DNA from: Nocardioides ochotonae
GTDB taxonomy: Bacteria > Actinomycetota > Actinomycetes > Propionibacteriales > Nocardioidaceae
Length of the DNA: 64,000 nucleotides
Assembly (NCBI RefSeq): GCF_011420305.2
Contig: NZ_CP061769.1
Span: 2,839,001-2,903,000 of the forward strand
Direction of reading: 5' to 3'
The notes under the pieces are model-generated. The model did not search any database and was not told the origin of the DNA. It saw only the letters and a program-made list of their open reading frames with translations. Below, piece after piece: positions 1 to 64,000 of this stretch; the stretch's first letter is position 1; every line of letters starts with the position of its first letter. A program made the translations under genes and the position numbers.

Positions 1-1764
1 CTTCAGCGACGGGGTGAGCTCACCGGACTCGATGCTGAGGTCGTGGTCGAGGATCTCCCACTTCTTGATGGTCTCCCAGCGGTTGAGGCGGGTGTTGAGC
101 TCCTCGACGTACCCGCCGATCATCGTGTGGACCGCCTCGGAGCGGACGATGTCGGTGTAGGAGGCGCCGGGCATGTCGTTCTCGTGCGCCCAGGCCGCCA
201 TCGCGTCGGGGTCCAGGGTGATCAGCGCGACCACGAAGTGCCGCTCGTCGCCGAAGACCATGAACTGGCTGACGTAGGGGCACAGCGCCTTGAACTTCGA
301 CTCGATCGCGGACGGCGCGATGTACTTGCCACCCGAGGTCTTGAAGAGATCCTTGATCCGCCCGGTGATGGTCAAGAAGCCGTCCTCGTCGAGGCTGCCC
401 TTGTCGCCGGTGCGCAGCCAGCCGTCCTCGGTGAACGCCTGGGCGCTCTCCTCGGGGAGGTTGTGGTAGCCCGCCATCACGTGCGGGCCGCGCAGCTGGA
501 CCTCGTCGTTCTCGCCGATGCGGATCTCCGAGCCCGGCAGGGCCGGGCCGACGGTGCCGATCTTGTAGTCCTGGGGGTGGTTGACGGCCGCGCCGGCGGC
601 GTTCTCGGTCATGCCGTAGCCCTCGAGGATGAGAATGCCGGCGGCGTGGAACCACTCCGCGATCTCGGGGTTGAGGGCCGCGGAGCCGGAGATGAAGAAG
701 CGGACCCGTCCGCCGAAGCGCTCGCGGACCTTGCTGAAGACCAGCTTGTCGAAGACCTTGTGCTGCAGGCCGAGGACGAACGGCACCGACTTGCCCTCGC
801 GCTTGAGCCGGTCGACCTGGTTGCCGACGGCGAACGCCTTGAGGAAGATCTTCTCCTTCAGCCCGCCCTCGGCGGCCTGCATGGTGACGATCTTGCCGTG
901 GGCCTTCTCGAAGATGCGCGGGGCGGCGCCCATGAACGTCGGCTTCACGACCGCGAGGTTGTCGACGATGCGGTCGATGCGACCGTCGATGGCGGTGGCG
1001 TAGCCGCAGGCCAGCTGGGCGGCGAGCAGGACCTTGCCGAACGCGTGCGCCATCGGCAGCCACAGGAACTGCAGGTCGCTCTCGTGCAGGATGTCCTGGG
1101 CCTCGATGGCCGCGCCCTGGTAGACCCAGGAGCGGTGCAGCAGACGCACGCCCTTGGAGCGCCCGGTCGTGCCGGAGGTGTACATCAGCATCGCGAGCTG
1201 GTCGGGGGCGATCGACTTGGCGACGTCCTCGACGGCGGTCGGGTGCTCGGCGAGGTGGGCGCGTCCGAGGCCGGCCAGGTCGGCGAGGGAGAGCACCCAG
1301 TCGCTGTCGCCCTCCCCGTCGAAGAGGACGACCTTCTCGACCGTGGGGATGTCGGCACGGTGCGCCTGGAGCTTGCCGAGCTGCTCGGCGTCCTCGGCGA
1401 AGACGATCCGGCTCTCGGAGTCGCTGAGGATGTAGGCGACGTCGTCGGCGTTGGTGCTGGGGTAGACGGTCGTGGTCGCACCCCCGGCGCACATCACCGC
1501 GAGGTCCGCCAGGATCCACTCGTAGCGGGTGCCGGAGGCGATGCCCACGCGCTGCTCGGGCTCCAGCCCGAGCGCCAGCAGGCCGGCGGCGAGCTCACGG
1601 ACCTGCTCGCCGGTACGGCGCCAGGTCACCGACTCCCAGGTGTCGTCGGGAAGCGGGTAGCGGAACGCCTCCGCGTCGGGCGACTTGGCGACCCGGTCGA
1701 GGAACTGGACGGCGATGTTCGGGGCGAGGTGGTCGACGAAGGTCGGATCGTGATTCGCGGGCAT
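1..1764 (-). CDS. Long-chain fatty acid--CoA ligase (AMP-forming), C-terminus beyond window
   Basis: Activates fatty acids to acyl-CoA through an acyl-adenylate. The frame reads from ATG at 1764 to the left edge with no stop, giving 588 residues; FadD15-type ligases are about 600, so only a few residues are missing. The ATP/AMP signature TSGTTGRSKG lies at residues 196-205, followed by GYGMTEN and the C-terminal hinge region TGDKGSLDEDGF and KTSGGKYIAPS. An AGGAG ribosome-binding site lies just upstream of the ATG. Overlapping antisense and other-frame ORFs here are high-GC shadows. Family assignment is firm; chain-length preference is not visible. Confidence 0.93.
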   Translation of the reverse strand, partial: MPANHDPTFVDHLAPNIAVQFLDRVAKSPDAEAFRYPLPDDTWESVTWRRTGEQVRELAAGLLALGLEPEQRVGIASGTRYEWILADLAVMCAGGATTTVYPSTNADDVAYILSDSESRIVFAEDAEQLGKLQAHRADIPTVEKVVLFDGEGDSDWVLSLADLAGLGRAHLAEHPTAVEDVAKSIAPDQLAMLMYTSGTTGRSKGVRLLHRSWVYQGAAIEAQDILHESDLQFLWLPMAHAFGKVLLAAQLACGYATAIDGRIDRIVDNLAVVKPTFMGAAPRIFEKAHGKIVTMQAAEGGLKEKIFLKAFAVGNQVDRLKREGKSVPFVLGLQHKVFDKLVFSKVRERFGGRVRFFISGSAALNPEIAEWFHAAGILILEGYGMTENAAGAAVNHPQDYKIGTVGPALPGSEIRIGENDEVQLRGPHVMAGYHNLPEESAQAFTEDGWLRTGDKGSLDEDGFLTITGRIKDLFKTSGGKYIAPSAIESKFKALCPYVSQFMVFGDERHFVVALITLDPDAMAAWAHENDMPGASYTDIVRSEAVHTMIGGYVEELNTRLNRWETIKKWEILDHDLSIESGELTPSLK

Positions 1765-1935
1765 GTCACTCCTGGCAGTGGACAGGGAAGGCAACGACAG
1801 CGGCCGTCGACCCTCCCGCGAGGCGATGGGTGCCTGTAACCTACGTCACCTTCTGACTCGCGGGTAACCCGAATCACAGAAACCGGATCGATGGATCCGG
1901 ACACGTCCGCGCTGCCGGCGCCGCCGGCTCCGACC

Positions 1936-2589
1936 TCAGGAGCGGGGCGCGCGGGCCGCGAGGATCTCCCGCACGGACGGCGAGAGCGCCTGCGCGCCCA
2001 GCACCTGCGCGGTCAGCTCGCGCTCGGTGGTGAGGGCCCGGAACACCATCGAGACGCTCACGTCGTGGTCGGGGCGGTGCTCGACCACGACCGGGTCACC
2101 GGACTGGACCACCCCCTCCTCGAGCACCCGCAGGTAGGGCCCCGGGCGCCCGTCGCGGGCGAACCGCTTGATCCAGCCGGTCGCGTCGTGGCCGGTCTGC
2201 GCCATGAAGCCCGCGAACACCTTGCAGGGCGTGCGGACCTTGGCGACCTCCAGCAGCGCGGTCCCCACCCGCCAGCGCTCCCCGATCAGCGCGGCGTTGA
2301 CGTCGATGCCGTGGGTGGTGAGGTTCTCGCCGAACTGCCCGTCGGGCAGCGCGCTGCCGAGCTCGCGGCCCCAGCGGTCGAGGTCCTCGCGGGCGAAGGC
2401 GTAGACGGCGTTGTCCGGGCTGCCGTGGTACTTGGTGTCGCACACGCTGTCCCCGGCCAGGCCGCTGCGCAGCACCCGGACCGGCTGGTCGGTGCCGCGC
2501 TTGCGGATCGCGGTCCGCCCGACCCGGCCGGTCCACTCCCCGCCCTCGGGCTTCCCCAGGTTCACCGACATCACGCGTGCGTTCTCCAC
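1936..2589 (-). CDS. MOSC domain-containing protein (YiiM-like)
   Basis: A 217-aa single MOSC-domain protein, the sulfur-carrier fold shared with molybdenum cofactor sulfurases and YiiM-type detoxification proteins. The conserved cysteine is in TPCKVF (Cys122), and the family block FGENLTTHGID is at about 86-96. It starts at GTG. No Shine-Dalgarno is obvious, but CAGGAT (2596-2601, minus strand) lies six bases before the start codon, which fits a leaderless transcript. It stands alone between the fatty acid ligase and an APH-type kinase. The true substrate cannot be read from the sequence. Confidence 0.9.
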   Translation of the reverse strand: MENARVMSVNLGKPEGGEWTGRVGRTAIRKRGTDQPVRVLRSGLAGDSVCDTKYHGSPDNAVYAFAREDLDRWGRELGSALPDGQFGENLTTHGIDVNAALIGERWRVGTALLEVAKVRTPCKVFAGFMAQTGHDATGWIKRFARDGRPGPYLRVLEEGVVQSGDPVVVEHRPDHDVSVSMVFRALTTERELTAQVLGAQALSPSVREILAARAPRS

Positions 2590-2611
2590 GGCACCATCCT
2601 GCCCGCTGGGC

Positions 2612-3523
2612 CTAGTCCTGCACGGCCTTGGCGACCGTGATGCAGCGCGTCACCCAGTCCCGTTGGTCGCGGTCCAGGTCCCGCCCCGCGGCCTCCTCGA
2701 CCATCCAGTGCGCGCTCAGCACCGCCCGCACCACGACCCAGTCCCGGGCCCGGTCCTCATCGAGCCCGGCCGCATCGACGAGGGTGTGGAAGCGGCGGCG
2801 CACCGCGTCGCGGACGCCGGCGCTCGCCACCACGTCCTCCCAGCGGTTCCACAGCATCGGCCCCGGCTCGTAGTGCGGGTCCCCGGACACCGGCTTGGGA
2901 TCGATGGCCAGCCATGGCTCCCGCTCGCCAGCGAGCACGTTCGCGTAGTGCAGGTCGCCGTGCACCAAGGTGCCCACCGTCGCCGGGTCGGCGACCAGGT
3001 CGCGGGCCAGCGCGACCGCCTGCTCGACGAGCCGGTGCGGGACCGGCCCGCCGCGAGGCAGGTCGCGCAGGGGCGCCGACCAGCGCTCGACGTACGCCGC
3101 GAGGCTGCGCAGCCGCGGGGGCGCCGGGACGTGGAGGCGGCCGTAGAGCCCGGCGACGACCTCGCAGGCCTCGAGGTCCCACTGCTCGCCCAGGTCCTCG
3201 GTGGAGAGCCGCTCCAGCAGCAGCGCGGCGCGGTGCGGGTCGGCGCGCAGCAGCTCCACGGCGCCGCGGCCGTGCCAGTGCTGGAGCGCGAGGTGCTCCT
3301 GCTCGGACTCCTCGTGCGGGAAGCCCACCTTGAGCGCAGCCGGGCGCCGACTGGCGGTGCGGACCGGGAGCACCACCGCGGTGTGGCCGAAGGCGGCCTC
3401 GCCGTCGACGGCGAGCTGCCACTCCCCCTGCAGCTCGCGCAGCAGGGCGGGGAGGCGGTCGAGCCACTGCGCCCACGCGGGACCGCGGGCGGCGTACGCC
3501 AGCAGCCCGGCGGGGAGCCTCAC
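2612..3523 (-). CDS. APH(6)/hydroxyurea-type phosphotransferase family protein
   Basis: A 303-aa small-molecule kinase with the aminoglycoside phosphotransferase fold, closest in motif pattern to the streptomycin 6-phosphotransferase and hydroxyurea phosphotransferase family. Visible motifs are the ATP lysine in AALKVG (about 65), the catalytic loop HGDLHYAN (188-195) and the metal-binding IDPKP (207-211). It starts at GTG with GAGG upstream, 29 nt downstream of the lepA stop on the same strand, so read-through from lepA is possible. Members of this family are often chromosomal and of unproven antibiotic activity; resistance is not claimed. Confidence 0.85.
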   Translation of the reverse strand: MRLPAGLLAYAARGPAWAQWLDRLPALLRELQGEWQLAVDGEAAFGHTAVVLPVRTASRRPAALKVGFPHEESEQEHLALQHWHGRGAVELLRADPHRAALLLERLSTEDLGEQWDLEACEVVAGLYGRLHVPAPPRLRSLAAYVERWSAPLRDLPRGGPVPHRLVEQAVALARDLVADPATVGTLVHGDLHYANVLAGEREPWLAIDPKPVSGDPHYEPGPMLWNRWEDVVASAGVRDAVRRRFHTLVDAAGLDEDRARDWVVVRAVLSAHWMVEEAAGRDLDRDQRDWVTRCITVAKAVQD

Positions 3524-3552
3524 CGCGGCCTCACCTCAGGCCGACCTCGGCG

Positions 3553-5421
<1,869 letters not shown>

Positions 5422-5482
5422 GAGCTCTTCTCGACATACGTGGGTCGGGACGGACCCGACCATCATCCCATGCCGAAGGTGG

Positions 5483-5511
5483 TGGACCCCACTCGAGGAC
5501 TGGGGCAGTAT
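5483..5511 (+). promoter_or_regulatory. Putative promoter for a leaderless mRNA of the hydroxylase gene
   Basis: TGGACC (5483-5488), a 17-bp spacer and CAGTAT (5506-5511) end six bases before the GTG at 5518. Both hexamers resemble housekeeping sigma elements, and the spacing to the start codon leaves no room for a ribosome-binding site. It overlaps the upstream part of divergent lepA. Confidence 0.5.
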
Positions 5512-5517
5512 CCGAGC

Positions 5518-6411
5518 GTGACGGATCTGTGGCCCGCCCTGCCCGAGGCCCTGCACGACCCGGTCGCGCTCGCGGTGCCGTTCTTCGTGGTCTTCGTGGC
5601 GGTCGAGGCGCTCGCGGCGTACCTCCTGAAGGACGAGGGCCCCGACGGGTTCGCCGGCTACGAGCGGCGCGACACCGTCGCCAGCCTCACCATGGGCGCG
5701 GTCTCGGTGGTCACGATGACGCTGTGGAAGACCGGCGGGCTCGTGGTCTACGCCGCGCTCTTCGCCTACGTCGCCCCCTGGCAGCTGCCGGTCGAGGCGT
5801 GGTGGACCTGGGCGCTGGCCATCGGGGCCGTCGACTTCCTCTTCTACTGGGCCCACCGGGTGGCGCACCGGGTCCGGCTCGTCTGGGCCACCCACCAGGC
5901 GCACCACTCCAGCGAGCACTTCAACTTCGCGACCGCGCTGCGCCAGAAGTGGAACAACTCCCACGAGCTGGTGATCTGGGCGCCGCTGCCGCTGCTGGGG
6001 GTGCCGCCGGCGCTGGTCTTCTTCGGCTTCTCGGTCAGCCTCGTCTACCAGTTCTTCGTCCACACCGAGCGGATCCGCACCCTGTGGCGGCCCGTCGAGC
6101 TGGTCTTCAACACCCCCTCGCACCACCGGGTGCACCACGGCAGCGACCCGGAGTACCTCGACCGCAACTACGGCGGGATCCTGATCGTCTGGGACCGGCT
6201 CTTCGGCTCCTTCCAGCCCGAGCTGCACCGCCCGACGTACGGGCTGACCACGCCGGTGGGGACCTACCACGTCCTACGCCTACAGACCCACGAGTACGCC
6301 GCGATCGCCCGCGACGTGCGCGCCGCGCCGCGGCTGCGCGACAAGCTCGGCTACGTCTTCGGGCCGCCGGGGTGGCGCCCGGCCCCCGTGGCGCCGGCGG
6401 CCGCCGCCTGA
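5518..6411 (+). CDS. Sterol desaturase / fatty acid hydroxylase family membrane protein
   Basis: A 297-aa integral membrane di-iron oxygenase-like protein. The histidine clusters of the family are present: HRVAH (113-117), HQAHH (126-130) and a later HHRVHHG followed by [16 protein letters not shown], typical of the FA_hydroxylase superfamily. Several hydrophobic segments lie in the first 100 residues and between the histidine boxes. GTG at 5518 is preferred over the in-frame ATG at 5470 because a promoter-like -10 ends six bases before it. It is divergent from lepA. Substrate (sterol, carotenoid or fatty acyl chain) is undetermined. Confidence 0.9.
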
Positions 6412-6483
6412 GGGAGTCGATGCGGACCGGAGCGCGACCGGGCCGACCCTGCTGACGGCGGACTCGTGCCGCAGGATGTGGCG

Positions 6484-7437
6484 GTGATCCCCACGACGAT
6501 CCCCCACGGCCGCACCGCCCGGCGCCTGGAGTGGGAGTACCTCCCGCCGATGCTGCGCGCGGAGGTGGCGCGCCGCTGCGGCTCCCCCGTCGTCGCCGCC
6601 GAGTCCCAGCGCGCGGGGTTCACGCCCGGCTTCGCCTCCGTGCTGACCTGCGCCGACGGCAGCCGGCACTTCGTCAAGGCCGCCTCGGTCAAGGCGCAAC
6701 GGATGTTCGCCCTGGCCTACCGCGAGGAGGCCCGCAAGCTCGCCGCCCTCCCCCGGGCCACCCCCGCGCCGCGCCTGCAGTGGATCCACGACGCCGACGA
6801 CTGGGTGGTGCTCGGCATCGAGCACGTGCCCGCGCGGGCGCCGTACCGGCCCTGGAGCGAGGCGGACCTGACGGCGACCCTCGACGCGCTCGAGCAGTGC
6901 GCGCGGGTGCTCGACCCCGCGCCCGCCGCGCTCGGACTGGACACGTTCGCGGTGGAGTTCGCGCCGTTCCTGGAGCACTGGTCGACCCTGCGCGCCGCGC
7001 CGGCGGACGTGCCCGGGCTCGCCGCGCACCTCGAGGAGGCCGCCGCCCTCGCCGCGGCGTACGCCGAGGTCTGCGCGGGCAGCGCCGTCGTGCACACCGA
7101 CATCCGCGACGACAACGTGCTGATCACCCCCGAGGGCCGGGCGCTGCTGTGCGACTGGAACTGGCCGGTCGTCGGCGCACCCTGGCTGGACACCGTCCTC
7201 ACCCTGATCGGCCCGCGCGGGGACGGCCTCGACGTCGAGGCGGTGCTCGCGGCGCGGCCGCTGACCCGCGGCGTCCCCGCCGAGCACGTCGACGTCCTGC
7301 TCGCGCTGGTGGCCGGCTACTTCCTGGCCCAGTCGGCCCTCCCCGCACCGACCACGTCGCCACACCTGCGGCCCGCGCAGCGCTGGCAGGGCGAGGTCGT
7401 CTGGCAGTGGCTGGGCGAGCGCCGCGGCTGGAGCTGA
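6484..7437 (+). CDS. Phosphotransferase family protein (APH fold)
   Basis: A protein of about 317 aa with the aminoglycoside/choline kinase fold: HTDIRDDNVLI (catalytic Asp and Asn) and CDWNWP (metal Asp), with the nucleotide-binding lobe around FVKAAS. Two in-frame GTG starts compete. GTG 6466 adds six residues. GTG 6484 sits exactly six bases after CAGGAT (6472-6477), the same arrangement as before the MOSC gene, so I chose it. It is about 70 bp downstream of the hydroxylase gene, on the same strand. Natural substrate unknown; it is not similar enough to named resistance enzymes to claim drug modification. Confidence 0.85.
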   Translation: MIPTTIPHGRTARRLEWEYLPPMLRAEVARRCGSPVVAAESQRAGFTPGFASVLTCADGSRHFVKAASVKAQRMFALAYREEARKLAALPRATPAPRLQWIHDADDWVVLGIEHVPARAPYRPWSEADLTATLDALEQCARVLDPAPAALGLDTFAVEFAPFLEHWSTLRAAPADVPGLAAHLEEAAALAAAYAEVCAGSAVVHTDIRDDNVLITPEGRALLCDWNWPVVGAPWLDTVLTLIGPRGDGLDVEAVLAARPLTRGVPAEHVDVLLALVAGYFLAQSALPAPTTSPHLRPAQRWQGEVVWQWLGERRGWS

Positions 7438-7467
7438 GCGCGGCGGGGCGGCGGGGGCGCCGGACGT

Positions 7468-7496
7468 TTCCGACCGCGTCGTAGAGGATATATGTT
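7468..7496 (+). promoter_or_regulatory. Putative promoter of the 75-aa small protein
   Basis: TTCCGA (7468-7473), 17 bp, then TATGTT (7491-7496) inside a short AT-rich patch. A start site near 7503 would give a leader of about 37 nt carrying AGGAGGA (7526-7532) before GTG 7540. An apparent ATG at 7492 lies within the -10 itself, which argues against the longer reading frame. Confidence 0.4.
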
Positions 7497-7539
7497 TCAA
7501 GGCCGTCGTCCGGCGGCCCGACCCCAGGAGGAACTCGCC

Positions 7540-7767
7540 GTGCGCAAGCCGATCACCCGCTCCCTCGTCACCATCGGCGCCCTGGGCGCCCTCGCCGTGG
7601 CCGCCAGCCGCCTCGGCCTGATCGGCGGCACTCCCGCGCCCGCCGGCGTCCTACCGATCACCTGCCGCCTGCGTGGCCATGGCTGGCGGATGCCGCGCAC
7701 CAACTCCCAGGCCCCGATCCGGCGCACCTGCCGACGCTGCGACCAGATCGACGTGCCGACTCCCTGA
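7540..7767 (+). CDS. Small protein with N-terminal hydrophobic segment and Cys/His motif
   Basis: A 75-aa protein. GTG 7540 follows a strong AGGAGGA seven bases upstream. The N-terminus ([20 protein letters not shown]) looks like an uncleaved signal anchor. The C-terminal half carries a CRLRGHGW block and RRTCRRCDQ, that is Cys-x3-Gly-His-x-Trp plus Cys-x2-Cys, a pattern that could bind zinc and recalls small phage-type DUF1660 proteins. I do not recognise a function. It stands alone between an APH-type kinase and rpsT, with its own promoter-like sequence. Confidence 0.6.
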
Positions 7768-7786
7768 GCCTGCTGAGCTGCCTGAT

Positions 7787-7816
7787 TTGGGCACCCGCGG
7801 AAACCACTGTTAATCT
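7787..7816 (+). promoter_or_regulatory. rpsT promoter
   Basis: TTGGGC (7787-7792), 18 bp, then TAATCT (7811-7816), a good housekeeping match. It gives an rpsT leader of roughly 105 nt, long enough to hold regulatory structure, although none was identified with confidence. Confidence 0.5.
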
Positions 7817-7928
7817 CGCTTGTCGCGTGTCTGGCTGCTGCCCTGCGCCGACCGCACCACGAACACAGCACGACGGCCGTTCAGCACCAACGCTCGGCTC
7901 CACCCACACCTACGACGAAGGCGCAGTA

Positions 7929-8189
7929 GTGGCGAACATCAAGTCCCAGATCAAGCGGAACAAGCAGAACGAGAAGCGCCACGAGCGCAACAAGGCGGTC
8001 AAGACCGGCCTGAAGTCTGCTGTCCGCAAGTTCCGCGAGCTCGCCGAGGCCGGCGACAAGGACGCCGCGATCACGGCTGGCCGTGAGGCGTCGCGCAAGC
8101 TCGACAAGGCCGTTTCCAAGGGCGTCATCCACCAGAACCAGGCCGCGAACCGCAAGTCCGCGATCGCCAAGAAGGCCTCCGCTCTCTGA
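7929..8189 (+). CDS. rpsT: 30S ribosomal protein S20
   Basis: An 86-aa basic primary 16S rRNA-binding protein of the small subunit. The sequence opens [20 protein letters not shown] and ends [13 protein letters not shown], the family hallmarks. The start is GTG at 7929 with GAAGG seven bases upstream; an in-frame ATG at 7827 would add an unlikely low-complexity extension. It faces holA convergently, as in other actinobacteria, and is followed by a terminator hairpin. Confidence 0.97.
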
Positions 8190-8205
8190 GTCCTTCTCGC
8201 AACCA

Positions 8206-8235
8206 GGCGTCGTCCCCTCGGGGCGGCGCCTTCTT
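8206..8235 (+). terminator. Terminator after rpsT
   Basis: Near-perfect hairpin GGCGTCGTCCCC / GGGGCGGCGCC (8206-8230) around a very short loop, followed by TTCTT. It lies 17 bases after the rpsT stop codon. Confidence 0.75.
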
Positions 8236-8272
8236 GCGTTGGCGGGCCGATGCGGACCGAAGCGCGCTGATC

Positions 8273-8300
8273 CCCCGCTGAGCCGATCGGCTCAGCGGGG
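8273..8300. repeat. Perfect 28-bp palindrome between convergent rpsT and holA
   Basis: CCCCGCTGAGCCGA followed immediately by its reverse complement, with no unpaired centre. It lies between the rpsT terminator and the end of holA. The arm CGGCTCAGCGGG recurs once more at 8325-8336 inside the last codons of holA. Either a bidirectional terminator or a protein-binding palindrome; there is no T tract. Confidence 0.7.
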
Positions 8301-8318
8301 TCGACTCAATGGGGCGGC

Positions 8319-9305
8319 TCAGCGGGCGTCGCGCAGCCCGGTGACGGTGAGCACCAGCCGCTCGAGGGTGTAGGACGCGTCGCTGGCGGCGCCCTTGATG
8401 TCGGCGTCGGCGCGGGCCACTGCCCGGATCGCCTCCCCGATCGCGCGGTCGTCCCAGCCCCGGGCCTGCTCGCGCAGGGTGCGCAGCTTCCACGGGGGCA
8501 CGCCGACCTCGCGCGCCAGGTCGCCGTCGCGCAGCCCGCGGCGGGCGCCTTTGAGCTTGGCCAGGCCACGCGCGCTGCCGGCGAACGCGGAGGTGACCAG
8601 CACCGGCGCCGTACCGCCGTCGAGCGCCCAGCGCAGCTCCTCGAGCGCGAGCTGGCGGCGCCCTCCGAACGCGGCGTCGGCCACGGCGAACGACTTCGCC
8701 TCGGCCCGGCCGCCGAAGTAGCGCCCGATCTTCTCGGCGTCGAGCGGCTCGCCCGCGAAGTCCGAGGTCAGCTGGTGGGCCGCGGCCGAGAGCGAGCGCA
8801 GGTCCTGGCCGACGGCCTGGACGAGCGCGGAGGCGGCCTCGTTGTCGATGGTGGCGCCGTAGCTGCGGACCTCGGCCGCCACGAAGCCGGGGTACTCCGA
8901 GGCCTTCAGCTCCGCGGACTTCACCTCGGTGACGGTGGGCAGCTTGCGCAGCTTGGTCAGCACGCCGGAGCCCTTCGGGCCGCCACCGTGGACGAGCACG
9001 AGCGCGACGTCCTCCGAGGGGGCCGCGGCGTAGGCCAGCAGGCCCGCCACCGACTCCTCGGGGAGGTTCTCCAGGGAGTGGACGACCACGCAGCGGATCG
9101 AGGAGAACAACGACGGCGCCGCGAGCTCGCCGAGCGTGGCCAGCGTCAGGTCGGCGGCCGGCGACTCGGCCAGCTCGGCCTCCGGGTCGTGGTCGCGCAC
9201 CGCCTGGCGCACCGACCGGACCGTGCGGTCACCGAAGAACTCCTCCTTGCCGGTCACGAGCGTGACCCGGCCAAGGACGTCTGCTGCCTGAGGACCTCTC
9301 GCCAT
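8319..9305 (-). CDS. holA: DNA polymerase III subunit delta
   Basis: The clamp-loader subunit that opens the beta sliding clamp. The 328-aa frame begins MARGPQAADVLGRVTLVTG and runs through FSSIRCVVVHSLENLP and the C-terminal collar region (PPWKLRTLREQARGW). Upstream in-frame codons to 9449 lie over the repeat element before comEC and are not plausible protein, so ATG 9305 was chosen. It follows comEC on the same strand after an 88-bp gap and faces rpsT. The order comEA-comEC-holA-(rpsT) is classic for actinobacteria. Confidence 0.93.
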   Translation of the reverse strand: MARGPQAADVLGRVTLVTGKEEFFGDRTVRSVRQAVRDHDPEAELAESPAADLTLATLGELAAPSLFSSIRCVVVHSLENLPEESVAGLLAYAAAPSEDVALVLVHGGGPKGSGVLTKLRKLPTVTEVKSAELKASEYPGFVAAEVRSYGATIDNEAASALVQAVGQDLRSLSAAAHQLTSDFAGEPLDAEKIGRYFGGRAEAKSFAVADAAFGGRRQLALEELRWALDGGTAPVLVTSAFAGSARGLAKLKGARRGLRDGDLAREVGVPPWKLRTLREQARGWDDRAIGEAIRAVARADADIKGAASDASYTLERLVLTVTGLRDAR

Positions 9306-9340
9306 GGTGGACCAAGCCTCCCACAGCCCGCCGACGTCCC

Positions 9341-9382
9341 CGAGTCGGCGCCAACGGTTGCCCGAGTCGGGGCTCGTGGTGG
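9341..9382 (+). repeat. Dispersed paired repeat, copy 1
   Basis: Two tandem units, 9341-9361 and 9362-9382. Each begins with a CGAGTCGG core, followed by GC and a GGTTGC- or GGTGG-type tail. It fills the gap between the comEC stop and the holA start. Related pairs occur at 12958, 47901, 49836 and 57957. Confidence 0.65.
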
Positions 9383-9393
9383 GCTGGAGGGGC

Positions 9394-11775
9394 TCAGTCC
9401 CGCGTGCGCACGGCGAGCTCGTCGTCGCGGGCGAGGACCAGCAGGTCACCGCCCAGGTCGGTGCGCAGCACCCGTGCCCCCGCGGCCTCGAACGGCGTCA
9501 GCGCGTCCGGCGCCGGATGTCCGTAGTCGTTGTCCTCACCCACCGAGACCAGCACCACCCGCGCCCCCAGCGAGGTGAGGAAGTCGGGATCCTGGTGCCT
9601 GCTGCCGTGGTGGGGCAGCTTGAGCACGTCGACCTGGAGGCCGGCCACCTGGCGTTCCAGCGCTGCCTGCCCCGGAGGCTCGAGGTCCCCGGTCAGCAGG
9701 GCACTCACCCCGGCGACCTCGACGAGGAGCACCACGCTGGCGTCGTTGGCCGTCGTACCGTCGCCGGGGCCGTCGTACGGCGCGGGGTCGGCCGGGCGCA
9801 GCACCTCGATCCGCGCCTCCCCGACCGTCCGCTCCCCCGGCGCCGCCGTCCGCACGGGTACGCCGGCCGCCGCGGCAGCCGCGACCACGTCGGCCACGGC
9901 CGCGGGCGGGTCCAGCAGGGAGGCCGTCTCGATGGCGCCGACGCTGCGCCCGTCGAGGACGCCGGCGAGGCCCGCGACGTGGTCGGCGTGGAAGTGGGTG
10001 AGCACCAGCAGCGGCACCTCGCGCACCCCGAGGTCGTCGAGGCAACGGTCGACCGCGCCCGGGTCCGGCCCGGCGTCCACCACCGCGCCCGCGTGTTCGC
10101 CGGTCCGCACGACCAGTGCGTCACCCTGGCCCACGTCACAGGCGGCAAGCACCCAGTCCCCGCCGGGCCAGCCCGGCGTCGGGATCCGCACGAACACCGC
10201 GGCGATCGCGACCAGGCAGCACGCCACACCGGCCAGCGGACGGCGCAGGACCCACGGGCCGGCGAGCGCCAGGACCCCACAGAGGAGGGTGAGCAGCGTG
10301 AGCGAGGCGGCACCGGCCTCCCAGTCGACCGCCGCCGTGGGCAGTGCGGCGCCGCGCCGGGCGACCAGGATGATCCAGGCGACGCACCACGACGCCAGCG
10401 TGCCGAGCAGCGCGCCCGCCGGGGCCCACAGCAGCCCGACCAGCCCGCCGGCGAGACCCAGCACGGTCGCAGGCCCGACGACCGGGGCGACGAGCAGGTT
10501 GGCCAGGACCGCGACGAGGCTCACCTCGCCGGAGATCCCGGCGACCACCGGAGTGCAGGCCAGCTGGGCGGCGGCCGGGACCGCCACCGCCTCGGCCAGC
10601 CAGCGCGGCAGCCAGCGGGCCATGGCGTCGCGCCAGCCCGGGGCGAGCACGAGGATGCCCGCGGTCGCCAGCACCGACAGCGCGAACCCCGCGGTGACCG
10701 CGAGCGAGGGCTGCACCAGCAGGAGCGCCACCACGGCGGCTCCGAGGGCGCGCATGCCCCGGCGCAGCCCGTTGGCGCCCATCCCGACGAGCGCGACAGT
10801 GCCCATCACGGCCGCGCGCAGCACGCTCGGCTCGGTGCGGGCCAGCAGCACGAAGCCGAGGATCCCGAGCGCCCCCACCACGAGCAGCCACCGGCCGCGC
10901 ACCCCTGACCAGCGGGCGAGCACCAGGAGGAACCCGACGACGAGGGTCAGGTTGGTGCCGGAGACCGCGAGCAGGTGGGTCAGCCCGGTGGCCCGGAAGT
11001 CGTCGGCGAGCCCCGGATCCAGGCCGGCGTCGTCGCCGTTGACCATCGCCGGCACCAGCACCTGCTGGTCGGCCGGACGGTGCGCGACCGAGGCGCGCAG
11101 GGACGCTCGCACCGCCGCGGCCGCGCGCCACCAGACGTCGGGGTCGCTGACGCTGACCGGACGCCCGGTCGGGCTCAGCACGCCGGCGAGGTCGGCCTGA
11201 TCGGGTGGAGCGAGCCGGCCGCCGAAGCGGACCCCGGAGCCCAGCGGCAGGTCGAGCCACTGCTCGTCGCCGATCACCAGCACCGGGGCGCGCAGCCGGT
11301 GCATGCGCCCGCGCCCCTCGATCTCCAGCACCGTGACCCGCACCAGGACGACGTCGCCGAAGCGGCCGGCCACCGGGCGCGGGTCGGAGGCCACGACCCC
11401 CAGGGCCGACACCACGGCGCGTTCCTCGGCCAGCCGCCCGACCGGTCCCTCGGTCACCTGCTGCTGGCGCACCAGGACGGCGACGACGACCGCGCCCGCC
11501 ACCAGGACCACGGCTCCGGCGGTGCGCACCGTCCCCGGCGGCCAGCGGCCGCGGCGCACCCCGTGGGCGAGGGCGGCGAGTCCGCACAGCACGGTGACGA
11601 CGACCGCGCCGAGCAGCCCCGGGCGCAGCAGGTGAGCGGCCAGGCCCCCTGCCCAGGCGCCGAGCCCCAGCAGCGGCATCCGCAGGTCGGGGAGGTCACG
11701 CAGCGCCGCCCACCCGTCGACCCGGCCGTCCTGCGCCAGGTGCTCGGCCGCTGGCGGGACCCGGCGCCCGGCCAC
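9394..11775 (-). CDS. comEC: ComEC/Rec2 family competence DNA-uptake channel protein
   Basis: A 793-aa polytopic membrane protein expected to carry single-stranded DNA across the membrane during transformation. Order: N-terminal membrane helices, an OB-like DUF4131 region, the competence core with many helices (LAVSGTNLTLVVGFLLVLAR and following), and a C-terminal metallo-beta-lactamase domain with LTHFHADHVAGLAG. It starts five bases after the comEA stop, so the two are co-transcribed. No pilus genes are present in the window, and natural competence is rarely shown in this group. Confidence 0.95.
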   Translation of the reverse strand: MAGRRVPPAAEHLAQDGRVDGWAALRDLPDLRMPLLGLGAWAGGLAAHLLRPGLLGAVVVTVLCGLAALAHGVRRGRWPPGTVRTAGAVVLVAGAVVVAVLVRQQQVTEGPVGRLAEERAVVSALGVVASDPRPVAGRFGDVVLVRVTVLEIEGRGRMHRLRAPVLVIGDEQWLDLPLGSGVRFGGRLAPPDQADLAGVLSPTGRPVSVSDPDVWWRAAAAVRASLRASVAHRPADQQVLVPAMVNGDDAGLDPGLADDFRATGLTHLLAVSGTNLTLVVGFLLVLARWSGVRGRWLLVVGALGILGFVLLARTEPSVLRAAVMGTVALVGMGANGLRRGMRALGAAVVALLLVQPSLAVTAGFALSVLATAGILVLAPGWRDAMARWLPRWLAEAVAVPAAAQLACTPVVAGISGEVSLVAVLANLLVAPVVGPATVLGLAGGLVGLLWAPAGALLGTLASWCVAWIILVARRGAALPTAAVDWEAGAASLTLLTLLCGVLALAGPWVLRRPLAGVACCLVAIAAVFVRIPTPGWPGGDWVLAACDVGQGDALVVRTGEHAGAVVDAGPDPGAVDRCLDDLGVREVPLLVLTHFHADHVAGLAGVLDGRSVGAIETASLLDPPAAVADVVAAAAAAGVPVRTAAPGERTVGEARIEVLRPADPAPYDGPGDGTTANDASVVLLVEVAGVSALLTGDLEPPGQAALERQVAGLQVDVLKLPHHGSRHQDPDFLTSLGARVVLVSVGEDNDYGHPAPDALTPFEAAGARVLRTDLGGDLLVLARDDELAVRTRD

Positions 11776-11780
11776 CGGGT

Positions 11781-12800
11781 TCAGACCGTCACGAGCGGTG
11801 CCAGGTCGGCCAGCGTCGCATCACCGATGCCGTCGACCTCCAGCAGCTCCTCCACCGCGCTGAACCCGCCGTGCTCCTGACGCCACGCGATGATCGCCCC
11901 GGCCGTGACCGGCCCGACCCCGGGCAGCGTCTCCAGCTCGGCCTGGTCGGCCAGGTTGAGGTTGACCAAGGCTCCGGTGGAGGAGCCGGGAGCCGCCGGG
12001 ACCCCTGCAGCCGAGGCCGCGACCCCGGGTGGCGCCGGTACGCCGACGAGCACCTGCTCGCCGTCGATGAGCACCCGCGCCAGGTTGAGGTCGATCAGGT
12101 CGACGCCGGGGCGGGCCCCACCGACCGCCTCGAGCGCGTCGATCACCCGGGACCCGGCGGGAAGCACGGCGATGCCCGGGCGCCTCACCTTGCCGGCCAC
12201 GTCCACGGTGACCGTCCCCGACGTACCCGGAGAGCCGAGCGTCCCCGGTGGGCCGGGCTGCCCCGTGGCCGGCGCACCGGTGACCGGCGTACCTTCGGCG
12301 GGGCCCGAGCCGGCGCCAGGCGTCGTGCCGGCGACCGGGGAGCTTCCCGCCGCGGAGAGCCGGCCGACCGGCTCGCTGCTGTCCGAGCGCACCACCCACC
12401 AGCAGGTGACCGCCAGTCCGACGGCGACCAGCACGGCGACGACCGCCACGGCGCCGGAACCCAGTCCGGCGCGACCCCGCAGCGGGTCCGGGACGAGCGC
12501 GGCCAGCCCGAGGCCGCGGCGACGCGACGCGTGGCGGCCCGGGACCGGGATCGGGGCCGCCGGGGTCATCCCGGGGACTTCCGACCCGAGGCCCTCGGCC
12601 GTCGGGGTCCCCCACGCGGCCCGCTCGACGGCCGGCGCGCCGACGTGGGTGTGCTCGCGCCACCACTCCTGGTCGTCCTCGACCTCCGCCGACGCCGCCT
12701 GGTCGGGCGCGGCCCGGGCGCCGGCCAGCTCGGCGCCGAGCACCGCCAGCCGGCGGGCGACGGCGGCCTCGTGCTCAGGATGGGTACGACGGCTGCGCAT
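11781..12800 (-). CDS. comEA: ComEA family helix-hairpin-helix DNA-binding protein
   Basis: A 339-aa membrane-anchored DNA receptor. It has a long cytoplasmic N-terminus (about 1-115), one membrane helix (VAVVAVLVAVGLAVTCWWVV), a Pro/Gly/Thr-rich linker, an SLBB-type domain (VDVAGKVRRPGIAVLPAGSR) and a C-terminal helix-hairpin-helix pair (LNLADQAELETLPGVGPVTA). At the promoter, TAGCGT (12807-12812, minus strand) ends six bases before the ATG, so the comEA-comEC message looks leaderless. The unusually long N-terminal region is common in actinobacterial ComEA. Confidence 0.93.
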   Translation of the reverse strand: MRSRRTHPEHEAAVARRLAVLGAELAGARAAPDQAASAEVEDDQEWWREHTHVGAPAVERAAWGTPTAEGLGSEVPGMTPAAPIPVPGRHASRRRGLGLAALVPDPLRGRAGLGSGAVAVVAVLVAVGLAVTCWWVVRSDSSEPVGRLSAAGSSPVAGTTPGAGSGPAEGTPVTGAPATGQPGPPGTLGSPGTSGTVTVDVAGKVRRPGIAVLPAGSRVIDALEAVGGARPGVDLIDLNLARVLIDGEQVLVGVPAPPGVAASAAGVPAAPGSSTGALVNLNLADQAELETLPGVGPVTAGAIIAWRQEHGGFSAVEELLEVDGIGDATLADLAPLVTV

Positions 12801-12957
12801 GGGGCGACGCTAGGAGCGCGTGGCCCAGCCTCGCCGACTGCTGCCGGGCGCCTGGGGAGGACGACCGCTCCGGTCCCACCTGTGGACGGTCAGCGGCCCA
12901 GGGCACCGGCTGACGGGTCGAGTCGAGACTTCTGACGGTTGAGTCGAGAGCAGCACC

Positions 12958-13000
12958 GCCATTGGCGCCGACTCGGCGCACCATTCGGGCCGACTCGGCG
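12958..13000 (-). repeat. Dispersed paired repeat, copy 2
   Basis: On the minus strand, two tandem units starting CCGAGTCGG and ending in AATGGTGCG and AATGGCGG. It lies within 6 bases of the degV stop codon. Just to the left (12918-12951) two degenerate plus-strand GAGTCGAGA motifs suggest an older copy. Confidence 0.65.
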
Positions 13001-13005
13001 ACGGG

Positions 13006-13869
13006 CTAGGAGATGGTGGGGCGGGGGGCGACGCAGACGGCGATCATGCCCGGGCCGACGTGGGCGCCGAGGACGGCGCCGAGCTCCCCGCAGTCCACCG
13101 CGCGCCCGGCGAGGCCGTCGGCGAGGCGGGTGCTGAGCCGCTCGGTCAGTGCGGCGGCCCGGTCGGGATTGGCGAGGTGGGCCACGGTGACGTCCACCTG
13201 CTGCTCCCCCGCGGCCGCGACCGCGAGCTCCTCGAGCCGGTTCAGCGCGCGGGTCGAGGTGCGCACCCGCTCCAGCGGGACCACCCGGCCGTCCTCGAAG
13301 CCCAGCAGCGGCTTCACGGCGAGCGCGCTGCCCAGCAGGGCGGCGGCGGCTCCGATGCGCCCGCCGCGGCGCAGGTACTCCAAGGTGTCGACGTAGAACA
13401 GCGAGCGGGCGCCGGCCGCGACGTCCCGGGCGGCCTGCGCCGCCTCGTCGGCCGAGGCACCGGCCTCGAGTGCAGCGGCGGCCGCGCGCACGGCGTACCC
13501 CACCGCGGGACCGACCTGGCGGGTGTCGACGCAGACCACCCGGATGCCGGCGTCGCGCGCGGCCACCTGCACGGACTCGAAGGTCCCGCTCATCTCCGCC
13601 GACAGGTGCACCGAGACGACCTCGGTGGCGCCCTCCTCGGCGAGGCGGCGGTAGGTCTCGGCGAACACCACCGGCGCGGGCCGGGAGGTGCTGACCGGGG
13701 TGAAGTCGCGCAGCGCCTGCGCGACGACCTCCGGGCGCGCGTCCTCGGTGCCCTCGTCGAACACCTTCGGACCGATGACCACCTGCAGCGGCACGACCGC
13801 GATGCCGAGCACCGCCGCGAGGGCGGGCTCGAGCATCGCGGTCGAGTCGGTGACGAGTCGGACCGGCAT
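13006..13869 (-). CDS. DegV family fatty acid-binding protein
   Basis: A 287-aa DegV-fold protein; the family binds a fatty acid in a cleft and in Firmicutes serves as FakB for fatty acid kinase. It opens MPVRLVTDSTAMLEP with the invariant DST, and has HLSAEMSGTFES and the DTRQVGPAVGYAV and LEYLRRGGRIG blocks. The ATG is placed seven bases after TAATCT (13877-13882, minus strand), again leaderless-like. Longer upstream frame runs into leuS in the wrong frame. It lies between leuS and comEA, the usual actinobacterial position. Confidence 0.93.
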   Translation of the reverse strand: MPVRLVTDSTAMLEPALAAVLGIAVVPLQVVIGPKVFDEGTEDARPEVVAQALRDFTPVSTSRPAPVVFAETYRRLAEEGATEVVSVHLSAEMSGTFESVQVAARDAGIRVVCVDTRQVGPAVGYAVRAAAAALEAGASADEAAQAARDVAAGARSLFYVDTLEYLRRGGRIGAAAALLGSALAVKPLLGFEDGRVVPLERVRTSTRALNRLEELAVAAAGEQQVDVTVAHLANPDRAAALTERLSTRLADGLAGRAVDCGELGAVLGAHVGPGMIAVCVAPRPTIS

Positions 13870-13906
13870 GGCGGTGAGATTAGAGCAGGAGGACCCCGTC
13901 GCGACG

Positions 13907-16435
13907 TCAGACGACGATGTTGACCAGCTTGGGCGCACGCACGACCACCTTGCGCACCGCGCGGCCGTCGATCGCACGGACCACGGCGGGGTCCGCCAGG
14001 GCCAGCTGCTCCAGGTCCGCCTCGGAGATGTCCGGGGCCACCTCCAGCCGGGCCTTGACCTTGCCCTGGATCTGCACGACCGCCGTGACGGTGTCCTCGA
14101 CCAGCAGCGCCGGGTCGACGCTCGGCCAGCCGGCGCGGGCGACGCTGGGCTCGTGGCCCAGGCGCTCCCACATCTCCTCGGCGGTGTACGGCGCGACGAG
14201 GGACAGCAGGATCGCCACCGCCTCGGTCGCCTCGCGCACCGCCGGGTCGGCCGGGCCACAGCCGGAGTCGATGGCCTTGCGGGTGAGGTTCACCAGCTCC
14301 ATCGTGCGCGCGACCATGACGTTGAACCGGTGGCTCTCGATCAGCTGGGTCGCGTCCGCGACGGTTCGGTGCACCGCACGGCGCAGCGCCAGGTCGCCGC
14401 CCTCGGCCGGGGTGCCGACCGGCGAGGTGACGTCGCCGGACAGGCGCCAGGCGCGCTGCAGGAACTTCACCGAGCCGCCGGGCGACAGGTCGGCCCAGTC
14501 GATGTCGTCCTCCGGCGGACCGGCGAACACCATCGTCAGGCGGACCGCGTCGACGCCGTAGGTGTCGATCATCTCGCCCAGGTTGACGCCGTTGCCCAGC
14601 GACTTGCTCATCGCCTTGCCACCGTTGATGACCTGGCCCTGGTTGAGCAGGGCGCTGAACGGCTCGACGAAGTCGACCATGCCCATGTCGTGCAGGACCT
14701 TGGTGAAGAAGCGGCTGTAGAGCAGGTGCAGGATCGCGTGCTCGACGCCGCCGACATACTGCGCCACCGGCATCCACTCGCGCGCCTTGGCGGGGTCGAA
14801 CGGGCCGTCCTCGTAGTGCGGGTCCAGGTAGCGCAGGTAGTACCAGGAGGAGTCGACGAAGGTGTCCATCGTGTCGCTGTCCCGCTTGGCGGGGCCACCG
14901 CACGAGGGGCACTCGACGTTGACCCAGTCCTCGGCCGCGGCCAGCGGCGAGGTGCCCTTGGGCTTCAGGTCGGCGCCCTTGAGGTTGTCGGGCAGCCGCA
15001 CCGGCAGCTGGTCCTCCGGCACCGGCACCTCACCGCACGAGTCGCAGTGCACGATCGGGATCGGCGCGCCCCAGAAGCGCTGGCGGCTCAGCAGCCAGTC
15101 GCGCAGCCGGAAGTTGACGGTGCCGGTCCCCCGGCCGTCGGCCTCCAGCTGCTCGATGATCCGGCTGATCCCGGCGGCCTTGTCGCTCAGCCCGTCCAGC
15201 GGGCCGGAGTTGACGTAGGTGCCGTCGCCGACGGTGGCGACGTAGGTCTCCTCGGGGTTGCCCTCGGCGCCCTCGACGTCGACCACGCGGCGTACCGGCA
15301 GGTCGAAGGTCTTCGCGAAGTCCAGGTCGCGCTGGTCGTGCGCGGGCACCGCCATGATCGCGCCGGTGCCGTAGTCGGCCAGCACGTAGTCGGAGGCCCA
15401 CACGGGGATCCGCTCGCCGTTGACCGGGTTGATCGCGGTGACGCCCAGGTCCAGACCGGTCTTGGGCCGGTCGGTCGCCAGCCGGTCGATGTCGGTCGCC
15501 TTGCGGACCTCCGCGAGGTACGCCGCCAGCGCGTCGGCCCGCTCGGGCGCGACGATCTCGGCGGCCAGCGCGGCGTCGGCCGCCACCACCATGAAGGTGG
15601 CGCCGTACAGCGTGTCCGGGCGGGTGGTGAACACCGTGACGGTGCGCGTCGAGCCGTCGGCCAGCTCGATGTCGAAGTCGACGTGCGCGCCCTCGGAGCG
15701 GCCGATCCAGTTGCGCTGCATGGCCAGCACCCGGTCCGGCCAGGTGCCCTTGAGCTGCTCCATGTCGTCGAGCAGCCGCTGGGCGTAGTCGGTGACCTTG
15801 AAGTACCACTGGTTCAGCTCGCGCTTGGTCACCTCGGCGCCGCAGCGCTCGCACATGCCCTGCACGACCTGCTCGTTGGCCAGCACCGTCTGGTCGTTCG
15901 GGCACCAGTTGACCGGGCTGTTCTTGCGGTAGGCCAGGCCCTGCTCGCGGAACTTCAGGAACAGCCACTGGGTCCAGCGGTAGTACTCCGGGTCGGAGGT
16001 GTGCAGCCGGTGCGACCAGTCGAAGGAGATCGCGTAGCGGCGGAAGGACTCCGCCTGGGTCTCGATGTTGGCGTAGGTGTAGACCGCCGGGTGCTCGTCG
16101 TTCTTGATCGCGGCGTTCTCGGCGGGCAGGCCGAAGGAGTCCCAGCCGATCGGGTTCAGCACGTCGAAGCCCTGCTGCCACCAGTAGCGCGCGACGACGT
16201 CGTGCAGCGCCATCACCTCGGCGTGACCCATGTGCAGGTCGCCGGAGGGGTAGGGGAACATCGTCAGCGCGTAGCGCTTCTCCGCGCCCTCGCCCGCCGA
16301 TCCGGCGCGGAACTGGTCGAGCTCCTCCCACACCGGGCGCCACTTGTCCTGGACCGCGGCGACGTCGTAGGTCACGGGCTCCTGCTCGGAGGTCTGGGCC
16401 GCGCTGGGCGTGGGGGTGGAGGTCTGCTCGCTCAT
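13907..16435 (-). CDS. leuS: Leucyl-tRNA synthetase
   Basis: Class I synthetase charging tRNA-Leu, 842 aa. The HIGH-type motif is [13 protein letters not shown] near residue 55 and the KMSKS-type loop is AMSKSLGNG near residue 608; the connective editing domain and anticodon domain ([16 protein letters not shown]) are in place. The start MSEQTSTPT has GAGAACGAG just upstream; the longer in-frame ATG at 16516 would place the attenuator inside the coding sequence. Expression is very likely controlled by the leader described at 16498-16594. Confidence 0.97.
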
Positions 16436-16497
16436 CTCGTTCTCTCGTCGGCCGGTGGGATCGCCTGCTACCTGCCGGGGCCAAACGCCCCGGGCAC

Positions 16498-16523
16498 AAA
16501 AAAGCCCCTCGCGCACGAGGGGC
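16498..16523 (-). terminator. leuS attenuator terminator
   Basis: On the leuS strand, GCCCCTCG-loop TGCG-CGAGGGGC (16504-16523) followed by six T (16498-16503). A textbook intrinsic terminator placed between the leader peptide and leuS, about 60 nt before the leuS ATG. Confidence 0.88.
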
Positions 16524-16525
16524 GG

Positions 16526-16554
16526 CCGCGTCGGGTCGTGCTTGCTCGACGCGG
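16526..16554 (-). promoter_or_regulatory. leuS leader hairpin (pause/antiterminator partner)
   Basis: CCGCGTCG pairs perfectly with CGACGCGG (8 bp). The 5' arm begins immediately after the leader-peptide stop codon. Its loop contains GCACGA, complementary to TCGTGC in the terminator 5' arm and loop, so a ribosome stalled on the Leu codons would mask this stem and permit the alternative pairing. Confidence 0.75.
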
Positions 16555-16581
16555 CTAGCTAAGGAGCAGGGTCCTGCACAT
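16555..16581 (-). CDS. leuS leader peptide MCRTLLLS
   Basis: Eight-residue ORF whose codons 5-7 are CTG CTC CTT, three consecutive leucines, followed by AGC and TAG. An in-frame ATG three codons earlier (16590) would give [12 protein letters not shown] prefer the shorter form because TACCAT (16589-16594, minus strand) lies seven bases before the second ATG, a leaderless arrangement seen repeatedly in this window. The role, ribosome-mediated sensing of charged tRNA-Leu, is inferred from the hairpins that follow; attenuation by leader peptides is established for amino acid genes in actinobacteria. Confidence 0.82.
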
Positions 16582-16661
16582 GCCTGCCATGGTAACGCTC
16601 CGCACGAGCCGTTGCGCCACCGGAGAGGTCGCCGAGGGTCCCAGGCCGCCGGGCTCGGCGC

Positions 16662-17648
16662 TCAGCGGGCGGCGCGCGCGTAGGCGGCGGGGGTCTGCCC
16701 GGTCCAGCGCCGGAAGGCGAGGATGAAGCTGGAGGCCTCGGCGTACCCGACCCGACGCGCGACCTCGGCCACCGAGATCGTCGAGCGGCCCCCGAGCAGC
16801 GAGCAGGCGAGCGAGGCGCGCACCTCGTCGAGCAGCTCCTGGTAGGAGGTCTCGCACTCCGCGAGGTGACGACGCAGGGTGCGCTCGGTGCGCCCGAGGG
16901 CGGCAGCGACCTCCCCCATCGGTGCGCCCCGGGAGAGGTGCTGGGTGATCAGCACCCGCACCTCCTGGGCCAGCCCGGTGCGCGCGCGGCGCCGGGTGAC
17001 GGTCTCGGCGCACAGCCGCTCGGCCAGCACCCGCGAGCGCTGGTCCCCGGCGGGCAGCGGCCGGTCGAGCTCGGCGGCCCGGAACTCCAGGACCGCCTCG
17101 CGCGCGCCGATCCGCATCGTCGCGCCGACCCCGCCGGGCACCAGCTCGTCGAGGACCGCCCCGATCGCCGCCGCGTCGCGGGCGACGAGGAAGGCGCGCA
17201 CGTCGTCGGGCAGCGCGGCGCCGTCGACGTGCACCACCACCCGGTCGCCGACCAACGTCGCGCGGGGCAGCGCGAAGGTGAAGCTGAGGTCGATGAAGCG
17301 CAGCGCCACGTCCATCGCGTCCAGCACGGTGCGACTGGCGAGCAGCGCGTAGCCGAAGATGCCGAAGGTCTCGGCGCGGTACGTCGCGCCGACGGCCGCC
17401 CCCGCGCCGGTGCCGCAGTGGCGCTGCAGGTTGCGCACCACGGTGAGCTCCTGGGCCGCGGTCACCTCGCGGTCGGCGACGCCGAGGTCACCGACGCCGA
17501 GCCCGCTGCCGGCCAGCGCGCTGCTCGCGGGGACGCCGTGCGCCCCGGCGTACCGCACGAGCAGGGCGACGCCGGCGACCGCGCGCGGGAACTCCCAGTC
17601 GCGGGCCGCAGGGTCCCCGAGCAGGGGCGAGACGGACGGGGCGGACAT
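16662..17648 (-). CDS. AraC family transcriptional regulator (arabinose-binding-like sensor domain)
   Basis: A 328-aa regulator. The N-terminal two-thirds resemble the Arabinose_bd/OruR-type sensor domain (FGIFGYALLASRTVLDAMDVA), and the C-terminal AraC helix-turn-helix pair ends SSFILAFRRWTGQTPAAYARA. It is divergent from the monooxygenase gene 70 bp away, and the two start codons lie in an inverted repeat, so it probably controls that gene and itself. Its -10 is CATAAT (17656-17661, minus strand), seven bases from the ATG. Inducer unknown; a ketone or terpenoid is a guess from the neighbours. Confidence 0.9.
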   Translation of the reverse strand: MSAPSVSPLLGDPAARDWEFPRAVAGVALLVRYAGAHGVPASSALAGSGLGVGDLGVADREVTAAQELTVVRNLQRHCGTGAGAAVGATYRAETFGIFGYALLASRTVLDAMDVALRFIDLSFTFALPRATLVGDRVVVHVDGAALPDDVRAFLVARDAAAIGAVLDELVPGGVGATMRIGAREAVLEFRAAELDRPLPAGDQRSRVLAERLCAETVTRRRARTGLAQEVRVLITQHLSRGAPMGEVAAALGRTERTLRRHLAECETSYQELLDEVRASLACSLLGGRSTISVAEVARRVGYAEASSFILAFRRWTGQTPAAYARAAR

Positions 17649-17720
17649 GTCCGGAATTATGCATCGACTCCCGGCTGGTGCCTCCCCTGTCCGGACCGGC
17701 GCGCCTAGGTTTCCGGACAT
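17647..17720. promoter_or_regulatory. Mirror-image divergent promoter/operator
   Basis: ATGTCCGGAA (17647-17656) and its exact reverse complement TTCCGGACAT (17711-17720) bracket the gap and include bases of both start codons. A third TGTCCGGAC lies at 17689-17697. Reading outward, each gene shows a -10 (CATAAT or TAGGTT), the identical seven bases TCCGGAC, then ATG. Confidence 0.7.
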
Positions 17721-19182
17721 GGCACCTCGTGCACTGATCATCGGCGCCGGCTTCGGCGGCCTCGCCGCCGCCCGCGCCCTGCGCCGCGCCGGCCTGAGCG
17801 ACGTCGTCGTGCTCGAGCGGGCCGACGACGTCGGCGGCGTGTGGCGCGACAACCACTACCCCGGCGCCGCCTGCGACGTCCCCTCGGTCCTCTACTCCTG
17901 GTCCTGGGCGCTCAACCCCGACTGGGGCCGGCGCTACCCGACCCAGCCGGAGATCCACTCCTACATCCGCCGGGTGGCGGGCGAGGAGGGGCTGCTCGAC
18001 CTGGTGCGCACCGGCGTCGAGGTGGTCGGGGCGGCGTTCGACGACGCCAGCGGCACCTGGCGCGTGGAGACCACCACCCGCGACGGCGCGAGCGAGACCC
18101 TGGAGGCCGAGATCCTCGTCGCCGCGACCGGCCAGCTCTCCCAGCCGGCGTTCCCGCGGGTGCCCGGCCACTTCGAGGGCCCCGTCTTCCACTCGGCGCA
18201 GTGGGACCACGACGTCGACCTCGGCGGCTTGCGGGTCGCGGTGATCGGCACCGGCGCGAGCGCGATCCAGTTCGTGCCCGGGATCGTGGATCGGGTCGGG
18301 TCGATGACGGTCTTCCAGCGCTCCGCGCCGTACGTCGTGCCGAAGCCGGACCAGGCCTACCAGCCGCGCCACCACCGCCTGTTGCGTCGCGCGCCGTGGC
18401 TGATGCGCGCCGAGCGGCGCGCGTGGTTCTGGCTCACCGAACGGTTCAACGCGGCACTCGGCGGCGACTCGGCGATCAGCCGCCCGCTGCTCGGGGCGCT
18501 GCGGCTCGGGTGGCGCGCGCACCTGCGCCGCCAGGTCCCGGACGCCGCGCTGCGCGCGAAGCTCGTCCCCGACTACGCACTGGGCTGCAAGCGACTGCTG
18601 TTCTCCAACGACTGGTACCGCGCGCTGGCCCGGCCGCACGTCGACGTGGTCACCGAGGCCGTCGTCGCGCTCGAGCCGCACGGCGTGCGCGCCGGCGACG
18701 GCACCCTGCACGAGGCCGACGTGGTCATCTGGGGCACCGGGTTCCGCGCGACCGACTTCCTCGGCGGGATCAAGGTGACCGGGCGCGGCGGGCTGGACCT
18801 GCGCGAGGCGTGGGACGGCGGCGCGCGCGCCCACCTCGGGATGACCGTGCCCGGCTTCCCCAACCTGTTCTGCATCTACGGGCCCAACACCAACCTCGGC
18901 GGCAGCTCGATCATCAACATGCTGGAGGCGCAGGCGGGCTACGTCGCGCAGGTCGCGCGCGGCATCCTCACCGGCCGGGCGCGCCTGGTGGAGGTGAAGC
19001 CCCGGGCGTACGACGCCTTCGACCGCGAGATGCAGGGCCGCCTGTCGCGCTCGGCGTTCGCCGGCTGCGAGAGCTGGTACGTCGACGGCGAGCGGATCAC
19101 CACGAACTGGCCGGGCCTGGTGGCGGAGTATCGCGCCCGCCTGGCCCGGGTCGACTGGGACGAGCTGGAGGACGTGTCGTGA
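17719..19182 (+). CDS. Flavin-dependent monooxygenase (Baeyer-Villiger type)
   Basis: A 487-aa FAD/NADPH enzyme expected to insert oxygen into ketones. The FAD Rossmann motif IIGAGFGGLAAARALR is at the N-terminus, a second GTGASAIQF is the NADPH site, and between them FEGPVFHSAQWDHD matches the Baeyer-Villiger fingerprint FxGxxxHxxxW followed by D (rather than the P of classical members). Length fits. TAGGTT (17706-17711) ends seven bases before the ATG. The next gene starts within its stop codon, so the two are translationally coupled. Confidence 0.9.
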   Translation: MAPRALIIGAGFGGLAAARALRRAGLSDVVVLERADDVGGVWRDNHYPGAACDVPSVLYSWSWALNPDWGRRYPTQPEIHSYIRRVAGEEGLLDLVRTGVEVVGAAFDDASGTWRVETTTRDGASETLEAEILVAATGQLSQPAFPRVPGHFEGPVFHSAQWDHDVDLGGLRVAVIGTGASAIQFVPGIVDRVGSMTVFQRSAPYVVPKPDQAYQPRHHRLLRRAPWLMRAERRAWFWLTERFNAALGGDSAISRPLLGALRLGWRAHLRRQVPDAALRAKLVPDYALGCKRLLFSNDWYRALARPHVDVVTEAVVALEPHGVRAGDGTLHEADVVIWGTGFRATDFLGGIKVTGRGGLDLREAWDGGARAHLGMTVPGFPNLFCIYGPNTNLGGSSIINMLEAQAGYVAQVARGILTGRARLVEVKPRAYDAFDREMQGRLSRSAFAGCESWYVDGERITTNWPGLVAEYRARLARVDWDELEDVS

Positions 19183-19820
19183 GCGCGGCGTACCCGCCCG
19201 AGCCCTGGGACCTCACCGGCACCGGGCTGATCAGCCTGTGGCGGGTGCCGGTCGACGCGGTGCCGACGCTCCCCGCGGGGGCGCGGGCGCTGACGCTGCG
19301 CGGCCAGGCACTCGCGACCACGATGCTGGTGCGCTACGACGAGCGCGGGGCGATGGCCTATCGCGAGCTGCTCGGTGGCCTGCTGGTGCGCCACGGGCGC
19401 GGGGTGGCGCTGTCGATCACCGACATCTGGGTGGACAGCGAGGCCTCGATGGCCGGCGGCCGCGCGCTGTGGGGCGTGCCGAAGCAGCTCGCGGCGTTCG
19501 ACCCCGACGGCTCTGATGGCACAGGCGACCCAGACGGCACTGCCACCGGCACCGCGCACACCGCGACCGGCCCGGTCGCGACCGGCCACCTGCTCGCCCG
19601 CCGCGGCCCGGCGGTCCGACTGCCGTTTCCGCTGCGTGCACGGATCGTGCAGACCCGCGACGGGCACACGCTGGCCAGCCCGATCCGCGCCGGCGGCAGG
19701 CTGCGCCTGGCGCGCGCTGAATGGTCCTTCGACGCCACCGGCCCGCTCGCCTGGCTGCGAGCGGGCCGGATGGTGACGTCGATCCAGGCGGAGGAGTTCG
19801 CGATGCGCTTCGGCGCCTGA
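19179..19820 (+). CDS. Acetoacetate decarboxylase-like protein
   Basis: A 213-aa protein whose GTG overlaps the TGA of the monooxygenase (GTGA). It carries features of the acetoacetate decarboxylase fold: a hydrophobic LALSITDIWVDS-like strand and GRALWGVPKQLAAF, where the lysine after GVP matches the usual position in ADC-like proteins. A DGSDGTGDPDGTATGT insert near the middle is a low-complexity loop. Coupling to a Baeyer-Villiger enzyme suggests a shared ketone or lipid degradation step. Family assignment is moderate; the catalytic lysine pair of true decarboxylases was not verified. Confidence 0.7.
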   Translation: MSAAYPPEPWDLTGTGLISLWRVPVDAVPTLPAGARALTLRGQALATTMLVRYDERGAMAYRELLGGLLVRHGRGVALSITDIWVDSEASMAGGRALWGVPKQLAAFDPDGSDGTGDPDGTATGTAHTATGPVATGHLLARRGPAVRLPFPLRARIVQTRDGHTLASPIRAGGRLRLARAEWSFDATGPLAWLRAGRMVTSIQAEEFAMRFGA

Positions 19821-19839
19821 CTCCCTCGCCGCCGCTGGG

Positions 19840-20370
19840 TCAGCGGTGGAGCTGGCGGGGCTGGCTCTTGTTGGCGACCCGGTTCTCGGCGTCGATCATC
19901 CAGGCGAGCTGCTCGAGGCGCTCGAGCACGGTGTGCAGGATGTCGGCGGTGGTGGGGTCCTCGGCGTCGACCTCGTCGTGGATGCGTCGCGCGGTGCCGG
20001 CCACGGCGTACAGCGCGGCCCCGATCAGGTCGACGGCCTCGGCGGTGTTGACCTCGGTCGCCGGGAACGGCTGGAGGCTGGTCTGCTCGGCCACCGTGGC
20101 CGCGCGGGCGTCGGGGGTGACGTAGATGGCGCGCATGCGCTCGGCCACCGTGTCGGAGAACTCGCGAGCGGCGTCGACGACCTCGTCGAGGGCCAGGTGC
20201 AGGTCGCGGAAGTTGAGCCCGACGACGTTCCAGTGCGCCTGCTTGCCCTGGAGGTGGAGGTCGGTGAGGTCGACCAGCATCTGCTGCAGGTGGGCGGCGA
20301 GCTGCTCGGAGGCGGTGAACGCCGGGCGGGCGACGTGGGTGGGGGCGCTGGCGTGGAGAACGTCGGACAC
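19840..20370 (-). CDS. dps: DNA starvation/stationary phase protection protein (Dps, ferritin-like)
   Basis: A 176-aa ferritin-fold protein that stores iron, consumes peroxide and can coat DNA. Inter-subunit ferroxidase residues are visible in QGKQAHWNVVG and DLHLALDEVVDAAREFSD. GTG at 20370 (VSDVLHAS) is preferred, with AGGAAGG upstream; an in-frame ATG at 20418 would add sixteen unlikely residues. Upstream lie a 21-bp palindrome and an iron-box-like site. The basic C-terminus (KSQPRQLHR) is short, so DNA binding is uncertain. Confidence 0.92.
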   Translation of the reverse strand: MSDVLHASAPTHVARPAFTASEQLAAHLQQMLVDLTDLHLQGKQAHWNVVGLNFRDLHLALDEVVDAAREFSDTVAERMRAIYVTPDARAATVAEQTSLQPFPATEVNTAEAVDLIGAALYAVAGTARRIHDEVDAEDPTTADILHTVLERLEQLAWMIDAENRVANKSQPRQLHR

Positions 20371-20420
20371 GAGGATGGGTCCTTCCTGGGGACGACTGCT
20401 GAACCCCCATCCAACCACCT

Positions 20421-20441
20421 TTTCTGGAATCGTTCCAGAAA
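20421..20441. promoter_or_regulatory. 21-bp palindrome upstream of dps
   Basis: TTTCTGGAA-TCG-TTCCAGAAA, perfect 9-bp arms around three bases, about 50 bp before the dps start. There is no T tract, so it looks more like a protein-binding site than a terminator for the upstream acyl-CoA synthetase. The binding protein is unknown. Confidence 0.55.
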
Positions 20442-20457
20442 GGTGAGGCTACCCTTC
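20439..20457. promoter_or_regulatory. DtxR/IdeR-type iron-box-like sequence
   Basis: AAAGGTGAGGCTACCCTTC matches 13 of 19 positions of the iron-box consensus TTAGGTTAGGCTAACCTAA by my count, including the central AGG-AGGCTA-CC core. It lies about 70 bp upstream of dps and overlaps the last bases of the acyl-CoA synthetase gene. IdeR binding upstream of iron-storage genes is known to activate them in mycobacteria. Confidence 0.55.
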
Positions 20458-22129
20458 ACGCCGTCCCCAGCGGGGCCTCCGTCTCCACCGGCGTCTGCGC
20501 CTGCACCTTCGCCCAGCGGTAGTCGGCCTTCCCCGAGGGCGAGCGGTGCACCCGCTCGACCCGGACGACCGCCTTGGGCAGCTTGTACCGGGCGACGTGC
20601 CGGGCGGCCTCGGCGAGCAGGTCGGCGTCGTCGACCTCGACACCCTCGCGCAGCTCGACGATCGCGACCACCTCGCTGCCCCACCGCTCGGAGGGACGCC
20701 CCGCGACCACCACGTCACGCACGGCCGGGTGCGCGGTCATCGCCCGCTCGACCTCCTCGGCGAAGATCTTCTCTCCGCCGGAGTTGATCGTGACGCTCTC
20801 GCGCCCGAGCAGCCGGATCCGGCCGTCCTCGAGCACCCGCGCCCGGTCGCCGGGCACCGACCAGCGCACCCCGTCGATGACGGGGAAGGTGCGCGCGCTC
20901 TTCTCGGCGTCACCGAGGTAGCCCAGTGGCACGTAGCCGCTGCGCGCCAGCCAGCCCTCCCCCTCACCCGGCCCGAGCCGGCGGGTGAGCAGGTCGTCGA
21001 GGACTCCGGAGTCGAGCTGCGGGGTGAACACCATCGCCTCGGCCTCGTTGCCCTTCGCCGCGGCGGCGCTCATCTGGATGCCGCTCTCGGAGGCGCCGGC
21101 AGTGTCGAGCACCATCACGTGCGGTGCGACCGCGAAGAGCCGCTCCCGCACCGTCGGGGTCAGCGCGGCGCCGCCGTTGCCGAGCACGAAGAGCCCGGAC
21201 AGGTCGTAGGTCTCGCGCTCCATCTGCTCGACGAGCGGGCGGGCGATCGCATCGCCGACCACCGGGATCGACGCGACCCGCTCCCGAGCCGCGAGCTCGA
21301 GGGCGTTGGCCGGGTCGAAGCTGCGCACGTCGTCGAGCACGACGATCTTGCCGCCGCCGGTGATCGAGTGGAACGTCGACCACAGCGCGGCGCCGTGCAT
21401 GAACGGCGGCACCATCAGCAGCGAGAGCCCGCCGCCCGAGGCGACGGCGTGGGCGGCCAGCGCCTCGTACGACGCGAACGGCTCGGTCGTGCCGAACGGC
21501 GTACCGCCCATGGAGGAGACGAAGATGTCGTGCTGACGCCACATCACGCCCTTGGGCATCCCGGTGGTGCCACCGGTGTAGAGCAGCAGCAGGTCCTCCC
21601 CCGACGGCGTCGGCATCCCGCCGGCCGGGGCGGGCGTGGCCACCACCGAGTCGTAGTCCACCGCCCCGGGCAGCAGCGGGTTGCCGGAGTCGTCGGCCAC
21701 CTGGATGAGCACCCGCAGCGCAGGCAGCCGGTCACGCACCGCCGCGACGACCGGGGCGAACTCGGCGTGGTAGACCAGCGCGGTCGCCTGCGCGTCGGTC
21801 AGGAGGTAGACCAGCTCCTCCTCGACGTAGCGGTAGTTGACGTTGAACGCCGCCACCCGCGCGCGGAAGGCGCCCAGCGTGGCCTCGAGGTACTCGTTGC
21901 CGTTGCGCAGGTAGACGCCGAGGTGGTCCTGGCCGGACTCGTGCCCGGCGAGCGCGTCGCGCTCGGTGTGGCAGCCCAGCCCCTGCTCGACGAGGAAGTG
22001 AGCGACGCCGTCGATGCGGGCGTCGAGCTCGCGATAGGTGACCCGACGGTCGCGCCAGACGAGGACCTCGCTGTCGGGCACCGTGTCGGCGACGGTGCGG
22101 AACACGGTGGACAGGTTGAACCGGGTCAT
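20456..22129 (-). CDS. Acyl-CoA synthetase (AMP-forming, FadD-like)
   Basis: A 557-aa adenylate-forming ligase. It has LLYTGGTTGMPKGVMWR (P-loop), DTAGASESGI in place of the usual YGxTE, and the C-terminal hinge and catalytic lysine region LGRESVTINSGGEKIFAEEVE with KVHRSPSGKADYRWAK-like tail. Start ATG 22129 has AAGGAG nine bases upstream, and TAGCGT (22161-22166, minus strand) is a candidate -10. It precedes dps on the same strand. The family (fatty acid CoA ligases near cholesterol/steroid genes) suggests lipid or sterol side-chain activation, unproven here. Confidence 0.92.
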   Translation of the reverse strand: MTRFNLSTVFRTVADTVPDSEVLVWRDRRVTYRELDARIDGVAHFLVEQGLGCHTERDALAGHESGQDHLGVYLRNGNEYLEATLGAFRARVAAFNVNYRYVEEELVYLLTDAQATALVYHAEFAPVVAAVRDRLPALRVLIQVADDSGNPLLPGAVDYDSVVATPAPAGGMPTPSGEDLLLLYTGGTTGMPKGVMWRQHDIFVSSMGGTPFGTTEPFASYEALAAHAVASGGGLSLLMVPPFMHGAALWSTFHSITGGGKIVVLDDVRSFDPANALELAARERVASIPVVGDAIARPLVEQMERETYDLSGLFVLGNGGAALTPTVRERLFAVAPHVMVLDTAGASESGIQMSAAAAKGNEAEAMVFTPQLDSGVLDDLLTRRLGPGEGEGWLARSGYVPLGYLGDAEKSARTFPVIDGVRWSVPGDRARVLEDGRIRLLGRESVTINSGGEKIFAEEVERAMTAHPAVRDVVVAGRPSERWGSEVVAIVELREGVEVDDADLLAEAARHVARYKLPKAVVRVERVHRSPSGKADYRWAKVQAQTPVETEAPLGTA

Positions 22130-22270
22130 GCCGCTCCTTCTCGTTCGATCAGGTGGCGGCACGCTAGCCGAGCGCGCGCGTCGGTGTGACGTGGATCTCA
22201 CATTCGTGCGCTGCGATCTGAGTACACCGACTCATGAAGGCGCCCCGGTCGGTGGGCGAGGCTCTGACAC

Positions 22271-22558
22271 ATGGACAACAAGACGCCCCAGACCAACACC
22301 ACCGCCTTCTTCGCCCAGGCCGCCATCTCCTTCGGCGTCGCCCTGCTGGGCGTCGTGCTCGCTGTGCTGTACCTGCCGGTCGACCCGTGGGTCCGCGCCT
22401 TCCTGGCGATGACCACGCTGTTCCTGGTCTCCTCCTCCTTCACCCTCGCCAAGTGCGTGCGCGACTCCCAGGAGAGCCGCTACGTCGTCTCCCGTCTGGA
22501 CCAGGCGCGGGTGGACAAGATCCTCGCCGAGCACGACCCGTTCCGCGCCGTGTCGTGA
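22271..22558 (+). CDS. YiaA/YiaB family inner membrane protein
   Basis: A 95-aa protein with two membrane helices (AAISFGVALLGVVLAVLYLP and AFLAMTTLFLVSSSFTLAK) joined by a short PVDPWVR turn, then a C-terminal KCVRDSQESR block; this is the YiaA/B two-helix domain. Function is unknown in any organism. It is divergent from the acyl-CoA synthetase, and the 140-bp gap holds promoters for both. Confidence 0.85.
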   Translation: MDNKTPQTNTTAFFAQAAISFGVALLGVVLAVLYLPVDPWVRAFLAMTTLFLVSSSFTLAKCVRDSQESRYVVSRLDQARVDKILAEHDPFRAVS

Positions 22559-22654
22559 CGCGAGAAGCCCGGGACGTGGGCATCATGTGCGCCGGGGGTG
22601 GTCGCCTGACCGTGACCGTCTCCGGTCCGCGACCCGCCGAGCCCGAGGTACCAC

Positions 22655-23272
22655 GTGACGATGTCCCAGACTCCCCCGGCGCGAGCCGCGTTCTCCCCGC
22701 GCAAGGTCGCCAAGGGGCTGCTGATGCCGACCCTGGCGACCCGCCTCCTGCGCTCCCCGCGCGGGCCCGGCTCCTCCGCGGCGCTCGTCGCCCAGGCCTT
22801 CTCCTGGGGCGGCGACCTGGCGCTCAACGGGCGCTCGCGCGGTCGCTTCCTCGCCGGGCTGAGCTCCTTCCTCGTCGCCCACGTCGCCTACATCGCAGCC
22901 TTCCGCAGCCGCTCCTCGACGCCCGTGCTCGCCTCGGCCGGGCGACGGCGGTTCCTGGTGACCGGTGCCGCGCTGTCCACCGCGATGGGCGCGGCGGCCG
23001 CCCGGACCGACCGGAGCCTCGCGGCGCCGGTCGTGGTCTACGCGACGACGCTGTCGGTGATGGTGGCCTCGGCGGCCGCCGTCGACAGCGACCGTGGGCG
23101 CCAGCAGCTGCTCACCGGCGCCTCGCTGTTCCTGGTCTCCGACACCCTCATCGGGGTCCGCAAGTTCCTCGCCGGCGAGCGCGGCACCCTGCTGGAGGCC
23201 GGCGTGCTCACGACGTACGCCGCGGCGCAGTGGTGCATCGTCGAGGGGATGCGGGCCGGCTCGCAACGCTAG
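22655..23272 (+). CDS. YhhN/TMEM86 family membrane protein (lysoplasmalogenase-like)
   Basis: A 205-aa polytopic membrane protein. The family blocks FSWGGDLAL, FLVAHVAYIAAF and LFLVSDTLIGVRKF are in order, matching YhhN/TMEM86, whose animal members hydrolyse the vinyl-ether of lysoplasmalogens. GTG 22655 is favoured by GAGG six bases upstream; ATG 22661 is possible. It follows the YiaA-like gene by about 100 bp. The bacterial substrate is not known. Confidence 0.82.
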   Translation: MTMSQTPPARAAFSPRKVAKGLLMPTLATRLLRSPRGPGSSAALVAQAFSWGGDLALNGRSRGRFLAGLSSFLVAHVAYIAAFRSRSSTPVLASAGRRRFLVTGAALSTAMGAAAARTDRSLAAPVVVYATTLSVMVASAAAVDSDRGRQQLLTGASLFLVSDTLIGVRKFLAGERGTLLEAGVLTTYAAAQWCIVEGMRAGSQR

Positions 23273-23312
23273 GTCGCAGCGCTCGACGCCACCGGATCCA
23301 GCGTGAAATGCC

Positions 23313-23349
23313 GAATGGCCGCCCCGACCTGAGTCGGAGGCGGCCATTC
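23313..23349 (-). terminator. Hairpin downstream of tRNA-Ala
   Basis: On the minus strand, GAATGGCCGCC ... GGCGGCCATTC (11 bp) continues after a one-base bulge into CCGAC/GTCGG around the loop TCAG. A 16-bp stem about eight bases after the tRNA 3' end. There is only a short, interrupted T-rich tail. Confidence 0.72.
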
Positions 23350-23357
23350 GTGCGTTG

Positions 23358-23430
23358 TGGAGCTGAGGGGACTCGAACCCCTGACCCTCTGCATGCCATG
23401 CAGATGCGCTACCAGCTGCGCCACAGCCCC
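23358..23430 (-). tRNA. tRNA-Ala (GGC)
   Basis: A 73-nt cloverleaf on the minus strand: acceptor GGGGCTG/CAGCTCC with the alanine-identity G3-U70 wobble pair, D-arm GCGC/GCGC, anticodon stem TCTGC/GCAGA with loop ATGGCAT (anticodon GGC, reading GCC), T-arm AGGGG-TTCGAAT-CCCCT and discriminator A73. The CCA tail is not encoded. It lies between a YhhN-like gene and the histidine phosphatase-RsfS group. Confidence 0.96.
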
Positions 23431-23511
23431 ATCTCGCCGGCCTTCCCGCTCCGCGGGCTGGCCAACGACGAGAACATTACCCAACGGGTCCTGCGGATGG
23501 GAAATCGGGGG

Positions 23512-24141
23512 TCAGACTCCGGACGCGTCCGGGTCGGGCGCCGCGAGGTTGTAACCCGCGAGACGGATGGTGCCGGTGTGGTTCTCGAGCACCACCCAGT
23601 GACAGTTGCCGACCGCCCGGAACGCCGCCTGCGCGGAGTCGGGCAGGCCGAGAAGGTGCAGGGTCGCGACACGGATCGCCGCGCCGTGGGCGACCGCGAC
23701 GCCGGTGCCGCCCGGGCCGACGTGGTCGAGCAGCTCGCGCAGCGCCTCCTCGAGGCGCGCGGCGACCGCGGCGGTGGTCTCCCCGCCGGCCGCGACCGAG
23801 AGGTCACCCGCGCGGAAGCGCGCGAACTCCTCGGGCGCCCGCGCGGCGTACTCGTCGTGGGTGAGCCCCTGGCGCTCGCCGAGGAAGAACTCGCGCAGGC
23901 GCGGGTCGTGGACCGGCTCCAGGCCGGTCTCCTTCGCGACGTACGCCGCGGTCTGGCGGGCCCGGGCGAGGTCGGAGGACCACAGCACGCCGGGTCGGTA
24001 CGCCGCGATCGCCGGGGCGGCCGCGGCGGCCTGGAGGTGGCCGGTGTCGTCGAGCTCGACGTCGACCTGGCCCTGCACCCGGCCCTCGTGGTTCCACGCG
24101 GTGCGGCCGTGGCGCAGCAGGACCAGGCGCTTCGGGCTCAC
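23512..24141 (-). CDS. Histidine phosphatase family protein
   Basis: A 209-aa branch-1 phosphatase with the catalytic LRHGRTAWN near residue 9, the second conserved SSDLARARQTA block, and VAVAHGAAIRVA containing the second histidine. Proton donor Glu is in RLREFFLGERQG. It starts six bases past the rsfS stop on the same strand, an actinobacterial pairing. Often annotated as phosphoglycerate mutase-like, but the substrate is not determined by these motifs. Confidence 0.92.
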   Translation of the reverse strand: MSPKRLVLLRHGRTAWNHEGRVQGQVDVELDDTGHLQAAAAAPAIAAYRPGVLWSSDLARARQTAAYVAKETGLEPVHDPRLREFFLGERQGLTHDEYAARAPEEFARFRAGDLSVAAGGETTAAVAARLEEALRELLDHVGPGGTGVAVAHGAAIRVATLHLLGLPDSAQAAFRAVGNCHWVVLENHTGTIRLAGYNLAAPDPDASGV

Positions 24142-24147
24142 CGCGAC

Positions 24148-24528
24148 TCAGTCCTGGACGGGACCGTCGAGGTCGGCCGGGAGCGCGATGACCGGGCAGT
24201 CGCGCCACAGCCGCTCGAGGGCGTAGAACTCCCGCTCCTCCTCGTGCTGCACGTGGATGACGACGTCGCCGTAGTCGAGCAGGACCCAGCGGCCGTCGCG
24301 CTCGCCCTCGCGGCGGATCGGCTTGGCGTCGACCTCGCGCAGCTTGCCCTCGACCTCGTCGACGATCGCCTTGACCTGACGGTCGTTGGAGGCGGAGGCG
24401 AGCAGGAAGGCGTCGGTGATCGCGAGCTGCTCGCTCACGTCGAAGGCGAGCAGGTTGGTGGCGAGCTTGTCGCTGGCCGCTCGCGCGGCGATGTGGACGA
24501 GCTCGACGGCTCGGTCGGTGGCGGTCAT
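24148..24528 (-). CDS. rsfS: Ribosome silencing factor RsfS
   Basis: A 126-aa protein that binds ribosomal protein uL14 and blocks subunit joining during nutrient limitation. The family blocks [33 protein letters not shown] and [20 protein letters not shown] are intact. Its start overlaps the end of nadD by four bases (ATGA), and the order nadD-rsfS-phosphatase is conserved. Confidence 0.96.
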
Positions 24529-25163
24529 GCGGGGTCTCCAGGTGCTTCGGTGGTCTGGGGGTAGAGGTCGTGCTTGGCGACGTACTGGACGACGCCGTCG
24601 GGCACGAGGTACCAGACGGGTTCGCCGCGCTCGGAACGGCGACGGCAGTCGGTGGAGCTGATGGCCAGCGCGGGGATCTCCACCATGGTCACCCGGTCGA
24701 CGGGGATCGAGGAGAGCGTGCCGGCGTCCATCGTGTAGCCGGGGCGGGTGCAGCCCACGAAGTGCGCGAGCGCGAAGAGCTCGTCGGGGTCGCGCCAGGT
24801 GAAGATCTCGGTGAGCGCGTCGGCGCCGGTGATGAAGTAGAGCTCGGCGTCCGGCATCGCGGCGCGGAGGTCCTTCAGCGTGTCACGGGTGTAGGTCGGT
24901 CCCGCCCGGTCGATGTCGACCCGGGACACCGTGAACCGCGGGTTCGACGCCGTGGCGATCACCGTCATCAGGTAGCGGTGCTCGGCCGGGCTGACCGTGC
25001 GGTCGGACTTCTGCCACGGGTCGCCGGTCGGCACGAACACGACCTCGTCGAGGTCGAACCAGGCCTGGACCTCGGAGGCGGCGACCAGGTGGCCGTGGTG
25101 GATGGGGTCGAACGTGCCGCCCATGACCCCGACGCGTCGGGGTCTCGGCACGGCGTCGCTCAC
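24525..25163 (-). CDS. nadD: Nicotinate-nucleotide adenylyltransferase
   Basis: Forms nicotinic acid adenine dinucleotide from NaMN and ATP in NAD synthesis. The 212-aa frame has [12 protein letters not shown] with the HxGH nucleotidyltransferase motif and ISSTDCRRR, the ISSTxxR-type signature. GTG 25163 ([12 protein letters not shown]) is the likely start; a GTG at 25151 is an alternative. The preceding small membrane gene ends 14 bases upstream, so all belong to one proA-nadD-rsfS transcript or closely linked units. Confidence 0.94.
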
Positions 25164-25177
25164 CTCGGGCGCGGTCC

Positions 25178-25333
25178 TCAGCTGTGCTCGCGGCCCGCGC
25201 CGAAGCTCACCAGGCCGAGCAGCAGGCCGAGCATGATCACCAGGATCACCCCGCCGATGCCCCACGAGAGGGTGTGGTTGATCTCGTGGTGGGTTCCCTC
25301 GGCGGCGAGCACGGTCGTCAGAGCGTTCAGCAT
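25178..25333 (-). CDS. Small single-pass membrane protein between proA and nadD
   Basis: A 51-aa ORF from ATG 25333: [20 protein letters not shown] followed by one membrane helix (about residues 22-43, [20 protein letters not shown]) and a short GAGREHS tail. Good codon use, placement 14 bases before nadD and 28 bases after proA, and the clean hydrophobic pattern all support it as a real gene. Similar small ORFs are typical at this position in Nocardioides-like genomes, as I recall. Function unknown. Confidence 0.75.
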
Positions 25334-25361
25334 GGGCACAGACTACCGGTCCCCGCCGACG

Positions 25362-26612
25362 TCAGCGCACGTGGCCGTCGCCGGTGACGACGAACTTGGT
25401 CGAGGTCATCTCCACCAGGCCCATCGGGCCTCGCGCGTGCAGCTTCTGGGTGCTGATCCCGATCTCGGCGCCGAACCCGAACTCCCCGCCGTCGGTGAAC
25501 CGGGTCGAGGCGTTGACGAGCACCGCCGCGGAGTCCACCGCCGCGGTGAACCGGCGCGCCGCGCCCAGGTCCTCGGTGAGGATCGCCTCGGTGTGCCCGC
25601 TGGAGTGCCGCCGGATGTGGGCGATCGCCGCGTCCAGGTCGGGCACCACGGCCGCGGAGATGTCGAGGGAGAGGTACTCGGTGTCCCAGTCCTCCTCGGT
25701 GGCCGGCACCACACCGTCGTACGCCGCGAACGCCGCGTCCCCGTGCACGGTCACGCCCGCCTCCTGCAGCGCGGCCACCACCCGCGGCACGAAGGTGTCC
25801 GCGAGGTCGGCGTGCACCAGCAGCGACTCCGCGGCGTTGCACACGCTGGTGCGGTGGGTCTTGGCATTGAGCACGACCGCCAGCGCCTTGTCCTGGTCGG
25901 CGGCGGCGTCGACGTAGACGTGGCAGTTGCCGGTGCCGGTCTCGATGACGGGGACCGTGGAGTCCTCGACGACCGAGCGGATCAGCCCGGCCCCGCCGCG
26001 CGGGATCAGCACGTCGACGTGCCCGCGGGCGCGCATCAGCGCCTTGACGCTGTCGTGGCTGTCGCCCGGCACCAGCTGCACCACGTCGGCCTCGAGCCCC
26101 GCGGACACCACCGCGTCGCGCAGCACCGCGACGATCGCGGCGTTGCTGGAGCGCGCGCTGGAGCTGCCGCGCAGCAGCACCGCGTTGCCGGACTTCAGGC
26201 AGATGCCGGCCGCGTCGGCGGTGACGTTGGGGCGGGCCTCGTAGATCATCCCGACCACGCCGAAGGGCACCCGCACCTGACGCATCTCCAGGCCGTTGGC
26301 CAGCGTGGAGCCACGCACCACCTCCCCCACCGGGTCGGCGAGGCCGGCGACGTCGCGCAGCCCCTGCGCCATCGCCTCGAGGCGCTCGGGGGTCAGCCGC
26401 AGCCGGTCGACGATGTTGGCGGGGGTGCCGCCCGCCTCGGCGCGCTCGACGTCCTCGGCGTTGGCGGCCAGGACCTCCTCACTGCGCGCGAGCAGGCCGT
26501 CGGCCATCGCGTGCAGGGCGGCGTCCTTCTGGGCGCGGGTGGCCAGCGCGAGCCCGTGGCTGGCCTCGCGGGCGCGACGGGCAACGGCGATGACGTCCTG
26601 CTCGGTGCTCAT
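25362..26612 (-). CDS. proA: Glutamate-5-semialdehyde dehydrogenase (gamma-glutamyl phosphate reductase)
   Basis: Second step of proline synthesis, NADPH-dependent reduction of gamma-glutamyl phosphate. The 416-aa frame has [20 protein letters not shown], the catalytic cysteine in [12 protein letters not shown], and [12 protein letters not shown] at the C-terminus. Start ATG 26612 lies six bases after TAGGCT (26619-26624, minus strand), so it looks leaderless. No proB is in the window, although proB usually lies nearby. Confidence 0.97.
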
Positions 26613-26636
26613 GGGACAAGCCTAGTGAGCGCCCGA

Positions 26637-26662
26637 CCCGGCGACACCTCGGTCTCGCCGGG
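26637..26662 (-). terminator. Hairpin between the APH-fold gene and proA
   Basis: CCCGGCGA / TCGCCGGG, 8-bp perfect stem with a 10-base loop, seven bases beyond the stop codon of the upstream minus-strand kinase gene. There is no T tract, as is usual in high-GC actinobacteria. Confidence 0.5.
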
Positions 26663-26668
26663 CCGCTG

Positions 26669-27583
26669 TCAGTCCGGTACGGCGTGCACGTCCCCGCTGG
26701 CGGCGATCGCGCGCAGCAGCCGGTCGGCGGTGCCGGCGGCCGGGTCGTCGCCGTCCTCGGTCGCGAGCTCGACCAGCGCGGCGAGGTCGGCGCAGCGGGC
26801 CAGGTCGAGCGCCTCGGCCGGGTCAGTGCCGAGGCGCCCCTGCCACGCGGCCAGCACGCCGGTCACCCAGGACGGGTCCCGGTCGAGGCGCAGCAGGCTG
26901 CCGAGGTCGGCGAAGGGATGGCCGGCGTGGGCACGCTCCCAGTCGACGACACCGGTGACGGCCAGCGTGGCGGGGTCCACCAGGACGTTGTCGGGGACCA
27001 GGTCGCCGTGCACCAGCGCAGTGCGCTCGACCGCGTCGAGGCGGTCCTGGGCGTCTCCGGCCACCCCGGCCAGGGCGTCGAGGGCGTCGCTGCTCCAGCC
27101 GCGGGCCGCCAGGCCACCGGCGTGCCGGGCGATCTGGTCCTCGAGGTCGTCCGGGCGCGGCTCGACGCGCAGCTCGCCGTCCACGAGGCGCCCACGACGC
27201 AGCTGGGGCATGCCGGACAGGGTCGCCGCGACGGTGCCGAGCGCCCGCCCGACGACCGCGAGGGCATCGGTCCGGCCCGCGGCACGGAGGTCGGCCAGGA
27301 GGAGGTCGCCGCGGACACCCGGCAGGTGCTCGGTCACCAGCATCGCCGGCATCCCGACCGCCGCGTCGGCCCGGCGCAGCTCCAGCACCCGGGGCGCCGG
27401 CACCAGCCCTCGCACGAGGCGCAGCACCGACTCCTGCACCTCCGCGGCGTGCGGGCCGTGGTGCGGTGCGGCGAAGATCCGCACCACGCTGCTGCCTCCC
27501 CCGACGCGAGCCAGGAACGTCTCCCCCGAGAACCCGCCCTCGAGGGGCTGCAGCGAGGCGCCGATCGCGTCGAAGGGGTCCAT
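26669..27583 (-). CDS. Phosphotransferase family protein (APH fold, MphB/HipA-like lobe)
   Basis: A 304-aa small-molecule kinase. Catalytic loop LVHGDLVPDNVLVD and metal-binding VVDWERAHAGHPFADLG are clear; FSGETFLARVGG is the nucleotide-binding lobe. ATG 27583 follows GAGGAT by seven bases on the minus strand. It lies between proA and the etfA terminator and is the third APH-fold gene in the window. Substrate unknown. Confidence 0.87.
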   Translation of the reverse strand: MDPFDAIGASLQPLEGGFSGETFLARVGGGSSVVRIFAAPHHGPHAAEVQESVLRLVRGLVPAPRVLELRRADAAVGMPAMLVTEHLPGVRGDLLLADLRAAGRTDALAVVGRALGTVAATLSGMPQLRRGRLVDGELRVEPRPDDLEDQIARHAGGLAARGWSSDALDALAGVAGDAQDRLDAVERTALVHGDLVPDNVLVDPATLAVTGVVDWERAHAGHPFADLGSLLRLDRDPSWVTGVLAAWQGRLGTDPAEALDLARCADLAALVELATEDGDDPAAGTADRLLRAIAASGDVHAVPD

Positions 27584-27608
27584 GGCCCGGATCCTCGCAC
27601 CCCGGACG

Positions 27609-27648
27609 CGACGAAGGCTCCCCGGCCGGAGCCGGGGAGCCTTCGTCG
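27609..27648 (-). terminator. Strong terminator after etfA
   Basis: CGACGAAGGCTCCCCGGC pairs perfectly over 18 bp with its reverse complement around the loop CGGA. It starts 24 bases past the etfA stop on the same strand. Confidence 0.85.
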
Positions 27649-27671
27649 AGACGATCGGGATGAGCCGAGGC

Positions 27672-28625
27672 TCAGCCCTTGCGCTTGTTGATCTCCTCGG
27701 TGGCAGCCGGGAGGACCGCGTGCAGGTCGCCGACGACGCCGAAGTCGACGAGCTCGAAGATCGGCGCCTCCTCGTCCTTGTTGACCGCGACGATGGTCTT
27801 CGAGGTCTGCATGCCGGCGCGGTGCTGGATCGCACCGGAGATGCCGTTGGCGACGTAGAGCTGCGGCGACACCGTCTTGCCGGTCTGGCCGACCTGGAAG
27901 GTGTGCGGCATCCAGCCGGAGTCGACGGCGGCACGCGAGGCGCCGACGGCGGCACCGAGGGCGTCGGCGAGGCCCTCGACCGGCTCGAAGTTGCCGCCGG
28001 TGCCACGACCGCCGGAGACCACGATTGCAGCCTCGGTCAGCTCGGGACGACCGGTGGCCTTGCGCGGCTGGGCGGCCACGATCTGCGCCTTCTTGGCGTC
28101 GTCGGAGATCGTCGCGGCGAACTCCTCGACGGTGCCGGCGCCGGCCGCCTCGACCGGGCTGGTCGAGTTGGGCTTGACCGTGATGATCGGGGTGCCCTGG
28201 GTGACCTTGGCGGTGACGGTGAAGTTGCCGGCGAACACGCTCTGCGTGGTCACCGGGCCCTCCTGCACGTCGACGGCGTCGGTGATCAGGCCGGACTTGG
28301 TCTTGATCGCGAGACGGGCCGCGATCTCCTTGCCCTCGTAGCCGGAGACGATGAGGACCGCGGCGGGCGAGGTCTTCTCGACCAGCTGCTGCAGGACCTC
28401 GGCCTTGGGGGCCACCAGGTAGCCCTTCACCTGCGCGTCGTCGACGACGTAGACCTTGTCGGCACCGAACGCGGCCAGCTTCTCCGCGGCGGCGGAGGCC
28501 TGGGCGGCGGCGCCGATGAAGACGGCCGAGGGCTCGCCGAGACGCTTGGCCAGGGCCAGCAGCTCGAGGGTGGGCTTGCGGATCGCTCCGTCGACGTGGT
28601 CGACGAGAACCAGAACTTCAGACAT
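27672..28625 (-). CDS. etfA: Electron transfer flavoprotein subunit alpha
   Basis: FAD-carrying subunit that takes electrons from acyl-CoA dehydrogenases, 317 aa. The C-terminal FAD-binding half is intact: [49 protein letters not shown] and IQHRAGM. It lies 36 bp downstream of etfB on the same strand. The pair is constitutively placed in fatty acid oxidation. Confidence 0.96.
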
Positions 28626-28661
28626 CAGTGACTCGCTCCTCTACGCACTCTGAGCCGGGGC

Positions 28662-29450
28662 TCAGATGAACTTCTTCGACGCGAGGAAGTCGGTCAGCGC
28701 GGTGGCGCCCGAGCCGTCCTCGTCCTTGACGATCTCACCGGCGGTGCGCGGCGGACGGGCAGCGGTCTCAAGGACCTCCGTCCACGCGGCGCCCAGGCCG
28801 ACCTCGGCAGCGTCGACACCCAGGTCGGCGAGCGACCAGGTCTCGAGCGGCTTCTTCTTGGCGGCCATGATGCCCTTGAACGACGGGTAGCGGGCCTCGC
28901 CGGACTGGTCGGTCACCGAGAGGACCAGCGGCATGGTGCCGCCGATGACCTCGGTCGCCGTGTCGCCGTCGCGCTTGACGCGCACCTGGTCGCCCTGGGT
29001 CTCGATGACCGAGGCGAAGGTGACCTGGGGCAGGTTGAGCCGCTCGGCCAGCATCGCCGGGACGACGCTCATGGAGGCGTCGGTCGAGGCCATGCCGCAG
29101 ACGACGAGGTCGACGGGGCCGGCCTTCTCGACGGCCTTGGCGAGCACCAGCGAGGTGGCGATCGCGTCGGATCCGGCGATGGCGTCGTCGAGGACGTGGA
29201 TGGCCTTGTCAGCACCCATCTGGAGCGCCTTGCGGACAGCGTCCACGGCCTTCTCCGGACCGACGCACAGCGCGGTCACCTCGGTGTCGTCGCCGGCCTT
29301 CTCCTTGATCTGGAGGGCCTGCTCGACGGCGTACTCGTCGAGCTCCGACAGCAGGCCGTCGACGCCGACGCGGTCGACGGTGTTGTCCGACTCGAACTGC
29401 CGGTCGGCAGTGGCGTCGGGCACGTACTTCACACAGACAAGAATGTTCAT
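28662..29450 (-). CDS. etfB: Electron transfer flavoprotein subunit beta
   Basis: The AMP-binding partner of EtfA, 262 aa. It opens MNILVCVKYVPDATADRQF and contains CVGPEKAVDAVRKALQMGADKAIH and VVCGMASTDASMSVVPAMLAERL, the recognition-loop region. AGGAGGGG lies about 18 bases upstream of the ATG, a little distant. Upstream, 29451-29720 is a 270-base gap holding only a hairpin and no plausible gene. Confidence 0.96.
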   Translation of the reverse strand: MNILVCVKYVPDATADRQFESDNTVDRVGVDGLLSELDEYAVEQALQIKEKAGDDTEVTALCVGPEKAVDAVRKALQMGADKAIHVLDDAIAGSDAIATSLVLAKAVEKAGPVDLVVCGMASTDASMSVVPAMLAERLNLPQVTFASVIETQGDQVRVKRDGDTATEVIGGTMPLVLSVTDQSGEARYPSFKGIMAAKKKPLETWSLADLGVDAAEVGLGAAWTEVLETAARPPRTAGEIVKDEDGSGATALTDFLASKKFI

Positions 29451-29635
29451 GGCGATGGCCGGGACGGCCCCTCCTGTGGACTCGGATGTGAACGCGAGGC
29501 TACCGACAGAAGCGGTGCGTCGACACAGATGACCGCGTCGGCAATCTCACAGTCCCTCACAGTGCCAGTGGCACGGTCGATCCGCCGCATCGGTCCCGTA
29601 CCGCGGACGACCGCTGCCCCGGGCTCAGGCGTGCA

Positions 29636-29671
29636 GATCGGCCCCGGCGTGCAGATTCGCCGGGGCCGATC
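29636..29671 (-). terminator. Terminator after the secreted repeat protein, with CGTGCAG repeats
   Basis: GATCGGCCCCGGCG pairs perfectly with CGCCGGGGCCGATC around an 8-base loop, about 50 bases past the stop of the secreted protein. The heptamer CGTGCAG flanks and interrupts it three times (about 29630, 29648, 29672). Confidence 0.72.
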
Positions 29672-29720
29672 CGTGCAGCTGGTGGTGCGGTGCCGACCTG
29701 GGATCAGGCCGGCCCTTTGG

Positions 29721-31085
29721 TCACTTGATCTTGACGGTGACCGTCTTGCTCGACGCCTTGAAGTTCTTGTTGCCGGCGTACTTCACCGTGAGCTTGTAGT
29801 TGCCCTTGGCGATCTTCTTGAACACGGCCTTGGCCGAGCCCTTCTTGATGTTCACGGTGGCCTTGCCGACCTGCTTCTTGCCCTTCTTCAGCACCAGGGT
29901 CGCCTTGCCGGCGGGCTTGGCCTTGGCCGAGGTGACGGTGACCGTCGCCGTGAGCTTCTTGGCCTTCTTGGCGTACGCCGTCTTGACGGCGGTCTTGGTC
30001 GCGGCCGCGGCGACGACGGGCGCCTTGGCGACGTTGATCTCACCCAGGGTGGCGGCGTCGCCGACCAGGGTGCAGGCGAGCTCCGCGGCGGAGTACTCAC
30101 CACCGGTGAAGCGGTTCGACGCCTCGACGGTCAGCGCGATGTCCGCGGGAACGACCGTCTTGACGCCGGCAGCGGAGGTGTCGAGGGCGAGGGAGCCGCT
30201 CGCGTTCCAGACCATCGGGTCACCCGCAGCAGGAACCGGGGTGTCGGCGAAGGCCAGGCCGATCGAGCCAGCGCTGGTGGACGCCTGCGCCGCGCCGTTG
30301 CGGAAAGTCATCGCGATGCGGCCGGCCATGGCCGTCCACTCCTCGCCCCACACCAGGGTCGAGGTGACCGGGACGGTGGCCTTCTTGCCCTGGGTGGCCT
30401 TCACCGAGGTGTCGAGCACGGTGTAGAAGGTGGCACGGAAGGCGCCGAACGAGCTGTACTCGCAGTCGTAGGCGTTCGCCACGCCGGCGGGGACCTCGGG
30501 ACTCGGGGCGTCGCCGACCGTGACGGTGCCGACCTTCTGGTCCTGGCCCGCGTCAGCGGTGCACGGGACATTGACCGGAGCGGTCGCCATACCCACGGTG
30601 GCCGTCAGGGCGGCGCTCACCGCGCCGACCTCGATGGGGGCGTCACCCGCGGTGGCCGGCGCGATCAGCTCGGAGCTCGTGGTGCCGGTGAAGACCAGCG
30701 GCGCGGAGGCGGGAGTCCAGTCCGCGACCGGGATGGTGACGGTCTTCGACTCGCCGGCGACGAGCACCGCGACGTCGATGGTGCCGCTCAGACGGCTCAC
30801 CGGACCCATGGCGGTGGTGCCCATGTCCAGCGTGGCCGAGATCTGCGAGGTGAACGCAGCACCCGGAGCCACGGCCTCGGTCGGCGTGCCGACCTCGATG
30901 CTGAGCGTCGAGTCCAGGGTCTGGGGCGCGCCGAAGCCGCCCATGACACAGCTGTAGCCAAGGTCGGTCGGGGCCGCGTGTGCGGCGCTGAGCCCGGCCA
31001 TGGCCGGGACGAAGCTGAGTGCGCCGGCAGCGAGCGTGCCGGTGGCGACCGCCGCGGCGCGGCGGCGGAACGAGGTGGTGGTCAT
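29721..31085 (-). CDS. Secreted two-repeat protein with C-terminal Ig-like domain
   Basis: A 454-aa exported protein. A signal peptide (about 1-38) ends in LSAAHA before APTD. Two similar modules follow, each opening with a Tyr-x-Cys (LGYSCVMGGFGAPQTLDS and AYDCEYSSFGAFRATFYT) and closing near a second Cys (VPCTADAG and AACTLVGD), resembling the DUF6801-type modules of actinobacterial secreted proteins. The last 90 residues are an Ig-like repeat rich in Lys (KKAKKLTATVTV ... YAGNKNFKASSKTVTV). The start has GGGAGAAAC upstream. Likely cell-surface or envelope protein; role unknown. Confidence 0.82.
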   Translation of the reverse strand: MTTTSFRRRAAAVATGTLAAGALSFVPAMAGLSAAHAAPTDLGYSCVMGGFGAPQTLDSTLSIEVGTPTEAVAPGAAFTSQISATLDMGTTAMGPVSRLSGTIDVAVLVAGESKTVTIPVADWTPASAPLVFTGTTSSELIAPATAGDAPIEVGAVSAALTATVGMATAPVNVPCTADAGQDQKVGTVTVGDAPSPEVPAGVANAYDCEYSSFGAFRATFYTVLDTSVKATQGKKATVPVTSTLVWGEEWTAMAGRIAMTFRNGAAQASTSAGSIGLAFADTPVPAAGDPMVWNASGSLALDTSAAGVKTVVPADIALTVEASNRFTGGEYSAAELACTLVGDAATLGEINVAKAPVVAAAATKTAVKTAYAKKAKKLTATVTVTSAKAKPAGKATLVLKKGKKQVGKATVNIKKGSAKAVFKKIAKGNYKLTVKYAGNKNFKASSKTVTVKIK

Positions 31086-31204
31086 GTTTCTCCCTCTCCG
31101 TGGCCGCCCGTGCAGCGACCTGCGGGACCGCGACTCCTCCACGAAGTCACGGCGCGACCGGGACATCGGTCGTGAGGCAGAACCTAGGACCCAACCTGAG
31201 AAAA

Positions 31205-31242
31205 TATAGGGTTTCGGATATATCATCTCACATCGTGAGTGA
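31205..31242 (-). promoter_or_regulatory. AT-rich promoter region of the secreted repeat protein
   Basis: On the minus strand, GATATATCCGAAACCCTATATTTTC is a strikingly AT-rich island in very GC-rich DNA, with TATATT as a plausible -10 about 120 bp before the start codon. The adjacent CTCAC-ATC-GTGAG is a short palindrome that could be an operator. Evidence is base composition and hexamer resemblance only. Confidence 0.45.
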
Positions 31243-31275
31243 TCTGTAACACGTCGGAAACGTGCGCCGGTGGCC

Positions 31276-31605
31276 TCAGGGGCGGATGATCCGCTCCAGC
31301 ACCCGCCCGATCACCAGCCAGCTGACGGCGGCCAGGCCCCAGTTCAGCAGCGCGTCCTTGGTGTCGCTGTCGAACTGCATGACGCCGTCGTCGCGGGAGA
31401 AGACGCCGAGGTCGACGACGTCGGCCAGCTGGAGGACGAAGCGGACCAGCTCGTTGGACTCGTTGGTCGCGTCGATCGCCACCAGCAGCGCCCCCAGGGC
31501 CAGCACGAGCGCGAGGAGCGCGCAGATCGTCCAGACGACCTGCGCGAGGGCCCGCCGCGCCCGTGCCGTGCCGTTGACGGTGGTGGTGCTGCTCTGACGT
31601 GCCAC
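31276..31605 (-). CDS. Small two-helix membrane protein
   Basis: A 109-aa protein with helices at about 22-42 (VVWTICALLALVLALGALLV) and 88-104 (NWGLAAVSWLVIGRVLERII). GTG 31605 is supported by GGAGGAA six bases upstream; longer frames run over the neighbouring hydratase. A polar segment between the helices (DLGVFSRDDGVMQFDSDT) probably faces outward. The gene stands alone with an AT-rich patch beyond its end. Not recognised. Confidence 0.72.
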   Translation of the reverse strand: MARQSSTTTVNGTARARRALAQVVWTICALLALVLALGALLVAIDATNESNELVRFVLQLADVVDLGVFSRDDGVMQFDSDTKDALLNWGLAAVSWLVIGRVLERIIRP

Positions 31606-31673
31606 GTGGGTTCCTCCGGGGTGCTGGGGCCAGACCGGCAGAGGATCGCACACCCCGCGTGCACGACCATCGC

Positions 31674-32453
31674 TCAGCGACCGACGAAGCCCGCCTTGCC
31701 AGGTCCGTTGTCGATGAACGAGCGCATGCCGATCGTGCGGTCCTCGGTGGCGAACAGCGCCGCGAACTGCTGGCGCTCGATCTCCAGGCCGGTGCCGAGG
31801 TCGACCTCGAGGCCGCGGTCGATGGCCTCCTTCGCCGCCCGGATCGCGTACGTCGCGCCGCCGACGAACTGCCGCGCCCAGGCCACGGCCTCCGCGTACA
31901 CGTCGGCCGCCGGCACGACCCGGTCGACCAGGCCGATCGCGAGCGCCTCGTCGGCCTTGACGAAGCGGCCGGTGAACACGATGTCCTTGGCCTTGGCCGG
32001 GCCGACCAGGCGGGTCAGGCGCTGGGTGCCGCCGGCTCCCGGGATGATGCCGAGGAGGATCTCCGGCTGGCCGAGCACCGCGTTGTCGGCGGCGAAGCGG
32101 ACGTCGGCGCACAGCGCGAGCTCGCAGCCACCACCGAGGGCGTAGCCGGTGACCGCCGCGACCACCGGCTTCGGGATCGCCGCGACCGCGGTGAAGCAGG
32201 CCTGGAGTTCCCCGGAGCGGCGGACCATGTCGGTGTAGGACATGTCGACCATCTCCTTGACGTCGGCGCCGGCCGCGAAGACCCGCTCCCCGCCGTACAC
32301 GACGACGGCCTTGACGTCCTCGCGCCGGCTCGCCTCCTGGGCCGCAGCGCGGATCTCCTCCTGCATCTGCGCGTCCAGCGCGTTCATCTTCGGTCGGTCG
32401 AGCCGGATCGTCCCGACGCCGTCCTCGACCTCCAGCCGCACGTACTCCGCCAT
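31674..32453 (-). CDS. Enoyl-CoA hydratase
   Basis: Crotonase-fold enzyme hydrating 2-enoyl-CoA, 259 aa from ATG 32453 (GTG 32456 would add one residue). The oxyanion-hole block is VFAAGADVKEM and TGYALGGGCELALCADVRFAADNAVLGQPE carries the catalytic glutamates, both retained, as in true hydratases rather than isomerases. EchA8-like. It is divergent from glgX and probably unrelated functionally. Confidence 0.93.
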   Translation of the reverse strand: MAEYVRLEVEDGVGTIRLDRPKMNALDAQMQEEIRAAAQEASRREDVKAVVVYGGERVFAAGADVKEMVDMSYTDMVRRSGELQACFTAVAAIPKPVVAAVTGYALGGGCELALCADVRFAADNAVLGQPEILLGIIPGAGGTQRLTRLVGPAKAKDIVFTGRFVKADEALAIGLVDRVVPAADVYAEAVAWARQFVGGATYAIRAAKEAIDRGLEVDLGTGLEIERQQFAALFATEDRTIGMRSFIDNGPGKAGFVGR

Positions 32454-32568
32454 CACACGTCTCGTCTCTCTCGGGCCCGGTTCCGGACGAGCTGGCGTGC
32501 GGAGCGGGCTAGGTCACGGGTCTGCATCATGCGCCCCGCATTGTGCACGGCGCTGCGAGACTGGCGAG

Positions 32569-34728
<2,160 letters not shown>

Positions 34729-34738
34729 GCATCCGCCT

Positions 34739-34758
34739 CCGGGCGGGAGCCCTCCCGG
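34739..34758 (+). terminator. Weak hairpin after glgX
   Basis: CCGGG-C-GGG-AG-CCC-T-CCCGG, a stem with one mismatch, 10 bases after the glgX stop. No T tract. Confidence 0.45.
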
Positions 34759-34778
34759 GCGAAAGGCGTCCCGGATGT

Positions 34779-34804
34779 GGGACGCGCGCGGCTCGGGCTG
34801 CGTC
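34779..34804 (+). promoter_or_regulatory. Candidate ECF-type autoregulatory promoter of the sigma factor
   Basis: GGGAC (34779-34783), 17 bp, CGTC (34801-34804), about 32 bp before the sigma-factor ATG. GGRAC and CGTC-type -10 boxes are common in ECF promoters. Its 5' half overlaps a second hairpin, GCGTCCC/GGGACGC (34766-34785). Confidence 0.4.
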
Positions 34805-34835
34805 GAGAAGGACGTAGACCACCCCGAGGAGGGAC

Positions 34836-35357
34836 ATGAGTACCCAGGCGCGGGCGGCCCAGGAGGCCGCTTTCACCGAGTTCGCGCAGGCGCGGATGCC
34901 ACATCTGTACCGGTCCGCGTGGCTGCTGTGCGGCGACCGCCACCGGGCGGAGGACCTCGTGCAGGAGACGCTGGCGCGGGTGTACAGCCGGTGGGGGCCG
35001 GCGATCGCCAACCCCGCGGCGTACGCCCAGACCACGCTGACCCGCACCTGGATCAGCCAGCAGCGACGCCGCAGCACCCACGAACGGCCGGTGGAGCGGT
35101 TCCCCGACGCACCGGCACCGTCCGCACCGGACGAGCTGCGGCTCACCCTGCTCACGGCACTCGCCGGGCTCGAGCCCCTCGACCGGGCGGTCGTGGTCCT
35201 GCGCCACCTCGACGACCTCTCGACCGAGGAGGTGGCGCACCTGCTCGGCCTCAGCAACGGAGCCGTCCGCAAGCGCCTGATGCGGGCCCTGCAGCGCCTG
35301 CGCGACCACCTCGACGTCCCGTTCACCGATCTCGTGCCCGAAGGAGTCCCCTCATGA
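34836..35357 (+). CDS. SigE-family (ECF-like) RNA polymerase sigma-70 factor
   Basis: A 173-aa alternative sigma factor with region 2 (HLYRSAWLLCGDRHRAEDLVQETLARVY) and region 4 (LDDLSTEEVAHLLGLSNGAVRKRLMRALQRL) separated by a short linker. It matches the SigE family common in actinobacteria. GAGGAGG lies just upstream. Its stop overlaps the start of the next gene (ATGA), the usual coupling of sigma factor and membrane partner. It interrupts the glucan genes but need not control them. Confidence 0.92.
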   Translation: MSTQARAAQEAAFTEFAQARMPHLYRSAWLLCGDRHRAEDLVQETLARVYSRWGPAIANPAAYAQTTLTRTWISQQRRRSTHERPVERFPDAPAPSAPDELRLTLLTALAGLEPLDRAVVVLRHLDDLSTEEVAHLLGLSNGAVRKRLMRALQRLRDHLDVPFTDLVPEGVPS

Positions 35358-36235
35358 CCGACCAGACGCTGGCCGACCTGCTCCGCCACGCCCCCGACGA
35401 CCTCGACCCGACCACGGCAGACCGGATCCTCGGTGCTGCCATGACCAGCGGCACCCGGCGCCGCCGCGGGCGGCACCTGGCCATCGCCGGTGCCGCCCTC
35501 TCGAGCGCCGCCGTGCTGGCGCTCGCCGTCTCGGCGTCCGGGGTGGTGGGCGGCTCGGACCCGAGGAGCCCCGCCGTGGCCGGCGCGCCCGATCCGTCCC
35601 CGGCGGTCACGAGCGAGCCCGCCGCCACTCCCGACCCCGGGGACGCCGACACCCGGGGCCCGGTGATCGCGACCGACCGGGCGATCGCCGACGACGCCGC
35701 GCTCCGCGCCGGCCTCACCGACCTGCTGGCCGGCGCCGGGGAGCTGAGCGGCCTCTCGGTCGCCGCCCACGAGACCTCGGACCCCTCGACCATCGGCGCG
35801 CCGCTGGAGGGTCGCCGCGTGGGCTTCCTGCTCGACGGCGGCGCGGCCTCCGTGGTGGTGCAGCGCTGGGACGGGATCGCCGCCGTCGGCAGCACCCTCG
35901 CGCTCGGCGACCCCAAGGGCCCCGCGGGCGAGAAGGTCGCCACCACCGCGGCCGAGGCGTGCGCCGGCGCCTACCAGACCTACCCGGCCATCGAGTGCCG
36001 CGAGGCGCCCGCGGGCTGGTACTCCGTGGCCCGCCCCAGCCAGGGCGACGCCATGCCGGACAGCTTCCAGGAGCTCACGGTCGCCCTCTACACCCCGGAC
36101 GGGTACGTCGTGCGGGTCGACTCCTTCAACACCCCGGGCGAGAAGGTCGGCCCGGTGGTCGCCGAGCAGCCGGTGCTCACCGAGGCGGAGTCCCTGGCGC
36201 TCGCCTCCTCGCAGCGCTGGTTCGTCGCCCGCTGA
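35354..36235 (+). CDS. Membrane-anchored protein coupled to the sigma factor (putative anti-sigma)
   Basis: A 293-aa protein whose ATG overlaps the sigma TGA. Residues 1-33 are a cytoplasmic acidic segment (LADLLRHAPDDLDPTTADRI), a helix follows (about 38-58), then a Pro/Asp-rich linker and an extracellular domain with two cysteines (AACAGAY and ECREAP). AAGGAG lies before the start. The position and topology suggest an anti-sigma factor, but no zinc-binding or ASD motif is visible, so the role is inferred from coupling only. Its stop is 18 bp from convergent glgP. Confidence 0.72.
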   Translation: MTDQTLADLLRHAPDDLDPTTADRILGAAMTSGTRRRRGRHLAIAGAALSSAAVLALAVSASGVVGGSDPRSPAVAGAPDPSPAVTSEPAATPDPGDADTRGPVIATDRAIADDAALRAGLTDLLAGAGELSGLSVAAHETSDPSTIGAPLEGRRVGFLLDGGAASVVVQRWDGIAAVGSTLALGDPKGPAGEKVATTAAEACAGAYQTYPAIECREAPAGWYSVARPSQGDAMPDSFQELTVALYTPDGYVVRVDSFNTPGEKVGPVVAEQPVLTEAESLALASSQRWFVAR

Positions 36236-36253
36236 GCGCGGCCCCGACCGGGC

Positions 36254-38839
36254 TCAGGCGTGGGCGACCAGCCCGAGCTCGGTCGGTGCCACCAGCAGCG
36301 GGTGCCGCGGCAGCACCCGCACGGTGTAGCCGACCGCGCCGGCGCGGTCGAGCACGACCTCGCCGTCGTAGCGGTGCCGCCCGCCCTCGAAGTCTCCTGC
36401 CGGGACCAACACCGTGGTCGCCGGGTCGAGCAGGTCACCGGTCTGCGAGAGGGCGCCGTGCACCAGCTGCACCTCGACGTCGTCGGGGGCGAGCCGGCCG
36501 AGCGCGACGTAGGCGCTGACCCGCACCACGTCACCGACCCGGGGCTCCTCGCCGAGGCCGTCGGCCTCGACGTGCTCGACGCGGACCTCGCGCCAGCCCT
36601 CGCGCACCCGCCGCTTCCAGTCCGCCAGCCCGCGCGCGGCGTCCGCGTCGAGGCGCCCGGCCGAGGCGGCGGCGGGTGCGTAGAGGGCGCGCACGTAGTC
36701 GCGCACCATCCGGGTGGCCAGCACCTTCGGGCCCAGCGAGTGCCAGGTATGGCGCAGCATCTCCACCCAGCGCTGCGGGACGCCGTCGGCGTCGACGTCG
36801 TAGAAGCGCGGCGCGACCTCGCCCTCCAGCAGGTCGTAGAGCGCCTCGGCCTCCAGGTCGTCGCGCCGCTCGGTGTCCTCGATGCCGTCGGCCGACGGGA
36901 TCGCCCAGCCGTTCTCGCCGTCGTACCACTCGTCCCACCAGCCGTCGAGGATCGACAGGTTCAGCCCGCCGTTGAGCGCCGCCTTCATGCCGGAGGTGCC
37001 GCACGCCTCGTAGGGACGCAGCGGGTTGTTGAGCCACACGTCGCAGCCGGGGTAGAGCGGCTGCGCCATCGCGATGTCGTAGTCGGGCAGGAACACGATG
37101 CGCCGGCGCACCTGCGGGTCGTCGGCGAAGCGGACCAGCTCCTGCACCAGCCGCTTGCCGCCGTCGTCGGCGGGGTGCGCCTTGCCGGCGACCACCAGCT
37201 GCACCGGGTGCTCGGGGTGCAGCAGCAGGCGCCGCAGCCGCTCGGGGTCGCGCAGCATCAGCGTCAGGCGCTTGTACGACGGCACGCGGCGCGCGAACCC
37301 GATGGTCAGCACGTCGGGGTCGAGCACCCCGTCGGTCCAGGCCAGCTCGGCCGGGGCCGCACCGCGCTCCTCCCACGAGGCGCGCAGCCGGCGCCGGGCC
37401 TCGGCCACCAGGCGCTCGCGCAGCCGGCGCTTGAGCGACCACAGCTCCGGGGCCGGGACCTCGTCGACGAGCGCGTCGAAGCTCTCCGGGTCGGCGCCCT
37501 CCCCCTCGACGTCGACGCCGTAGCGAGCCGCCAGCTCGAGCAGCTCGCGGGCGACCCAGGTCGGTGCGTGCACGCCGTTGGTGATCGAGCCGATCGGCAC
37601 CTCGGCCTCCTCGAAGGCCGGCCACAGCCCGCGGAACATGTCGCGGGAGACCTCGCCGTGCAGCGTGGAGACGCCGTTGGCGCGCTGGGCGAGCCGGAAG
37701 CCCATCACCGCCATGTTGAACACCGCCGGGTCGCCACCGGCGTAGTCCTCGACGCCGAGGGCCAGCACCTGCTCCCCTGGGACGCCGGGGGTGACCCCGC
37801 CGGTGCTGAAGTACTGCTCGACCAGGGAGCGCGGGAACCGGTCGATCCCGGCCGGCACCGGGGTGTGGGTCGTGAAGACGGTGGAGGCGCGGCTCACCTC
37901 GAGCGCGGCGGCCAGGTCGAGACCCGGGCCGTCGGCGTCGGCGCTCAGCTCGCGCAGCCGCTCGACGCCGAGGAAGCCCGCGTGCCCCTCGTTGGTGTGG
38001 AACACCTCGGGGGCGGGGTGCCCGGTGATCCGGGAGAAGGCGCGCAGCGCCCGGACCCCGCCGACGCCGAGCAGGATCTCCTGGCGCAGCCGGTGCTCGG
38101 AGCCGCCGCCGTAGAGGCGGTCCGTGACCTCGACGTACTGCTCGGGGTTGCCCGCGACGTCGGTGTCGAGCATCAGCAGCGGCACCCGCCCGACCTGGGC
38201 CACCCAGATCCGCGCGAGCAGGTCCGGCCCGGCCGGCATCGCCAAGCGCACCACCGCCTCGGTGCCGTCGTCCTCGCGCAGCACCGTGATCGGCGCGCTG
38301 GCCGCGTCGAGCGTCGGGTAGGACTCCAGCTGCCAACCGTCGCGGGCCAGCGCCTGGCGGAAGTAGCCGTGGCGGTAGAGCAGGCCGACACCGACGATCG
38401 GCACGCCGAGGTCGCTCGCGGCCTTGAGGTGGTCGCCGGCGAGGATCCCGAGGCCGCCGGAGTACTGCGGCAGCACCGCGGTGATGCCGAACTCCGGGGA
38501 GAAGTAGCCGATCGCGGCGGGCAGCCGGTCCCCCGCGGCCAGCCGGCGCTGGTACCAGCGCTCGCCGGTGAGGTACGCCGTCAGCGCGGCGCGCGCCGCG
38601 GCCAGCCGCTCCAGGAACCCGGCGTCCCCGGCCAGCTGGGCCAGCCGGTCCGGACCGACCGCCGACAGCAGCGCGACCGGGTCGTGGCCGCGGGCGTGCC
38701 ACAGATCGGGGTCGACCTCGGCGAACAGGTCCTGGGTCGGTGGGTGCCAGACCCAGCGCAGGTTGAGGGCGAGCTCGCCCAGCGTGGCCAGCTCGGCCGG
38801 CAGGACGGGGCGGACGGTGAGTCGTCGGATGGCGCGCAC
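36254..38839 (-). CDS. glgP: Alpha-glucan phosphorylase
   Basis: PLP-dependent GT35 enzyme releasing glucose-1-phosphate from alpha-glucans, 861 aa. The N-terminal DUF3417-like segment (LATLGELALNLRWVWHP) marks the short actinobacterial/archaeal class. Substrate and PLP blocks are PEFGITAVLPQYSGGLGILAGDHL, NEGHAGFL and CGTSGMKAALNGGLNLS, where the lysine binds PLP. It is divergent from the glgE operon across a 252-base gap that carries no other gene. Confidence 0.95.
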   Translation of the reverse strand: MRAIRRLTVRPVLPAELATLGELALNLRWVWHPPTQDLFAEVDPDLWHARGHDPVALLSAVGPDRLAQLAGDAGFLERLAAARAALTAYLTGERWYQRRLAAGDRLPAAIGYFSPEFGITAVLPQYSGGLGILAGDHLKAASDLGVPIVGVGLLYRHGYFRQALARDGWQLESYPTLDAASAPITVLREDDGTEAVVRLAMPAGPDLLARIWVAQVGRVPLLMLDTDVAGNPEQYVEVTDRLYGGGSEHRLRQEILLGVGGVRALRAFSRITGHPAPEVFHTNEGHAGFLGVERLRELSADADGPGLDLAAALEVSRASTVFTTHTPVPAGIDRFPRSLVEQYFSTGGVTPGVPGEQVLALGVEDYAGGDPAVFNMAVMGFRLAQRANGVSTLHGEVSRDMFRGLWPAFEEAEVPIGSITNGVHAPTWVARELLELAARYGVDVEGEGADPESFDALVDEVPAPELWSLKRRLRERLVAEARRRLRASWEERGAAPAELAWTDGVLDPDVLTIGFARRVPSYKRLTLMLRDPERLRRLLLHPEHPVQLVVAGKAHPADDGGKRLVQELVRFADDPQVRRRIVFLPDYDIAMAQPLYPGCDVWLNNPLRPYEACGTSGMKAALNGGLNLSILDGWWDEWYDGENGWAIPSADGIEDTERRDDLEAEALYDLLEGEVAPRFYDVDADGVPQRWVEMLRHTWHSLGPKVLATRMVRDYVRALYAPAAASAGRLDADAARGLADWKRRVREGWREVRVEHVEADGLGEEPRVGDVVRVSAYVALGRLAPDDVEVQLVHGALSQTGDLLDPATTVLVPAGDFEGGRHRYDGEVVLDRAGAVGYTVRVLPRHPLLVAPTELGLVAHA

Positions 38840-39091
38840 CGCTCGACCGTAGCCCAGCAGCCGCCGCCCGGTCAGGCGTCTGCCGCCCCCCGCGTGACGG
38901 TCCCGGGTCTTTCACGTGACATCGCGGCGACGGCCCGTCGTGTCGCCCGCGTGACAGCACGGATCGCGCCACACTCGCGGCACCGGAACCGACACCCGAC
39001 GCTTCCGGACCCGAGGCTGGACGACGGCATTGGGTACAGGCCCCCGGGTCAGCGCCTCCCCCGTGGGTGCCCCCTCAGCAAGGTTGGAGCA

Positions 39092-41106
39092 ATGGTCGGA
39101 CGCATCCCCGTCATGAACGTCCATCCCCTCGTCGATCTCGGCCGCCAAGCGGCCAAGGCCACCGTCGGCGAGCCACTGCCCGTGCGGGCGACGATCTTCC
39201 GGGAGGGCCACGACCGGCTCGGGGCCGACGTCGTGCTCACCGGGCCCGACGGCGTACGACGGCCGCCGGTGCGGATGACCCCGCACCCGGACGTGCCCGA
39301 CCGCTACGAGGCCGAGGTGGTGCCCGACGCCGAGGGAACGTGGACCTTCGAGATCCAGGCATGGTCGGACCCGATCGCCACCTGGCAGCACGCCGCCGGG
39401 CTGAAGATCCCGGCCGGCGTGGACGTCGAGCTGATGTTCACCGAGGGCCGGCTGCTGCTCGAGCAGGTGCTCGCGGGTCTCGAGAAGGGCTCCCCCGCCC
39501 TCCCCGTCGTGAAGGCCGGCCTCCAGGCCGCCACCGACACCTCGCGCCCGGTCGAGGCCCGGCTGGCCGCGCTCCAGGACCCCGCGCTCGAGGCGGTGCT
39601 CCACGCCCACCCGGTGCGCGAGCTGCTCACCGTCGAGGGCCCGTTCCCGGCGTACGCCGACCGGGCCAAGGCCCTGTTCAGCAGCTGGTATGAGTTCTTC
39701 CCGCGCTCCGAGGGCGCCGTCGAGGACCCGCTCACCGGGCAGGTCGCCTCCGGCACCTTCCGCACCGCCGCCAAGCGCCTGGACGCGGTCGCGGAGATGG
39801 GCTTCGACGTCATCTACCTGCCGCCGATCCACCCGATCGGCGAGGTCAACCGCAAGGGCCCCAACAACAGCGTGCTCACCGAGCCCGGCCCCGCGCCGGA
39901 GGACTGGCCAGGCTCGCCGTGGGCGATCGGCTCGCGCCACGGCGGTCACGACGCGATCCACCCCGACCTCGGCACCCTCGAGGACTTCGACGCCTTCGTG
40001 GCCCGCGCCCGCGAGCTGGGCCTCGAGGTCGCCCTCGACCTCGCCCTCCAGGCCGCGCCCGACCACCCGTGGGTCACCTCGCACCCGGAGTGGTTCACCA
40101 CCCGCGCCGACGGGACCATCGCCTACGCCGAGAACCCGCCCAAGAAGTACCAGGACATCTACCCGGTCAACTTCGACAACGACCCCGAGGGCATCGCCCA
40201 AGAGGTCCTGCGGATCGTGCGGCACTGGATGTCGCACGGCGTGCGGATCTTCCGCGTCGACAACCCCCACACCAAGCCGCTGAGGTTCTGGGAGTGGCTG
40301 CTCGCCGAGGTCCGGCGCACCGACCCCGACGTGATCTTCCTGTCCGAGGCGTTCACCCGCCCGGCGATGATGCACGGGCTCGGCGCCATCGGCTTCCACC
40401 AGAGCTACACCTACTTCACCTGGCGCACCGCGCGCTGGGAGCTGGAGGAGTACCTCCGCGAGCTCGCCCACGAGTCCGACCACCTGATGCGCCCGAACTT
40501 CTTCGTCAACACCCCCGACATCCTGCACGCCTACCTGCAGTACGGCGGGCCGGCGGCGTTCAAGGTGCGCGCGGCCATCGCCGCGACCGGCTCGCCCTCG
40601 TGGGGCGTCTACGCCGGCTACGAGCTCTACGAGCACGTCGCGGTACGCCCCGGCAGCGAGGAGTACCTCGACTCCGAGAAGTACCAGATCCGCATCCGCG
40701 ACTGGGACGGCGCCGCGGCCGAGGGTCGCACGCTCGCGCCGTACCTCACCAGGCTCAACGAGATCCGGCGCCGCCACCCCGCGCTCCAGCTGCTGCGCAA
40801 CGTGGCGATCCACTCCAGCGACGACGAGAACATCCTGGTGTTCTCCAAGACCTGCGCCGACCCCCAGCGCCCCGGAGACCCCGAGGACCCCGGCGACACC
40901 GTGATCGTGGTGGTCAACCTCGACCCGCACGGCACCCGGGAGACGACCGTCCACCTCGACCTGCCCGCGATGGGCATGGACGTGGGCGAGGTCTTCGGCG
41001 TCCACGACGAGATCACCGGGCAGGACTGGACCTGGAGCCAGCACAACTACGTCCGCCTCGACCCCGCCCACGAGCCGGCCCACATCCTCAGCGTCAGGAG
41101 GACGCG

Positions 41107-41110
<4 letters not shown>
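39092..41110 (+). CDS. glgE: Alpha-1,4-glucan:maltose-1-phosphate maltosyltransferase
   Basis: GH13_3 enzyme extending alpha-1,4-glucan from maltose-1-phosphate, 672 aa. The nucleophile Asp is in [11 protein letters not shown], the acid/base Glu in FLSEAFTRP, and the phosphate/ligand region NRKGPNNS and [11 protein letters not shown] are typical GlgE. It has an N-terminal Ig-like domain ([20 protein letters not shown]). ATG 39092 has a close GGAG, and an ATG at 39113 (MNVHPLVD) is an alternative. First gene of glgE-treS-mak-glgB. Confidence 0.96.
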
Positions 41111-43007
<1,897 letters not shown>

Positions 43008-43011
<4 letters not shown>

Positions 43012-44554
43012 CTCCCCCTTCCAGCCCGTCCAGCCCGTCCAGCCCGTCCAGCCCGTCCAGCAGTTCCAGCCACTCCAGCACCCATCTCGACCCCCAGATC
43101 TTCGCCGACTACCTGGTCAAGACCCGCTGGTTCGCCGGCAAGGGGCGCTCCTTCACCGTGAGCGGCATCCGGCGCCTCGGCGACGTGCCGGGCACCGGCG
43201 AGGTCGAGCCGCGGGTGGTCAACCACCTCGTCGAGCTCACCTACGACGACGCCCCCGGCGGGGAGGCGGCCACCGAGCTCTACCAGGTGCCGCTCACCCT
43301 GTACGCCGAGCCGGTCGAGCGCCTCGACCACGCCTTCATCGGCTGGTGGGAGGAGCCGGGCCGCGGCTGGGTGCACGCCTACGACGCGCTGCACGACCGC
43401 GACGCGATGGCCGCCTGGCTGCGCACCTTCGTCGACGCCGTGCCGGTCGAGGGCGGGGTGTGGACCGACCCGGCAACCGGGCTGGTCTTCCACCGCACGC
43501 CGGGCCACGACCTCGACCCGCACGCCACCGCGGCGCTCTTCTCCGGCGAGCAGTCGAACTCCACGGTGCTCTTCGGCGACCACGCGGCGATGAAGCTGTT
43601 CCGCAAGCTCACCCCCGGCGCGAACCCGGACATCGCCGTCCACGAGGCCCTCACCCGCGCCGGCTCCGACCACGTCGCCGCGCTCTACGGCTGGGTGGAG
43701 TGGAGCGACCCCGAGGGACAGCACGGCGCGGGCGACCCCGAGGGCGAGCACGCCGCCGACGACCCCGGTGGGCCGGAGGCACCGGTGCTCCAGCTGGCGA
43801 TGCTGCAGCAGTTCCTGCGCACCGGCACCGACGGCTGGGACCTGGCGCTGGCCAGCGTGCGTGACCTGTTCGCCGAGGCCGACCTGCACGCCGAGGAGGT
43901 CGGCGGCGACTTCGCCGGTGAGGCGGCCCGGCTGGGCGAGTCCCTGCGGGAGGTGCACGGCGTGCTCGCCACGCAGTTCGGCCGCTCGCAGCGCGACGCG
44001 GGCTCGCTGGCCGAGGCGATGACGCAGCGGCTCAGCGACGCGCTCGCCGTCGTACCGCCCCTGGAGGCGTACGCCGAGACGCTGCGCGCGGCGTACGACC
44101 GGCTGGCCGGGCTGGGCACCATCGAGGTGCAGCGCGTGCACGGCGACCTGCACCTGGGCCAGACCCTGCGCACCTCCGGCGGCTGGAAGATCGTCGACTT
44201 CGAGGGCGAGCCCGCCCGGCCGCTGGCCGAGCGGCAGCTGCCCGACTCCCCCTGGCGCGACGTCGCGGGGATGCTGCGCTCCTTCGACTACGCCCCGCAG
44301 GTGGTCGGCCGCTCGCTGGCCGAGGAGGACCCCGAGGGCGCCGCCCAACGCGCCTACCGGGCCGAGGAGTGGTCCGAGCGCAACAAGGAGCACTTCCTCC
44401 AGGCCTACGCCGGCGGCCCGCTGACGCCCGAGCAGCGGGTGCTGCTCGACGCCTACATCGCCGACAAGGCCGTCTACGAGACCGTCTACGAGACGCGCAA
44501 CCGGCCGAGCTGGGTGACCATCCCCCTCACCGCGATCGCGAGGATCGGAGCCTC

Positions 44555-44558
<4 letters not shown>
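43008..44558 (+). CDS. mak: Maltokinase (Pep2/Mak)
   Basis: Phosphorylates maltose at C1 to feed GlgE, 516 aa. The GTG overlaps the treS stop (GTGA). The first 24 residues are a Ser/Pro/His repeat ([15 protein letters not shown]) encoded by four 9-bp copies. The N-terminal cap domain ([18 protein letters not shown]) and the kinase lobe with [11 protein letters not shown] (catalytic) and IVDFEGEP (metal) are standard. Trehalose to glucan flux runs treS-mak-glgE here. Confidence 0.95.
43022..43057 (+). repeat. 9-bp minisatellite in the mak 5' end
   Basis: Four exact copies of CAGCCCGTC (43022-43057), plus a partial copy. The unit is three codons, encoding Ser-Pro-Ser, so copy-number change keeps the reading frame. 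Confidence 0.85.
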
Positions 44559-46777
<2,219 letters not shown>

Positions 46778-46788
46778 TCGCCGCGTCG

Positions 46789-46826
46789 TGCCCGGACCGG
46801 TCCGCTCCCATCCGGACCGGTCCGGG
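46789..46826 (+). terminator. Terminator of the glgE-treS-mak-glgB operon
   Basis: GCCCGGACCGGTCCG and its exact reverse complement, 15 bp each, around an 8-base loop, 11 bases after the glgB stop. Each arm contains the 12-bp palindrome CGGACCGGTCCG, so cruciform or dimer-binding uses are also possible. Confidence 0.72.
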
Positions 46827-46862
46827 CAGCGGCGGCTTTCGCCTCGTGGCTAGGGTGGCGGC

Positions 46863-47891
46863 GTGACCGAGCAGCCCAGCCTCACCGACGGGACGGTCAC
46901 GCTGCGTGCGTGGCGCGAGTCCGACGTGGAGGTCGCGATCGCAGGCCATGACGAGCCAGTCCTGCACTGGCTCGGCGTCGCGGAAGGCCCCAGCGCCGAC
47001 CAGCATCGACAGGCGATCCGGGTCTGGACCGAGCGCTTCTCCACCAGCAACCGCATCGGCTACGCCATCGAGGTCGGCGGCCAGCTGGTCGGCGGCTGCC
47101 AGGTGCGCGTCGACGACCACAGCACCGGCGAGCTCCAGTGGGTGCTGTACGCCGGCCACCGCGGCCAGGGACACGCCACCCGGGCGGTGCGGGTGCTCTC
47201 CGACTGGGCGCTCACGGCCGTCGGCCAGGGCGGCCTGGGCCTGACCCGGGTCGAGGCCCACGTCGAGCCCACCAACGAGTCCGCGCTGCGCGTCGCCAGC
47301 CGCGCCGGGCTGCGCCGCGAGGGCGTGCGCCGCATCGTGGCCGGCACCGGCGAGCAGCCGGCCGCCACCGAGTACGTCGTGCTCGCCCGGCTCGCCGACG
47401 ACCCGCCGGTGAGCGACCCGTCGAGCTTCCGCTCGCTGCTCAACTCCTTCCTGCCCCGCAAGCGCGCGATCGGGCAGATGCTGCTGCGCGACACCTCCGG
47501 GCGGGTGCTGCTGTGCAACCTGACCTACAAGAAGGACTGGGACCTGCCCGGCGGCGTCGTCGAGGTGGGCGAGTCCCCGCAGCTGGCCGCCGCCCGGGAG
47601 GTCGAGGAGGAGCTCGGGCTGGTCGTGAAGCCGGGCCCGCTGGTCCTCACCGACTGGCTGCCGCCGTGGAGCGGGTGGGACGACGCGCTGTGCCTGGTCT
47701 TCGACGGGGGCGTGCACGACCCCGCGATCCTCGACCGTGCGGTCTACCAGGCCCGCGAGATCCGCTCGGCGGAGTTCTGCACCCTCGAGCAGGCCACCGA
47801 GCGCTGCGCGGACTTCACCCTGCGCCGCCTCACCGCCGCCCTCGCCAACATCGAGCGCGGCGGCCCGGCGTACACCGAGTCCGGCCGCTGA
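46863..47891 (+). CDS. GNAT acetyltransferase-Nudix hydrolase fusion protein
   Basis: A 342-aa two-domain protein. Residues 1-180 are a GNAT domain (VTLRAWRESDVEVAI, YAGHRGQGHATRAVRVL as the acetyl-CoA loop, NESALRVASRAGLRREG). Residues about 195-330 are a Nudix domain with the complete box GGVVEVGESPQLAAAREVEE continuing ELGL. TAGGGT (46851-46856) ends six bases before GTG 46863. One continuous frame spans both domains with no internal start, so it is a fusion rather than overlapping genes. Substrates unknown. Confidence 0.9.
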   Translation: MTEQPSLTDGTVTLRAWRESDVEVAIAGHDEPVLHWLGVAEGPSADQHRQAIRVWTERFSTSNRIGYAIEVGGQLVGGCQVRVDDHSTGELQWVLYAGHRGQGHATRAVRVLSDWALTAVGQGGLGLTRVEAHVEPTNESALRVASRAGLRREGVRRIVAGTGEQPAATEYVVLARLADDPPVSDPSSFRSLLNSFLPRKRAIGQMLLRDTSGRVLLCNLTYKKDWDLPGGVVEVGESPQLAAAREVEEELGLVVKPGPLVLTDWLPPWSGWDDALCLVFDGGVHDPAILDRAVYQAREIRSAEFCTLEQATERCADFTLRRLTAALANIERGGPAYTESGR

Positions 47892-47900
47892 CCCCTTCCC

Positions 47901-47945
47901 CCGGGTCGGGGCTGATGGTTGCGTGAGCGGCGCTCGTGGTTGCGC
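47901..47945 (+). repeat. Dispersed paired repeat, copy 3
   Basis: Two units, CCGGGTCGGGGCTGATGG followed by TTGCG (47901-47923) and TGAGCGGCGCTCGTGG followed by TTGCG (47924-47944). It fills the 54-bp gap between the converging GNAT-Nudix and EamA genes. Confidence 0.65.
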
Positions 47946-48848
47946 TCAGCGGGCCGCGCGCTCCGGCACCGGCAGTGGTACGACGCCCGCTCGCGCGCGC
48001 GCCGGCCGGAGGGCGACCAGCACGCCGACGACGAGCAGCAGCCCACCGAGCGCCTCCCCCGCGCTCGGGACCTGGGCGAGCAGCAGCCACGCCGACACCA
48101 TCGCCACGACCGGCGCCAGCAGCACCCACGGCACGACCGCCGCGGACGGGTTGCGGGCCAGCAGCGAGTTGAAGATGCCGTAGCCCACCAGGGAGGCCAG
48201 CCCGGCGGTGTAGAGCGTCGACACCAGCGCCTGCCACCCGAAGGAGCCCAGCCCCTCGGTGACCGCCGCAGGTCCGTCCAGGACGAGTGACAGCGCGAGC
48301 AGCGGGACCGGGACCACCACCGCCGACCAGACCGTGAGCCCGAACCCGCCCGGCACCCGGGCCGCACGCGACACGACGTTCCCGATCCCCCAGGACAGTG
48401 CGCCGGCCAGGCAGAGCAGCAGCGCGACGAGCGGGACCTCCCCGCCGCGGCCCAGCGCGACCACGACCAGCCCGACCACGCCGAGGAGCACCCCGGCGCC
48501 CTGTGCGCGGGTGGGCCGCTCACGCAGCACGCCCGCCGCGATCACGATCGTGAACACCACCTGGGCCTGGAGCACCAGGGCGGCCAGGCCGGGCGGCAGC
48601 CCGGCCGCCATCGAGACGTAGAGGAAGCCGAACTGCCCGGCCGACATGAACAGCCCGACGGCGGCCAGCACCCGCCAGGAGACGTCGGGCCGCGGCACCA
48701 GCAGCACCGCCGGGAAGACCACCAGCACGAACCGGCAGGCCAGGAACAGCAGCGGCGGCACCTCGCCCATCCCCCAGTCGATGACCACGAAGTTGAAGCC
48801 CCACAAGGAGGCGACCAGAGCGGCGAGGAGGGAGTCGCGTCGGTTCAC
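47946..48848 (-). CDS. EamA family transporter (DMT superfamily)
   Basis: A 300-aa membrane protein with ten predicted helices in two EamA repeats (SLLAALVASLWGFNFVVI and ALLLCLAGALSWGIGNVVSR open the halves). Family members export amino acids or other metabolites. The start is GTG, six bases after GAGGCT (48855-48860, minus strand). It is divergent from a LysR gene with 73 bp between start codons, a typical regulator-exporter pair. Confidence 0.88.
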   Translation of the reverse strand: MNRRDSLLAALVASLWGFNFVVIDWGMGEVPPLLFLACRFVLVVFPAVLLVPRPDVSWRVLAAVGLFMSAGQFGFLYVSMAAGLPPGLAALVLQAQVVFTIVIAAGVLRERPTRAQGAGVLLGVVGLVVVALGRGGEVPLVALLLCLAGALSWGIGNVVSRAARVPGGFGLTVWSAVVVPVPLLALSLVLDGPAAVTEGLGSFGWQALVSTLYTAGLASLVGYGIFNSLLARNPSAAVVPWVLLAPVVAMVSAWLLLAQVPSAGEALGGLLLVVGVLVALRPARARAGVVPLPVPERAAR

Positions 48849-48921
48849 GACGACAGCCTCGCGGAGAGTGACCGTGCAGCACCAGCGAACAGTTGTGAAC
48901 GTTTTGCTTTAGCGTTGCTTC

Positions 48922-49815
48922 ATGATCGATCTCGACGCCGTCGTCGCCCTACGGGCCGTCGCGACCCACGGATCCGTGAGCGCGGCCGCGGCCTCGCTCG
49001 ACTTCACGCCCTCCGCGGTCTCCCAGCAGATCAAGCGGCTCGAGCGCAGCACCGGCGTACCGCTACTGGAGCGGGTCGGGCGTGGCGTCGTGCTCACCCG
49101 TCACGGCCGTCACCTCGTCGAGAGCAGCACCCCGCTGCTCGCCGGCCTGGAGGAGCTGGAGAGCGGGCTGCACCGGCAGGCGCGGACCGTGGCCGGACGG
49201 CTGCGGGTGGCGGCCTTCTCGACCGCCATCTGCGGGCTGGTGGCCCCGGTCGTGCGCGACGTGCTCGACGCCCACCCGGACCTCGCGGTCACCGTGTCCG
49301 AGCGCGAGCCCTGGGACGCCGTCGACTTCGTCGCCACCGATCAGGCCGACCTCGGGATCGTGCACCAGTGGGGCGACGTACCGCTCGTCGTGCCCGACCA
49401 CGTCGCGATCACCCCGCTCGCCGACGACCGCGCCGACGTCGTGGTCCACCGGGAGCACCCGCTCGCCGGTCGCGATCGACTGAGCCCGCGCGACCTCATC
49501 GACGAGGGCTGGGTCGCCACCCCGCGCAGCACGATCTGCCGGCAGTGGCTGGAGCGGATGTACGTCGGCACCGGCCACCTGCCCCGCGTCGTGCACGAGT
49601 CCTGGGAGTTCGACGCCCACCTGGCGATGGTGCGGGCCCGGCTCGGCATCGCGCTCGTGCCGCGGCTGGGCCGCTCACCGCTCGGTGCCGACCTGTGCGC
49701 GGTGCAGATGCACGACCCGGTGCCGGTACGCCGGGTGCTCGCGGTCCACCGGCGCAGCATGACCAGCTCCCCCGCGCTCGGCGCGATGCTCGAGGCGCTG
49801 CTCGCGGCGCGGTGA
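48922..49815 (+). CDS. LysR family transcriptional regulator
   Basis: A 297-aa regulator with the N-terminal winged helix (IDLDAVVALRAVATHGSVSA ... SPSAVSQQIKRLE-type recognition, here TPSAVSQQIKRLERSTGVPL) and a C-terminal periplasmic-binding-like sensor domain. TAGCGT (48910-48915) ends six bases before the ATG, so its message looks leaderless. It probably controls the divergent EamA exporter. Effector unknown. Confidence 0.92.
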   Translation: MIDLDAVVALRAVATHGSVSAAAASLDFTPSAVSQQIKRLERSTGVPLLERVGRGVVLTRHGRHLVESSTPLLAGLEELESGLHRQARTVAGRLRVAAFSTAICGLVAPVVRDVLDAHPDLAVTVSEREPWDAVDFVATDQADLGIVHQWGDVPLVVPDHVAITPLADDRADVVVHREHPLAGRDRLSPRDLIDEGWVATPRSTICRQWLERMYVGTGHLPRVVHESWEFDAHLAMVRARLGIALVPRLGRSPLGADLCAVQMHDPVPVRRVLAVHRRSMTSSPALGAMLEALLAAR

Positions 49816-49835
49816 CCCGGGACGGTGTACGGCCC

Positions 49836-49878
49836 GCACCATGGGTGCCGACTCGCGCAACCATTGACCCCGACTCGG
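49836..49878 (-). repeat. Dispersed paired repeat, copy 4
   Basis: On the minus strand, units CCGAGTCGGGGTCAATGG followed by TTGCG and CGAGTCGGCACCCATGGTGC. It lies between the converging LysR and small secreted protein genes. Confidence 0.65.
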
Positions 49879-49899
49879 CGAGCAGCGGTGGGGTGGGAC

Positions 49900-50325
49900 T
49901 CAGCAGCGGGCGAGGCTGCGGGCGTAGCCGATCGCGCTGCCGTGGTCGACGCCCGGCCCGCTGATGCCGGTGCCCATCAGGTGGCCCGGCTTGACGACCA
50001 GTGACTTCGTGCCGGAGATCGAGCCGCCCGTGGCGCGGACGGTGACGCTGCCCGAGCCACCGGTGAGCCGCATCAGCGTGCCGCGGTAGACCTGGCTGGA
50101 CGCCCGGTTGTCCAGGCGCACCCGCACCCGGACGTCGCCGCCGCCGAGCGGGACCTTGCAGACCTGGACCTTGACGCCGTTGGCCTTGGAGCCGGTCGTC
50201 CAGGCCGCCTGGGCCGGCGGAGCGAGGAACACGCCGGCGGCCAGGACAGAGGCGACGGCCGAGGCCGCCAACGCCAGGCGGCGGGGAGAACGAGAACGGG
50301 ACGGAGCAGGGAGGGCGCGAGGCAT
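49900..50325 (-). CDS. Small secreted protein
   Basis: A 141-aa exported protein. A twin basic-rich signal peptide (PRRLALAASAVASVLAAGVF, cleavage after AQA) is followed by a mature domain of about 100 residues with two cysteines (VQVCKVPLGG and SLARC), probably one disulfide, and a beta-strand-rich sequence (RVRVRLDNRASSQVYRG). I do not recognise the fold or function. It is alone between a LysR gene and an EI24-type gene. Confidence 0.75.
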   Translation of the reverse strand: MPRALPAPSRSRSPRRLALAASAVASVLAAGVFLAPPAQAAWTTGSKANGVKVQVCKVPLGGGDVRVRVRLDNRASSQVYRGTLMRLTGGSGSVTVRATGGSISGTKSLVVKPGHLMGTGISGPGVDHGSAIGYARSLARC

Positions 50326-50377
50326 GCCCGAAGCCTAACCGCCGACCGCCGACCGAAACCCCGTCCCGCCCGGCCCC

Positions 50378-51166
50378 TCAGGCCTCGACGAGGTCGCGCG
50401 CGAGCGTCGTCGCGCCGACCACCGCGGCCGGCATCACCAGCACCGCGCCCAGCGGCACCAGGAAGCAGGCCTGCACCGACAACCCGAAGCCGAGCACCTG
50501 CAGCCGGTGGCCGCGCAGCAGCCGGGACCGCGCGTGACCGTCCAGGCCCCGGGCCTCGAGCGGGCGGCCGAGCAGCTCACCGGCCAGGAACCAGGCCGAG
50601 AGGCAGAACCCGCCTGCCAGGGCCGTCAGGGTGCCGACCACCGGCACCAGGCCGACCAGCACCACCCCCACGGTGGTCGCCAGGCCGAGCACCACCAGCG
50701 CGACCCCGTCCCCGAGCGAGCGCAGCAGCCCGACCTCGCTCTCGGGCACCGGGCCGCCCAGGGCCGCCTCCGTCTCCCGCCAGATCCGGGCGTAGAACGG
50801 GTCCCCCACCAGCAGCGTGAGCGACACGAACGTCGCCGCCGCGAGCACCACGAAGCCGGCCAGGACCGCCAGCGCGACGGTGACCCGGACGACCCGGCGC
50901 ACGGTGACGGAGGAGTCGTCGACGAACGGCGTCGCCCAGCCGACCAGGTCGCCGATCACGACGAGGAGCACGACGAACGCCGCGAGCAGCACCAGCAGCA
51001 CCGCGACGGCCGGCACCAGGCCGAGCAGCATCAGGCCCGGACGCCGGCGCCACATGCCGAAGCCGCGCACGAGGTGCCCGGGCCCCGAGCGCCTGGCGAC
51101 GCCCGCGAGCGCCGTGCGTCCAGGAGCGCCCGCACCCCCGGCCGGGGTCGCCCCGTGCTCAGCCAC
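50378..51166 (-). CDS. EI24 domain membrane protein (CysZ-like)
   Basis: A 262-aa protein with four or five membrane segments (GLMLLGLVPAVAVLLVLLAA, TVALAVLAGFVVLAAATF, VALVVLGLATTVGVVLVGLV). The region VGDPFYARIWRETEAALGGP matches the EI24/CysZ family, some of which take up sulfate. Start is GTG 51166, ten bases after the stop of the thioredoxin-fold gene, so co-transcribed. Substrate unproven. Confidence 0.82.
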   Translation of the reverse strand: MAEHGATPAGGAGAPGRTALAGVARRSGPGHLVRGFGMWRRRPGLMLLGLVPAVAVLLVLLAAFVVLLVVIGDLVGWATPFVDDSSVTVRRVVRVTVALAVLAGFVVLAAATFVSLTLLVGDPFYARIWRETEAALGGPVPESEVGLLRSLGDGVALVVLGLATTVGVVLVGLVPVVGTLTALAGGFCLSAWFLAGELLGRPLEARGLDGHARSRLLRGHRLQVLGFGLSVQACFLVPLGAVLVMPAAVVGATTLARDLVEA

Positions 51167-51175
51167 GGCCGCGGC

Positions 51176-52129
51176 TCAGAAGAGCGCCGAGGCGAGGTTC
51201 TGCCGGCCCCGCAGCACCCGCGGGTCGTCGTTGCCGACGGCGGCGAACAGGCCCAGCAGGTGGTCGCGGGCGCGGGTGCGCTCGGCCCCCGCCGTACGAC
51301 GCACGAGGTCGACGAGGCGGTTGAAGGCGTCCTCGACGTGGCCGCCGAGCATGTCGAGGTCGGCGACCATCGTCTGGGCGTCGATGTCGTCGGGGTTCGC
51401 GGCCGCGGCGGCGCGGGCGGTGTTCAGGTCGACGCCCTGGGTGCGCTGGAGCACCTTGGCCATCGCCAGGCCGGCGGCGGCCTCGGCGTCGGCGGGGTTG
51501 GCGTCGACGAGCTTCTGGTACTCCGCCACCGCGCGGTCGATGTCGCCCTCGCCGAGCGCGTCCTGCGCCGCGGCGTAGCGCGGGTCGACCTGCTCCTCCT
51601 CGCCCTCGGCCGCGGCGACGTGGCGCGGCTGGTGGCGGTCGGTGATGCCCTGCACGGTGAGCTGCTGGGCCAGCTGGGTGAACATCGCGCGCAGGTCGGC
51701 CACCGGGACCGGGCCGGGGATCGGCTGGGTCGCCGGGCGACCGTCGAGCAGCACCAGCATCAGCGGCACCTGCGGGATCTGCATGGCCTGCGCGATCTGC
51801 GGCGACGCGTCGACGTCGATCAGCGCGGCCAGGAACCGGCCCTCGTGCTCGGAGACCACCGCCGCGACGTCGGCGGCGAACGTGTCGCCCGCAGCCGCCT
51901 GCGAGGGCGAGTGGAAGACCAGCACGACCGGCGCGGTCATCGAGGCCTCGAGGGTGCTCTGGAAGTTCGTCTCGTCGACCTGCACGACGTACGCCGAGGC
52001 GCCGGCGGGGGCGCCGGATCCGCCGGGCGCCGCGGGGGCCGGGCCGCCCGCGGGAGGCGGCGTCGGGGCCGGTCGCTTCAGCGCCGACAGGTCGATGGCA
52101 CCGGGACGGGAGAACGGCTGCTGCGTCAT
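51176..52129 (-). CDS. Thioredoxin-fold TPR protein (YbbN/CnoX-like) without CXXC
   Basis: A 317-aa protein: Pro/Ala-rich N-terminus (1-55), thioredoxin fold (about 60-165) and a TPR-like C-terminal domain (AVAEYQKLVDANPADAEAAAGL). Where thioredoxins carry WCGPC this protein has VFHSPSQAAAG, so the redox pair is absent; many YbbN/CnoX proteins likewise act as redox-independent holdases. ATG 52129 follows TAGGAT (52137-52142, minus strand) by seven bases. In operon with the EI24 gene. Confidence 0.88.
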   Translation of the reverse strand: MTQQPFSRPGAIDLSALKRPAPTPPPAGGPAPAAPGGSGAPAGASAYVVQVDETNFQSTLEASMTAPVVLVFHSPSQAAAGDTFAADVAAVVSEHEGRFLAALIDVDASPQIAQAMQIPQVPLMLVLLDGRPATQPIPGPVPVADLRAMFTQLAQQLTVQGITDRHQPRHVAAAEGEEEQVDPRYAAAQDALGEGDIDRAVAEYQKLVDANPADAEAAAGLAMAKVLQRTQGVDLNTARAAAAANPDDIDAQTMVADLDMLGGHVEDAFNRLVDLVRRTAGAERTRARDHLLGLFAAVGNDDPRVLRGRQNLASALF

Positions 52130-52196
52130 GGCCCACATCCTAGGGAAGAGGGCCTCGTCCGCGCCGCTCACGTCCGCGCGGGCGGGCGTCCAGGGG

Positions 52197-53231
52197 TCAG
52201 CCGGCGCCCGGGCGGGCGGCGAGCAGCTCGTCGGCCGCCGCGTAGGGGTCGCACTCCCCCGCCGCGACCCGGGCCGCGAGGGCGTCGAGCTCGACCCGAC
52301 CGCCGAGGCCGCCCCAGGCGGTCCGCATCGCGGTCAGCGCGATCGCCTCGATCTCCGCGCGGGCGCGCCGCTCCCGGCGCCGGGCGAGCTCGCCGGTGTC
52401 CTGCAGCCAGGCGTGGTGCTCCTCGAGCGCCTCGACGACCTCGACCACCCCGGCGCCGCTGCGGGCCGAGGTCGCCAGCACCGGCGCGCGCCAGGCGTCC
52501 GGCTCGCGCTCGGCGAGCGCCAGCATCGAGCGCAGGTCGCGGCGCACCTGCTCGGCGCCGTCGCGGTCGGCCTTGTTGACGACGTAGACGTCGCCGATCT
52601 CGAGGATCCCGGCCTTCGCGGCCTGGATGCCGTCGCCCATGCCCGGCGCCAGCAGCACCACCGTGGAGTCGGCCTGGGCGGCGATGTCGACCTCGCTCTG
52701 CCCGACGCCGACGGTCTCGACGAGCACCACGTCGTACCCGGCGGCGTCGAGGACCCGGATCGCCTGCGGCGTCGACCAGGCCAGGCCGCCGAGGTGGCCG
52801 CGCGCGGCCATCGAGCGGATGAAGACGCCCGGGTCGGCCGCGTGGTCCGACATCCGGACCCGGTCGCCGAGCAGCGCGCCGCCGGAGAACGGCGAGGAGG
52901 GGTCGACCGCGAGCACGCCGACCCGGCGCCCGGCGTCGCGGAAGGCCCGCACCAGGGCGCTGGTGGAGGTGGACTTGCCGACGCCGGGAGCGCCGGTCAG
53001 CCCGATCACGCGGGCGCGTCCGGTGTACGGCGCCAGGGCGGCGCCCACCTCGCGCAGCAGCGGCGACTCGTCCTCGACGAGCGAGACCAGGCGCGCCACC
53101 GCGCGCGGCTCGCCGGCGCGTGCGGAGGCGACGAGGTCGGGGACCGACGCCTGACGGCGCCGGCCCCCTCTCGCCTCACCGCTCGGCCCGCCCTCGCCGC
53201 TCGGGGAGGTCGTGCCGCTCGGGGAGCTCAC
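52197..53231 (-). CDS. meaB: Methylmalonyl-CoA mutase-associated GTPase MeaB
   Basis: G3E-type GTPase that loads and protects adenosylcobalamin on methylmalonyl-CoA mutase, 344 aa. P-loop GAPGVGKST, switch/Walker B VETVGVGQSEVD, and base-recognition NKAD are intact, as is VDPSSPFSGGALLGDRVRM. The first 20 residues are an SG-rich tail. GTG 53231 lies six bases after the thiolase stop. No mutase gene is in the window. Confidence 0.95.
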   Translation of the reverse strand: MSSPSGTTSPSGEGGPSGEARGGRRRQASVPDLVASARAGEPRAVARLVSLVEDESPLLREVGAALAPYTGRARVIGLTGAPGVGKSTSTSALVRAFRDAGRRVGVLAVDPSSPFSGGALLGDRVRMSDHAADPGVFIRSMAARGHLGGLAWSTPQAIRVLDAAGYDVVLVETVGVGQSEVDIAAQADSTVVLLAPGMGDGIQAAKAGILEIGDVYVVNKADRDGAEQVRRDLRSMLALAEREPDAWRAPVLATSARSGAGVVEVVEALEEHHAWLQDTGELARRRERRARAEIEAIALTAMRTAWGGLGGRVELDALAARVAAGECDPYAAADELLAARPGAG

Positions 53232-53237
53232 GGCAGG

Positions 53238-54425
53238 TCAGGCCTGCGGGACCCGGACGATCAGCGCGTCACCCTGGCCGCCACCGCCGCACAGCGCCGC
53301 CGCACCGAGGCCGCCACCGCGCCGCTTGAGCTCGAGGGCGAGGTGCAGGACGATCCGGGCGCCGGACATGCCGACGGGGTGGCCGAGCGCGATCGCGCCG
53401 CCGTTGACGTTGACCTTGGCCTCGTCGAGACCCAGCTCGCGTGCCGAGGAGATACCGACCGCGGCGAACGCCTCGTTGAACTCGACCAGGTCGAGGTCGG
53501 TGGGCGCGATCCCCTCCTTCTCGCAGGCCTTCGCGGTGGCCGCGGCGGGCTGGAGCTGGAGGGTCGAGTCGGGGCCGGCGACCTGGCCGTGGGCGCCGAT
53601 CTCGGCGAGCCACTCCAGGCCGAGCTCCTCGGCCTTGGCCTTGCTCATCACGACGACGGCGCAGGCGCCGTCGGAGATCTGCGAGGACGACGCCGCGGTG
53701 ATCGTGCCCTCCTTGCTGAAGGCGGGGCGCAGCCTGCCGAGCGACTCGGCGGTGGTGTCGCCGCGGACGCCCTCGTCCTCGGAGACCACGACCTCGCCCT
53801 TGCGGGTCTTCACCGTCACCGGCACGACCTCGTCGGCGAACACGCCGTTCTTCCAGGCCAGCGCCGCCTTCTGGTGCGACTGGGCGGCGAACTCGTCCTG
53901 CTCCGCGCGAGTGAGGTTCTGCGCCGCGGCGTTGCACTCCTCGGTCAGCAGGCCCATGGCCTGGCTGGTGAACTGGTCGAAGAGGGCGTCGTAGGCCATC
54001 GAGTCGACCAGCTTGACGTCACCGAACTTGATGCCCTCGCGCGACTTGGGCAGGAAGTGCGGGGCGTTGGTCATGGACTCCATGCCGCCGGCCACGACGA
54101 TCTCGCACTCCCCGGCGCGCACCAGCTGGTCGGCCAGCGCGATCGCGTTGACGCCGGACAGGCAGACCTTGTTGATCGTGATGGAGGGGACGCTCATCGG
54201 GATGCCGCCGGCGACGGCCGCGGTGCGCGCCGGGTTCTGCCCGGCGCCCGCCTGGATGACCTGGCCCATGACCACGTAGTCGACCTGCTCGCCGGTGACG
54301 CCGGCCTTCTCCAGGGCGCCCTTGATGGCGACGCCACCGAGGTCGGCGGCGGAGAGGTCCTTCAGGCCGCCCGAGAGACGACCGATCGGGGTACGGGCCC
54401 CGGCGACGATGACAGTTGCGGACAT
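53238..54425 (-). CDS. Acetyl-CoA C-acetyltransferase (thiolase)
   Basis: A 395-aa thiolase, condensing or cleaving acetoacetyl-CoA. Active-site cysteine is in NKVCLSG, the second site [10 protein letters not shown] contains the catalytic His, and [12 protein letters not shown] the third cysteine. GGAGGA lies upstream of ATG 54425. With ccr and the epimerase nearby, the biosynthetic direction (toward butyryl/ethylmalonyl-CoA) is plausible; the motif set alone does not fix direction. Confidence 0.93.
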
Positions 54426-54594
54426 GGCGGATTTCCTCCAGTGGTCGCCGGCCGCGGGGCGGACCGGTGGTCGGGGCGATGCCCGCGACACTACCCACGA
54501 CGTTGCGGGGTGGCGAGGCACGTCCGGACGGCCCGCCTGAGGCTCTTCTCACAACCCGTCGAAAGCCGAGGGGGCGAGCCGTCACCATGTCGAC

Positions 54595-55041
54595 ATGACC
54601 AGCCTCGACATCCCCGCGCACCTGTTCACCCACATCGACCACGTCGGCATCGCCGTGCCCGACCTGGACGCCGCGATCGCCTTCTACCGGGACACCTTCG
54701 GGATGCGCCTGGCCCACCAGGAGGTCAACGAGGCCCAGGGCGTGCGCGAGGCGATGATGGCGGTCGGCGAGTCCGGCTCCTGCATCCAGCTGCTCGCCCC
54801 GCTCGACGAGACCTCGACGATCGCCAAGTTCCTGGACCGCTCCGGTCCCGGCCTCCAGCAGCTCGCCTACCGCGTGACCGACATCGAGCAGGTCAGCGCG
54901 ATCCTGCGCGAGCGCGGCCTGCGACTGCTGTACGACGCGCCGCGCCGCGGCACCTCGGACTCCCGGATCAACTTCGTGCACCCCAAGGACGCCGGCGGCG
55001 TGCTGGTCGAGCTCGTCGAGCCCGCCCCGGCCGCGCACTGA
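54595..55041 (+). CDS. mce: Methylmalonyl-CoA epimerase
   Basis: A 148-aa vicinal oxygen chelate protein interconverting (R)- and (S)-methylmalonyl-CoA, and often ethylmalonyl-CoA. Metal ligands are in HIDHVGIAVPDLDAA and the C-terminal GGVLVELVEP. CACCAT (54583-54588) lies six bases before the ATG, a weak leaderless candidate. It is divergent from the thiolase gene and followed by a hairpin. Confidence 0.95.
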   Translation: MTSLDIPAHLFTHIDHVGIAVPDLDAAIAFYRDTFGMRLAHQEVNEAQGVREAMMAVGESGSCIQLLAPLDETSTIAKFLDRSGPGLQQLAYRVTDIEQVSAILRERGLRLLYDAPRRGTSDSRINFVHPKDAGGVLVELVEPAPAAH

Positions 55042-55064
55042 TCCCCCGCTGATCGCGTACCGAC

Positions 55065-55096
55065 CTGGGGGCGGGGCCTACGGGCCCCGCCCCCAG
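55065..55096 (+). terminator. Terminator after mce
   Basis: CTGGGGGCGGGGCC / GGCCCCGCCCCCAG, 14-bp perfect stem with loop TACG, 23 bases after the stop, followed by ATTGGTT. Confidence 0.82.
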
Positions 55097-55180
55097 ATTG
55101 GTTGAGACCTGCGCCACACCCCATGTTCAGACTTGGTTACTCGTGGGTATCTTCGCGGGAACACCGACCTAGGAGCTCCC

Positions 55181-56521
55181 GTGCAGCAGATTCTCGACGC
55201 CATCCAGGCCGACGACGCCACGCCCCAGGACTTCGCCTCCCTGCCCCTCCCCGAGTCCTACCGCGCCGTGACGGTGCACAAGGACGAGGTGGACATGTTC
55301 GAGGGGGTGTCCAGCAAGGAGAAGGACCCGCGCAAGTCCCTGCACGTCGACGAGGTGCCGCTGCCCGAGCTCGGCCCCGGTGAGGCGTTCGTGGCGGTGA
55401 TGGCCTCCGCGATCAACTACAACACCGTGTGGACCTCGATCTTCGAGCCGGTCTCGACCTTCGGGTTCCTCGAGCGCTACGGGCGCACCTCCCCGCTGGG
55501 CAAGCGCCACGACCTGCCGTACCACATCGTGGGATCCGACCTGTCCGGCGTCGTGCTGAAGACCGGCCCCGGCGTCACCAAGTGGAAGCCGGGCGACCGC
55601 GTGGTGGCGCACTGCCTCTCCGTGGAGCTCGAGGGCCCCGACGGGCACAACGACACGATGCTCGACCCCGAGCAGCGGATCTGGGGCTTCGAGACCAACT
55701 TCGGCGGCCTCGCCGAGGTCGCGATGGTCAAGGCCAACCAGCTCATGCCGAAGCCGGAGCACCTCACCTGGGAGGAGGCCGCCTCGCCGGGGCTGGTGAA
55801 CTGCACGGCGTACCGCCAGCTGGTGAGCAAGAACGGCGGCGACATGAAGCAGGGCGACAACGTCCTGATCTGGGGCGCCTCGGGTGGCCTGGGCGGCTTC
55901 GCGACGCAGTACGCCCTCAACGGCGGCGCCACCCCGATCTGCGTGGTGTCCAGCGAGGAGAAGGCGGCGATCGCGCGCTCGATGGGCGCCGAACTGATCA
56001 TCAACCGCGCGGAGGAGGACTACCGCTTCTGGAACGACGAGGGCACCCAGCAGGACCCCCGCGAGTGGAAGCGGTTCGGAGCGAAGATCCGTGAGCTGAC
56101 CGGCGGCGAGGACATCGACATCGTCTTCGAGCACCCCGGGCGCGAGACCTTCGGCGCGAGCGTGTTCGTGACCCGCAAGGGCGGCACCATCACGACCTGC
56201 GCCTCGACCTCGGGCTACATGCACGAGTACGACAACCGCTACCTGTGGATGAACCTCAAGAAGATCATCTCCAGCCACTTCGCGAACTACCGCGAGTCGT
56301 GGGAGGCCAACCGCCTGATCGCGAAGGGCGCGATCCACCCGACGCTGTCGCGCACCTACAAGCTCGACGAGACCGGTCAGGCTGCGCTCGACGTGCACCA
56401 CAACTTGCACCAGGGCAAGGTCGGCGTCCTCTGCCTGTCTCCCCAGGAGGGCCTCGGCGTGCGCAACGCCGAGCTCCGGGCCCAGCACGAGGCGGCGATC
56501 AACCGCTTCCGCGGGGTCTGA
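55181..56521 (+). CDS. ccr: Crotonyl-CoA carboxylase/reductase
   Basis: NADPH-dependent reductive carboxylation of crotonyl-CoA to ethylmalonyl-CoA, 446 aa. GTG 55181 has AGGAG five bases upstream. From this start the CO2-pocket residues fall at the published numbers of the Kitasatospora enzyme: Asn81 (INYNTVW), Phe170 and Glu171 (GFETNFGG), with the histidine at 366 rather than 365 (SSHFANYRE). NADPH Rossmann motif WGASGGLGGFATQYA. It either supplies extender units or drives the ethylmalonyl-CoA pathway; ecm and mcl are not in the window. Confidence 0.96.
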   Translation: MQQILDAIQADDATPQDFASLPLPESYRAVTVHKDEVDMFEGVSSKEKDPRKSLHVDEVPLPELGPGEAFVAVMASAINYNTVWTSIFEPVSTFGFLERYGRTSPLGKRHDLPYHIVGSDLSGVVLKTGPGVTKWKPGDRVVAHCLSVELEGPDGHNDTMLDPEQRIWGFETNFGGLAEVAMVKANQLMPKPEHLTWEEAASPGLVNCTAYRQLVSKNGGDMKQGDNVLIWGASGGLGGFATQYALNGGATPICVVSSEEKAAIARSMGAELIINRAEEDYRFWNDEGTQQDPREWKRFGAKIRELTGGEDIDIVFEHPGRETFGASVFVTRKGGTITTCASTSGYMHEYDNRYLWMNLKKIISSHFANYRESWEANRLIAKGAIHPTLSRTYKLDETGQAALDVHHNLHQGKVGVLCLSPQEGLGVRNAELRAQHEAAINRFRGV

Positions 56522-56716
56522 CGGGCTCGCCGGGCCCCCGCGGGCGCCACCCGTCCAGACATCTGTGAGGAACCCCGTCCGCCCCTCGGGCATCGGGAGT
56601 GGCGGGTGGGTTCTTCACCGTCCATCGGGGAGGATGGGGGGCAGCGCGGGGGTGCCGGCACGCACCGGTCCACACCGTGACAGCGATCCACCCGATCTCA
56701 GTGGAAGAGGAACTCG

Positions 56717-57943
56717 ATGAGCGACCAGGGTCTGTCCATCTTCGACGACGAGCCGGAGCGCGGCACCTCGCCGGACGCCGACAAGACGCAGGTCATCCCC
56801 GTCGTCAAGAACCCGTCCCCAGCCCCGGGTCCGTCCCAGCCGGCCGGGCGTCCCGCCCCACGACCGGCCGCGCAGCGCCCCGCCGCTCCGGCCGCCGCCG
56901 TACCGCCTCCGCCCGCGCCCGCCGCTGCCGCACCTCGTGCCGCGGCGGCGCCGGTCGAGCGCTTCCCCATCGTGCGCCGCAACGGCTACGAGCCCAGCGC
57001 CGTCGACGCCCGACTCGCCCAGCTCGCCGCTGAGCGCGCCGGGCTCGCCTCCGGCCTGACCCAGGCCGAGCAGCGCACCGCCGCACTGCAGGCCGAGCTG
57101 GAGCGGGCCCGCGAGCAGCTCGCCGAGGTCGAGAACCCGTCGTACGCCGGCCTGGGCGGGCGCGCCAGCGCCATGCTGCGCCTCGCCGAGGAGGAGGCCG
57201 CCGAGATCCGCGAGACCGCGCTGCGCGAGGCCTCGGAGATCCGCGAGCAGGCCACCCGCGACGCGAAGGCCACCCGTGCCGACGCCGCCCGCGAGGCCGA
57301 GGACATGCGCGTGGTGCAGCTCCAGGAGCTCGACGAGCAGCGCACCCGCGCCATGGCCGACGCCGAGCAGGAGCGCGCGCTCGCCCGCAGCGAGGCCGAG
57401 GACCTGCGCGCCTCCGCTCGCCGTGAGGCCGAGCAGCTGCGCCTGGCCTCCCAGCAGGAGGCCACCGAGCTGCGCACCACCGCCCAGCGCGAGGTCGAGC
57501 AGGCGCGCGCCGCCGCGGACCGCGAGGTCCAGGAGGCCCGCCGGATGCTGGCGGTCGAGAAGGAGCGCCTGGCCCGCGAGGCCACCGACTTCCACCAGAG
57601 CGCCACCGCGGAGACCCGCAAGCTGGTCGAGGAGGCCGAGGCCCGCGCCACGGCCGCCGAGGAGCGTGCCCGCCAGGCGAACCTCCAGGCCAGCGAGCAG
57701 CGCAGCCACGCCCAGGCGGAGGCCGAGGCGCTGCTGGTCCGGGCCCGCCGCGAGGCCGAGCAGATCGTGACCTCGGCGCGCAGCCAGGCCGACTCGATCA
57801 GCTCCACCGGCCAGGCCGAGGCCGAGCGCGAGCTCGCCGCCACCCGTGCCGAGCTGGACCGCCTGCGCCGTCGCCGCGACGCCATCACCGCCCAGCTCGC
57901 CTCGCTGCGCGACGTGGTCGCCGGCTTCGGCGACGACGACTGA
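56717..57943 (+). CDS. Scy/FilP-type cytoskeletal coiled-coil protein
   Basis: A 408-aa protein: acidic N-terminus with a Pro/Ala-rich linker (35-80), then PIVRRNGYEPSAVDARLAQL, a DivIVA-like lead-in, and about 270 residues of nearly unbroken coiled coil in hendecad/heptad style (EAAEIRETALREASEIREQA and on). In Streptomyces, scy and filP, which organise polar growth, lie beside the meaB/thiolase/epimerase genes; the same neighbourhood here supports equivalence. RBS GAGG precedes ATG. Confidence 0.82.
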   Translation: MSDQGLSIFDDEPERGTSPDADKTQVIPVVKNPSPAPGPSQPAGRPAPRPAAQRPAAPAAAVPPPPAPAAAAPRAAAAPVERFPIVRRNGYEPSAVDARLAQLAAERAGLASGLTQAEQRTAALQAELERAREQLAEVENPSYAGLGGRASAMLRLAEEEAAEIRETALREASEIREQATRDAKATRADAAREAEDMRVVQLQELDEQRTRAMADAEQERALARSEAEDLRASARREAEQLRLASQQEATELRTTAQREVEQARAAADREVQEARRMLAVEKERLAREATDFHQSATAETRKLVEEAEARATAAEERARQANLQASEQRSHAQAEAEALLVRARREAEQIVTSARSQADSISSTGQAEAERELAATRAELDRLRRRRDAITAQLASLRDVVAGFGDDD

Positions 57944-57956
57944 CCCCACCCACACT

Positions 57957-58026
57957 CACGAGCGCCGACTCGGCCCCCATGGTGGGCCGAGTCGGCGCTT
58001 GTGGTTGCACGAGTCGGCGCTTGTGG
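57957..58026 (+). repeat. Dispersed paired repeat, copy 5, with hairpin
   Basis: AGCGCCGACTCGGCCC (57961-57976) pairs perfectly with its reverse complement (57984-57999) around CCATGGT. The right arm continues into two tandem units, each containing the identical GAGTCGGCGCTTGTGG (57989-58004 and 58011-58026). It lies between the converging coiled-coil and EamA genes and may end transcription from the coiled-coil gene. Confidence 0.72.
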
Positions 58027-58130
58027 CGCGGGCGCGGGCGCTTCCCACGGACTGTCGACGCTTCGCACGTCGTACGACGCGTGTGGAGCGGCAATAACCC
58101 CGCGTTGCAGCTGGCGCGGGCGGCACCGCC

Positions 58131-59099
58131 TCAGATCGTGGGCTCGACGCGCACGACGGTGCGCTCGCCGGCCTGGACGCCGACCACGCCGACGAGCACC
58201 AGCAGGCCACCGGCGAGCTGGACCCAGCCGGGCAGCTCGTGCAGGAGCAGCCAGGCGAACCCCACCGCGGCGACGACCTCGAGCAGCGCGACGAACGACG
58301 CCAGCCGGGAGCCGAGCCGCCGGCCGGCGGCGATGCCGGTGGTGTAGGCGATCGCCGCGGTGACCACGCCCAGGGCGACCAGGGGGACCCACCAGGAGAC
58401 CTCGCCGACGGCGTACTGCGCCGGGGTGGTCCCCGCCGACATGGGCAGTACGCCGAGCACCGCGAGGGTGCCGAGGACGACGGTGCCGACCACCAGCCCG
58501 CCGGCAGCGAGCACCATCGGCGGCAGCCCGAAGCTCTCGTCGGCGGAGATCACGAAGTAGGACGCGGCCCCCACCATCGCACCGAGCGCCCACAGCACGC
58601 CGACGACGCTCAGCTCGGCGCCGGAGAACACATCGAGCACCAGCACCAGACCGGCGACGGACACGGCCGCGCCGGTGAGTGTCACCGCGCCCGGACGGTG
58701 GCCGTGGCGCAGCCACATCCAGCCCACGACGGCGGCGGGGGCGGTGTACTCGATCAGGAGCGCCGGCGCCACCTGCATGTGCTGCACGGCCGAGAAGTAG
58801 CAGAACTGCGCCCCCGCGACGGCGAGCAGGCCGTAGAGAGTCACGACGCCGGCGTTGTCGCGCAGCAGCGACCACCGCCCGCGCAGGGCCACGAGCCCGA
58901 AGGGCAGCACCAGGAGCGCGGCCATGCCGACCCGCACCAGGACGACGGCTCCGGGGCTCCAGCCCGTGTCGAGCAACCCCCGCGCGAGCGAGCCGGACAT
59001 GCCGAAGCTGAGAGCGGAGGCCACGGCGAAGCCGAGGCCGGTCGCCAGACGCCGCCCGGCGGCCGCCGAGACCGTCGCGTCATGGGTCACTGATGCCAT
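58131..59099 (-). CDS. EamA family transporter (DMT superfamily)
   Basis: A 322-aa membrane protein with ten predicted helices and two EamA repeats (FAVASALSFGMSGSLARGLL and VGVLWALGAMVGAASYFVIS). It is divergent from a CGNR zinc-finger gene with only 38 bp between start codons; TAGCGT (59108-59113, minus strand) is its likely -10. The pair suggests a small-molecule exporter under local control. Confidence 0.88.
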   Translation of the reverse strand: MASVTHDATVSAAAGRRLATGLGFAVASALSFGMSGSLARGLLDTGWSPGAVVLVRVGMAALLVLPFGLVALRGRWSLLRDNAGVVTLYGLLAVAGAQFCYFSAVQHMQVAPALLIEYTAPAAVVGWMWLRHGHRPGAVTLTGAAVSVAGLVLVLDVFSGAELSVVGVLWALGAMVGAASYFVISADESFGLPPMVLAAGGLVVGTVVLGTLAVLGVLPMSAGTTPAQYAVGEVSWWVPLVALGVVTAAIAYTTGIAAGRRLGSRLASFVALLEVVAAVGFAWLLLHELPGWVQLAGGLLVLVGVVGVQAGERTVVRVEPTI

Positions 59100-59137
59100 G
59101 GTCCCTGACGCTAGGCGTTGGGCGGTAACCTGTCAAA

Positions 59138-59683
59138 GTGACCTTCGCTCATGACACCGCCGTGTCCCTGCAGGCCGCCGCCGCTCTCGCGAACTCCGCC
59201 CTGCCCCCCGACACCCTGACGTCCGTCGCCGATCTCGACGAGTTCTACGCCGCCTGGGAGTACACCGGCCGGCGCGAGGGGACGCGCGCCGAGCTCGACG
59301 ACGTGCGCGCCCTGCGCCCGCGGCTGCGCGAGCTGCTCACCGCCGAGCGCGACGCAGCCGTCGACCTGGTCAACGCGATGCTGCGCGAGGGGGCGGCGCT
59401 CCCCCAGCTGGTGCGCCACGACGACTGGGACTGGCACCTGCACGCGGTGGATCCCGACGCCCCGCTGGTGACCCGCATCTGTGTCGAGACCGCGATGGCG
59501 ATGACCGACGTCATCCGTGCCGACGAGCTGAGCCGCCTCGGCGTCTGCGCCGACGAGGACTGCGAGGGCGTCGTCGTGGACCTCTCGCGCAACCGCTCCA
59601 AGCGGTTCTGCTCGGTGGCCTGCGGCAACCGCAACGCCGTGGCCGCCTACCGCGCCCGCCAGTCCTCGGTCCCGGCCGGCTGA
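59138..59683 (+). CDS. CGNR zinc-finger domain protein (putative regulator)
   Basis: A 181-aa protein of the ABATE/CGNR family. The N-terminal helical domain is stress-associated ABATE-like; the C-terminus has a four-cysteine zinc site, CADEDC then RFCSVACGNRNAVAAYRAR, containing the namesake CGNR. TAACCT (59126-59131) ends six bases before GTG 59138. Likely a regulator of the divergent EamA gene. Confidence 0.9.
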   Translation: MTFAHDTAVSLQAAAALANSALPPDTLTSVADLDEFYAAWEYTGRREGTRAELDDVRALRPRLRELLTAERDAAVDLVNAMLREGAALPQLVRHDDWDWHLHAVDPDAPLVTRICVETAMAMTDVIRADELSRLGVCADEDCEGVVVDLSRNRSKRFCSVACGNRNAVAAYRARQSSVPAG

Positions 59684-59693
59684 GCCGCGCCGC

Positions 59694-60503
59694 TCAGCAC
59701 CACCGACGCACACCGCGCGGCGACACCGCCCGATCGCGCAGCACGACCGCCCACGCCGCGGCGCGGTTCCGGCAGGTCCGCCGGAAGTCCCGGGCGCGGT
59801 ACTCCACCGCCAGCACCCGCCGACCGTACGACGCCGCGTAGCGCCTGCACTCGGCGTAGCGCCCGCACTCCTCGGCCACCGCGAAGTCGAAGCCGAGCCG
59901 CGAGCCGCGCAGCCCCGGCAGGTTCTTCTGCCCGACAGCCAGGCCGGCCGCGTGCGCGTCGCGGATGAGCAGCCGCGCGAAGGCGACGGCCTGCCCGCGG
60001 GTCAGCAGCCCGCGGCTGCGGGTGAAGGAGTCGAGGTTGTCGAGCTCGACGGCGTCGAAGCCGTCGCGCGCGCAGGCGCGGGTCCAGCGCCCGACCACCC
60101 GCGCCAGCCGCTCGCGCGTGGCCGGCGTACGCAGGTCGAGCAGCCACTCGCCCCACTCCGTGTCGGCGACCGGCCGGCCGTCCTGGCGCAGCACCAGCCC
60201 CGGTCGCGCGCGCCAGAACCGGCGCTCGTCGGGCTGGGTCTGGAAGCCGTTGACGTAGCAGACGTTGTAGCGCCCGGGCACCGGCTCGGCGCCCCGGTCG
60301 CGCACCACGATGCCGACCCGCGCCGGCACCGCCCGCACCCCGCCGAGCTGGTAGTCGGCGTCCGTGCCGACCGGCAGCGCCCGTGGCCGATCCGCATCCG
60401 CCGACGGCCCGGCGGCCGCGCCAGCTCCCGGCACCCCGGCGAGCAGCACGAGCAGCACCAGCAACACGAGGGCACCGAGCGTGGTCCCCCGCCGCGGGGT
60501 CAC
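59694..60503 (-). CDS. GH114-like (endo-alpha-1,4-polygalactosaminidase family) exported protein
   Basis: A 269-aa protein. GTG 60503 gives an N-terminal signal anchor (TLGALVLLVLLVLLAGVPGA). The TIM-barrel-like domain includes RYNVCYVNGFQTQP, WGEWLLDLR, DGFDAVELDNLDSF and GQKNLPGLRG, the pattern of GH114/TM1410-type enzymes that degrade polygalactosamine, though the usual tryptophan-rich opening is replaced. It starts one base past the stop of the upstream gene, so coupled. Activity unproven. Confidence 0.75.
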   Translation of the reverse strand: MTPRRGTTLGALVLLVLLVLLAGVPGAGAAAGPSADADRPRALPVGTDADYQLGGVRAVPARVGIVVRDRGAEPVPGRYNVCYVNGFQTQPDERRFWRARPGLVLRQDGRPVADTEWGEWLLDLRTPATRERLARVVGRWTRACARDGFDAVELDNLDSFTRSRGLLTRGQAVAFARLLIRDAHAAGLAVGQKNLPGLRGSRLGFDFAVAEECGRYAECRRYAASYGRRVLAVEYRARDFRRTCRNRAAAWAVVLRDRAVSPRGVRRWC

Positions 60504-60504
60504 C

Positions 60505-61260
60505 TCAGAAGTCGAAGCCGTCGAACATGTCGCCCAGGCCCTCGCCGATCCCGCCGAACATGTCGCCGAGACCCTCGCCGACCTCACCGATCGCGTCGAA
60601 GCCCCCGAACGCGCCGAACATCAGGCCCATGAACATGAAGTCCATCGCCTGGAACCCGCCGAAGTAGCCGGCGGCGTACGGCTGGTAGGCACGCCCGCCC
60701 TCCCAGTACGGCACCCGCTTGGCACCGACCATGACCTGACGGGTGTCCGGCGCCGCTCCGGCCCGGACCCGCTCGACGTCGAGCGCGCAGGCCGGCACCT
60801 CGCGCTCGGCACCGCCCGCCGGCGTCCACGAGACGTCGGCGACCGACAGCCCGTGACGGGGGTCGAAGAAGCACGGCGGGCGCCGGGTGGGCAGCGGCTG
60901 GCCGTGCACCCGGGCGCGCACGCACGCGATCGCATAGCGACCGTCCTCGATGATCTCGGTGACGTGCTTGACCTCCTCGGGGGCAGTGAGCGCGTCACCG
61001 GCGGTCTTGGCGGCCTCGTAGGCGTCGAGCGCGCGCTGGTAGTCGGCGTTCGCGCCGGCGTCGAGGTGGTGCCCGGCGAGCTCGAGGTCGAGCTCCTGCA
61101 GGTCGACGCCGAAGGCGGTGATGTCCTCGAAGGTCAGCTTGCGCACCGGAGCGAGCTCGGCCTCGCGGCGCTCGAGCTCACGCGCCTTGCGACGGTTCGA
61201 GGCGACGACGACCACGGCCACGACGGCGGCGACCACGACGAGAACGACCAGCCACTTCAT
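60505..61260 (-). CDS. Membrane-anchored protein with PCFFDPRHG motif, function unknown
   Basis: A 251-aa protein: N-terminal helix (KWLVVLVVVAAVVAVVVVAS), helical/coiled region (residues 25-120), a PPCFFDPRHG motif with a following CALD cysteine, then an aromatic/Gly tail (AYQPYAAGYFGGFQ) ending in two copies of GEGLGDMF. Similar CFFDP(Q/R)HG proteins occur in actinobacteria, to my recollection, with no known function. It is immediately upstream of the GH114-like gene, on the same strand. Its start overlaps the divergent glutaminase region. Confidence 0.72.
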   Translation of the reverse strand: MKWLVVLVVVAAVVAVVVVASNRRKARELERREAELAPVRKLTFEDITAFGVDLQELDLELAGHHLDAGANADYQRALDAYEAAKTAGDALTAPEEVKHVTEIIEDGRYAIACVRARVHGQPLPTRRPPCFFDPRHGLSVADVSWTPAGGAEREVPACALDVERVRAGAAPDTRQVMVGAKRVPYWEGGRAYQPYAAGYFGGFQAMDFMFMGLMFGAFGGFDAIGEVGEGLGDMFGGIGEGLGDMFDGFDF

Positions 61261-61315
61261 GGTCCGACACTACGACGTCGCGGCAACCCCGCGGGCGGTG
61301 TGGTGGGGTGTCGAG

Positions 61316-62575
61316 ATGCGCTCCCCGATCCCGGACTACCTGACCGAGGTGCTCGACGCCTGCACCGACGACACGGAGGGCGAGCTGGCCGCCTACATCC
61401 CCGAGCTGGCGCAGGCCGACCCCGACCGGCTCGGGCTGGCGCTGGCGACCGTCGACGGCCAGGTGTACGGCGTGGGCGACCACGACGTCGCCTTCACCAT
61501 CCAGTCGATCTCCAAGCCCTTCGCCTACGCCCTGGCCATCGCCGAGCACGGCCTGGACGCGGTGCTCGAGCGGGTCGGGGTCGAACCCTCGGGCGACGCC
61601 TTCAACGAGCTGTCGCTGGAGCTGGGCACCGGGCGTCCGTTCAACCCGATGATCAACGCCGGCGCGCTGACCGCGCACGCCCTGCTCGACGACGAGACCG
61701 TTCAGCGCGGGTTCTCCGCCTTCGCCGGCCGCAAGCTCGAGGTCGACGAGACCGTCCTCGCCTCCGAGCTCGCCGAGGCCGACCGCAACCGCGCGATCGC
61801 ATTCATGCTGCGCAGCCACGGCATCATCGAGGCCGACGCGCAGGAGGTGGTCGAGGGCTACACCCGACAGTGCTCGCTGCTGGTGACCGCGCGCGACCTG
61901 GCGGTCATGGCCGCCACCCTCGCCAGCGGCGGGGTGCACCCGGTGACCGGCGAGCGGGTGGTCGCCCACGCCGTCACCCGCCAGGTGATGGCGGTGATGG
62001 CGACCTGCGGCATGTACGACGCCGCGGGCGACTGGTTCACCAGCGTCGGCATCCCGGCCAAGAGCGGCGTCGCCGGCGGGCTGATCGGCGCCCTCCCCGG
62101 CCAGGCCGGCCTGGCGACGTTCTCGCCGCGCCTGGACCGCCACGGCAACTCGGTGCGCGGCGTACAGGTCTTCGAACGGCTCTCCCGTGACATGGGCATG
62201 CACCTCATGGAGGTGCCGCCGCCGGCCCGCTCCCTGATGCGCAGCCGCACCCGGATGCCCGGCGACGCCGGTGAGGGCTGGGTCTTCGAGCTCGAGGGCT
62301 CGGTGAACTTCGTGGGCATGGAGCGGGTGCTACGCGACCTGTCCGACGAGCCGCCGTCGAACCGGGGCGTGCTACTCGACCTGACCCGGGTCACCGAGGT
62401 CCGCGACGTGGGCCGGCGCATGCTCCTGGAGGCGGTACGCCGCCTGGTGCACGACGGTCACGAGGTCACGCTCGTGGACCCGGACGCGATGCTCGAGGCG
62501 TTCCCCGACGACCACGCCGACGGCGACCTGGACGCCGGCGACGGGGTCCACGTGCCGGTGCGACGCAGCCGCTGA
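61316..62575 (+). CDS. glsA: Glutaminase A with C-terminal STAS domain
   Basis: Hydrolyses glutamine to glutamate and ammonia, 419 aa. The serine-dependent penicillin-binding-like fold has FTIQSISKPF (Ser-x-x-Lys) and the tyrosine and asparagine blocks NPMINAGA and GYTRQCSLLV. Residues about 315-415 form a STAS domain (GVLLDLTRVTEVRDVGRRML). GGGG lies about seven bases before ATG 61316; longer starts (GTG 61298, ATG 61259) are possible. Confidence 0.92.
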   Translation: MRSPIPDYLTEVLDACTDDTEGELAAYIPELAQADPDRLGLALATVDGQVYGVGDHDVAFTIQSISKPFAYALAIAEHGLDAVLERVGVEPSGDAFNELSLELGTGRPFNPMINAGALTAHALLDDETVQRGFSAFAGRKLEVDETVLASELAEADRNRAIAFMLRSHGIIEADAQEVVEGYTRQCSLLVTARDLAVMAATLASGGVHPVTGERVVAHAVTRQVMAVMATCGMYDAAGDWFTSVGIPAKSGVAGGLIGALPGQAGLATFSPRLDRHGNSVRGVQVFERLSRDMGMHLMEVPPPARSLMRSRTRMPGDAGEGWVFELEGSVNFVGMERVLRDLSDEPPSNRGVLLDLTRVTEVRDVGRRMLLEAVRRLVHDGHEVTLVDPDAMLEAFPDDHADGDLDAGDGVHVPVRRSR

Positions 62576-62599
62576 GGGCCCTGTGCCACGATCGGACCC

Positions 62600-63130
62600 G
62601 TGACCCACGACACCCGCCTGGAGACCTCGCGCACCATCGCCGCGCCCGCCGCCGACATCTTCGCCCTGCTCTGCGACCCCCACGGCCACGTGGCCGTGGA
62701 TGCCACCGGGATGCTCCAGGACGCGAGCGGGGACCCGGTCCGCGCCGCCGGGGACAGCTTCGTGGTGCACATGGACCGCGAGTCGCTCAACGACATCCCG
62801 GAGATGGGCCGCTACGACGTCACCGTGACGATCCGTGACCTCGAGCCGGACCGGCTGATCTCGTGGACGATCCTGGGCCGGGTGCGCCCGCAGATCGGGC
62901 ACGTCTACGGCTACCGCCTCTCCCCCGACCCCGAGCACCCCGAGGACCCGGCGCGCACCCTGGTGACGTCGTTCTACGACTGGTCCGACATCCACCCGGA
63001 CTGGGCGGCCCTGGACATGTTCCCGGTCGTCTCCGAGGCCGCGCTGCGCGCGACCCTGGGGATCCTGGACCGCACGGTGCGCCGCGGCTACCCCCGACCG
63101 GAGCAGCCGCGGCCCACCAGCGCCGATTGA
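62600..63130 (+). CDS. SRPBCC family protein
   Basis: A 176-aa START/Bet v1-like hydrophobic-pocket protein (TIAAPAADIFALLCDPHGHV, then PDRLISWTILG). Such proteins bind lipids or act as cyclase/dehydratase relatives. GTG 62600 follows CACGAT by seven bases. It is 24 bp downstream of glsA and converges with the dehydrogenase gene. Ligand unknown. Confidence 0.85.
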   Translation: MTHDTRLETSRTIAAPAADIFALLCDPHGHVAVDATGMLQDASGDPVRAAGDSFVVHMDRESLNDIPEMGRYDVTVTIRDLEPDRLISWTILGRVRPQIGHVYGYRLSPDPEHPEDPARTLVTSFYDWSDIHPDWAALDMFPVVSEAALRATLGILDRTVRRGYPRPEQPRPTSAD

Positions 63131-63140
63131 CGACCAGCGA

Positions 63141-64000
63141 CTAGCGACGCGAGTGGTCGCGGAACCCGCGCCCGGTCTTGCGACCGAGGTAGCCCGCGGT
63201 CACCAGGTGCTCCAGCAGCGGGGCCGGCGCGAAGCCGGGCTCGCGGAACTCCAGGTAGAGCTCCCGCTGGATCGCCAGCGAGACGTCGTTGCCGACCACG
63301 TCGAGCAGCTCGAAGGGTCCCATCGGCAGCGCGCAGCCCAGCTTCATCGCGGAGTCGATGTCGTCGGCGCTGGCGTAGTGCGCCTCGAGCATCCGCACCG
63401 CGTCGTTGAGGTAGGGGAACAGCAGCGCGTTGACGATGAAGCCCGCCCGGTCGGTGCAGCTGACCGCGACCTTGCCGACCTTCTCGCACAGCGCCCGGGT
63501 GGTCTCGGTGACCGCCTCGTCGGTGGCGACGGTGGAGACCACCTCGACCAGCTTCATGATCGGCGCCGGGTTGAAGAAGTGCATGCCGACCACGTCGCGG
63601 GGCCGGGTGGTCGCCTGCGCGCAGGTGATGATCGGCAGCGAGGAGGTCGTCGTGGCCAGGATCGCGCCGGGCTTGCAGATCTCGTCGAGGTTCGCGAACA
63701 GCGTCGTCTTGACCTCGAGGTCCTCCGCGATCGCCTCCACCACGATGTCCACCGACGCGAGCTCGTCGAGCGAGGTGGCGCCGGTCAGCCGGGCGAGCAC
63801 CTCGCCCTTGGCCGCCTCGGGCAGCTTGCCGCGCTGCACCGCCTTGTCCAGCGACTTCTCGATCGCGGCGCGCACCCCGGCGACCTTCGCCTCCGAGCGC
63901 CCGACGTACACCACCTCGAAGCCCGCCTTGGCGAACACCTCGACGATGCCGGTCGCCATCGTGCCGGTGCCGACGACGCCGACCCGGGCGATGTCGTGGC
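63141..64000 (-). CDS. 3-hydroxyacyl-CoA dehydrogenase, N-terminus beyond window
   Basis: NAD-dependent oxidation of 3-hydroxyacyl-CoA (PaaH/FadB2 type). The frame continues past the right edge; the visible part begins HDIARVGVVGTGTMATG, so only a few N-terminal residues are missing. ATTTSSLPI, GMHFFNPAPIMKLVEVV and DRAGFIVNALLFPYLNDAVRM are the catalytic and dimer blocks. It may act with the thiolase or crotonase in the window, but they are not adjacent. Confidence 0.94.
   Translation of the reverse strand, partial: HDIARVGVVGTGTMATGIVEVFAKAGFEVVYVGRSEAKVAGVRAAIEKSLDKAVQRGKLPEAAKGEVLARLTGATSLDELASVDIVVEAIAEDLEVKTTLFANLDEICKPGAILATTTSSLPIITCAQATTRPRDVVGMHFFNPAPIMKLVEVVSTVATDEAVTETTRALCEKVGKVAVSCTDRAGFIVNALLFPYLNDAVRMLEAHYASADDIDSAMKLGCALPMGPFELLDVVGNDVSLAIQRELYLEFREPGFAPAPLLEHLVTAGYLGRKTGRGFRDHSRR

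Follow-up and report, generated by a model that had tools for sequence, protein, structure and literature searches.

A predicted leucine-responsive leader upstream of leuS in Nocardioides ochotonae and its relatives in the actinobacteria

Introduction

In the 64,000-nt stretch of Nocardioides ochotonae DNA analyzed here (the window), leuS is preceded by a very short ORF with a run of Leu codons, followed directly by two hairpins and a T tract. The locus raises the question of whether this leader senses leucine through a translating ribosome and, if it does, how the position of the ribosome could reach a terminator ahead of leuS. The original prediction had answered with a complete attenuation logic, in which the loop of the first hairpin pairs with the terminator as an antiterminator. 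Attenuators of leuS were predicted earlier in two Streptomyces by Seliverstov et al. in 2005 (PMC1262725). An RNA-seq study of 2021 described LeuL2 (MRAVRLLLSEPR), a leaderless leader peptide upstream of leuS in S. lividans TK24 (PMC8079986).

Results

Anatomy of the leuS leader

The whole element, from the -10-like box through the T tract, occupies 16594-16498 on the minus strand, and its parts are listed in Table 1. The letters of the box, the 7-nt gap, the MCRTLLLS ORF, the hairpin, the terminator and the six T agreed to the base with their original description. The first G of the 5' arm of stem 1 is the final base of the TAG stop codon.

Table 1. Features of the leuS leader and its flanks in the window
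Feature	Position	Strand	Remarks
-10-like box TACCAT (TAnnnT)	16589..16594	-	7 nt 5' of leader ATG
Leader ORF ATG TGC AGG ACC CTG CTC CTT AGC TAG, 8 codons, MCRTLLLS	16555..16581	-	probably leaderless
Control codons CTG CTC CTT (CTGCTCCTT)	16561..16569	-	conserved Leu codons
Stem 1, 5' arm (G)CCGCGTCG	16547..16555 (CCGCGTCG, 16554-16547)	-	covariation
Stem 1, 3' arm CGACGCGG(C)	16525..16533 (CGACGCGG, 16533-16526)	-	covariation
Terminator hairpin GCCCCTCG (16523-16516), loop TGCG, CGAGGGGC (16511-16504)	16504..16523	-	sequence, alignment fold, terminator scan
Terminator T tract, six T	16498..16503	-	sequence
leuS, leucine--tRNA ligase, putative controlled gene	13907..16435, ATG at 16435	-	TIGR00396 leuS_bact, E 1e-282
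AraC-like regulator gene, other flank of leader	ends ~16662	-	same strand as leuS

The terminator was the sole terminator-like site within 271 bases in an independent terminator scan. Folding of the leader gave a z of -2.8, with an equally good fold in 1 of 200 shuffles, and the structured pattern of the leader element matched the window once and none of 100 shuffles. The element upstream of leuS is no chance arrangement. We also considered a T-box or another trans-acting RNA or protein switch, given that aminoacyl-tRNA synthetase genes in Firmicutes are often under T-box control, as stated in PMC1262725. At Rfam gathering thresholds the leader had no match and no T-box was found in the window, whose only match was a tRNA (23358-23430); the leader is, moreover, too short for a T-box, making a switch of this kind extremely improbable.

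Conservation of the leader in actinobacteria

Using LeuS as the query, we retrieved the leuS loci of relatives and compared 50 upstream regions. The element was present in 45 of these (41 by a regular expression and 4 by eye), each with a short LLL or LL peptide at the same position, and was missing from L005, L014, L016, L018 and L019. At least the last four of the regions lacking the leader carry a TATCCT box immediately 5' of leuS, as if the gene itself had turned leaderless there. Beyond the 50, the element was recovered in L083-L085 and not in L081, L086 or L087.

The upstream part of the common layout consists of TAnnnT, 6-7 nt, a start codon, a few codons, (Leu) Leu CTT, one codon and NAG; the downstream part consists of a CCG stem, about 1 nt, CCCCTC...GAGGGG and a T tract. 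Two forms were recognized. Where NAG is TAG, the peptide has eight residues and ends at stem 1; where it is CAG or GAG, the peptide continues as ...LLLxQPR or ...LLLxEPR to a TGA within stem 1. A single base divides the two forms, which makes the 8-residue peptide a minor variant.

We built a covariance model from the family leaders, the window's leader among them. Across the 4.26-Mb genome of the window the model gave one match (77 bits, E 5e-17), and among 396 genomes sampled across the phylum it matched 32. A pattern scan of GTDB genomes matched at least 118 stretches, and 80 loci were taken from the matches listed. The next gene was leuS in 76 of these 80 listed loci, and in three others the stretch ended before the next gene. 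The remaining one, L111 (Knoellia), was rejected as a chance match to the pattern, with neither leuS nor a leader there. All 77 readable loci among the listed matches had TAnnnT 5' of the start codon, at a distance of 6 nt (55 loci) or 7 nt (22 loci). We looked for a sigma-70-like -35 element upstream of the leader peptide ORF and found none, so it is the -10-like box, with its conserved spacing, that supports the promoter call. The MCRTLLLS ORF is probably leaderless, and a short peptide with apparent leaderlessness is the norm among the predicted actinobacterial leuS leaders. The brevity and leaderlessness that had first seemed noteworthy are therefore family traits, already published for leuS of S. 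lividans (PMC8079986).

The element is known here from Nocardioides, Kribbella, Micromonospora, Actinoplanes, Intrasporangiaceae and others, and the candidate leuS leader is widespread in actinobacteria. In genomes that are probably Streptomyces (f6/g11), ATGCGTGCCGTACGC-CTTCTGCTT-AGCGAGCCGCGCTGA corresponds to MRAVRLLLSEPR, and LeuS is only ~39% identical to that of the window, so the leader precedes two types of LeuS. Two leuS genes of different type lie close together in the f4 family, the second with its own copy of the leader (L082 in G057, 278-362, MQPVALLLTWPR; L088 in G055, 505-587). Such pairs may represent a route by which a Streptomyces-type LeuS came to a place behind the same leader. 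The leuS model also matched leaders with Leu/Val/Ile runs in front of ilvB-like and leuA/cimA-like genes of distant actinobacterial lineages (L072, L074, L076, L077, L079 and L080), in which the layout of control codons, TAG, stem and terminator is similar.

Control codons, hairpins and spacing

The predicted leader ORF carries control codons for the relevant amino acid, and their identity is constrained. CTT was the last Leu codon in 44 of the 45 leaders of relatives, the penultimate one always being CTC or CTT, and CTT accounts for 7 of 2008 Leu codons (0.35%) in 30 leuS genes. Since the regular expression admitted any Leu codons, the preference is no artefact of selection for the 41 leaders that it yielded. 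Selective-charging theory expects attenuators to use rare or poorly charged isoacceptors (PMC1183508), and the near-invariant, very rare CTT offers a clear case for this codon-sensitivity theory. An outlying leuS leader (L071, 1501-1570) has one Leu codon only, the conserved CTT.

RNAalifold recovered stem 1 and the terminator from 37 aligned leaders. The positions forming the two hairpins were paired in 96% of cells, compared to 40-58% when slid, and seven pairs had changed on both sides. The covariation score was 0.231, against 0.132 for shuffles (0 of 500 as high) and at most 0.119 for slid pairs. One pair of stem 1 has A-U in place of G-C in seven sequences. The compensatory changes therefore mark stem 1 as a real RNA structure. 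The comparison strongly supports this part of the original prediction, a leucine-responsive leuS leader that combines a short, probably leaderless peptide with an intrinsic terminator.

CTT lies at a constant 5 nt from stem 1, and stem 1 at a constant ~1 nt from the terminator, while the length of the stem 1 loop varies widely. With the distances fixed and the loop free, information on the ribosome must run via the formation of stem 1, which probably relays the position of the ribosome to the terminator. The stop codon lies just before stem 1, inside it or slightly after it in the leaders of relatives and the listed loci, and in all of these a ribosome at the stop would cover the 5' arm of stem 1. 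The two hairpins are compatible and adjoin each other in every sequence compared.

Search for an antiterminator

In the classical attenuator of the original prediction, the stem 1 loop GCACGA would pair with TCGTGC of the terminator as an antiterminator. The letters for this pairing exist in the window, and the nearest relative (L002) has CCACGA and retains most of the six pairs; the pairing is, however, not conserved. We compared pairing energies between the loop and the 5' side of the terminator with those of shuffled loops, a test of equilibrium pairing only. The loop in the window was no better than shuffled loops (p 0.35), nor were those of 40 relatives (mean p 0.66, none at or below 0.05) or the 78 listed GTDB loci (mean p 0.60, two at or below 0.05). 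G-rich loop partners for CCCCTC of the terminator arm occurred at or below expectation in the listed GTDB loci.

We further applied equilibrium folding with a ribosome masking the middle Leu, the last Leu or the stop codon. The terminator formed with a mean probability of ~0.99 in every state and never below ~0.8 in any leader; in the window the value was ~1.0 at all modelled ribosome positions. Equilibrium folding reveals no switch, because no ribosome state takes the terminator below ~0.8. Neither the pairing energies nor the ribosome-masked folding yielded, anywhere in the family, an antiterminator that excludes the terminator via shared bases. These equilibrium tests thus give no sign of the usual mutually exclusive antiterminator, since the loop pairs no better than shuffles and the terminator always forms. 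The classical version is very unlikely on these results, and the complete attenuation logic of the original prediction, with its antiterminator pairing, is unsupported.

Other candidate pairings were rejected. Stem 1 could be extended across its boundary with the terminator, in the fashion of C. glutamicum ilvBNC, only where the spacer is TG or similar, which is not conserved (TG in 16 of the 78 listed GTDB loci). Pairings of the CTCCTT Leu run were examined by eye; that with GAGGGG of the terminator 3' arm has the wrong logic, and that with the Shine-Dalgarno site of leuS is not conserved in the spacers.

The thermodynamic models, displaying no switch, would also suit an ordinary short leaderless ORF and a constitutive terminator ahead of leuS, with no sensing of leucine. 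Such an arrangement is highly improbable, however, given that the spacing and the Leu codons, with the rare CTT among them, are kept across many actinobacterial families and in front of two LeuS types ~39% identical.

Discussion

Proposed mechanism

We consider it likely that leuS has here a leader of the actinobacterial type known from Streptomyces, one that responds to leucine by sensing the ribosome and would probably raise LeuRS output when leucine is short. Comparison among relatives establishes the predicted ORF with its rare control codon, stem 1 and the terminator, the constant spacing of these parts and their association with leuS. By its anatomy the leader resembles a ribosome-mediated attenuator, although the pairing and folding tests gave no exclusive antiterminator of the classical kind.

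We propose that transcription would start at or beside the ATG and that a ribosome would translate the 8-codon ORF. With ample charged tRNA-Leu, the ribosome would proceed to the stop codon, where it would occupy the 5' arm of stem 1, and transcription would end at the terminator, ahead of leuS. With scarce charged tRNA-Leu, chiefly of the isoacceptor that presumably decodes CTC and CTT, the ribosome would stall on the Leu codons, stem 1 would form right beside the terminator, and RNA polymerase would presumably read through into leuS. That formation of stem 1 means read-through is, in our judgment, an evenly balanced call, apart from our higher confidence in the leader as such.

Geometry inferred from standard ribosome footprints bears on this direction. 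A ribosome on the stop codon covers the 5' arm of stem 1 in both forms of the leader, one halted at either of the two earlier Leu codons leaves that arm mostly or wholly free, and one with CTT in the A site covers ~5 nt of stem 1. The original prediction had the Leu stall mask stem 1; on this geometry, it is the stop-codon ribosome that surely masks the stem, and a stall at either of the first two Leu codons would expose it largely or entirely. The stop placement favours the path from stall to stem 1 to read-through. It parallels the model for M. tuberculosis ilvB1, in which a ribosome at the stop codon is proposed to block the antiterminator; replacing the four regulatory codons of that leader with Ala abolished the response (PMC13236596).

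The same leader could instead work with the opposite sign, stem 1 aiding the terminator by stacking or polymerase pausing and a stall at CTT covering the base of stem 1 and giving read-through. This keeps the direction of the original prediction minus its antiterminator. It would account for CTT as the most conserved Leu codon, and as the only one kept in the L071 leader, for the ~5 nt of stem 1 covered when CTT is in the A site, and for two hairpins that are compatible and adjoining in every sequence. A stop-codon ribosome would, however, cover stem 1 too and allow leucine-replete read-through until release, and no stop is placed so as to leave stem 1 free. We regard the opposite sign as rather unlikely; the conserved CTT, whose stall covers the stem 1 base, fits it better and leaves room for it.

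We tentatively suggest an attenuator with no base-paired antiterminator, in which stem 1 might relay the ribosome position to the terminator by abutting it, through stacking or a steric effect within the exit channel of the polymerase, and not by sharing bases; genes resembling ilvB and leuA in distant actinobacterial lineages have the same layout in front of them. We see this as possible rather than probable. Counting against a leucine-responsive leader of leuS, mutation of candidate control codons in the ilvB and leuA leaders of S. coelicolor gave no classical attenuation, as cited in PMC1262725. With no textbook antiterminator found in the family, the 8-codon minimal system makes hairpin-to-terminator signalling directly testable.

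Comparison with known leaders

The window leader has an adjacent leuS, an ORF with a Leu run at a fixed distance from stem 1, and a hairpin with a U-tract terminator. Streptomyces-type leaders match the same covariance model, and by sequence the window leader belongs to the actinobacterial leuS leaders of the Streptomyces attenuator/LeuL2 type. The Streptomyces leuS attenuator, as presented in PMC1262725, is like that of the window in the gene, the leader ORF with Leu codons, the second hairpin and the terminator with a U tract. Its figure there labels an antiterminator hairpin, whereas we found no pairing exclusive with the terminator. LeuL2 is leaderless and has a hairpin and a U stretch (PMC8079986), like the probably leaderless leader of the window, and the family model finds the same peptide and the same stems before leuS (among L054-L067). 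Leaders of the LeuL2 type have GAG as the NAG codon before stem 1 and a stop inside the stem; the window peptide has TAG at that position and hence 8 aa.

More distant systems share parts of this design. The leaders of C. glutamicum ilvBNC and M. tuberculosis ilvB1 likewise have Leu/Val/Ile control codons, adjacent hairpins and a terminator (PMC11857589, PMC13236596). The antiterminator and terminator of ilvBNC share a GCC trinucleotide (PMC11857589), in contrast to the leuS family, which has no conserved shared bases, and the ilvB1 leader is longer, at 166 nt (PMC13236596). The LEU element before actinobacterial leuA also has a leader ORF with a Leu run, but forms a pseudoknot in which the Leu run pairs with the leuA Shine-Dalgarno site, with no terminator described for it in PMC1262725, unlike the window leader, which has one. 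Through the present comparison, a leader previously predicted for two Streptomyces is recognized in many actinobacterial families, and a covariance model for it becomes available.
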